Source: Desulfocapsa sp.
GTDB taxonomy: Bacteria > Desulfobacterota > Desulfobulbia > Desulfobulbales > Desulfocapsaceae
DNA length: 34,382 nucleotides
NCBI GenBank assembly: GCA_024763035.1
Contig: JANTGG010000017.1
Span: 1 to 34,382 of the forward strand
Reading direction: 5' to 3'
Shown here: positions 1-34,382 of the stretch, one piece after another
Numbering within the stretch: the first letter of the stretch is position 1
Layout: the number at the start of each line of letters is the position of its first letter
The notes under the pieces: model-generated
What the model was told of the DNA's origin: nothing
The model's input: only the letters and a program-made list of their open reading frames with translations
The model's database searches: none
Translations under genes and position numbers: made by a program

Positions 1-9
1 GCCGGCATA

Positions 10-95
10 AGTGCCTTGTTGCTGTCGTTACCATTCAAGGTTTAAGGTCATTTATTTTCTTGTTTTTTATTACAGCTTTTCAGCAGTAAGGCACT
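10..95. repeat. Imperfect inverted repeat / long-loop hairpin at the left edge
   Basis: Bases 10-24 (AGTGCCTTGTTGCTG) pair with bases 81-95 (CAGCAGTAAGGCACT). As RNA all 15 positions can pair, two of them as G-U wobbles. The 56-base loop is AT-rich. It could be the remnant of a small inverted-repeat element or a structured 3' UTR of a gene lying left of the window. The tail of such a gene may be the open frame ending in TAA at 43-45, but too little is visible to call it. Confidence 0.35.
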
Positions 96-227
96 AATAT
101 CACCAGATAGTGAGGTACGAGATCTTCGAGGCAACAATACAGATTTACCACTCATCACCGGTGTCAGGTTTGATTTAAACAAACTTTAATGGTGACTTTG
201 CTACAAATCAGGGCAGGTATAAACGAT

Positions 228-968
228 ATGGAACGATTCTCCAGAACACGCTGTTTTCTCGGCGAGGAAAAATTCAAAAAACTGCAGAAAGCAGCGGTGA
301 CCATCGTCGGACTTGGTGCAGTGGGCGGATATGCTGCAGAGGGGCTGGCACGGGCTGGCGTGGGCAGATTGCGGCTGGTGGATTTTGACACCATTCAGCT
401 CTCTAATATCAACCGGCAGATACTGGCACTGGAAAACAATATTGGTCAGGCGAAAGTTGCTGTTGCCAGAGATCGTATCCGGCAGATCAATCCGAAATGC
501 CGGGTGGATGCTCTGCAGGTCTTTGCCGCAGAAGAGAGTCTTGATAAAATCCTCACCCCGAAACCGGACTTTCTCATCGACGCCATCGACTCCCTGAACC
601 CAAAAATCCAACTCCTGAGCGGTGCCTACAGACGAGATATCCCCATATTTTCATCCATGGGGGCTGCTCTTCGTACTGATCCTGCAAAGATCAGTACTGG
701 TGATATCATGACCTCAAACCACTGCCCGCTGGCAAAACATGTGCGTAATCGTCTGCGCAGACATGGTATCGAGGGCGGAATTGACTGTATTTATTCCACC
801 GAACGGGTAATTTTTGACTATCAGGGACCGGAACAGACAGAAACACCAGCATCAGAATATGAAGATCGGGGAAGAAAACGTAATGTACTGGGTTCCCTGC
901 CAACTATAACAGGAATTTTCGGGTTAATACTGGCAAATGAAGTTATTCTTCGCCTGACACAGGAGTAA
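228..968 (+). CDS. tcdA: tRNA threonylcarbamoyladenosine dehydratase (TcdA/CsdL, ThiF-MoeB fold)
   Basis: TcdA catalyses ATP-dependent dehydration of t6A37 to cyclic ct6A in ANN-decoding tRNAs. The 246-residue product is an E1-like enzyme. It has a Rossmann nucleotide-binding motif GLGAVGG near residues 28-34, an acidic turn LVDFD, the SNINRQ adenylation loop, and DAIDS. The late motif GGIDCIYSTE matches the GVDCVFSTE region of E. coli TcdA, which separates it from ThiF and MoeB. No Cys pairs for the structural zinc of MoeB are seen. I chose ATG 228 because homology begins there (MERFSRTRCFLGEEKF) and a weak GGCAGG lies upstream. An in-frame ATG at 189 would add 13 unlike residues and has no ribosome binding site. 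It stands alone on this strand, convergent with the small gene ending at 986. Confidence 0.9.
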   Translation: MERFSRTRCFLGEEKFKKLQKAAVTIVGLGAVGGYAAEGLARAGVGRLRLVDFDTIQLSNINRQILALENNIGQAKVAVARDRIRQINPKCRVDALQVFAAEESLDKILTPKPDFLIDAIDSLNPKIQLLSGAYRRDIPIFSSMGAALRTDPAKISTGDIMTSNHCPLAKHVRNRLRRHGIEGGIDCIYSTERVIFDYQGPEQTETPASEYEDRGRKRNVLGSLPTITGIFGLILANEVILRLTQE

Positions 969-985
969 TCGAATCGTCCAGGAAA

Positions 986-1258
986 TCAGGGGGTACCAGC
1001 GGACAGGAAAGAAACAACCGCCACCCCGGCATCCTCAAGGAATTTCTTCGTTTTACTGCACACAGGAGCACTGGTTTTCAGCACAACTTTTGCCGACGGC
1101 TGTACCCGCCGGATCTTTTCATATTTATCAACAATCTTCCTGCCGTCTGCCATGATGATGCGACTTTTGCGATCCACAACAATGGCAAAGCCAGTATCGT
1201 CAAACTGCTCCAGAACAGTTCTTGGCGGCAATCCGTAGTCTTTGGCTGATATTTTCAT
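986..1258 (-). CDS. Small conserved-looking hypothetical protein (90 aa)
   Basis: I do not recognise this protein. It is basic and soluble, with no signal peptide or membrane segment. A short central block, FAIVVDRKSRIIMADG, looks like beta-hairpin structure and is followed by a Lys/Arg-rich helix. The second half reads like a Rossmann-type strand-helix-strand (AKVVLKTSAPVCSKTKKFLE then VAVVSF). One Cys is present. It lies 25 bases downstream of the 64-aa gene and in the same direction as hisA, so it is probably the last gene of that transcript. Codon use and reading frame resemble the neighbours. The upstream ribosome binding site is weak (AGAAAAAAG). Coding status is inferred from operon position and the plausible composition. 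Confidence 0.55.
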   Translation of the reverse strand: MKISAKDYGLPPRTVLEQFDDTGFAIVVDRKSRIIMADGRKIVDKYEKIRRVQPSAKVVLKTSAPVCSKTKKFLEDAGVAVVSFLSAGTP

Positions 1259-1283
1259 ACTTTTTTCTGATTAGCACTCAAGC

Positions 1284-1478
1284 TCAGCATTCATGTTTTA
1301 CCAGAAAATCGTGAACCATCTCTTCCATAACGGCAAGCTGATCACGCCCGGTTTCGTGAACGATAATCCAGGAGCAGCGCTGGTACGCCCGATACAGATC
1401 GGCTGGGATTTTCAGTTTGAGTTCCAGCAGTTCTCCGGGAGCATCGCCCCCTTTTTGCTTCTCAAATTTTTCACTCAT
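1284..1478 (-). CDS. Small hypothetical protein overlapping hisA (64 aa)
   Basis: Its ATG overlaps the hisA stop codon by four bases (1475-1478, ATGA-type overlap), a strong sign of translational coupling. The product is a short mixed-charge protein with a beta strand (LLELKLKIPADLY) followed by a helix containing aromatic residues and a terminal VHDFLVKHEC. This resembles small ribbon-helix-helix or antitoxin-like folds in layout, but I cannot assign it to a family. There is no signal peptide or transmembrane segment. The coupling suggests co-expression with the HisA-like isomerase. Function is unknown. Confidence 0.6.
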   Translation of the reverse strand: MSEKFEKQKGGDAPGELLELKLKIPADLYRAYQRCSWIIVHETGRDQLAVMEEMVHDFLVKHEC

Positions 1479-2248
1479 GCCTGCAGATTATTGTTATGAA
1501 AGGCAACAACCTCCCTGTAGGTCATTCCTGATCCTCCAAAGATATCAAGAGCACTGCCGACAGTGGCGTGAAGACGACTGTCGCCCAGCTCTTTAATCAG
1601 CTCCATATCTGCCATATCCTTCACACCGCCGGCATAGGTGGTGGGGAGAGGACACCACTGTGAAAGTTTTTTCACCAGATCAACTTCAATCCCCCGACAC
1701 TGCCCCTCAACATCTGCAGCATGGATAAGAAATTCATCACAGAGTGCCGCAAACTGCTGCAGGACCTCTTCACAGATTACGACATCTGTAAAATTCTGCC
1801 ACCTGTCTGTCACGATATAATAGTCATCACCCCGTTTACGACAACTGAGATCAAGTACCAGATGTTCTTTCCCCACTGCCCGGACAAGCTCTTGCAGGTG
1901 ATCCTGATTCACCCGCCCATTTGAAAAGACATAGGAGGTTACAATCACATGCGATGCCCCTTTATCCAGCCAGTATTTGCCGTTTTCAGCAGTAATTCCG
2001 CCGCCTATCTGCATCCCGCCCTGCCATGCGGCAAGGGCCTCTTCAGCTGCATCATCATTTCCCGGACCAAGTTTTATGATATGCCCACCGCTGAGATTAT
2101 CACTGCGATAGAGATCGGCAAACCATGAGGAAGGATGATCGGCAGTAAAATTGGTTGTCAAGCTGCCGGCATCATCATCTTTCAGGGTCGAACCGACAAT
2201 CTGTTTCACTTTTCCGTTATGGAGATCTATACAGGGGCGAAATTGCAT
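1475..2248 (-). CDS. hisA: Eukaryotic-type HisA: phosphoribosylformimino-AICAR-phosphate (ProFAR) isomerase
   Basis: HisA isomerises ProFAR to PRFAR in histidine biosynthesis (fourth step), using a TIM barrel. The 257-residue sequence follows the fungal/plant HIS6 branch rather than ordinary bacterial HisA. Diagnostic blocks are CIDLHNGKVKQIVG (residues 6-19, Asp8 the first catalytic acid), HPSSWFADLY, HIIKLGPGNDDAA, MQIGGGI, VLDLSCRK (second catalytic Asp), FLIHAADVEG, TYAGGV and a C-terminal SALDIFGG. No other his gene is nearby. A 64-aa gene is coupled downstream. The leader directly upstream of the ATG is a C-rich repeat without a Shine-Dalgarno sequence, which is unusual (see the repeat at 2251-2312). 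Family assignment is confident; that it is the cell's only ProFAR isomerase is inference. Confidence 0.9.
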   Translation of the reverse strand: MQFRPCIDLHNGKVKQIVGSTLKDDDAGSLTTNFTADHPSSWFADLYRSDNLSGGHIIKLGPGNDDAAEEALAAWQGGMQIGGGITAENGKYWLDKGASHVIVTSYVFSNGRVNQDHLQELVRAVGKEHLVLDLSCRKRGDDYYIVTDRWQNFTDVVICEEVLQQFAALCDEFLIHAADVEGQCRGIEVDLVKKLSQWCPLPTTYAGGVKDMADMELIKELGDSRLHATVGSALDIFGGSGMTYREVVAFHNNNLQA

Positions 2249-2250
2249 TG

Positions 2251-2312
2251 GCGGGTTGGGGGGGGTGAGGTTTGCGGTTTGCGGTTTGCGGGTTGGGGGT
2301 TAGGGTTTGGGG
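2251..2312 (+). repeat. G-rich low-complexity repeat with canonical G-quadruplex motif
   Basis: The plus strand is built from G runs separated by short T-rich spacers. A seven-base unit TTTGCGG occurs three times in tandem near 2270-2290. It is followed by four runs of three or more G with 2-3 base spacers (2290-2312), a textbook G4 motif. On the opposite strand it forms the C-rich leader immediately before the hisA ATG, where a ribosome binding site would be expected. No spacer structure suggests CRISPR. Confidence 0.85.
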
Positions 2313-2319
2313 TAACGGA

Positions 2320-2354
2320 AAACGGGTGATTCCTTTTTTTGGAAACACCCGTTT
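2320..2354 (-). terminator. Strong hairpin between the P-loop gene and hisA, possible terminator
   Basis: Bases 2320-2328 (AAACGGGTG) pair with 2346-2354. After one A-A mismatch the stem continues TTCC/GGAA, closing a loop of seven T on the plus strand. Read leftward, the stem is followed by TTTTCC, so it may terminate the transcript of the upstream ATPase gene. The U tract is short, so termination could be partial. It abuts the G-rich repeat. Confidence 0.5.
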
Positions 2355-2389
2355 CAATTTGCTTTTGTTCAGTCTGACTACTGTGAGAC

Positions 2390-3103
2390 TTATGCCTTTT
2401 TGATAAGCATGGTCGCAGGATCAAGTGTCAGAGATTTTCCGGCATCCACTGTGCAGGCAGACGAGCACTTCAGTGTTTTCAGTCTGATCTCCTCCTCATC
2501 CGGAGATATCAGGAGAACGGTGTCAAACAGATCATCCACTTCGTGACAGGGTGCAGGGATGCCATTTTCACTGACCCGATCATCATCCCGATGACTGACT
2601 GCAGAAAACCAGATCATTTTCAGGCCATTTTTTTCCATAAACCCTTTCAGCTCATTCAGAGCAGAAGAACTGTCGGTATCGGTGAAATCAAAGCCATCCA
2701 CAACCAGACAATCCGCTTTAAAAACACCCTGTTCTGCCAGATCAACCATCCGCTCTTCCAGAGTTGCAGGACTGAAGCTGTTTTCTTTGAAGGTCATGAT
2801 CATGCGATTCTGCATAACTTCATTAACAACCTCCTGAAAATCATCGATTTTCTGTTCCTGACTCATCAGATTCAGGATATCCGTATACCAGCTGCTGGTT
2901 TTCTCCAGCCCTTCGCCGATGGCAACGTGAAGGACTTTATTGTCCCGCAGCATGGAATCCATCGCAATCTGCACAAGAATTGCTGTTTTTCCAAGACCGG
3001 CACGTGCCATTACCAGACCGACACGCTGCCCACTGTCACTGTTTTCTTTTTCAAGCCCCAGTGCCCGTAACGGATTGTTTGCTACCAGGTTTTCTTTTCC
3101 CAT
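2390..3103 (-). CDS. RecA/KaiC-like P-loop ATPase of unknown role
   Basis: This 237-residue protein has the core of a RecA-fold ATPase. A Walker A-like loop ARAGLGKT lies at residues 33-40, with Ala in place of the usual first Gly but the GKT intact. A Walker B strand DCLVVDGFDF lies about two thirds along, followed by a helix and a sensor-like strand LKMIWFSAVSH. It has no additional domain, signal peptide or membrane segment. It lies about 110 bases downstream of fusA. I chose the ATG at 3103 rather than 3118 because GAGGT at 3112-3116 sits eight bases upstream of 3103 and overlaps the earlier ATG. KaiC-, RadA- or DnaB-like relatives are all possible; the substrate and partner are unknown. 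Confidence 0.7.
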   Translation of the reverse strand: MGKENLVANNPLRALGLEKENSDSGQRVGLVMARAGLGKTAILVQIAMDSMLRDNKVLHVAIGEGLEKTSSWYTDILNLMSQEQKIDDFQEVVNEVMQNRMIMTFKENSFSPATLEERMVDLAEQGVFKADCLVVDGFDFTDTDSSSALNELKGFMEKNGLKMIWFSAVSHRDDDRVSENGIPAPCHEVDDLFDTVLLISPDEEEIRLKTLKCSSACTVDAGKSLTLDPATMLIKKA

Positions 3104-3111
3104 GGGAATGT

Positions 3112-3116
3112 ACCTC
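3112..3116 (-). promoter_or_regulatory. Shine-Dalgarno GAGGT deciding the ATPase start at 3103
   Basis: Read on the minus strand, GAGGT precedes ATG 3103 by eight bases. The upstream in-frame ATG at 3118 overlaps this site and has no ribosome binding site of its own. Confidence 0.6.
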
Positions 3117-3182
3117 ATTCACTATTTTGTTGCATCAGTACCAGTCGATACTGATCTCACCGGAAGAAACTCATCCGGTACA

Positions 3183-3188
3183 ATTATA
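3183..3188 (-). promoter_or_regulatory. Candidate -10 box (TATAAT) for the P-loop ATPase gene
   Basis: A perfect TATAAT is read on the minus strand just after fusA ends, in a short AT-rich stretch. A -35 match is poor, so this is weak. The leader it would produce contains two small hairpins: CAGTA/TACTG around 3138-3155 and ACCGGA/TCCGGT around 3161-3181. Confidence 0.3.
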
Positions 3189-3211
3189 ATTAACGTCAGG
3201 AGAAAAACAGT

Positions 3212-5293
3212 CTATTGCTTTTTCTCTTCCTGATACTTTTTAATTAACTCTTCACTAACACTCTTCGGAACAGGCTTAAAGCTTGAAAATTCCATGGTAA
3301 ATTCTGCTTTACCCTGGGTGAGTGAACGCAGCGTGGTGGAATAACCAAACATCTCTGAAAGAGGTACATCCGCCTCAACAACAGTGTAGTTTCCTTCCTC
3401 CGTTGTTCCGATAATCATGCCGCGACGCTGGTTGATGCTGCCCATTACAGATCCCTGGAACTCGGAAGGCCCTTCCACGGACACCTTCATGATAGGCTCC
3501 ATAATGGTGGGTTTTGCCTTGAGATACCCTTCCTTAAATGCACCAATAGCAGCAAGTTGGAATGCAACATCAGAAGAATCCACCGCATGAAAAGCGCCAT
3601 CATTAATAACACAGCGGACACCAGTGACAGCAGAACCGCAAAGAACACCTTTTTCCATGCTCTTTTTGAATCCCTTGTCACAGGAAGAGATAAATTCACG
3701 GGGAATGGCACCCCCCACGATTTTATCTTCAAATTCGTACTCACCCTCTTCAAGGGGCTCCATATATCCAGCGACACGACCAAACTGACCGGAACCACCA
3801 GTCTGTTTTTTATGGGTGTAATCAAACTCAGCACGCTGGGCGATGGTCTCACGGTAGGCAACCTGAGGTGCACCAACCTCAACTTCAGCATTGTACTCAC
3901 GTTTCATTCGTTCAATATATACTTCCAGGTGCAGCTCGCCCATACCGGAGATAATGGTCTCACTGGTCTCATGATCAACAAATGTTTTAAAGGTTGGATC
4001 TTCCTTTGTGAAGCGGTTGAGAGCCTTGGACATATTGACCTGAGCCTTATTGTCAACCGGAAGCACGGCAAGGGAGATTACCGGATCGGGAATATGCATG
4101 GAGCTCATGGAGCAGGTCAATTTACCGTCTGTGAAGGTATCGCCGGAAGCACAGTCCACTCCGAACAGTGCCACGATATCACCGGCGCCACAGGAATCAA
4201 TCTCTTCCATATCGTCGGAATGCATCCGAACCAGACGCCCGACTTTCACTTTTTTGCCGGTACGGCTGTTGATAATTGAATCACCTTTTTTCAGCGTGCC
4301 CTGGTAGGTTCGAACGTAAGTGAGCTGACCATAACGACCGTCTTCAAGTTTAAAGGCAAGCACGATGAGAGGATCGTCAGAGTCGTTTGACACAGGAAAC
4401 TCTTCCTCTTCATTGTCCAGATCAAGGGCAAGATTTTCAACATCTGTGGGACAGGGAAGATAGGAATTCACGGCATCAAGAAGCGGCTGGACCGCCTTAT
4501 TCTTATAGGCAGAGCCGATAAAAACAGGAGAAAATTCCAGGGCAAGAGTTCCCGCCCGCACAGCCTCTTTCACCAGTTCAGGGGTGATTTCCGTCTCTTC
4601 AAGCATGGCTTCCATAAGCTCTTCTGAAAACATGGACACTGCGTCCAAGAGCTCTTCACGTTTTTCATCCGCCTGGTCCTGCAGATCGGCAGGAATATCC
4701 TCTTCGCGAATAATCTCGCCATTGTCACCCTCGAAATAGAGTGCCTTCATGGTGACCAGATCGACCACTCCTTCCAGATCATTTTCAAGACCAATGGGCA
4801 GCTGCATCATATGCGCGTTGAGACCAAGTTTGTCCTGAAGCTGTCCGGTAACACGTTCCGGATTGGCACCAGTGCGGTCACATTTGTTGATAAAGGATAT
4901 ACGGGGAACATTATACCGGTCCATCTGCCGGTTTACGGTGATGGACTGCGACTGTACGCCACCAACAGAACAGAGAATAAGCACGGCGCCGTCAAGTACA
5001 CGAAGGGCACGTTCAACTTCCACAGTGAAATCAACATGACCGGGGGTATCAATAATATTGATATCCTTTCCCTTCCAGTTGCAGTATGTGGCTGCCGATT
5101 GAATGGTAATACCACGCTCTCTTTCCAGTTCCATGGAATCCATTTTTGCGCCGACACCGTCTTTGCCGCGTACATCGTGGATGGCATGAATCCTGTCAGT
5201 ATAAAACAGGATGCGCTCGGTCAAGGTGGTTTTCCCTGAATCAATATGGGCACTGATCCCGATATTCCGCACATTGCTTAAATCTACACTCAT
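3212..5293 (-). CDS. fusA: Elongation factor G, spdEFG1 / mitochondrial-EFG1-like subfamily
   Basis: EF-G is the translocase GTPase of the ribosome. The 693-residue protein shows the G domain motifs AHIDSGKTT (P loop, residues 15-23), RGITI, DTPGH and NKCD. Domains II-V follow, including the domain IV block GGSGQFGRV. Ser19 (instead of Ala as in E. coli AHIDAGKT), [27 protein letters not shown] and [22 protein letters not shown] match mitochondrial EFG1 and the spdEFG1 subfamily of spirochaetes, planctomycetes and deltaproteobacteria. In that subfamily spdEFG1 performs translocation and a separate spdEFG2 performs recycling. It is not in a str operon with rpsL, rpsG or tuf. An AGAGG site lies about eight bases before the ATG. 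The leader contains stable hairpins (5322-5404). Confidence 0.93.
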
Positions 5294-5321
5294 GTCTACT
5301 AACCTCTACCAGAGTCTTCCT

Positions 5322-5337
5322 GCCGGGGAAACCCGGC
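5322..5337 (-). promoter_or_regulatory. GC hairpin in the fusA 5' leader
   Basis: GCCGGG pairs perfectly with CCCGGC around a four-base loop. It lies about 28 bases upstream of the fusA ATG. Its 5' arm on the minus strand shares bases with a second stem (GGCTC/GAGCC), so the two are mutually exclusive. A regulatory role is only inferred. Confidence 0.4.
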
Positions 5338-5367
5338 TCAGCCCATATGAGAGCCAAAAAATGAAAT

Positions 5368-5404
5368 AAAAAAATAAGGAGTCACAGCACACTGCAACTC
5401 CTTA
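5368..5404 (-). terminator. Rho-independent terminator or fusA leader attenuator
   Basis: An eight-base-pair stem, TAAGGAGT (5375-5382) with ACTCCTTA (5397-5404), can be extended internally by CAG/CTG. Read on the minus strand it is followed directly by seven U (5374-5368). It lies about 260 bases past the sensor kinase stop and about 75 bases before the fusA ATG. Confidence 0.75.
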
Positions 5405-5663
5405 CTCAACAGTTAACTTTGCATCTCCCGGTTGTATTCACAGCAAAAACAGGAGATTGCCGCCCCGCCACTTTCACTTCACAGCAGGCAAGGCAAGAAA
5501 AACTACACATACTACCTTATTTAGATCAACAGGGGAAGATTTTTTTTCCATAGCCCCGAAAAAGACTCTGGCAAGCCTGAAGAACCCGGCTCTTGGAGAA
5601 ACAATTACTGTAACCACTTAAGGCAATCGCAGGAAAGATCAGTAAAGCACGAAACATAACTGT

Positions 5664-7799
5664 TCAAGTATCATTTGTCACAGAAGCTATTGTCCGCAGC
5701 AGTTCCGTAAAATCAAAAGGTTTACCGATGGCAGCAGAAAAACCATGTTCCGCATAATTCTGCATCACCGGATCAACACTGTCACCACTGCTGGCAATGA
5801 TTTTTGCCTCCTCATGGAACACAGCTATCTCCCGGGCAGCATCAGCACCGCCCATACCATCAGGTACGTTTAAATCAAGAATAGCAACATCAAAAGGTGT
5901 CCCCTCAGCCAGCTGTTCGGAATAACACCTGACAGCCTCCTCTCCATTTGCAACCAGTTCCACCTCATACCCGCCAAGGGTCAGCATCTGACCAATAATA
6001 TCAAGAACAGATTCATCGTCATCCATAACAAGTACACTGCCCTTGCGACTGACAACTGTCTCCCCTTCCGACTTCGCTGTGACATCTTTTAGTGCTGCCT
6101 TTTTTCCAGGTGAAGCAGGAAGATACATGGTAAAAGTTGCCCCGCAGCCCTCAACAGACGCAACCGAGATCTGCCCTTTATGACGCTTTACAACAGAATG
6201 AACAGTGGCAAGCCCGAGCCCGCTCCCCTGCTTGCTGTCACGAGCCTTGGTTGTGAAATACGGATCAAAAATTTTATCCATGATATCAGCAGGAATACCA
6301 TACCCTGTGTCTGACACCTTTACCTGCACATAATACTCAGCCTTCAACCCTGCAATCTCACCATTATTTGTGAAATTACGACAGCTGATATAAACTACCC
6401 CACCTTCAGGCATGGCCTGCTGACTGTTTTCAATCAGATGAGTCAGGGCCTTGCGTATCTGTTCAAAATCCACTTCAGCCAGCCAGAGGTTCTTATCAAA
6501 CTGGTACTCGATGGAAATCTGTTCATCAATAATCGTGGAATTAACGGAATCAGTAACAATATCAGCAACAGATGATAGGCTGCAGGTGGGTGAGGTCTCT
6601 CTGGAAAAATGCTGCAGTTTCTGCGTCAATTCTTTTGCCCGTAGGGACGCCTCCTTTGCCGGAAGCAAAAAAGAGTATGCCGGATGATCCTCATCGATTG
6701 ACGCCATACTCATACTGATATTACCGAGAATTGCCGTAATAATATTATTAAAATCATGGGCAAGACCACCGGTCAGGATCTCGATGGACTGCAGTTTCTG
6801 ATGTTTTAAAATCTGCTCCTCCATCAGTTTGCGCTGACTGATATCATCAACAACCCAGACGACTCCTTTTGTCAAATCCGGTGAGGAGCTGTTATCTATT
6901 GCCTTTCCCGACAAGATACACCAGACGGAACCACCATCTTTTTTCCGCAGCTGATACTCAACGGTCACTGGTGCACCGTCGGCAAGTGCCTCATAATACT
7001 TTTCGCCAAACTCCTCAAAGCGTTCACGGGTAAGGTGCAGTTGCTTCATACTCATTCCCTGCATCACTTCCGGCGATTCGTATTCCAGCAAATCCGCCAT
7101 CCGCTGATTACAACGTGCCAGCCTGCGACCTCCGCGAAGGAGCATAAAACCTGTCATGGAGTTTGAGAAAATCGTCTCAAACTCGGCTGTTCGTTCGGCA
7201 GTTTTCTGCTCGGAGGCGTGCAGAGACTGTATATGCATGGCATTTTTAATGGCTGTGGCAGACTGATTGGCAAGGATCTGGGCAAGGGATCGCTCTTCAT
7301 CGATAAACACCCGTTTTTTCACGGTATGCCCCACAAATACACCGAACAGCTTTTTGTTGTGCATCATGGGTACAGCAATGGCAGAGGTAATATTATTTTG
7401 GAAAATGACTTCAGGGATTGATGTCCTTTTTTCGGTCTGAAAATCCTCTATCACCTCCACCCGCTCACTTTCCATCACAATTCCCGGCAACCCGACGCCC
7501 CTGCACACCGAGAACGAACCCACAAGTCCATCATCAAAACCAATGGTCTCGCTCACTACAAGGGTGCCGGGATCATCCCGGTTCAGGAGCAGAGTGGCAA
7601 AATCAAGGACCAGCAGATCCTTAAACAACTGCAGACAGTTTTTATAAATCTGCGTCAGTTCATGGAAAGAACCAAGTTTCGAGGAAAAATCCTCTATCTC
7701 CTTAAAAACATGAAACTGTCGCCGCAGACTTTCCAGGAGCTCACCATTTTGAGCCCGCAACAGTTTATTTTCCCGCTCTAGCTTTTCCATTGTACTCAT
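5664..7799 (-). CDS. Hybrid sensor histidine kinase: coiled coil-GAF-PAS-HisKA-HATPase-REC
   Basis: This is a soluble 711-residue hybrid kinase with no transmembrane segment. A short N-terminal coiled coil (residues 1-35) is followed by a GAF domain (about 40-190) and a PAS domain (about 205-325). The dimerisation domain has the H box [10 protein letters not shown] with the phospho-acceptor His348. The ATP-binding domain has an N box ([12 protein letters not shown]), G1 (DTGYGIP), F (DPYFTTK) and G2 (GSGLGLA). The C-terminal receiver has acidic DDD and phospho-acceptor Asp642 in [10 protein letters not shown]. No cognate response regulator is adjacent, so it presumably passes phosphate to an unlinked Hpt or regulator. 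It is divergent from the formate dehydrogenase operon, which makes a link possible but unproven. The ligand of the GAF/PAS domains is unknown. Confidence 0.9.
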
Positions 7800-7908
7800 A
7801 ACCGGTTTCTACAACCCATATTCCTGACTTTTCATCACTTCCGGGACGATACCATAACAGGCACCATCTGCCGCACAGCATCACCACAAACAACAGCATT
7901 CAACAAAC

Positions 7909-7936
7909 AGTATCAAATAGGACACCCTGCTGTCAA
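7909..7936 (-). promoter_or_regulatory. Sigma-70-type promoter for the sensor kinase
   Basis: On the minus strand a perfect TTGACA (7936-7931) is separated by 16 bases from GATACT (7914-7909), a four of six match to TATAAT. Transcription would begin about 100 bases before the kinase ATG. Confidence 0.5.
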
Positions 7937-7961
7937 ACCTCTTCATGCGCCGCAGCTTCAC

Positions 7962-7992
7962 TTGACTTTTCCCTTTATTTATCATCTCATAT
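7962..7992 (+). promoter_or_regulatory. Weak candidate promoter of the formate dehydrogenase operon
   Basis: TTGACT (7962-7967) is followed after 19 bases by TCATAT (7987-7992). The spacing is long and the -10 poor, so an activator or another sigma factor may be needed. No -24/-12 element was seen. Confidence 0.25.
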
Positions 7993-8046
7993 TCTTAAAG
8001 AACACGCTATCCATCGACAAGAACCACTCACCAGAGGAAGAAGATC

Positions 8047-10092
8047 ATGCGGGATGTGATGACCATCTGCAACTACTGCGGCTGCGGTTGCGGTGTCTAT
8101 CTAAAAGTGCATAACAACACGGTAATCGGTTCCTATCCCAGCAGGCACCACCCCATCAGCCGGGGAAACCTCTGCTCCAAGGGCTGGCATCTCCATGAAT
8201 TTGTCCACTCCAGCAATCGTCTCACCCAACCGCTTCTCCGTAAAAGCGGATCACTGACACCAGTATCCTGGGAAGAAGCTCTGGATTACACGGCAAAAGC
8301 CCTTTTGACAGCAAAAGAGCAGACCGGTGCAGACTCCATCGGCATCCTCTCCTCTGCCAAATGCACAAATGAAGAGAACTACCTGCTGCAGAAACTCGCC
8401 CGGGCAGGACTTGGCACAAACAATATCGATCACTGTGCGCGGCTCTGACACTCTTCCACTGTGGTAGGTCTTGCCACAAGTTTTGGATCCGGTGCCATGA
8501 CCAACTCCATCGGAGAACTGCAGGGAGCAGATGTACTGCTGGTCACCGGTTCAAACACCACGGAAACCCATCCCCAGATTGCCAGAAATATTCTGGAAGG
8601 AGTGGACAGAGGTGCAAAACTGATCGTCATCGACCCACGAAAAACAGAGCTTGCCAGACAGGCTCATGTCCACCTCGCCCTGCGTCCGGGTACAGACATT
8701 GCTCTTGTTAACGGCATTATGCGTAGTATCATTGATGAAAATCTGGCAGACGATTTGTTCATCTCCATGCGTACCGAGCAGTATGAGAAACTTCGCGATT
8801 ATCTTTTTCGCCTGAATCTTGATGAAATTGCCGCCATCACCGGTATTGGTCTGTCCACAATACGAAAAGCCGCAAAGATATACGCAAGGAGTTCCAACGC
8901 CGTTATCTGCTACTGTCTCGGGGTAACCCAACACACCTGCGGCACCGACAATGTACAGGCAGTCGCCAATCTTGCCATGCTCACCGGTAATATAGAAAAG
9001 GCGTACGGCGGAGTTGACCCCCTGCGCGGACAAAACAACGTGCAGGGAGCCTGTGATATGGCGGCACTGCCTGCAGTACTTCCGGGATATCAGGGGCTCG
9101 ACAATATTGATGCCCGCAGACGTTTTCAGCAGGTCTGGAACTGTGATATTCCGCAGACACCAGGACTGAGCCTTACAGAAATGACCCACTCCGGAGCGGA
9201 AGGCGATATCCGTGCCATGTATATCATGGGCGAGAATCCGGTTCTCAGTGATCCCCATCTCAAACGGGTGGAAACAACTTTGAAACAGCTGGATTTTCTT
9301 GCTGTCTCCGATATTTTTCTCACGGAAACCGCAGCCCTTGCCCATGTTGTCTTCCCGGCGGCTTCTTTTGCCGAGAAAGGCGGCACCATCACCAACTCCG
9401 AACGTCGGGTGCAACTCTGCAGGAAGGCGATCCCGCCCATTGGCAAGTGTCGTGCCGACGGTCATATTATCATGGAACTTGGCAGGCGACTCAACTGTCC
9501 GGGAATGGATTTTACCTCAAATGCCGAGATCATGGAAGAGATCAGCCTGCTCACTCCCATCTACGGCGGCATGCACTATGACAGGCTGGAGGAAAACTGG
9601 GGACTGCAGTGGCCCTGCTGGAATCGGGACCACCCGGGAACAAAATTCCTCCACAAGCATAATTTCACCAGAGGAAAAGGGCAGTTCACCATTACCCGGC
9701 ACCGTGAGCCCGCGGAAACAGTGGAAACCAAATACCCTTTCACCCTTGTTACCGGCAGAGGATCATACCATCATTATCACACTGCCACCATGACCAGAAA
9801 CTCCAGACGCCTTGTACGGGAGTACCCCGAAGCTCTTCTTGAGATTAATGAAAAAGACAGCAGGGCGCTGCAGCTGCAGCCCGGAGAACCGGTGGAAGTG
9901 CATTCCAGGCGCGGCAGCGTCCGGGTGAAAACGGTCGTCACCGACAGGGTACAGCCGGGGACGGTGTTTACCTCCTTTCACTTCTGGGAAGTGCCCATTA
10001 ACCAGTTAACTGTTGATGCCATGGATTCCAGATCAAAATGTCCGGAATTTAAAGTCTGCTCCGTCAATATAAAAAAGGTGTCCCATGCTTGA
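8047..10092 (+). CDS. fdhF: Selenocysteine formate dehydrogenase catalytic subunit (FdhF-like, Mo/W-bis-MGD)
   Basis: This enzyme interconverts formate and CO2. The reading frame is interrupted only by TGA at 8446-8448, in the context CARL-TGA-HSSTVVGLA. This aligns with ARV-Sec-HGPSVAGL of E. coli FDH-H (Sec140), so it is one gene of 681 residues with Sec134 and His135, not two. The N terminus binds one 4Fe-4S cluster (CNYCGCGCG, then NLCSKGW with the conserved Lys). Further FDH marks are VTGSNTTETHP, DPRKTELA, GVTQHTCGTDN, RGQNNVQGACDM and the C-terminal molybdopterin-binding domain starting near VTGRGSYHHYH. There is no TAT signal, so it is cytoplasmic. GAGGAAG lies nine bases before ATG 8047. 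The stop overlaps the next gene by eight bases. Confidence 0.93.
8446..8486 (+). promoter_or_regulatory. Bacterial SECIS element directing selenocysteine at UGA 8446
   Basis: Directly after the UGA, CC-ACU-GUGGU (8456-8465) pairs with GCCAC-A-AGU-UUU-GG (8473-8486), with one bulged A and a bulged UUU. The apical loop is AGGUCUU (8466-8472). The loop GGUCU and the distance from UGA resemble the E. coli fdhF SECIS recognised by SelB. selA, selB, selC and selD are not in the window. Confidence 0.85.
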
Positions 10093-11134
10093 TCTCAACG
10101 AAATGATCCTCCCAAAAGACAATCTGACACCATTGCTGCGCAAACTGGCAAAAGACGCACGGCTGATTGCCCCGATAAAAAACAGCTATGGAGACACCCT
10201 GTTCACGGTTATAGACGACATTGACAAGGCAGCCATTGATCTTGAAAATCAACCCCAGGCTTCACTTAAGCCCTATTTACTGCCCCAGCAGGAGACCCTT
10301 GCCACCTACCGCAACACCGAAGGCGGCTACATCTTTGCCGAGGCAGACGAAGAACCGGAGAGCATCTACTTCGGAGTCCGTTCCTGCGATCTTACGGCTG
10401 TCCTCTATACTGATCTTGTTTTCTCACGGCCGGTGAAAGACAGCAGCTACTTTAAACGCCGTAACAAATCACTGCTTATCACCATCGGCTGCAACCACCC
10501 GTTCAGCAACTGTTTCTGCGAGGCGAGCAACAGCGGCCCCTACCTGGAATACGGATACGATCTGCAGTTCATCGATCTGGGAGATGCCTATTTCGTCTCG
10601 GCAGGACGGAGAAAAGGATTGGATCTGCTGGAAAAATGGCTCTATTTCTTTAGAGCCGTCACCGACAGTGACCGGGAAAAGCGCTATCAGCTGCAGCTGG
10701 AAGTACGCGGCAAATTTACTCAAAACATTCAGGTATCCCAGGTCTGTCAGCTTCTGCAGGATCATGAAGTGGACGATTCCATCTGGCGGAAACTTTCCGG
10801 TCGCTGCTACGACTGCGGCGGCTGCGCCTATGTCTGCCCCACATGCACCTGCTTTTCAGTGGACGACGCGGCCATCGACGAAAATCACGGGCTGCGGCTG
10901 CGAAGCTGGGATGCCTGCACCAGCAGCGGTTTTACCCGTATGACCGGCGGACATAACCCTGTTGACCGTAGAACAGACGCCCTTAAACGCCGATTCCTGC
11001 ATAAACTTAAATATGATTATGCCGAACACGGCAAGCCCTCCTGCACCGGCTGTGGTCGCTGTGTGGATATCTGCTTTGGAGGTGTTGATATTACAACATT
11101 TATCAGTCTCGCTGCAAAGGGGGAAACAGTATGA
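10085..11134 (+). CDS. 4Fe-4S dicluster subunit, sulfhydrogenase beta (HydB) / AsrA family
   Basis: The family carries electrons between a flavin subunit and a catalytic subunit in archaeal sulfhydrogenase and in anaerobic sulfite reductase. The 349-residue protein has the characteristic N-terminal domain with the block YFGVRSCDLTAV and extra Cys at NCFCEAS. Two ferredoxin-like cluster sites follow near the C terminus: CYDCGGCAYVCPTC from Cys241 and CTGCGRCVDIC from Cys320. In the second the usual Pro after the last Cys is replaced by Phe. It overlaps the formate dehydrogenase stop by eight bases and the next gene by four. No hydrogenase large subunit or AsrC siroheme subunit follows, so the likely partner is the formate dehydrogenase. 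This gene pair with fdhF is inferred to form one complex. Confidence 0.87.
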   Translation: MLDLNEMILPKDNLTPLLRKLAKDARLIAPIKNSYGDTLFTVIDDIDKAAIDLENQPQASLKPYLLPQQETLATYRNTEGGYIFAEADEEPESIYFGVRSCDLTAVLYTDLVFSRPVKDSSYFKRRNKSLLITIGCNHPFSNCFCEASNSGPYLEYGYDLQFIDLGDAYFVSAGRRKGLDLLEKWLYFFRAVTDSDREKRYQLQLEVRGKFTQNIQVSQVCQLLQDHEVDDSIWRKLSGRCYDCGGCAYVCPTCTCFSVDDAAIDENHGLRLRSWDACTSSGFTRMTGGHNPVDRRTDALKRRFLHKLKYDYAEHGKPSCTGCGRCVDICFGGVDITTFISLAAKGETV

Positions 11135-11964
11135 AGGAAATATTCATCCCCGGCCGGGCAATCATCCGGGAGATTGTACAAGAAAACAAGCAGATTAAAA
11201 CCTTCCGCCTGGAACTGCTGGACAAGACGCAAAGCTTTACCTTTCGCCCGGGGCAATTTCTTATGCTCTCCATCCCCCATTGCGGCGAGGCTGCAATCTC
11301 CATCTCCTCCCCCCCCACTGCCCTGCCCCTGATCGACCTCTCCATCAGAAAAGCGGGCGTACTGACATCTGCCATTCACCGCATGCACAGTGGAGACGAA
11401 GTCGGTCTCCGCGGTCCATTTGGTACCGCCTTTCCGGTGGGCAACTTCCCGGGACATGATCTGCTTTTTATTGCCGGCGGCATCGGACTGGCCCCATTAA
11501 AGAGTGTCCTTGATTATTGCCTTTTTCAACAGGAAGTAGAAGACGACACGGTGCAACGAATCACCCTCCTCTACGGGAGCAGAACTGTTGCCGATATTGC
11601 TTTCCAAAAAGCCATCGAGAAATGGAAGAACCAGGGGGTGGACTGCAGACTCACCGTCGATGTGGGCGACCCTGACTGGTCCGGTTCAGTGGGACTGGTC
11701 ACCGAACTGTTACACCCGGATATTATAACGCCACAGACCATCAGCCTGGTCTGCGGACCACCGATAATGATCCGTTTTGTGATTGCAAAACTTCTCGACC
11801 TGGGACAATCTGAGACTGCAATACTCACAACCCTTGAGCGACACATGAAATGCGGCATGGGACTCTGCGGTCATTGCCATCTTGACGGCAAACTGGTCTG
11901 TGTGGACGGCCCGGTTTTCACCTACGCAGAACTCAAATTGATGAATATTATGGAGTTTTCCTGA
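11131..11964 (+). CDS. FAD/NAD(P)-binding oxidoreductase, sulfhydrogenase gamma (HydG) / AsrB family
   Basis: This 277-residue diaphorase has a ferredoxin-reductase fold. The FAD domain (about 1-105) contains RPGQFLML and the AsrB-type ISISSPP motif. The NAD(P) domain begins with FIAGGIGLAPLKSVL and includes LLYGSR and CGPPIM. A C-terminal 2Fe-2S site of the family is intact, with Cys241, Cys246, Cys249 and Cys257 in CGMGLCGHC and DGKLVC. It presumably passes electrons between NAD(P)H and the Fe-S chain of the previous subunit. The start overlaps the upstream stop by four bases and its own stop overlaps the next ATG by one base, so all four genes are tightly coupled. NAD versus NADP cannot be decided by eye. 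Confidence 0.88.
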   Translation: MKEIFIPGRAIIREIVQENKQIKTFRLELLDKTQSFTFRPGQFLMLSIPHCGEAAISISSPPTALPLIDLSIRKAGVLTSAIHRMHSGDEVGLRGPFGTAFPVGNFPGHDLLFIAGGIGLAPLKSVLDYCLFQQEVEDDTVQRITLLYGSRTVADIAFQKAIEKWKNQGVDCRLTVDVGDPDWSGSVGLVTELLHPDIITPQTISLVCGPPIMIRFVIAKLLDLGQSETAILTTLERHMKCGMGLCGHCHLDGKLVCVDGPVFTYAELKLMNIMEFS

Positions 11965-13919
11965 TGGGCACAGACAGCGGACACAAAGTCACTTTTTTAC
12001 CAGCCAATACATCCATTAGCGTGGCAGACGGCAGCAGTCTGATCAAAACAGCAAGGAAAATGGGGCTGCATATCAACGCCTCCTGCGGCGGTGCCGGTGT
12101 TTGCGGAAAGTGCAGAATCATCGTTGAAGAGGGCAGTGTGGAGGGAGGGAACAGCGAAAAGATTTCGCCGAAAGACTTTGATAAAGGCTACAGGCAGGCG
12201 TGTACCGCAACCGTCAACGGGAATGTCACTGTTCGCATTCCTGAAGAGTCCAGCAGGCAAAAAGGAGGATTGAATATTGAATTCCCAAAACGCCACCACG
12301 CCCGGATGCATATCTTTGATATCAAAAATCTAAAAAAAGAGGGGATTTTCTATCCACCGGTGGAAAAACTCCGCCTCGAGCTCCCGCCCCCGGGCAGCCA
12401 TGACAACCGTGCAGACATCACCCGTCTTATCCAGGGACTTTCCGACCAGCACAATAAACACCGAATGGTCACCGGTCTCACGGTGATGCGCAAAATCAGA
12501 AAAACCCTGCGGGAGAAAGATTTCACCGTTACTGCCACTCTGGAGCTGCCGGTGAACAACAGGGCTAAAAGTCATATCCTGAACATTCAGGCAGGAAGAT
12601 GGGATCACCGTAACTTCGGTCTGGCTTTTGATATCGGAACAACCACCGTCTATGGCGTCCTTATCGACCTGAACAATGGGAAAATTCTGGCAAAAGAATC
12701 CTGTTACAATCCGCAGATGAGCTACGGTGAAGATGTTATTGCAAGAATCATCTATGCCGAAAAGCCCAAAGGACTGGATATGATGCACGATCTGGTCACT
12801 AATGCCATGAACCGTATCATCGACACCATGCTCGGCTCTGCGAATACTGAACACGGCACCATCGGTCGTGATGAAATAAACTCCGTCACCATCAGCGGCA
12901 ACACCACCATGACCCACCTGCTGCTGCAACTTGAACCGGACAACATCAGACGCTCCCCCTATGTACCGGTATCGACATTCTTTCCACCCATCCGGGCAGA
13001 AGATATCAGCCTCAATCTTCCCCATCACTGTGTGGCTCTTCTCTACCCCTCCATCTCAAGCTACGTGGGCGGAGATATTGTTGCAGGTGTTATGGGATCC
13101 GGCATGTACCGCACCGACAAACTCACCCTCTTTATTGATGTGGGAACAAATGCGGAGATCGTCATCGGCAACAGGGAATGGCTGGCATGTGCCGCCTGTT
13201 CCGCGGGTCCCGCCTTTGAAGGAGGCGGCATTACCCACGGTATGCGGGCAGTGGAGGGGGCTGTCAGTGATTTCAGCATGAATCCGGACAGCCTTGAGCC
13301 GATGAACACCACAATTGGAGACAAGGCACCCCTTGGCATCTGCGGCTCCGGACTGCTTATCCTAGTGGCCACACTCCTTGAAAACAATGTGCTCAACCCC
13401 AGCGGCAAATTCAACGCCTCAGACAATCCACGTATCCGTGAGGGCAGAAGCGGGATGGAATATGTTATTGCCTGGCAGAATGAATGTGCGGCAGATCACG
13501 ACATTGTGATCAATGAGGTGGATATCGATAATTTCATTCGGGCAAAGGCGGCTATCTTTGCAGGCGTTATGACTCTGCTGGAACAGGTTGGACTGCAGGT
13601 AAGCGATCTGGAACAGATTATCCTCGCCGGCGGCTTCGGCTCCTTTATCGATCTAGACAGTGCCATGAGTGTGGGACTGTTGCCGGAGGTGGATCCTGAC
13701 AAAGTGCTGTATGTGGGCAACGGATCACTCATGGGAGCATGGATGAGTGAACTCTCCAACCATATCAGAAAAGACGTGGTGGAAGTGGTTCGCAAGATGA
13801 CCAGCTTTGAGCTCTCGGAAGTGCCTGACTTTAAAGATCAATATGTGGCTGCCATCTTTTTACCGCATACCGATCTCAGCCTGTTTGCAAACACTGGCAA
13901 ACGTAAAGACAGTATATGA
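11964..13919 (+). CDS. RACo-like ASKHA ferredoxin (DUF4445), ATP-dependent reductive activator
   Basis: RACo/RamA-type proteins use ATP to drive low-potential electron transfer that rescues Co(II) corrinoid proteins. This 651-residue member has an N-terminal 2Fe-2S ferredoxin with Cys41, Cys47, Cys50 and Cys80 (CGGAGVCGKC). A linker/middle region (about 95-215) and a C-terminal ASKHA ATPase fold follow, with FDIGTTT (Asp223), ISGNTTMTHLLL, DVGTNAEIV, GICGSGLL and LAGGFGSF. Family members usually sit beside methyltransferases or corrinoid proteins; none is present here. Instead its ATG overlaps the stop of the AsrB-like gene by one base, suggesting it draws electrons from, or acts on, the formate dehydrogenase module. 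The target is unknown. Confidence 0.88.
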   Translation: MGTDSGHKVTFLPANTSISVADGSSLIKTARKMGLHINASCGGAGVCGKCRIIVEEGSVEGGNSEKISPKDFDKGYRQACTATVNGNVTVRIPEESSRQKGGLNIEFPKRHHARMHIFDIKNLKKEGIFYPPVEKLRLELPPPGSHDNRADITRLIQGLSDQHNKHRMVTGLTVMRKIRKTLREKDFTVTATLELPVNNRAKSHILNIQAGRWDHRNFGLAFDIGTTTVYGVLIDLNNGKILAKESCYNPQMSYGEDVIARIIYAEKPKGLDMMHDLVTNAMNRIIDTMLGSANTEHGTIGRDEINSVTISGNTTMTHLLLQLEPDNIRRSPYVPVSTFFPPIRAEDISLNLPHHCVALLYPSISSYVGGDIVAGVMGSGMYRTDKLTLFIDVGTNAEIVIGNREWLACAACSAGPAFEGGGITHGMRAVEGAVSDFSMNPDSLEPMNTTIGDKAPLGICGSGLLILVATLLENNVLNPSGKFNASDNPRIREGRSGMEYVIAWQNECAADHDIVINEVDIDNFIRAKAAIFAGVMTLLEQVGLQVSDLEQIILAGGFGSFIDLDSAMSVGLLPEVDPDKVLYVGNGSLMGAWMSELSNHIRKDVVEVVRKMTSFELSEVPDFKDQYVAAIFLPHTDLSLFANTGKRKDSI

Positions 13920-13959
13920 TTCCAGCAAACATTGTCCGCTTAAGATTTTGCAGAAAGGA

Positions 13960-15060
13960 TTACAGTTTCTCCACAGACTCTGCCAGAATATAGCCGGCCT
14001 GGTTCTGATATGAAACCTTGTACCAGCCGTCAGTCTGGGAAATAACCTGCAGGACGGTTCCCGCAGGAATCGTACCCAGCACATCGGCATAGATATTTGC
14101 TGTCATCTGCATATAAGTCACTGCCACCGTCCTGACCTGGAGCAGCAGATTTTGAGGCAGTGTTTCTGTTGCCGGCTTCTGCTCCGGCTCTGTTGCGGCT
14201 GATGCCTGCAGCTCTGCCCGTGTGGGCCAGCGCTCTTTTGGAATTTCCCGGTCAACCACAGAGGCTGGAGGATTGCCGGTCGTTTCCGGTTGCCTATTTT
14301 CTTCCGTTATACCGGCTTGAGGAGACTGCAGCTTCTCTACTGCCGGTGCAGACTGAACAAGGCCCATGGCAAGCAGCGTAGCCTTGTCAATACGACCGGT
14401 CACCGGCAGCCCGTGATCCTTTTGATAGTTTTCAAGGGCAAGTCCGGTCTTTCTCCCCATTACCCCGTCGGCAACCCCTGCATTATACTGCTGCTGCAGT
14501 AATACTTCCTGCACGGCTTTCACCTGATTGTCACCGCTCTTTTTCACCCCGGACACAATCCCTCTGTAATATCTCGCCCGGGGAATCCAGCTTTTCAGAT
14601 AACAGAAATAATCAGAAGAGGTAAAGTCAAAGGCAGCACACCGGGAATTTTCAGCACATATCCTTTCACACTCCCGGGCATCCCGTACCTGGAAACGGGT
14701 ATAATCTCCACCGGGACGCTGTGTATCGTAACGTAGCTCAATAGTCGTATTTGCAGTGGACTGCGGATGTTTCACGGGTGTGTATATTTTCGCACCGGAG
14801 ACGGCACCGAGGTAATATGTTGAGGAATAGGCCCTGCTCTTCAACCAGCAGGAATGGTCGGACGTGTAAAAATCAAAAGCCTGACACCTTGACGACTTTT
14901 GGCAATAGTCCGCACAGTCCCTGGCCGTTGCCGTTGAGAAACTTGTATAGTCCCCGCCCGCCCGCCTGGTATTCCGATCAAGGGTCATGGAATCTGCTCC
15001 ATTTGCAGCAGGAGAACAGGTAAAAAAGATCAGGAGCATAAAAAAAAGTATTCGTTCCAT
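13960..15060 (-). CDS. Secreted PAN/apple-PAN/apple-PG_binding-SH3 protein
   Basis: This 366-residue protein has an N-terminal Sec signal peptide (hydrophobic residues 4-18, cleavage likely after AANG). Two similar PAN/apple-like modules follow, each starting GGDYT and containing the pattern CxxxC-x5-CxAFDF then a C-x-LKS (about 32-80 and 112-165). A peptidoglycan_binding_1 domain comes next (about 182-235, with ADGVMGRKT and YQKDHGLPVTG). A Pro/Glu-rich linker leads to a C-terminal bacterial SH3 domain (about 308-366). The layout suggests an envelope protein that anchors to peptidoglycan and presents adhesion modules, a role that is only inferred. It is convergent with the RACo-like gene and divergent from the DUF2959 lipoprotein, with 251 AT-rich bases between the latter pair. 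Confidence 0.82.
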   Translation of the reverse strand: MERILFFMLLIFFTCSPAANGADSMTLDRNTRRAGGDYTSFSTATARDCADYCQKSSRCQAFDFYTSDHSCWLKSRAYSSTYYLGAVSGAKIYTPVKHPQSTANTTIELRYDTQRPGGDYTRFQVRDARECERICAENSRCAAFDFTSSDYFCYLKSWIPRARYYRGIVSGVKKSGDNQVKAVQEVLLQQQYNAGVADGVMGRKTGLALENYQKDHGLPVTGRIDKATLLAMGLVQSAPAVEKLQSPQAGITEENRQPETTGNPPASVVDREIPKERWPTRAELQASAATEPEQKPATETLPQNLLLQVRTVAVTYMQMTANIYADVLGTIPAGTVLQVISQTDGWYKVSYQNQAGYILAESVEKL

Positions 15061-15311
15061 TTATCTCCCCTTTTATAATGAAAAATATTCAGCAGAACTA
15101 AAAACACAGTAAAACAAAGACATTATCCTGACAACACAGAAAAACAACTGATCGAAAAAAAACAGACACATGAGAAAACAGATTTCACCCCCACAAAATA
15201 CTGCATGACATCCGGAAAATCCACCTTATATTTATTCTGGATTTTATTGCAGCACTGTGTGATAGTAAGATACTACTACCACATCCCCTATCCCTCAACA
15301 AAGAGAATATA

Positions 15312-15968
15312 ATGTGCAAACGTAATCAGTTACATTCAATTCCCGTTTTTTTCATACTGCTTTTTCTCCTGGCAGGATGCTCCTCCACCTATTACTCTGC
15401 AATGGAAAAGGTAGGTGTTCACAAACGCGATATCCTGGTCGACAGGGTTGGGCAGGCACGGGACTCTCAGGAAGCTGCGCAGGTGCAGTTTAAATCAGCA
15501 CTGGAACAATTCGGCTCTGTCGTCACCCTTAAAGATACCGATCTGAAAAAAGCCTATGAGAAGCTGGATAAAGAATACAGAAAATGTGTAGATGCAGCAG
15601 ACGACGTTTCCACCCGCATTGACAAAATTGAAAATGTATCCGAATCACTCTTTGACGAATGGAAGGACGAGTTAAAAGAGTACGAGAATAAAGAACTGCA
15701 GGCTTCCAGTAAAAAACAGCTTCAGCAGACACAGAGCCGTTATAAAAAGATGCTCAGCACCATGAAAACAGCAGAAAAAAGTATGGAGCCCGTACTGCGA
15801 ACCTTCCATGACAATGTGTTGTTTCTCAAACACAACCTCAATGCCCAGGCCATTGGTTCCCTGCAGTCTGAATTCAATTCCCTTGAAAAAGACATTGATG
15901 GTCTCATTCAAAAGATGAATAGTGCCATTGAGCACTCCAACAGCTTTATTGCAGAGATGAACGGGTAG
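15312..15968 (+). CDS. DUF2959 family lipoprotein
   Basis: This 218-residue protein starts with a lipoprotein signal peptide ending in the lipobox LLAGCSS (Cys about residue 23). The mature part is mostly helical with long heptad-like coiled-coil stretches and the DUF2959 signature YSAMEKVGVHKRDILVDRV near its start. The biochemical function of DUF2959 is unknown; members are outer-membrane-associated lipoproteins. AAGAGAA precedes the ATG. The next gene begins seven bases after its stop, so the two are likely co-transcribed. A weak promoter-like TTGCAG-16-GATACT occurs at 15247-15274. Confidence 0.85.
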   Translation: MCKRNQLHSIPVFFILLFLLAGCSSTYYSAMEKVGVHKRDILVDRVGQARDSQEAAQVQFKSALEQFGSVVTLKDTDLKKAYEKLDKEYRKCVDAADDVSTRIDKIENVSESLFDEWKDELKEYENKELQASSKKQLQQTQSRYKKMLSTMKTAEKSMEPVLRTFHDNVLFLKHNLNAQAIGSLQSEFNSLEKDIDGLIQKMNSAIEHSNSFIAEMNG

Positions 15969-15975
15969 AAAAAAA

Positions 15976-16260
15976 ATGGACAAGACACAAAAATTTTCCC
16001 CAAACCCGGACTTCACTGTTGAGAAGTTTGACAATGAAATCCTGCTCTATGCCGTTTCCGGTGGCAACGGCGTTTATCTCAACGAAACCGCCTGGCTGGT
16101 GTGGGAAATGTGCGGCAAAGGTCATTCCGTAGCTGAAATCATCACCATTCTGGAAGAAGCCTATCCTGAACACAAGGATTCCATCGACGCCGATGTCACC
16201 GCTGCCATCGAATCCATGACGGGCAAGGAAAACAGCCCGTTGCTGCCCATCCATGCATAA
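15976..16260 (+). CDS. PqqD-family peptide-binding protein
   Basis: PqqD-like proteins are small RRE-type winged-helix domains that bind precursor peptides for RiPP enzymes, and in other systems accompany HPr-kinase-like proteins. This 94-residue protein shows the family pattern: a beta region (EILLYAVSGGNGVYLNETAWLVWEMC) followed by G-HSVAEII and a terminal helix ending in AIESM. Its stop overlaps the ATG of the kinase-like gene by eight bases, tying the two together. No radical SAM enzyme, peptidase or recognisable precursor peptide is adjacent. Family membership is fairly clear from the VYLNETAWLVWE block; the substrate is unknown. Confidence 0.82.
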   Translation: MDKTQKFSPNPDFTVEKFDNEILLYAVSGGNGVYLNETAWLVWEMCGKGHSVAEIITILEEAYPEHKDSIDADVTAAIESMTGKENSPLLPIHA

Positions 16261-17122
16261 GATATGCAGCCGCAATGTCGGCTTTCACGGACAGTCTGTG
16301 ACCATAAACTGTTACGGGGCAGGATCGGTCGATCTGGTCGACTTTTTATTTTCAGATCTTCTCGTAGAGGAAGAAAGCGTGCCCCATGCTGTTTATGATG
16401 TCCTTTTTGCGGGTTCACACCCCATGATATCACTCTGGCGTGACGACAGGTCACTCTATTTCGGAGAGAGCAGATACGATCTTGCCTTTATCCTCCTTAA
16501 CGAGGTTACCTTTCAATGTATTACGGATAACAGTGCCGGACACGCCATTCATGCCGCCGCCGTCGGTTACTGGGAGGGAGCAATCCTTATGCCCGGGGAA
16601 AGCGGAGCCGGCAAAAGCACCCTTGTCAGCTGGCTGGTGGCAAACGGGGCAAACTATCTCACCGACGAGCTTGTTATCCTTGCAGAAGAGACCTCTCTGC
16701 TCCACTCCTTTACCCGACCCATCTCCATAAAAAGAGGTTCTGCGGCAGTTGTCTCATCTTTCATCCCTGTTAATGAAGCAGACCTCCTCACCGGACTCAA
16801 TGGTTTCATGCTTCCCCACCGCCAGGCAGGCAGCAATTTCATTCCAGCAGCGACACCACCCCTCTCCCACATTCTCTTTCCCCGACACATCCCCAACGCC
16901 CCCCCCTCAATCACCAGACTCAGCAGCGGACTGGGCTGTTCAAAGCTTCTTGAATGCTACGTAAACGCCAGAAACATCAAGGGACACGGTATCAGCCAGA
17001 TCGCCAACATCACCCGAAAGACTCCCGTTTTTGAACTCACCTACAGCAGCTTTGACGGACTCCGTGAAATCTTTGCAGAAACCTTTCCTGCACTCTTAAC
17101 TGAAGAAAAGTCAAAAAACTGA
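16253..17122 (+). CDS. HPr kinase-like (HprK-related) PEPCK-fold kinase
   Basis: This 289-residue protein has a degenerate N-terminal region followed by an HprK-like nucleotide site. It has HAAAVGYWEGAILMPGE leading into the Walker A GESGAGKS (residues 115-122), then YLTDELVIL corresponding to the LVADD segment of HprK. It is shorter than HprK/P and lacks the N-terminal regulatory domain. Relatives with a PqqD partner are annotated as HprK-related kinases, and a related kinase phosphorylates lasso peptides in some clusters. No PTS or HPr gene is in the window. It overlaps the PqqD-like gene by eight bases. The phospho-acceptor is unknown. Confidence 0.8.
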   Translation: MHKICSRNVGFHGQSVTINCYGAGSVDLVDFLFSDLLVEEESVPHAVYDVLFAGSHPMISLWRDDRSLYFGESRYDLAFILLNEVTFQCITDNSAGHAIHAAAVGYWEGAILMPGESGAGKSTLVSWLVANGANYLTDELVILAEETSLLHSFTRPISIKRGSAAVVSSFIPVNEADLLTGLNGFMLPHRQAGSNFIPAATPPLSHILFPRHIPNAPPSITRLSSGLGCSKLLECYVNARNIKGHGISQIANITRKTPVFELTYSSFDGLREIFAETFPALLTEEKSKN

Positions 17123-17227
17123 CGATACGAAAAGAAGTACAGAGGGAGAATGGTTCTACAGAAAACAAGATCAGTCATTCCGACAGCTTGTAAAAATGGC
17201 GTGTATCTTGCTACTCCTTCGAAAAAA

Positions 17228-17233
17228 AAGGAG
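17228..17233 (+). promoter_or_regulatory. Shine-Dalgarno AAGGAG deciding the LysM/RlpA start
   Basis: AAGGAG lies seven bases before ATG 17241. The in-frame ATG at 17196 has no such site and would place this motif inside the coding region. Confidence 0.7.
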
Positions 17234-17240
17234 AACAAAG

Positions 17241-17993
17241 ATGATCTCATATCAGGTCCAGAAAGGCGACACCATCGCCCGGGTCACCAGACAGCTGAAT
17301 ACCGACTGGAAAACCTTGCGCACGAACAATCCCGGGGCAATCGGCAGATCCTCCAAAAATGGAAACTGGTTTTTAAAAGAGGGGGCAACGGTCAGCGCAG
17401 AACCCTCTTTTCAGGAAACACTACAGATCTCAGCCCGGCAAACAAAGAAAAAAAATCCGGTCAACACCCCTGTTTTTCCTCCTCCCACGCCCCCACCTCT
17501 CGCTTTTGAACAGATAGCCGCCGCAGAAGCAGACAGTTCCGTCAAAAGGGTTGAGCATATCATCCAACCAGGCGACACCCTGTGGAATCTTGCCGTTAAT
17601 AAGTATCACGTCCATGTGAAAGACATCATGAAAGAAAACGGCATAAGCGACCCGAGATCCCTGCAGATTGGAGAGAAAATCAGGATTACACTGCCGCAAA
17701 GCACAGAGGAAACTCCTGTGGTGGCAAGCTGGTACGGAAAAGACTTCCACGGCAGACCCATGGCAAACGGGGATATTTACGATATGTATGCAGCCACCAT
17801 TGCCCACAAGGATATACCCCTTGGGACAAAGGTGGAAATAAAGAATACGAAAACCGGGGAAATGGTACGGGCAACGGTCACCGACCGCGGTCCCTATGTT
17901 GAAGGCAGGGACGTGGATTTATCGTACGGGCTGGCACAGCGGCTCTCCCTTGTGGATCAGGGAGTGGGAAATCTGGTGATGCGGATTTTATAG
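17241..17993 (+). CDS. LysM-LysM-RlpA-like (double-psi beta-barrel) protein
   Basis: RlpA-type proteins bind or cleave denuded septal peptidoglycan. The 250-residue protein starts almost directly with a LysM (YQVQKGDTIARV). A Pro-rich linker (PPPTPPP) and a second, better LysM (HIIQPGDTLWNLA) follow. The C-terminal domain has VASWYGKDFHGRPMANG and TDRGPYVEGRDVDLS, the conserved RlpA/DPBB motifs including the catalytic-type Asp. With ATG 17241 no signal peptide is present. Starting at 17196 would add MACILLLLRKKRRTK, which is not a convincing signal either. That is odd for an envelope protein. It may be exported otherwise, or start usage may differ. It lies 118 bases after the kinase-like gene and is convergent with the gene at 18012. 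Confidence 0.82.
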   Translation: MISYQVQKGDTIARVTRQLNTDWKTLRTNNPGAIGRSSKNGNWFLKEGATVSAEPSFQETLQISARQTKKKNPVNTPVFPPPTPPPLAFEQIAAAEADSSVKRVEHIIQPGDTLWNLAVNKYHVHVKDIMKENGISDPRSLQIGEKIRITLPQSTEETPVVASWYGKDFHGRPMANGDIYDMYAATIAHKDIPLGTKVEIKNTKTGEMVRATVTDRGPYVEGRDVDLSYGLAQRLSLVDQGVGNLVMRIL

Positions 17994-18011
17994 GGATGCC
18001 GGTTAAAGGAA

Positions 18012-19097
18012 TCAGCCGAACTCCTCTTCATCAATACGCTGCACCCCTTCCATAATCAGCCCCATAAAACCGCCGAAGGGTTCTTTGTTCTGCAGTGGTC
18101 CGGGGATCCCCTTGGCATAGGCAAAATGACCTTTTTTTTGTGCCATAAGGGCAAACAGTGCCTCTTTATTATCAAGGTCTCTGTAGTCCACAGACACTAG
18201 TTCCCCATCATTAAAAAATGCTGCCGCCTTCCCGTCATCGAGGGTTAAGTGGACAGTTCCGGTTTTCTGACTGGTATTAATCAGCTGAAAGAGTTCAACA
18301 AGATTGATTTCTTCAAGCTCACCCGACATCCCTGACGTAATATTGCCGGAACGAAGCGTCATTGCCTGTGCCCGATCCACCAGCATCTTCAATAAAAAGA
18401 GCTGCAGTACCGGATATTTCTTCAGGACATACTTGAAATTCTTAATGCTTAAGGTGGCAACTTCTGTCTCCTGTAAAGAATGGATGGAGAAGGAGACCGG
18501 CTCGCCGGAAAGCAGGCTCATCTCACCAAAGATCTCACCTCGACCGATCTCAGCTACACGCTGACCGTCATCGGCAATCACACCAACCTTTCCCTTAAGC
18601 ATAACAAAGAGGTGAGTACCGGGATCGCCCTCTTTTAACAGAACCTTGTTCTCAGAATATTTTTTCCACTCCATAAGGGCTGTCAGATCACCCAGAGCAT
18701 CATCGTCCAGTGACTCAAACAGAGAAAAGTCCCGCAGCTTACCGAAGAATCGGTCCAGCTCCTGCCGTTTTCTCCTTGCCTCAGCCTCGTTCATCAGCTT
18801 CATCTGCAGGGTGGAAAAGCCTTTTTCCTTTTTGTATTCAAAGGAAATGCGTCCCTGACAACCGCCGCACTGAAAATGTGAACGCTGCACTCCCACAGCC
18901 GAAAATCGTTTAAAACTCTCTTTCTGGGTGGTGATTTCTATAAGCTTTTCCACAAGGATCATACACGAAGGCTTGATGCCTGGCATAATAACGCTGTACT
19001 GCTTCGCTTCAATCTCCTCGCCCACATTATAAAACGGACAGGACCGCTCCTCGGTAATTACAAAAATAGCATCACGGAATGTTCTTTGCTGGCGCAC
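18012..19097 (-). CDS. Cyclic-nucleotide-binding domain protein with DUF4388 (PatA-N-like) tail
   Basis: This 361-residue regulator has three parts. An N-terminal domain (about 1-95) contains several Cys, including CGGCQG, a possible metal or redox site. A CAP_ED/cNMP-binding domain (about 125-245) contains GDPGTHLFVMLKGKVGV and GRGEIFGEMSLLSGEP. A C-terminal DUF4388 domain (about 258-335) contains GELEEINLVELFQLI and GKAAAFFNDGELVSVDY. It has no DNA-binding HTH, so it is more likely a signalling scaffold than a CRP-type regulator. I chose GTG 19097 because GAGGAA (19101-19106) precedes it. A TTG at 19115 is also open but lacks a ribosome binding site and has a stop two codons before. It follows the cytochrome gene by 91 bases in the same direction. 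The ligand is unknown. Confidence 0.82.
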   Translation of the reverse strand: MRQQRTFRDAIFVITEERSCPFYNVGEEIEAKQYSVIMPGIKPSCMILVEKLIEITTQKESFKRFSAVGVQRSHFQCGGCQGRISFEYKKEKGFSTLQMKLMNEAEARRKRQELDRFFGKLRDFSLFESLDDDALGDLTALMEWKKYSENKVLLKEGDPGTHLFVMLKGKVGVIADDGQRVAEIGRGEIFGEMSLLSGEPVSFSIHSLQETEVATLSIKNFKYVLKKYPVLQLFLLKMLVDRAQAMTLRSGNITSGMSGELEEINLVELFQLINTSQKTGTVHLTLDDGKAAAFFNDGELVSVDYRDLDNKEALFALMAQKKGHFAYAKGIPGPLQNKEPFGGFMGLIMEGVQRIDEEEFG

Positions 19098-19100
19098 GGT

Positions 19101-19106
19101 TTCCTC
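19101..19106 (-). promoter_or_regulatory. Shine-Dalgarno GAGGAA supporting the GTG start at 19097
   Basis: On the minus strand GAGGAA-ACC-GTG gives a short but usable spacing. The alternative TTG at 19115 has no comparable site. Confidence 0.45.
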
Positions 19107-19188
19107 AACAGGCAAAAAGGATCAGAACAGGGACAGTTTCCCTTACTGTATCGTAAAAACCGGCAGGAACAAAATAAAAATAAACGAT

Positions 19189-20964
19189 TTATTGTCCTGT
19201 CACTCTTTTGCAGACAGTTTCCTTACTGTAATTCTGCCAGACGGGGTCATTGTAACTGTCGTGACAGCTGACACAGGTTCCCACCCGCAGAATATTCCGC
19301 AACTCCTCTCTGTTAAACGGACGAAGGTCGGCACGGGAACCATGCTGCAGCGGCTCGCCGTCAATGGTCACAAAAGCATCAAAGGGAACGGTTGTACCGG
19401 CATAGGTATCCACCCCCTGATCAAGGGCAGTAAACTGCCACTTGCCCACGTCATCAACAGACACCGTCCCTTCACCAAGCCCCACAGTTTTGGTGGACTG
19501 GTGACAGTCGGCACAGCTGCGCCCTTTTGCCTGGGTGGTGTGGGGGTTGATAGCCGCCATGGTAAAGCGGTTGAAGCCACCAGCGATATTGCCTTCCTCA
19601 TCCACAAGGGTAACAATATCCTGGCAACCGGGGGTAACAATCACCACATCGTCCTTCCACACAGCGAGCATGGGTCTTTCATAACGAATATACGACCTGC
19701 CCTCTTCCCACATACCGGAAGTTTCTTCCAAAGTAAGTTTATCCAGATGTTTTTCGGCAGCATCCCGTTTGGCATGGCATCCATAACATTGGGGAACCCA
19801 TGTGGAGTGGCAGGCTTCGCAGGAAATCCGCTTGTGGGCGGGAAAATCACACACATCCTTTTTGGGGGGATTCAGCGGATACACCTTGTCATTGACCCGA
19901 CCGGTCATCTGAAAAACATCTCCTTTTTTGCTGATATTCGTAACAGGATCACCCTTGCTGGTGATACCGGGATTCTCGGAGTGGCACATCTCACAGGAGA
20001 TTTCCAGCTGATCCTCGTAATGGGCATAACTTGTCCCATCCCCCATGATCTCATTTCTGGTGTGACAGTCGATACATGCCATTTCCTTCTGGTGATGGAT
20101 ATCCTCGGCAATCTCAAGATAAAATCGATTTCCGGGCAGCTGTTTTGAACTCATCCCCCCATGTTCGTAGGGTGTTCCATACCCCTCCGACTCGAAAATC
20201 CCCGTATAGGAGATACCGATACGACCGGAACGGTTGTGACAACGGATACAGTTATCCTCATCCACTTTTTTGATAATCAGAGGGTGATTCTTTTTCTTTC
20301 TGCTTGCCGTATCGTCGCCAAACCCTGCAACCCCTTGTATATCTTCCCCCTCCGGCAGCAGATAATGGCAGGCAGAACAACCGCCGCCCTTTTCATTGAA
20401 GAAATCAGGTGCACCGGGGAGATCATTCTTCTGTTTCCAGAGATGACAGGTGGCACAGAGTTTACGGAAATAATCAAGGGCAAGCGAAGTCTGTCCACTG
20501 TCCATCAGCTTTTTCACAGTGAGATCGGTGTCCTGGGAATCTGACTCCTCCCAGTAGTACAGCAGCGTGCCAAGTATCCCCCGATTAGTCGCCATCAGGG
20601 AGTTCATCACTTTTTTTACATCTGTTGGATGACAGCCCTCGATACCGCAGGTTTTTTCCACAACACGCAGATCGCCCGGGTTTATAACCATACCGGCATG
20701 TGCCTGTTCTTTTTCAATGGCAAGCGCGTCACCAAGATGACAGGAAGCGCAACCGATCACCCGCGGATCATGGGCAGGGTCAAGCTTTTCCTCTCTGTGA
20801 CAAGAAAGACACATATCAATCCTGCCGCTGGTGGTGATATACACCTGATCCGGACGCTCTGTCAGCAGCTCCCGGACAATCAGGACGCCGGCAACAAGAA
20901 GCAGCACGAGCAGAAATACGTGTTTTCCCGAAGTTCGGTTCTCTCTCTTTTTTTTCCCTATCAT
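19189..20964 (-). CDS. Membrane-anchored multiheme cytochrome c (11 CxxCH plus one CX4CH)
   Basis: The 591-residue protein has an uncleaved-looking N-terminal anchor (hydrophobic residues 15-31) and then a periplasmic part. Eleven CxxCH heme sites are readable: CLSCH (Cys52), CASCH, CATCH, CSACH, CIRCH, CIDCH, CEMCH, CEACH, CYGCH, CADCH and CVSCH (Cys564-His568). A twelfth site, CGIEGCH, has four residues between the cysteines, a spacing known in some deltaproteobacterial cytochromes. Many additional His could be distal ligands. Its role is presumably electron transfer between the quinone pool or a periplasmic donor and other cytochromes; no quinol oxidase or reductase subunit is adjacent. 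It starts three bases after the nadE stop, with AGGA inside the end of nadE, so the two are co-translated. I cannot assign a named family. Confidence 0.88.
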   Translation of the reverse strand: MIGKKKRENRTSGKHVFLLVLLLVAGVLIVRELLTERPDQVYITTSGRIDMCLSCHREEKLDPAHDPRVIGCASCHLGDALAIEKEQAHAGMVINPGDLRVVEKTCGIEGCHPTDVKKVMNSLMATNRGILGTLLYYWEESDSQDTDLTVKKLMDSGQTSLALDYFRKLCATCHLWKQKNDLPGAPDFFNEKGGGCSACHYLLPEGEDIQGVAGFGDDTASRKKKNHPLIIKKVDEDNCIRCHNRSGRIGISYTGIFESEGYGTPYEHGGMSSKQLPGNRFYLEIAEDIHHQKEMACIDCHTRNEIMGDGTSYAHYEDQLEISCEMCHSENPGITSKGDPVTNISKKGDVFQMTGRVNDKVYPLNPPKKDVCDFPAHKRISCEACHSTWVPQCYGCHAKRDAAEKHLDKLTLEETSGMWEEGRSYIRYERPMLAVWKDDVVIVTPGCQDIVTLVDEEGNIAGGFNRFTMAAINPHTTQAKGRSCADCHQSTKTVGLGEGTVSVDDVGKWQFTALDQGVDTYAGTTVPFDAFVTIDGEPLQHGSRADLRPFNREELRNILRVGTCVSCHDSYNDPVWQNYSKETVCKRVTGQ

Positions 20965-20967
20965 GAT

Positions 20968-22605
20968 TTAATCCTGAAAATCCTGCACATTGGGATAACG
21001 ACGACCGCAGCCAAACGCCTTCCCCGTAACCTTTAAGCCCATGGGTGCCTGTTTTCGTTTATACTCATTCAGTCGAAGCCGACGCAATATATCTGCAACA
21101 AGCTGCCTGTCGAACCCTTTGCCGACAATTTCATCACAGCCAAGATGCTCTTCGAGGTGCAGCTCCAGAATCTGATCGAGAACTGCATAGTCCGGAAGAT
21201 CATCCTGATCACACTGATCTGCCTTTAACTCTGCCGTGGGAGCTTTCATGATGCTGCGGATGGGAATAAGCTCTTTTTTTCGATTTATAAAGCGGGCAAG
21301 TTCATAGACCAGCTGCTTGGGGACATCTGAAATAACAGCCAGCCCCCCGTTCATGTCTCCATACAACGTGCAGTACCCGACAGCCATCTCGCTCTTGTTC
21401 CCCGTGGAAAGAAGGAGGTGACCGAATTTGTTGGAAAGAGCCATAAGTAGATTGCCGCGTATCCGTGCCTGCAGATTCTGTTCTGTTACATCTTCCGGTC
21501 TTCCGGCAAAAATGGTTTTCAGACTTTCCTGAAATGCAGCAAAAAGATCGCTAATCGGAATCACTTCAAAACCACATTCGAGATTTGCCGCAAGTTCCTC
21601 AGCATCCTCCAGAGAATCAACGGAACTGTACGGCGAGGGAAGAGCAACGCCCAGGACATTTTTGCTCCCCAGTGCCTCTACGGCAAGGGCGGCACACAAT
21701 GCGGAATCGATACCACCGGAAAGCCCCAGTACAACAGAGGTGAAACCGCATTTTTTCACATAATCACGAATTCCCATCAGCAGAGCATCATGGACGGCGG
21801 CAAGGGGATCTTCCTCTGCTGCCTCGTGAAGCTGACTGCTCCAGTCATCTGTTTCCACAACAAGCATATCTTCAGTAAAACCATGACACTTGCCACGTAT
21901 CGTCCCGGCAGCATCCATCAGCAGACTGCGTCCGTCAAAGAGCAGCGAGTCCTGTCCGCCCACCTGATTCACATAGAGAAGGGGAACCTGATATCTGCAG
22001 CAAAGAGACTGGAAAAGTCTGTGCCGCACGCCTTCTTTATTCCGCTGAAAAGGTGATGCAGAAATATTAATCAGACAGTCCACGCTTTTGTTTTCTGCAA
22101 AAAGACGCTCAACAGGGTCAGCACCGTATTCAACAATAACGGAATGCCAGATATCTTCGCAGATGGTGACTCCCAGCCGCAGTCCCTTCCAGTGAATGAC
22201 CTGTGATCCTGCACCGGGTTTAAAGTAGCGTTTTTCATCAAAAACATCATAGGTGGGCAGGAGCTGTTTTCGTATTTTTTGTATTACCTGCCCCTTAGAA
22301 ATAAGGAAGGCACTGTTACAGAGAGGTTTTCCGCCATCAATGTGCCGACGCTGTTCGATACACCCAAGCAGAATATCAATGGAGGGCATCTCCCGGCACA
22401 CATCAGCCAAAGCCTTATCATGAGCAGCCAGAAACGAGCTGCGTTCCAGCAGATCCTGAGGCGGATAGCCCGCCAGAGCAAGCTCCGGGAAAACTGCCAG
22501 TTCACATCCGGACTGTTCGGCATTTCTGGCAGCAGCAATGATTTTCTGTCTGTTACCTGAAAAATCACCGATAACGGGATTAGTCTGCAGGATGGCTATT
22601 TTCAT
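20968..22605 (-). CDS. nadE: Glutamine-dependent NAD+ synthetase
   Basis: This enzyme makes NAD+ from deamido-NAD+, ATP and glutamine. At 545 residues it is the two-domain form. The N-terminal nitrilase-type glutaminase has Glu41 (FPELALAG), a Lys in KQLLPTYDVF and Cys149 (TICEDIW). The C-terminal synthetase has the PP-loop SGGIDS at residues 296-301 and the STGNKSEMAVGY and LPDYAVLDQ motifs. The ATG lies directly after the leader carrying a TTGACA -35 box. The stop is three bases from the multiheme cytochrome start. Assignment is secure. Confidence 0.95.
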   Translation of the reverse strand: MKIAILQTNPVIGDFSGNRQKIIAAARNAEQSGCELAVFPELALAGYPPQDLLERSSFLAAHDKALADVCREMPSIDILLGCIEQRRHIDGGKPLCNSAFLISKGQVIQKIRKQLLPTYDVFDEKRYFKPGAGSQVIHWKGLRLGVTICEDIWHSVIVEYGADPVERLFAENKSVDCLINISASPFQRNKEGVRHRLFQSLCCRYQVPLLYVNQVGGQDSLLFDGRSLLMDAAGTIRGKCHGFTEDMLVVETDDWSSQLHEAAEEDPLAAVHDALLMGIRDYVKKCGFTSVVLGLSGGIDSALCAALAVEALGSKNVLGVALPSPYSSVDSLEDAEELAANLECGFEVIPISDLFAAFQESLKTIFAGRPEDVTEQNLQARIRGNLLMALSNKFGHLLLSTGNKSEMAVGYCTLYGDMNGGLAVISDVPKQLVYELARFINRKKELIPIRSIMKAPTAELKADQCDQDDLPDYAVLDQILELHLEEHLGCDEIVGKGFDRQLVADILRRLRLNEYKRKQAPMGLKVTGKAFGCGRRYPNVQDFQD

Positions 22606-22659
22606 AAATACACACTCGTAAACAAATAAGCTTGAAAAGAAAAGAAGATCTGCAGGCTG

Positions 22660-22687
22660 TGTTTACCATATACAGTCCTGTTGTCAA
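22660..22687 (-). promoter_or_regulatory. Candidate promoter of nadE
   Basis: On the minus strand a perfect TTGACA (22687-22682) is followed after 16 bases by TAAACA (22665-22660), a weak -10. It lies in the 83-base gap between the AlgJ-like gene and nadE. Confidence 0.4.
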
Positions 22688-22688
22688 T

Positions 22689-23861
22689 TTACTCCTGCAC
22701 CGGGAAAGCAAGATATCTGGGTAAATTACGCTCCACAAGTTCCTCGACAACCAGATCGGGCTGATACAGTGCCACCATTTTTTTCAGCATATCACCCTTG
22801 AAAAACGCTCTGGTCGTATCGTCATAATATTTCCAGAGATAAAAAACCTCGCCGTATCCTTCAGAAACAAAGGGTTTGAGATTTTCAAAAAATGAATCAT
22901 GAAGAACAAGCACCCGCAGAGGACGACCACTTTTGGCTGTATGATGGGGCCTCAACTGAGGGACAGTGAGAAGCCCCACCAGTGACGGAGGAACTCCTTT
23001 TGTCACAGCAGTAACAGCTGCAGGCTCAATGACGGGTCGATTTTCCCGGATTACATCGAGCTTTCCTATCATTAATGCCAGGTCTCCGCCCCGTGTTTCG
23101 TTCCAGCTCGCAGCAAAAGGTAACGGTTTCCATCGGGAAAAATCCGGAAACAACTCTCGGGTGCGTTTAAAGATCTCTGCGGCAGCAAAGGATGCCCCCC
23201 ACTTATTCCAGTGCGTATCACTCTTATGATACAAACGCCCATTTGCTTTCTGTGCTGTCAACCGGGCTCGAACATCAAGAAAACTTTCGGCACCTCGCTC
23301 AGGACGGCTGACAAGAAGCTGATCGAGTCGGCTGGACTCTCCGGAGCCCTGATAATAATGGGGCAGATATTCAGGATAGATGGTCTGCTTGTTGGGTGCT
23401 ACCAAAAAGATATAGGCAACCCCCTGCTCTTTCAGCCACTTCTGCCGACGAACGACCTGATTCCAGAATTGTTCTTTTTCCCTGTCTGAAAACTGCAATC
23501 TTCCTTTGAGGTCATCAAGGAGAAAGCCGCTGGAGAGGTACAGCCAGCCATCGCGTGCCTCAACCACATTTGGCACACCGGTCACCCCGAAACGTTTACT
23601 GGCCTCACGATGATAGCGGTGAATCAGAAACTCCCGCAGACCAAAATGATCCTGGAAGTAACTGTCAAAGGCACGGGTAAAATCCGTGAATGAGTTCTGC
23701 AGGCTCACGACAGGAAATGTCTGCAGTTCCCGCTTTTCCACTCCCGAATAGGGTTCATCTTTCTGAACAGCCCAAAGGATAAGGGGAAGCAGCAGGGAAA
23801 CCGAGAAAACAGCAACAATCAGTAAATCAACCAGTCTGTTTATGATCTGTTTTGATTCCAT
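22689..23861 (-). CDS. AlgJ/AlgX-like SGNH-type O-acetyltransferase partner
   Basis: AlgJ/AlgX-family proteins transfer acetyl groups to exopolysaccharide in the periplasm, after an MBOAT protein exports the acyl group. The 390-residue protein has an N-terminal membrane anchor (about residues 12-31) and a periplasmic domain with FGLREFLIHRYH and a DGWLYL block. The catalytic pair Asp215-x-His217 lies in KSDTHWNKWG, and Ser323 in LHDSFFENL. Its start is five bases after the stop of the MBOAT gene. The glycan acceptor is not identified, because no glycosyltransferase or polymerase is nearby. Confidence 0.87.
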   Translation of the reverse strand: MESKQIINRLVDLLIVAVFSVSLLLPLILWAVQKDEPYSGVEKRELQTFPVVSLQNSFTDFTRAFDSYFQDHFGLREFLIHRYHREASKRFGVTGVPNVVEARDGWLYLSSGFLLDDLKGRLQFSDREKEQFWNQVVRRQKWLKEQGVAYIFLVAPNKQTIYPEYLPHYYQGSGESSRLDQLLVSRPERGAESFLDVRARLTAQKANGRLYHKSDTHWNKWGASFAAAEIFKRTRELFPDFSRWKPLPFAASWNETRGGDLALMIGKLDVIRENRPVIEPAAVTAVTKGVPPSLVGLLTVPQLRPHHTAKSGRPLRVLVLHDSFFENLKPFVSEGYGEVFYLWKYYDDTTRAFFKGDMLKKMVALYQPDLVVEELVERNLPRYLAFPVQE

Positions 23862-23866
23862 CTCGT

Positions 23867-25306
23867 TTAAAACTGAAAGTAGAGGAAAGGGTGATACGCC
23901 TGGGCAGCAATGGAGATCAGGCTAAAATACAACAGTACGGCAAACACTCCAATACGACAGGTTCCCGCCATCACCGTACCGGCAGACAGAAACCGTCGTA
24001 GTAACATATCCTTGATTAAACCGGAGAAAAACGTGTACAGAGGCAGGGCAAACAGCAGTCCGGCAATCAGCTCGGTAAATAACAGCTTGTCTTCCGCAAG
24101 CAGAACAAAGAATGCTCCATCAAGCACTCCCCGAACCCCTCCCATAACCTGCAGATAATCCCATGCTGCTGCCAGCGAACTGCTTCGAAAAAGTACCCAG
24201 CCTCCCAGCACGGCAAGGGTCGTATAGAGCCAGCCGAGTCCCTGCTGCCAGACATTTTTCTGCTTCAGCGGAACAAGACGTTCCAGAACCAGGAAGATTC
24301 CGTGCCAGAGCCCCCAGACAATAAAGGTCCAGTTCGCTCCATGCCAGAGTCCGCAGAGCAGAAAGACAACAAGCAGGTTCAACATGGTACGTCCACTGCC
24401 CTTCCTGTTTCCCCCCAGGGGGATATAGAGGTAATCCCGCAGCCAGGTGGAGAGAGATATATGCCAGCGCCGCCAGAACTCCCGCATGGACCTGGAGATA
24501 TACGGATAATTGAAATTTTCCGGCAAATGAAAGCCAAACATCTTGCCAAGACCAATCGCCATATCCGAATATCCTGAGAAATCGTAATAAATCTGCAGGG
24601 AAAAACAGATCGCTCCGAGCCAGGCATCACCCATGGTGAGTTCTTGCAGGGGCAAGTTGAATATCTGGTCTGCCTTGGTGCCGAGGGTGTCGGCGAGCAG
24701 TATTTTCTTTGCCAGCCCGAAGGTGAATCGTTCGGCACCGACCGCAAAACCGGAAAGGGTTACCCTTCGCTGAACCAGCTGTCTGGCAATATCATGATAA
24801 CGGACAATGGGGCCGGCTATCAGCTGTGGAAACATGGAAATATACAATCCACAGTTCAAAAAATGCTGCTCGGCAGGGGCTACCCGGCGATACACGTCGA
24901 TAAGATAGGAGATGGCCTGAAAGGTAAAAAAGGAGATCCCGGCAGGAAGGTGAATGGTCTCTATCTGCCATGGATTCTGACCGGCTGAGAAAAAAACTGG
25001 AGCAAGAGCCGTCAAGGTAAAATGGAGATACTTAAAAATAAACAGCGGAACGAGATTGCAGATAACTCCAAGTGCGAGATACATTTTTCGTCTTCTGCCG
25101 ACACACTGCTCGATCCTGTGCCCGAGAATGTAGCTGACCAGAATGGACATGAGGAGCAGTAGTACATACCCCCCCTCACCCCAAACATAAAACAACAGAC
25201 TGGCAGCAAAAAGGATGTGATTTCTATACTGCTTTTTTCCCAGGAAACTTGCAGCAAGGACCACCGGCAGAAATAAAAAAAGAAAGGTTACAGAACTAAA
25301 AATCAT
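23867..25306 (-). CDS. MBOAT family O-acyltransferase (AlgI type)
   Basis: This 479-residue multi-pass membrane protein has about ten hydrophobic segments. It shows the AlgI core motifs, including FFTFQAISYLIDVYR, FPQLIAGPIVRY, SLQIYYDFSGYSDMAIGLG and REFWRRWHISLSTWLRDYLYIPLGGNR. The presumed active-site His322 lies in LCGLWHGANWTFIVWG. It probably moves an acetyl group across the inner membrane for the AlgJ-like protein encoded five bases downstream. The gene is divergent from a GGDEF-PilZ diguanylate cyclase across a 337-base gap. The ribosome binding site is weak (GGAT). AlgI is used here as a family name only; alginate itself is not implied. Confidence 0.9.
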   Translation of the reverse strand: MIFSSVTFLFLFLPVVLAASFLGKKQYRNHILFAASLLFYVWGEGGYVLLLLMSILVSYILGHRIEQCVGRRRKMYLALGVICNLVPLFIFKYLHFTLTALAPVFFSAGQNPWQIETIHLPAGISFFTFQAISYLIDVYRRVAPAEQHFLNCGLYISMFPQLIAGPIVRYHDIARQLVQRRVTLSGFAVGAERFTFGLAKKILLADTLGTKADQIFNLPLQELTMGDAWLGAICFSLQIYYDFSGYSDMAIGLGKMFGFHLPENFNYPYISRSMREFWRRWHISLSTWLRDYLYIPLGGNRKGSGRTMLNLLVVFLLCGLWHGANWTFIVWGLWHGIFLVLERLVPLKQKNVWQQGLGWLYTTLAVLGGWVLFRSSSLAAAWDYLQVMGGVRGVLDGAFFVLLAEDKLLFTELIAGLLFALPLYTFFSGLIKDMLLRRFLSAGTVMAGTCRIGVFAVLLYFSLISIAAQAYHPFLYFQF

Positions 25307-25643
25307 ATATCATGTATCCGAAACACAAGTAAACAGTTGATGAGGTCAATAGGAGAACCTTATAAGGAGCATAACAATCCAGGATACATTTACCACACCC
25401 GCCGGAATTTGTAAGTAACTTCCATTGCCTTTCCTCCTGTTTATCAGCCGTAATGATACAGCAAGGTCTGGGAATAAGGTTTCTGCCGGAAGTCCACCGG
25501 AAAAAACTGTGCAGCCGCCATCCGTCAAAAAGCTTTTCCCCTCGCTATCCTCACCCCCTAAAGCAGTAAACATGTACAATCTTACAATATTCGAGATATT
25601 TTCCATTCCAATCCCCTTCAATATCTGATAATATGTACTAGTT
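25307..25643. other. Intergenic stretch between divergent MBOAT and cyclase genes
   Basis: These 337 bases should contain both promoters, but I found no strong pair of -35/-10 boxes. A GATAAT lies only 14-20 bases before the cyclase ATG, too close for a normal leader. No GEMM-type c-di-GMP riboswitch core was recognised. A possible small leftward gene (25346-25606) is listed separately. Confidence 0.4.
25346..25606 (-). CDS. Possible small protein (86 aa), unsure
   Basis: From ATG 25606 an 86-residue frame runs to 25346 and has a good AAGGGG site six bases upstream on the minus strand. Its C terminus is hydrophobic (VVNVSWIVMLLI). It lies 39 bases upstream of the MBOAT gene in the same direction. 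I recognise no family. The frame stays open upstream into the antisense of the cyclase gene, so it could be chance; the ribosome binding site is the main support. Confidence 0.3.
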   Translation of the reverse strand: MENISNIVRLYMFTALGGEDSEGKSFLTDGGCTVFSGGLPAETLFPDLAVSLRLINRRKGNGSYLQIPAGVVNVSWIVMLLIRFSY

Positions 25644-26825
25644 ATGACAATTTCAAGAACTCCCACACCGGTCAACGCCAGTCTCCTGCAGCGGGAAATC
25701 CTTACAGCTCTAAGCAGTTCTCCCGGGGACAGTACTTTGCAGTGCAGCAAACTCAAACCTCTCTTCAGTAAAAACAGGGAAGAGACGTGCCAGATCATCC
25801 TCCACAATCTCGTACAGCTTAACTTTCCCCCCGAAGATGCCTGTACCCACTGGAATGCAATCGTGAAGCATGCCCGCACACTGGAAAGCAGTCTGAACCG
25901 AAAAGTAGGACTGACGACAGCAGCCTGCGATTACTTCAGTACCATCAATCCCTGTCTGGACAATCCCAAACTCATCGAATTCACCTATTTTGAAAAGATG
26001 ATCAGGTCTGCCCACCATGATTTTCTTACAGGACTCCTCACAAGGGGAGCATTCCACAGCTCTTTTGAACAGGAGATCTCCAGGGCAAAACGGCACAATC
26101 ACAGTGTAACGCTGGTCTTTTTTGATCTCGACGGCTTTAAAGAAATAAATGACCGGCACGGGCATCTTGCAGGAGATGAAGTGCTGAAAGAGGTTGGTGC
26201 TATTATCCTTGCCTCAAAACGAAAGGAAGATGTCGCCTGCCGTTTCGGCGGAGATGAGTTCGTCCTCCTGCTCCCGGAAACAGACAGGTTTATGGCTCTT
26301 CGAGTCAGCGAAAAGATCCACAAACAGATTAACAGCCTGGTCATTCACCACAACAGTCAACCGGTTGCTGTCAAGTGCAGCGGCGGTCTGGCATCGTTTC
26401 CCATTGATTCCAGTACCGGCACTGGCCTGCTGGACTGTGCCGATCGTGCCCTCTATCAGGCAAAAAGCAGAAAAAACCATCAGCTTACACTTTTTTCCAG
26501 GGAAAACAGACACTTTACACGGATCGCCTTTGAGCACAGCGTTCAGGTTCGACTGGTGAAAAATGACAGTGCGATTACCTTCGGTAAATCCAAAAATATC
26601 AGTAAGGGCGGACTCCTGATCTCCATGCAAACCCCCCATGCCATTGGAACGACGCTGGAACTGGAAATACCCCTCAAGGAAATGGTTCCCCTTGTGGTAA
26701 CAGGGAGAGTTGTTCGTCTTGAACAGATCAAACCCGACACCTACGATGTCGGCATTTCCTTTTTAAAGGCAAAAAGCACAACAAACTCCATAGCCAGCTT
26801 TATTCTCCAGCAACTGACCGGCTGA
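25644..26825 (+). CDS. Diguanylate cyclase with C-terminal PilZ domain
   Basis: The 393-residue soluble protein makes c-di-GMP from GTP. The N-terminal region (about 1-125, with LNRKVGLTTAACDYF) is of a type often found in front of GGDEF domains in deltaproteobacteria. The cyclase domain (about 128-280) has DFLTGLLTRGAF, DLDGFKEINDRHGH and the intact active site GGDEF at 202-206. An RKED inhibitory I-site lies five residues before it. The C-terminal PilZ domain (about 288-385) has RHFTR (289-293) and NISKGG, both halves of the c-di-GMP-binding signature. So it can both make and bind c-di-GMP. No ribosome binding site is seen before ATG 25644. The next gene starts 18 bases after the stop. Confidence 0.92.
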   Translation: MTISRTPTPVNASLLQREILTALSSSPGDSTLQCSKLKPLFSKNREETCQIILHNLVQLNFPPEDACTHWNAIVKHARTLESSLNRKVGLTTAACDYFSTINPCLDNPKLIEFTYFEKMIRSAHHDFLTGLLTRGAFHSSFEQEISRAKRHNHSVTLVFFDLDGFKEINDRHGHLAGDEVLKEVGAIILASKRKEDVACRFGGDEFVLLLPETDRFMALRVSEKIHKQINSLVIHHNSQPVAVKCSGGLASFPIDSSTGTGLLDCADRALYQAKSRKNHQLTLFSRENRHFTRIAFEHSVQVRLVKNDSAITFGKSKNISKGGLLISMQTPHAIGTTLELEIPLKEMVPLVVTGRVVRLEQIKPDTYDVGISFLKAKSTTNSIASFILQQLTG

Positions 26826-26843
26826 GCGAAGGAGAGTACGCAA

Positions 26844-28979
26844 ATGGCTTCAAAAGATGATCAGCAGCTTTCAGAACTCCTCTCCCGCCTGCAAATCGCC
26901 CTGAAAAACATCCGGCTCTATCCATCCGGACACGATGTTGTGCAGGCAAGAACCGGCGCTGCCCATACCTTCCTTGTCCAGCTGCTGGCAAAGAAAAAAG
27001 TTCTCCTCTTCGGTGTTGCACGGGATACCATAACCTATGGCGGACAGTCCATAGGGGAGCAAGTTGCCGCCTGTACCGCCTTTGCTAAAATCCTCAGCCG
27101 TCACGATATCGCCTCCGTCACTTTTTCCCTTGGAGTCAGCCAGCACTCACTTTTTTCTTTCCTCAAGGCAATAGGCGTTCCTCCGGAACATAAACAGACG
27201 GACAAAACATTACAGGAGGAACTGAACTCTCAACAGGTCTCTCATATTGAAATAGAAACGGTCAACTACAACTATTTCGATCGTCTGCACGGCAAAGACG
27301 GTAGCGCAAAACAAAACAGCAGGCTGACCTGGCTCACATTTGCAAAAAAACTGACAAGCGGCAACCTCAGCAGCCTTGGAGACAGCCTTGAGCAGGGAAT
27401 AGGCATCGGCGGCGACACCACTGCTCCCGAAGCACTGGCAGCGGCGATTAATGCCCAGGCAGACAAACAACCGGAAATTATCCAGGAGTTCTCACTCCTT
27501 CTTGATGAAATGCTGAAGAACCCGCAGGAGCAGTCCTCCCCGTCATCCTTTGGCGGCAGAGAGTTGAACACAATTCTCACATCACTGAACCCAAAACTCC
27601 GTGAACAGTTCCTGCAGACAACCATTAAATGCTGTGACCAGAACCAGCAGCAGACTGATCCGGAAGAGATCTTTGAAAATTTTTCCGATACGCTGGTGCT
27701 GGACATGATGCAGCAGGTTAATCAAAAAGGGGTTGCCGTTTCTCCGGCACTGCTTCAGCTCATCAACAAACTCTCGCAAATACGATTTACCCCGGAATCA
27801 ACTCCGGTACCCAACCTGTCTGAAGAGCAGGTCAGTTCCACCCTGGAATCAAGAAAGTATCAGCAGTTTGTGGGTAAAGACTACCACGACACCCTTGAGA
27901 GACTCTCCACCACTGATGCCTCTGCCAAAAATGCCGCCCCCGAAGGATTTTCCATTGGATTGCACCTGCCGAGCATGGAAGAGGAACATCTCAACAGCCA
28001 GCTGGTGCAAGCCATCCTGATTTTTATGGAAGATGCTGAAGATGAGGAGTACAAGCAGCTGGCAGAGAAACTGATGAGTTTCACCTTTCAGCTCCCTGAG
28101 AGCGGAGCGTACAACCTTCTCCATATTATTGCGGAAACCCTTGTCCGCCACCAGACTGAAAAGAACTCTGCGACCTCCAGAGATACGGCAAAAAATTGTC
28201 TGCAGGAGCTCACAGCACCTGACTTTCTGGACTATATCCACATCTCCCTGAAGGAGGCAACAGAGCAAAAGATTAAAGAGGCCACCGCCTTTCTATTGAT
28301 CCTCGGTCCGGCTATCCTCAAACGGCTGTTGAAACGATTCTCAATGCAGAGAACCATCAGTGAAAATGATCCGCTGGTAACCATTTTCAAGGCGCACCGT
28401 GTAAAAACCCTGACACTTATCTTCACCGCCATCCCAAAAGAAAAGGTAACGGTTATTCTCCGACTCCTTACATTGGTCTCCTACCTGGGTACCGACGGAC
28501 TTGCCCGTATCCTGCATACTTTACTGGATCATTATGATTCCGAGGTACGTACCAGGGCAATGGACCTCCTCCTGCCCCTCCATGATGAAACGGCAATAAA
28601 ACGACTGCAGTCCCAGCTGACCTCAAAAGATGATCAAGTGGTTGACGCAGCCATTGAACTCTGTAGCCTGCATAACGTACCGCAATGTACTTCGGAACTG
28701 ATAAAACTTCTAACACCACACCTCCTAAAAAAATCCGGCGTTGAAAGAAACAGAAAACTGCTTATTATATTAGGAAAAATTGGTAACAAACAGGCCCTTC
28801 CGGTTATTGAAGAAATTGCCATGGCCAAATGGATGTTCAATCAGGAGCTGATAACTAATATGAAACAGGTTCTCTATTACTCACTCAAAGGATATCGCCC
28901 GGAAGATCGAATGAAGCTGGTGAAACTGGGATTAAACTCTCCCGATGAAAAAATTCGACATATATGCAGCAGTCTTTAA
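26844..28979 (+). CDS. HEAT-repeat protein with N-terminal domain shared with the adjacent HD-GYP protein
   Basis: This 711-residue soluble protein has no known catalytic motif. The N-terminal domain (about 1-125) contains IRLYPSGHDVV, a beta segment, and DIASVTFSLGVSQHSLFSFLKAI. The same layout is seen at the N terminus of the following HD-GYP protein. A long alpha-helical middle follows. The C-terminal 250 residues hold HEAT-like helical repeats (for example GLARILHTLLDHYDSEVRTRA and DDQVVDAAIELC). AAGGAGA lies eight bases before the ATG. Its position between a cyclase and a phosphodiesterase suggests a scaffold for c-di-GMP signalling, which is inference. Confidence 0.8.
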   Translation: MASKDDQQLSELLSRLQIALKNIRLYPSGHDVVQARTGAAHTFLVQLLAKKKVLLFGVARDTITYGGQSIGEQVAACTAFAKILSRHDIASVTFSLGVSQHSLFSFLKAIGVPPEHKQTDKTLQEELNSQQVSHIEIETVNYNYFDRLHGKDGSAKQNSRLTWLTFAKKLTSGNLSSLGDSLEQGIGIGGDTTAPEALAAAINAQADKQPEIIQEFSLLLDEMLKNPQEQSSPSSFGGRELNTILTSLNPKLREQFLQTTIKCCDQNQQQTDPEEIFENFSDTLVLDMMQQVNQKGVAVSPALLQLINKLSQIRFTPESTPVPNLSEEQVSSTLESRKYQQFVGKDYHDTLERLSTTDASAKNAAPEGFSIGLHLPSMEEEHLNSQLVQAILIFMEDAEDEEYKQLAEKLMSFTFQLPESGAYNLLHIIAETLVRHQTEKNSATSRDTAKNCLQELTAPDFLDYIHISLKEATEQKIKEATAFLLILGPAILKRLLKRFSMQRTISENDPLVTIFKAHRVKTLTLIFTAIPKEKVTVILRLLTLVSYLGTDGLARILHTLLDHYDSEVRTRAMDLLLPLHDETAIKRLQSQLTSKDDQVVDAAIELCSLHNVPQCTSELIKLLTPHLLKKSGVERNRKLLIILGKIGNKQALPVIEEIAMAKWMFNQELITNMKQVLYYSLKGYRPEDRMKLVKLGLNSPDEKIRHICSSL

Positions 28980-28992
28980 CAACGAGCCACCC

Positions 28993-30237
28993 ATGCCCAT
29001 GCCTCAAAAAAAACAGAACGCTGTCCTGCAAAAGCGTATTTTCAACACTCTCTACCTGCTGCGCATCTGTATCACCAACACCCGTCTCTATTCCATCGAA
29101 CATAGCAAAACCTCTGAGTTGATTCAAAAGACATATTCCAGTATCAAAGATGTGCTGAAGATGACACCGGAATTCTCAATTCTCAACATTGACGAAGACC
29201 TTATCGTTAATCAGAAAGCCCTGAGGCCTGAAGAAACGGAACATTTCAAGCTGTTCATCACCATCCTCAAACAGAGGGGCATCGAACATATTACGTTTAC
29301 CGCAGCTGTCAGTTTTACAGGACTTGCCAAATTTATTGCTGCCCTGGCAGCCACTGAAGAAACACCCCTGCCAAAATCTCCTGGAATATCTTACGGCACT
29401 CTGGCAATGAAGCTCGCAGAAAATAAAAAACAGGACCTCTCCCAGGCACCGAAGGATGTTGCCGCAGACAGGGTCGGTCCCGGTCGACGTTCCAATGCGG
29501 AAAAGGAGGCGACGGAACAGAACAGAGAAATCATCAGCAAACTGCAGACACTTTCCAATCATCAGCTGACCATGGCACAAGAGCTCTTTTTTTCCATCAA
29601 ACATGACAAAGATGTAGACCTTCGCGGGGTGCAGGAATCCATGGGAGCTTTTATCAATCTTTTTTCCAGGAACCTGAACCCGCTCTCACTCCTCTCTTCT
29701 CTCAAACAGGGCGACGAGTATACATTCACCCACGTCATTAATGTCTGCATTCTCACCCTCGCCCAGGCGGAAGCCCTTGGTTTCCAGGAACACCACCTTT
29801 ATGATATCGGGATCACTGCCACCCTGCACGATATTGGAAAAATCTTTATCCCCGACGAAATCCTGAACAAACCAGATAAACTGGACAAGGAAGAACGGCA
29901 GACAATAGAGACCCACGCCGTAAAAGGTGCAGGCTATATCCTCAGCATCCCCGAAGTTCCGAAACTTTCTGTGCTGGCAGCCCTGGAACACCATATCCGT
30001 TTTGACGGAGGCGGATATCCCAATATCGGTAAGAACTGGAAGCCCCATATCGTCAGTCAGATGATTGCCATTGCCGATACATTTGATGCCATGCGCAGTA
30101 CGAGACCCTACAGTCATGCCGCATCTGAAGATCGTATCTGCGAAATGCTGCTGCGCGAAAAGGGAACAACATTTAATCCCATGCTTGTGGAAAACTTCCT
30201 CAACATCCTGCAGCGAAAGCGTCCCCGGGACTTTTAA
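28993..30237 (+). CDS. HD-GYP domain c-di-GMP phosphodiesterase
   Basis: HD-GYP proteins hydrolyse c-di-GMP to pGpG/GMP. The N-terminal domain (about 1-125) resembles that of the preceding HEAT protein (TRLYSIEHSK, then RGIEHITFTAAVSFTGLAKFI). A linker leads to the catalytic domain with HDIGK (His279-Asp280) and HHIRFDGGGYP (residues 333-343), so both the HD and GYP signatures are intact. I chose ATG 28993 because it falls after the stop of the upstream gene. An in-frame ATG at 28945 would overlap it by 35 bases without a ribosome binding site. It very likely opposes the cyclase encoded two genes upstream. Confidence 0.88.
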   Translation: MPMPQKKQNAVLQKRIFNTLYLLRICITNTRLYSIEHSKTSELIQKTYSSIKDVLKMTPEFSILNIDEDLIVNQKALRPEETEHFKLFITILKQRGIEHITFTAAVSFTGLAKFIAALAATEETPLPKSPGISYGTLAMKLAENKKQDLSQAPKDVAADRVGPGRRSNAEKEATEQNREIISKLQTLSNHQLTMAQELFFSIKHDKDVDLRGVQESMGAFINLFSRNLNPLSLLSSLKQGDEYTFTHVINVCILTLAQAEALGFQEHHLYDIGITATLHDIGKIFIPDEILNKPDKLDKEERQTIETHAVKGAGYILSIPEVPKLSVLAALEHHIRFDGGGYPNIGKNWKPHIVSQMIAIADTFDAMRSTRPYSHAASEDRICEMLLREKGTTFNPMLVENFLNILQRKRPRDF

Positions 30238-30396
30238 GCTTTCCCCCCTCCCTTCTTCAGTTTCTTATTCCATCCACCTGCCAGGTTACCTGACAATAAC
30301 CATTGACAAACGGGCAAATGCGATGATTAAATAACTTCATAATGATGCTGCATCTGCGTTTTTCTTCCCCGCTCACCATTACAAATGGGTTGCCAT

Positions 30397-32550
30397 ATGA
30401 AAATATCCACAAAGATTATTCTTGTATCTCTTGTTCCCCTTTGTCTCCTTGGGATCATTTCCATTGCTGCATCCATGTATTCAGTCAACACCCTGGGGAA
30501 AAACGAGATTGCCCAGCAGGCAAGAATGCTTCGTCAGGAAAAAGAAGAAAAACTCAGAGACCTCGTTCGCAATACAACTGCTATCCTGGAAGCCCAGTAT
30601 TCTGCTGCAAATGATCCAAAGAAGGTGGCAAGGGCCTACCTTCCCGAACTGCGAGGGGTGATAGAAACGGCAATAAGCAGTGTGGAAGCGGTTTACGCCC
30701 GTACAGATCTTGATGAAGCAGCGAAGAAAAAACTTGCTCTCAACCTTATTGAAAAAATCCGCTACGGGAAAAACGGCTACATCTGGGTAAACAACAGTAA
30801 GCCAACGATGGTCATGCATCCCATGAAACCGGCACTAAACGGAAAAGACCTCTCCGGTTTTGCCGATCCCAACGGCAAAAAGCTCTTTGTGGAGATGGCA
30901 AAAATATGCAAGGCAGAAGGAAAAGGTTCCGTAGACTATATGTGGGCAAAACCCGGGCATGACAAACCGGTGGCAAAGACGTCTTACGTGCAGATTTTTA
31001 AACCATGGGACTGGATTCTCGGCACAGGAGTCTACCTCGAAGTCGCCGAGGATCATTTCAAGGAAGAGGCAAAGAAGTCTGTCGCCAGCCTTCGCTATGG
31101 TGAGGAGGGAAAAGACTATTTCTTTATCCTCGGCAATGACTTGAAAACAGTTATGCACCCCATCAAACCGGCCCTTAACGGTCAGGATATGTCCAACTTC
31201 AAGGATCCTGACGGAAAAAAGCTTTTTGCAGAAATGGCACAGGTCTCTGAGCGGGAAGGTCAGGGGTTTGTTGACTACAAATGGGCAAAACCAGGACACG
31301 ACGAACCCGTACGAAAACTCTCCTATGTTCAGCTTTTTAAACCATGGGGATGGATCGTCGGGACTGGTGTTTATCTTGATGATATCGACAGGACGATCGC
31401 AGCCGCAGAGTTGCAGATCAATAAAACGGTGGCATCGCAACGCAATATGCTTCTGCTGACCATCCTCTCTCTCCTTATCATCACCGTCTTTATTCTGATG
31501 GTGTTTTCAAAGAGAATTTCTGCACCCATTCTGAAAACAAGCGCCATGCTACGTGATATCTCCGAAGGTGAGGGTGACCTCACAGGCAGAATCAGCGTAG
31601 AAACAAAAGATGAGGTGGGACAGCTCGGCCAATGGTTTAACGCCTTTATCAAAAAGCTGCAGGCTATGATCGGTGATATTGGAAATGATGCCATAACACT
31701 GCACAACTCAGTAAAATCCCTCTCCAACCTCTCTGCAAAACTTTCAACAGGTGCCGAAGAGACATCTGCCAAGGCAACCACCGTTGCCACTGCCGCAGAA
31801 GAGATGAGTGCCAATATGAATTCCATCTCCGGTGCCATGGAAGAGTCTTCAACCAGTGTTGAGCTGGTCTCTGTTTCCTTGAGTGAGATGACCTCCACCA
31901 TCGATGAAATTGCCGAAAATTCTGAAAAAGCACGTGCAATAACTGCAATGGCGGTTGATCAGGTCAATAATGCCTCCAAGGAGGTTGAAAGTTTAGGTAC
32001 CTCCGCTCAAGAGATAGGAAAAGTGCTGGAATCAATCACTGAAATATCTGACCAGACAAACCTTCTTGCCTTAAATGCTACCATTGAGGCTGCAAGGGCA
32101 GGGGAAGCTGGAAAGGGCTTTGCCGTGGTGGCCAACGAAATCAAAGAACTGGCAAAACAGACTGCGGACGCCACTGGAGATATCCGGGAAAAAATCGAAT
32201 CCATTCAACAGTCCACCGAGGCCACAGTCACAGAAATTTCAAATATCAACGGTGTGGTCAATAAAAACTCAAGTATTGTCGCCACCATCGCCTCAGCCGT
32301 AGAAGAGCAATCCGCCACTGCCAGAGAAATATCAGACTCCATGGATCAGATGGCAATGGGCATTCAGGAGATCAACGAAAATGTGGGTCAAAGCTCCACT
32401 GTTGCCCATGAAATTGCGACCGACATTGCAAGTGTCAACCAGGCATCGGAAGAAATCAACCGGGATTCTGATGCCGTAGACAGCAACGCTGAATCCATGC
32501 GACTGCTGTCTGAGCGGCTCAGTGGCCTGGTGAAGACTTTTAAGGTGTAA
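30397..32550 (+). CDS. Methyl-accepting chemotaxis protein with tandem duplicated Cache-type sensor
   Basis: This chemoreceptor has 717 residues from ATG 30397. An in-frame ATG four codons upstream is equally possible. Transmembrane segments lie at about 7-29 and 351-371. Between them are two closely similar sCache_2-like modules. Each has a Y-[IF] strand, then MHP[MI]KPALNG, DP[ND]GKKLF, WAKPGHD, SYVQ[IL]FKPW and GTGVYL. HAMP (about 372-425) and the signalling domain follow, with the hairpin tip [21 protein letters not shown] conserved, then [15 protein letters not shown]. The C terminus lacks a CheR-tethering pentapeptide. Ligands of such modules are often small organic acids, but the ligand here is unknown. 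The gene is monocistronic; no che genes are visible. Confidence 0.92.
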
Positions 32551-32595
32551 GAAGAAAAGAACATTCTGGTATCCAGAAGCAACAGAAGAATCAGG

Positions 32596-32615
32596 ACAGC
32601 TCCTGCTCAAGCTGT
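32596..32615. terminator. Weak bidirectional hairpin between convergent mcp and mltG
   Basis: ACAGCT (32596-32601) pairs with AGCTGT (32610-32615) around an eight-base loop. The following bases are only moderately U-rich on either strand. Its position between two convergent stops supports a terminator role. Confidence 0.35.
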
Positions 32616-32621
32616 TACCTT

Positions 32622-33677
32622 TCATTTCTTCTTCCCCGAACGCTGATACCTGTTCACTGCCCGATTATGATCCCGCAGGTTTGTGGAGAACTGATGCCTT
32701 CCGTTGTTTTTGGACACAAAATAGAGATAGCTGCTCTTTTCCGGATGCAAAACAGCAACAAGGGCATCTTTTCCAGGATTGCAGATGGGACCGGCTGGCA
32801 ATCGCTTTAATGTGTAGGTGTTATAGGGGGAAGGAGTACGCAGGTCTTTTCGGCTCAACCTTCCTGAGAAATTTCTTATTCCGTACATAACAGTGGGATC
32901 GGACTGCATCCGCATTCCCTTTTGCAGGCGATTCAGAAAGACTCCGGCAATAAGAGGTCGCTCCGAAGCCCTGCCCGTCTCTTTTTCAACCATGGATGCC
33001 AAAATCAGCACATCATAAAAAGAGAGCGAGGGAGGAAGATCCGCGGTGAGGGGCTTCCACACCGAAAAAAAGCGGTTTACCTGCATTTGCAGCAAGTCCC
33101 CGGCAGTAAACGCTTTTTTTGTTAAATAGTAGGTGTCCGGATAGAGATACCCTTCAAGACCTGCACCAACGGATACCCCTGTTTTTCGTACAAATTCCGG
33201 GTCATTTGCCAATTGGATAAACTCATCCCTGTCGCACCAGCCTCCTTTCGCAAAAATATCTGCAATTTCAGCAACAACCAGCCCCTCAGGGATAGTCACA
33301 GCGTGTTGTACAGGCTTTGCTGTGGCAAGTTCCCTTAAAAGTTCTTCAGGAAGCTGTCCACGATGCAACATAAACTCACCTGCCTGCAACTTTGTGGCAA
33401 GCTCAAGATATCTGGCAAGTATGACAAAACGGAAATCAACGGGTGTTAAATCAGCACGGGCAAGAATCCTGTTGATCTTCTGCACAGAAGAACCCTTGGG
33501 AATAACAACATCCACAACATCTTCAGGATCCCCTGCTCCAGGAAGAGTGCGATACTGATCAACCCATAAGAACAATCCGGCGGCGGCTGCAAAAAGCAAA
33601 AGGACCACCATAATGATGATCCTTTTTACCCATACTCCAAGCGAAACCGAGGCTTTTGGAAAGTCTTTATCAGTCAC
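32622..33677 (-). CDS. mltG: Endolytic peptidoglycan transglycosylase MltG (YceG)
   Basis: MltG cleaves nascent glycan strands at the inner membrane and sets chain length. The 351-residue protein has one N-terminal transmembrane segment (about 17-38), a LysM-like subdomain (VVDVVIPKGSSVQKI) and the YceG catalytic domain. The catalytic Glu231 sits in ASMVEKETG, matching E. coli Glu218. Other signatures are LEGYLYPDTYYL, SDPTVMYG, TPSPYNTY and LPAGPICNPG. It lies 21 bases downstream of lon in the same direction, so it may be co-transcribed with lon. Assignment is secure. Confidence 0.95.
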   Translation of the reverse strand: MTDKDFPKASVSLGVWVKRIIIMVVLLLFAAAAGLFLWVDQYRTLPGAGDPEDVVDVVIPKGSSVQKINRILARADLTPVDFRFVILARYLELATKLQAGEFMLHRGQLPEELLRELATAKPVQHAVTIPEGLVVAEIADIFAKGGWCDRDEFIQLANDPEFVRKTGVSVGAGLEGYLYPDTYYLTKKAFTAGDLLQMQVNRFFSVWKPLTADLPPSLSFYDVLILASMVEKETGRASERPLIAGVFLNRLQKGMRMQSDPTVMYGIRNFSGRLSRKDLRTPSPYNTYTLKRLPAGPICNPGKDALVAVLHPEKSSYLYFVSKNNGRHQFSTNLRDHNRAVNRYQRSGKKK

Positions 33678-33698
33678 AACAACTCTAACCGATTATGA

Positions 33699-34382
33699 TC
33701 ACTTTTTTCCCTTCTTCTTTTTCACATCTTCAAAGGCAATTTCCACCACAGTATCCATGTCTTTTACCGGATAGAACTTCATTATTTTTCGAATCTCGGC
33801 AGGTATCTCCACCAGATCCTTTTTATTCTGATCCGGAATAATGACCTGATTGATATCAGCCCGCACCGCAGCCAGAGCCTTCTCTTTCAAACCGCCGATG
33901 GGAAGTACGCGACCGCGAAGGGTTACCTCACCGGTCATGGCAAGATGCTTTTTCACCTTTTTGCCGGTGATTGCCGAATAAATGGCAGTCGCCATGGTGA
34001 TTCCTGCAGAAGGTCCGTCTTTTGGAATTGCCCCTGCCGGCACATGTACATGGATGTCATGCTTATCAAAATAATCGACCTTCACTCCCAACTCTTTATA
34101 TCGACTCTTGCAATAGGTCAATGCAGCCTGAACAGACTCCTTCATCACATCGCCAAGCTGTCCGGTCAGGGTCAGTTTTCCCTTACCGGGCATGATATTC
34201 ACCTCAATCTGCAGAATCTCTCCGCCAACTTCCGTCCAGGCAAGCCCTGTGACCAGACCGGGTTGATGCAGGGTTTCCAGCTCTGCTTCCGGAATGGTCT
34301 TTGGCGGTCCAAGATAGCGGTTTAATGTGTTTCCGGTGATGGCATATGGTCCTTTCCCCCCCTCTGCGATCTTTCTTGCCAC
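33699..34382 (-). CDS. lon: Lon ATP-dependent protease, C-terminal fragment cut by the window edge
   Basis: Only about 227 residues of the C terminus are visible; the gene continues beyond 34382, so its first codon here is not a start. It covers the end of the AAA+ lid and the whole Ser-Lys protease domain. The nucleophile Ser lies in PKDGPSAG and the Lys in PIGGLKEK. Other motifs are [22 protein letters not shown] and [15 protein letters not shown]. The C terminus ends with a Lys-rich tail KKKKGKK. It degrades misfolded and regulatory proteins. Confidence 0.95.

Follow-up and report, generated by a model that had tools for sequence, protein, structure and literature searches.

The pairing of a formate dehydrogenase with sulfhydrogenase-like electron transfer subunits has a described precedent in Desulfurivibrio dismutans AMeS2, whose FdhA-HydB-HydG trio (RS03135-RS03125) has been proposed to transfer electrons from NAD(P)H to CO2 (PMC12142623, 2025). 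According to the main text of that study, the trio showed low expression and probably a minor role under the conditions used, its FdhA was upregulated in sulfur disproportionation relative to formate-dependent nitrate reduction, and the electron supply to CO2 reduction in autotrophic sulfur disproportionators has so far only been hypothesised (PMC12142623). The Fdh3 of Thermococcus onnurineus, as presented in the consulted parts of PMC8965080, is a soluble, multi-subunit, NADP-linked formate dehydrogenase that reduces CO2 with NADPH; it resembles the enzyme proposed here, and speaks in favour of that proposal, but differs in its diaphorase, which is modelled on NfnI, in its small Fe-S subunits and in carrying Cys in place of Sec. 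The trio in the window, i.e. the whole 34,382-nucleotide stretch of Desulfocapsa sp. DNA analysed here, is orthologous to that of D. dismutans (FdhF 57%, HydB 50%, HydG 52%). The initial annotation had considered a bacterial Sec version of such an assembly little described, which is only partly true, as the same trio and the same NAD(P)H-to-CO2 proposal are in print for D. dismutans. The strings selenocyst-, corrinoid and RACo do not appear in the main text of PMC12142623, and relative to that text the present results add the activator gene, the evidence for selenocysteine, the distribution of the gene set and an apparent module swap.

The genes of the putative operon are listed in Table 1. 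FdhF, HydB and HydG were found exactly where the initial annotation had placed three overlapping genes, although its term "fused" was wrong, as these are separate genes; a fourth overlapping gene, acsV1, had been overlooked. Read directly off the window, the overlaps are 8 nt (FdhF/HydB), 4 nt (HydB/HydG) and 1 nt (HydG/acsV1). The stoichiometric complex previously deduced from the overlap does not follow from it by itself, because at most trio loci outside the genus the genes are separated by gaps of up to 356 nt, measured between alignment ends and not gene ends.

Table 1. Features of the formate dehydrogenase locus, in positions of the window.
Feature	Position	Strand	Remarks
fdhF (formate dehydrogenase catalytic subunit)	8047..10092	+	681 aa, Sec134 (predicted), stop TGA; from TIGR01591, Pfam, translation
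TGA, very probable selenocysteine codon	8446..8448	+	in motif NIDHCARL-U-HSSTVVGL
SECIS-like hairpin	8461..8477	+	6-bp stem, GGUCU loop
hydB-like (Fe-S electron-transfer subunit)	10085..11134	+	349 aa, 15 invariant cysteines
hydG-like (FAD/NAD(P)/[2Fe-2S] diaphorase subunit)	11131..11964	+	277 aa
acsV1 (RACo-type reductive activator of corrinoid proteins)	11964..13919	+	651 aa, [2Fe-2S] + ASKHA domain

The catalytic subunit belongs to the FdhF-type formate dehydrogenase alpha family (TIGR01591, 777 bits, above the cut-off of 666) and has the Fe4S4, molybdopterin and dinucleotide-binding domains of Pfam. Its in-frame TGA is kept in 69 distinct 72-nt stretches from FdhF relatives of at least 54% identity, and a Cys codon replaces it in three loci; one row of this comparison, L160, is misaligned. 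All six pairs of the SECIS-like hairpin are formed in 67 of the 69 stretches and the loop GGTCT is present in 66, with a closing pair that is A-U in 55, C-G in 13 and G-C in one. Three of five measures of hairpin conservation surpass all 500 shuffles; the other two (two-sided-change pairs and further pair types) are matched by 499 of 500, and a two-sided change is seen at only one of the six pairs. The folding energy is not unusual (z -0.55; 55 of 200 shuffles equally stable) and was dropped as evidence for a SECIS element. Since the TGA is conserved, is followed by a SECIS-like hairpin and is accompanied by a SelB encoded in the same genome, selenocysteine is well supported, and the codon very probably encodes it. 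A sequencing error was rejected, given the conservation of the TGA in 69 stretches with the hairpin downstream.

The HydB-like protein has a Fer4_22 domain and scores 155 bits against NF040833, 150 against AsrA and 149 against ShyB, all under their own cut-offs, whilst the HydG-like protein has FAD, NAD and DHODB-type [2Fe-2S] domains. The pairing of a Sec-containing FdhF with a HydB/HydG-type diaphorase made in the initial annotation is borne out. The closest solved relatives of the two proteins are the beta and gamma subunits of Sulfhydrogenase 1 (9nez_B, E=8e-39; 9nez_C, E=3e-51), which we take to be the SHI of Pyrococcus furiosus. Fifteen Cys of the HydB-like protein are invariant across 19 aligned sequences and each is matched by a Cys in 9nez_B; the four cluster Cys of the HydG-like protein (241, 246, 249, 257) are conserved, and all SHI cluster cysteines are kept in the two proteins. 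In contrast to Sulfhydrogenase 1, the unit in the window lacks the NiFe alpha and delta subunits and has FdhF as the neighbour, and the curated sulfhydrogenase cut-offs are not reached (HydB 155 vs 750 bits, HydG 180 vs 650 bits). AsrA and AsrB are likewise homologous to HydB and HydG, but their scores also lie under the cut-offs (AsrA 150 vs 323 bits, AsrB 203 vs 289 bits), and AsrC was not found in the genome, the best match in the 92% complete assembly reaching 51 bits against a cut-off of 324. The HydG-like protein has the motif LTVDVGDPDW, read directly from the window, where the gamma chain of 9nez has SVTRDPNW. An Asp occupies this motif in 70 of 74 parsed HydG sequences (of 81), by a pattern that in no fewer than three rows (L070, L143 and L091, the window's own) settled on the wrong tryptophan. 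This Asp is presumably NADH-favouring, as in cytochrome b5 reductase, and would make NADH somewhat likelier than NADPH as the cofactor; the preference hangs on this one residue, which occurs also in a hydrogenase-linked HydG (L084).

The closest solved relative of AcsV1 is the RACo structure 3zyy (E=4e-150), presumably that of Carboxydothermus hydrogenoformans. Both have the [2Fe-2S] and ASKHA domains, the [2Fe-2S] cysteines of AcsV1 are residues 41, 47, 50 and 80, and its Ser413 aligns with Ser398 of 3zyy. As the consulted text of PMC4934906 describes this serine of RACo as a Co ligand, AcsV1 has the RACo domains, the four cysteines and the Co-ligand serine of a RACo/AcsV protein, with a score below the NCBIfam AcsV cut-off of 800 bits (636; 685 for AcsV2 of the same genome). 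Unlike RACo, AcsV1 adjoins formate dehydrogenase and diaphorase genes, and a second copy, AcsV2, lies beside an AcsE-like gene, which led us to reject AcsV1 as the only activator; a third, weaker AcsV match is present in the same genome. In a midpoint-rooted tree, AcsV1 groups as the sister of the acsD-adjacent AcsV of three genomes that have no trio. The 27 rows labelled "FDH operon" in this tree were so labelled by a nearby HydG, and include L202, for which neither FdhF nor HydB is in view, as well as L189 and L215, both truncated by contig ends. Because of its tree position and gene neighbours, we infer that AcsV1 would reactivate the corrinoid Fe-S protein of the organism's Wood-Ljungdahl pathway.

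The arrangement is no product of chance, as the trio recurs widely in the order. A search of 146 Desulfobulbales genomes gave 62 HydB matches at 380 bits or more, the window included, and 40 of the 61 others were fetched. In agreement with the gene order first annotated, fdhF lies upstream of hydB on the same strand in all 40, though only in part at L076, where the contig ends, and 39 of them have hydG downstream, the contig of L072 ending first. Of 79 loci from the scan of named genomes, 75 have fdhF upstream of hydB; the four exceptions are L132 and L189, which are cut by an edge, and two loci without fdhF, namely L190 (HydB 33%) and L161, which has an orthologous HydB (49%) and came from the wider scan. 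Of 39 order loci, 24 have AcsV1 directly after the trio and the other 15 lack it there, and it is out of view in all five trios outside the order (L244-L248), L248 showing only 1.1 kb past HydG. In D. dismutans, AcsV1 starts 24 nt past the HydG match. Four genomes of a single genus (g38; L101, L102/L103, L106, L107) have the trio approximately 1-8 kb from an acs-FdhAB-HdrA operon, and at a fifth locus, L140, it adjoins the FdhAB-HdrA end of that operon; this linkage is known from one genus. The initial annotation also overlooked a second formate dehydrogenase in the window's genome, a fused FdhAB that borders the acetyl-CoA-synthase operon and is 79% identical to the FdhAB of another genome of the genus. 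Contig C7 ends inside this gene, and the trio as the pathway's only formate dehydrogenase was therefore rejected.

We propose that the trio is probably a soluble, cytoplasmic, non-bifurcating and reversible NAD(P)H-linked formate dehydrogenase, serving mainly as a CO2 reductase for the Wood-Ljungdahl pathway. The Sec-Mo/W site of FdhF would interconvert CO2 and formate, with electrons passing through the [4Fe-4S] cluster of FdhF, the HydB clusters and the [2Fe-2S] and FAD of HydG, to or from NAD(P)H. The enzyme would feed the methyl branch of the pathway during autotrophic growth, beside the fused FdhAB at the acetyl-CoA-synthase operon. A role in CO2 fixation is pointed to because an activator for vitamin-B12 enzymes is co-encoded, and the link to the Wood-Ljungdahl pathway is drawn because AcsV1 recurrently follows the trio and the trio lies near the acs operon in one genus. 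Under standard conditions, formate is a stronger reductant than NADH, which counts against CO2 reduction, and a simple NAD(P)-linked formate dehydrogenase favours formate oxidation. It is thus conceivable, though rather unlikely, that the same complex mainly oxidises formate to provide NAD(P)H for biosynthesis and that FdhAB makes the Wood-Ljungdahl formate; the acs operon already adjoins a formate dehydrogenase, and the weak expression and presumably minor part of the trio in D. dismutans (PMC12142623, main text) fit such a role, but the placement of AcsV1, the proximity of the acs operon in one genus and the upregulation of FdhA in sulfur disproportionation argue for CO2 reduction. The CO2 reductase reading is held with slightly lower confidence because the acs linkage comes from one genus and because of the L161 exception; also against it are the weak expression in D. 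dismutans, the acs operon's own formate dehydrogenase, the 15 order trios without AcsV1, the five trios outside the order with none in view, and L202, which shows HydG and AcsV1 but neither FdhF nor HydB.

The overlap of acsV1 with hydG and its recurrence after the trio could also mean that the formate dehydrogenase and HydB/HydG additionally form a dedicated reductase of AcsV1, passing electrons from formate or NADH to its [2Fe-2S] cluster, through which AcsV1 would, using ATP, reduce the corrinoid Fe-S protein at its Co(II). The [2Fe-2S] cluster of RACo, at -340 mV (PMC4934906), would be within reach of NADH and formate, the consulted text of that paper naming no electron donor for RACo, and AcsV1 also stands beside formate dehydrogenases that have a NuoF-type diaphorase (L201, L203). 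We consider this function improbable, as a shared pathway suffices to explain the gene order, AcsV2 lies with the AcsE-like gene in the same genome, AcsV1 is apart from the formate dehydrogenase in 17 of 46 tree rows (rows fetched on purpose, so that tree proportions are not frequencies), and ferredoxin or flavodoxin are given as example donors for a related O-demethylase activator in the consulted text of PMC6739815. The recurrent AcsV1 neighbour makes the electron source of the corrinoid activator testable.

The remaining genome bears on the partners of HydB and HydG. As initially annotated, no hydrogenase or AsrC subunit accompanies them: there are no NiFe large or small subunits among the genes of the fdhF-hydB-hydG-acsV1 unit, the one NiFe hydrogenase gene over cut-off lies on another contig (C9), and no second HydB was found in the 92% complete assembly. 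With only one HydB there, none is left over for a hydrogenase or sulfite reductase, and a hydrogenase or Asr partner elsewhere in this assembly was rejected. The phylogeny that would have grouped HydB with such partners was checked, and the formate dehydrogenase-linked HydB form their own branch, apart from the Hdr- and NiFe-linked HydB (99/95), in a tree with only eight comparators and long branches (L188 and others); this tree and that of AcsV omit L112-L169 and L171-L187, which largely duplicate L041-L080. In a second HydB tree the branch is recovered at 94/94 for 21 main rows, and rows of Thermincola and Planctomycetota join it only at 46/16. That HydB and HydG work for some hydrogenase or sulfite reductase whose genes lie elsewhere, their place beside fdhF being incidental, is highly improbable: their closest solved relatives are sulfhydrogenase subunits, paralogues of approximately 30% identity in other genomes adjoin NiFe or HdrA-like partners and the HydB of L161 has no adjoining FdhF, but the single HydB, the failure to find AsrC, the placing of the one NiFe gene on another contig, the upstream fdhF at every fetched order locus and the separate branch all speak against it.

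The window locus, for which we favour a CO2 reductase, represents a conserved gene set suited to expression and assay. In the two genomes of L201 and L203, AcsV1 follows a Sec-type formate dehydrogenase likewise paired with an NAD-type diaphorase, which consists of Complex1_51K and a NuoG-like N-terminus instead of HydB/HydG. With the activator unchanged, this apparent exchange of one diaphorase for another suggests that formate dehydrogenases have a plug-in module as their NAD(P)H input.

The locus is real and conserved. Its four genes overlap head to tail, all on the plus strand: fdhF, hydB-like and hydG-like genes (the trio) and a RACo/AcsV-type corrinoid activator (AcsV1), the last of which was missing from the three-gene list of the initial annotation. 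Further downstream lie two gene pairs. The first, uncharacterised (15976-17122), consists of a PqqD-like gene and, after it, an HprK-related kinase A gene scoring under its cut-off; the second (22689-25306) comprises adjoining AlgX-like and MBOAT acyltransferase genes reminiscent of polysaccharide O-acetylation.

Genes and sequence elements of the formate dehydrogenase (FDH) locus and its flanks
Feature	Position	Strand	Remark
GAF/PAS histidine kinase	5664-7799	-	flank
fdhF	8047-10092	+	TIGR01591, 777 bits (cut-off 666)
in-frame TGA of fdhF	8446-8448		NIDHCARL-U-HSSTVVGL
hairpin	8461-8477		6-bp stem, GGUCU loop
hydB-like	10085-11134	+	under SHI, SHII and AsrAB cut-offs alike
hydG-like	11131-11964	+	under SHI, SHII and AsrAB cut-offs alike
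AcsV1	11964-13919	+	RACo/AcsV-type corrinoid activator
PAN-domain protein	13960-15060	-	flank

Within the order Desulfobulbales, 97 of 146 genomes gave a HydB match of some kind, 62 of them (window included) at 380 bits or more; the next best was a single partial match (216 bits, 55%), followed by paralogues of about 30%. In the 40 of 61 other high-scoring loci whose neighbours were examined, fdhF always lies upstream of hydB on the same strand (cut by the contig end in L076), at a spacing between alignment ends from overlap to 356 nt, and hydG lies downstream in 39, the contig of L072 ending before its position. AcsV1 follows the trio within 1.2 kb in 24 of these 39 loci; the other 15 show none after the trio, with at least 2.4 kb downstream in view. 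In one MAG FdhF is split into two frames near residue 440 (L047:260-2298), by assembly error or as a pseudogene. A scan of named genomes, in which 79 loci were kept of 133 relatives (nearly all Desulfobulbales-type MAGs, many genomes shared with the order set), found fdhF upstream in 75 of 79 and AcsV1 after the trio in at least 34 of 76 hydG-containing loci, several of which end early. The loci L132 and L189 are cut by an edge, and no fdhF was found upstream in L190 (HydB 33%) or within 8 kb upstream of HydB in L161 (L161:7917-9026, 49% identical to the window's). In L161, HydG could lie beyond the contig end. Phylum-wide, 11 of 395 genomes reach 480 bits or more for HydB, and six of these lie outside the order; the five loci examined among these six all keep the trio (one Sec, four Cys), and AcsV1 was in view in none, the view in L248 reaching 1.1 kb past HydG. 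Records from Thermincola (Sec) and Planctomycetota (Cys) show the same gene order at lower identity, and another order, HydG-FdhF(Sec)-HydB, occurs in a different family of the phylum (L261:6172-10015).

The alternative raised in the initial annotation, that HydB and HydG (HydBG) group with hydrogenase or sulfite reductase partners encoded elsewhere in the genome, was not borne out: the host assembly (3.3 Mb, 209 contigs, 92% complete) has a single HydB, on a separate tree branch, and no AsrC over the cut-off (best 51 bits versus 324). One NiFe hydrogenase exceeds its cut-off, on contig C9. Seven paralogous HydBG loci of the order were examined; one accompanies a NiFe hydrogenase (L084) and six lie near HdrA-like genes. 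In a HydB tree of 54 rows, a 99/95 branch splits 46 FDH-linked rows from the 8 others; a broader tree with 41 rows unites the 21 main FDH-linked rows at 94/94, the Thermincola and Planctomycetota HydB join them only at 46/16, and that of L261 is placed with the HydB of another Mo enzyme. Each of the 15 cysteines invariant in HydB, and each of the four cluster cysteines in HydG, aligns with a cysteine of the sulfhydrogenase 1 structure 9nez. HydB/HydG pairs at L252, L255 and L256 adjoin a remote molybdopterin enzyme that shares 26-31% identity with FdhF and may be a further Mo enzyme linked to NAD(P)H.

The best comparative evidence that HydBG may serve this FDH as its NAD(P)H diaphorase comes from two loci (L201:7080-13746 and L203:2858-9387) in which AcsV1 directly follows a Complex1_51K (NuoF-type) protein and a Sec-FDH whose N-terminus is NuoG-like. 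The set of Sec-FDH, pyridine-nucleotide diaphorase and AcsV1 is common to both arrangements. The AcsV1 tree places the two loci in separate parts: L201 neighbours an FDH-operon row from its own family, and L203 groups with two solitary rows from its own family and then FDH-operon rows. The FDH unit beside AcsV1 has apparently been exchanged in place. At L202:7265-12697, overlapping HydG and AcsV1 genes lie behind a chemotaxis receptor gene, with both FdhF and HydB absent from the stretch in view; this is a possible operon remnant.

We propose that electrons would pass between formate/CO2 at the Sec-Mo/W site and NAD(P)H through the FdhF [4Fe-4S] cluster, the HydB clusters, and the [2Fe-2S] cluster and FAD of HydG; the domains appear to give no sign of bifurcation. 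The HydG motif LTVDVGDPDW aligns where the gamma chain of 9nez, NADPH-dependent going by its family name, has SVTRDPNW. Of 74 parsed FDH-type sequences, 70 have an Asp at this place, as does the hydrogenase-linked HydG of L084; it may be reminiscent of NADH-specific relatives. The trio may work in CO2 reduction or in formate oxidation. PMC12142623 names the trio in Desulfurivibrio dismutans, proposes that NAD(P)H passes its electrons to CO2, and describes the FdhA of the trio as not highly expressed, yet upregulated in sulfur disproportionation.

The trio enzyme belongs with the known NAD(P)-linked formate dehydrogenases as one variant among them, and part of this has already been published; new here are the neighbouring AcsV1 gene, the evidence for selenocysteine, the distribution of the locus and the apparent swap of diaphorases. 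The terms selenocyst-, corrinoid and RACo are absent from the main text of PMC12142623. PMC12827605, as far as accessible, reports that cytoplasmic Fdh in Desulfobacterota is not monophyletic, and HydB and AcsV do not appear in its main text. The accessible parts of PMC4911364 and PMC9686372 treat FDHs or sulfhydrogenases and did not yield the FDH-HydBG pairing, nor did any further paper among the matches listed, in literature covered mainly outside subscription journals and largely by listing and abstract.

Among FdhF sequences of at least 54% identity, the TGA is kept in 104 rows representing 69 distinct 72-nt stretches, since some genomes were entered twice; three loci (L169, L172, L174) carry a Cys codon instead, and the L160 row is misaligned at the site. 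All hairpin pairs are present in 67 of the 69 stretches. Its closing pair, both bases of which are third codon positions, varies (A-U 55, C-G 13, G-C 1). Across 20 sequences, 98.3% of stem cells are paired, slid partners pair less (24-71%), and there are eight two-sided cells versus a shuffled mean of 3.2, all eight at one pair. Of the 6 pairs, only 2, 2 and 3 remain in the Cys versions L169, L172 and L174. Folding energy by itself is not unusual. The host genome encodes SelB (370 bits, cut-off 242). The trio with a Cys-type FdhF is also found at L245-L248.

On contig C7 of the host genome (L097:1-9899), a Wood-Ljungdahl operon encodes FolD, CODH, a MetF-AcsD fusion, AcsB and AcsC, and the contig ends within a second FDH gene, fused FdhAB, 79% identical to FdhAB of G041 from the same genus. 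The latter has 2Fe-2S, FAD/NAD(P), 4Fe-4S and Sec-Mo domains; downstream of it lies an HdrA-like gene, assigned from FAD and Fer4 domains. Four genomes belonging to a single genus (G070, G064, G114, G052) lack AcsV1 beside the trio and have the acs-FdhAB-HdrA operon some 1-8 kb away from it; at L140, the FdhAB-HdrA end of such an operon is in view near the trio. A second host activator, AcsV2, about 45% identical, is encoded on contig C40 (L098:8351-11928). It adjoins an AcsE-like methyltransferase that scores under its NCBIfam cut-offs and a conserved protein of 181 aa that matches no NCBIfam family. In an AcsV tree of 61 rows, the AcsV1 set comprises 46 (27 with HydG nearby, 17 apart, 2 adjoining another FDH) and neighbours three acsD-adjacent AcsV from trio-less genomes; AcsV2 falls elsewhere (midpoint rooting, starred branches). 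AcsV1 retains the cysteines of the [2Fe-2S] cluster and a serine at the position of RACo Ser398, the cobalt-binding residue according to PMC4934906.
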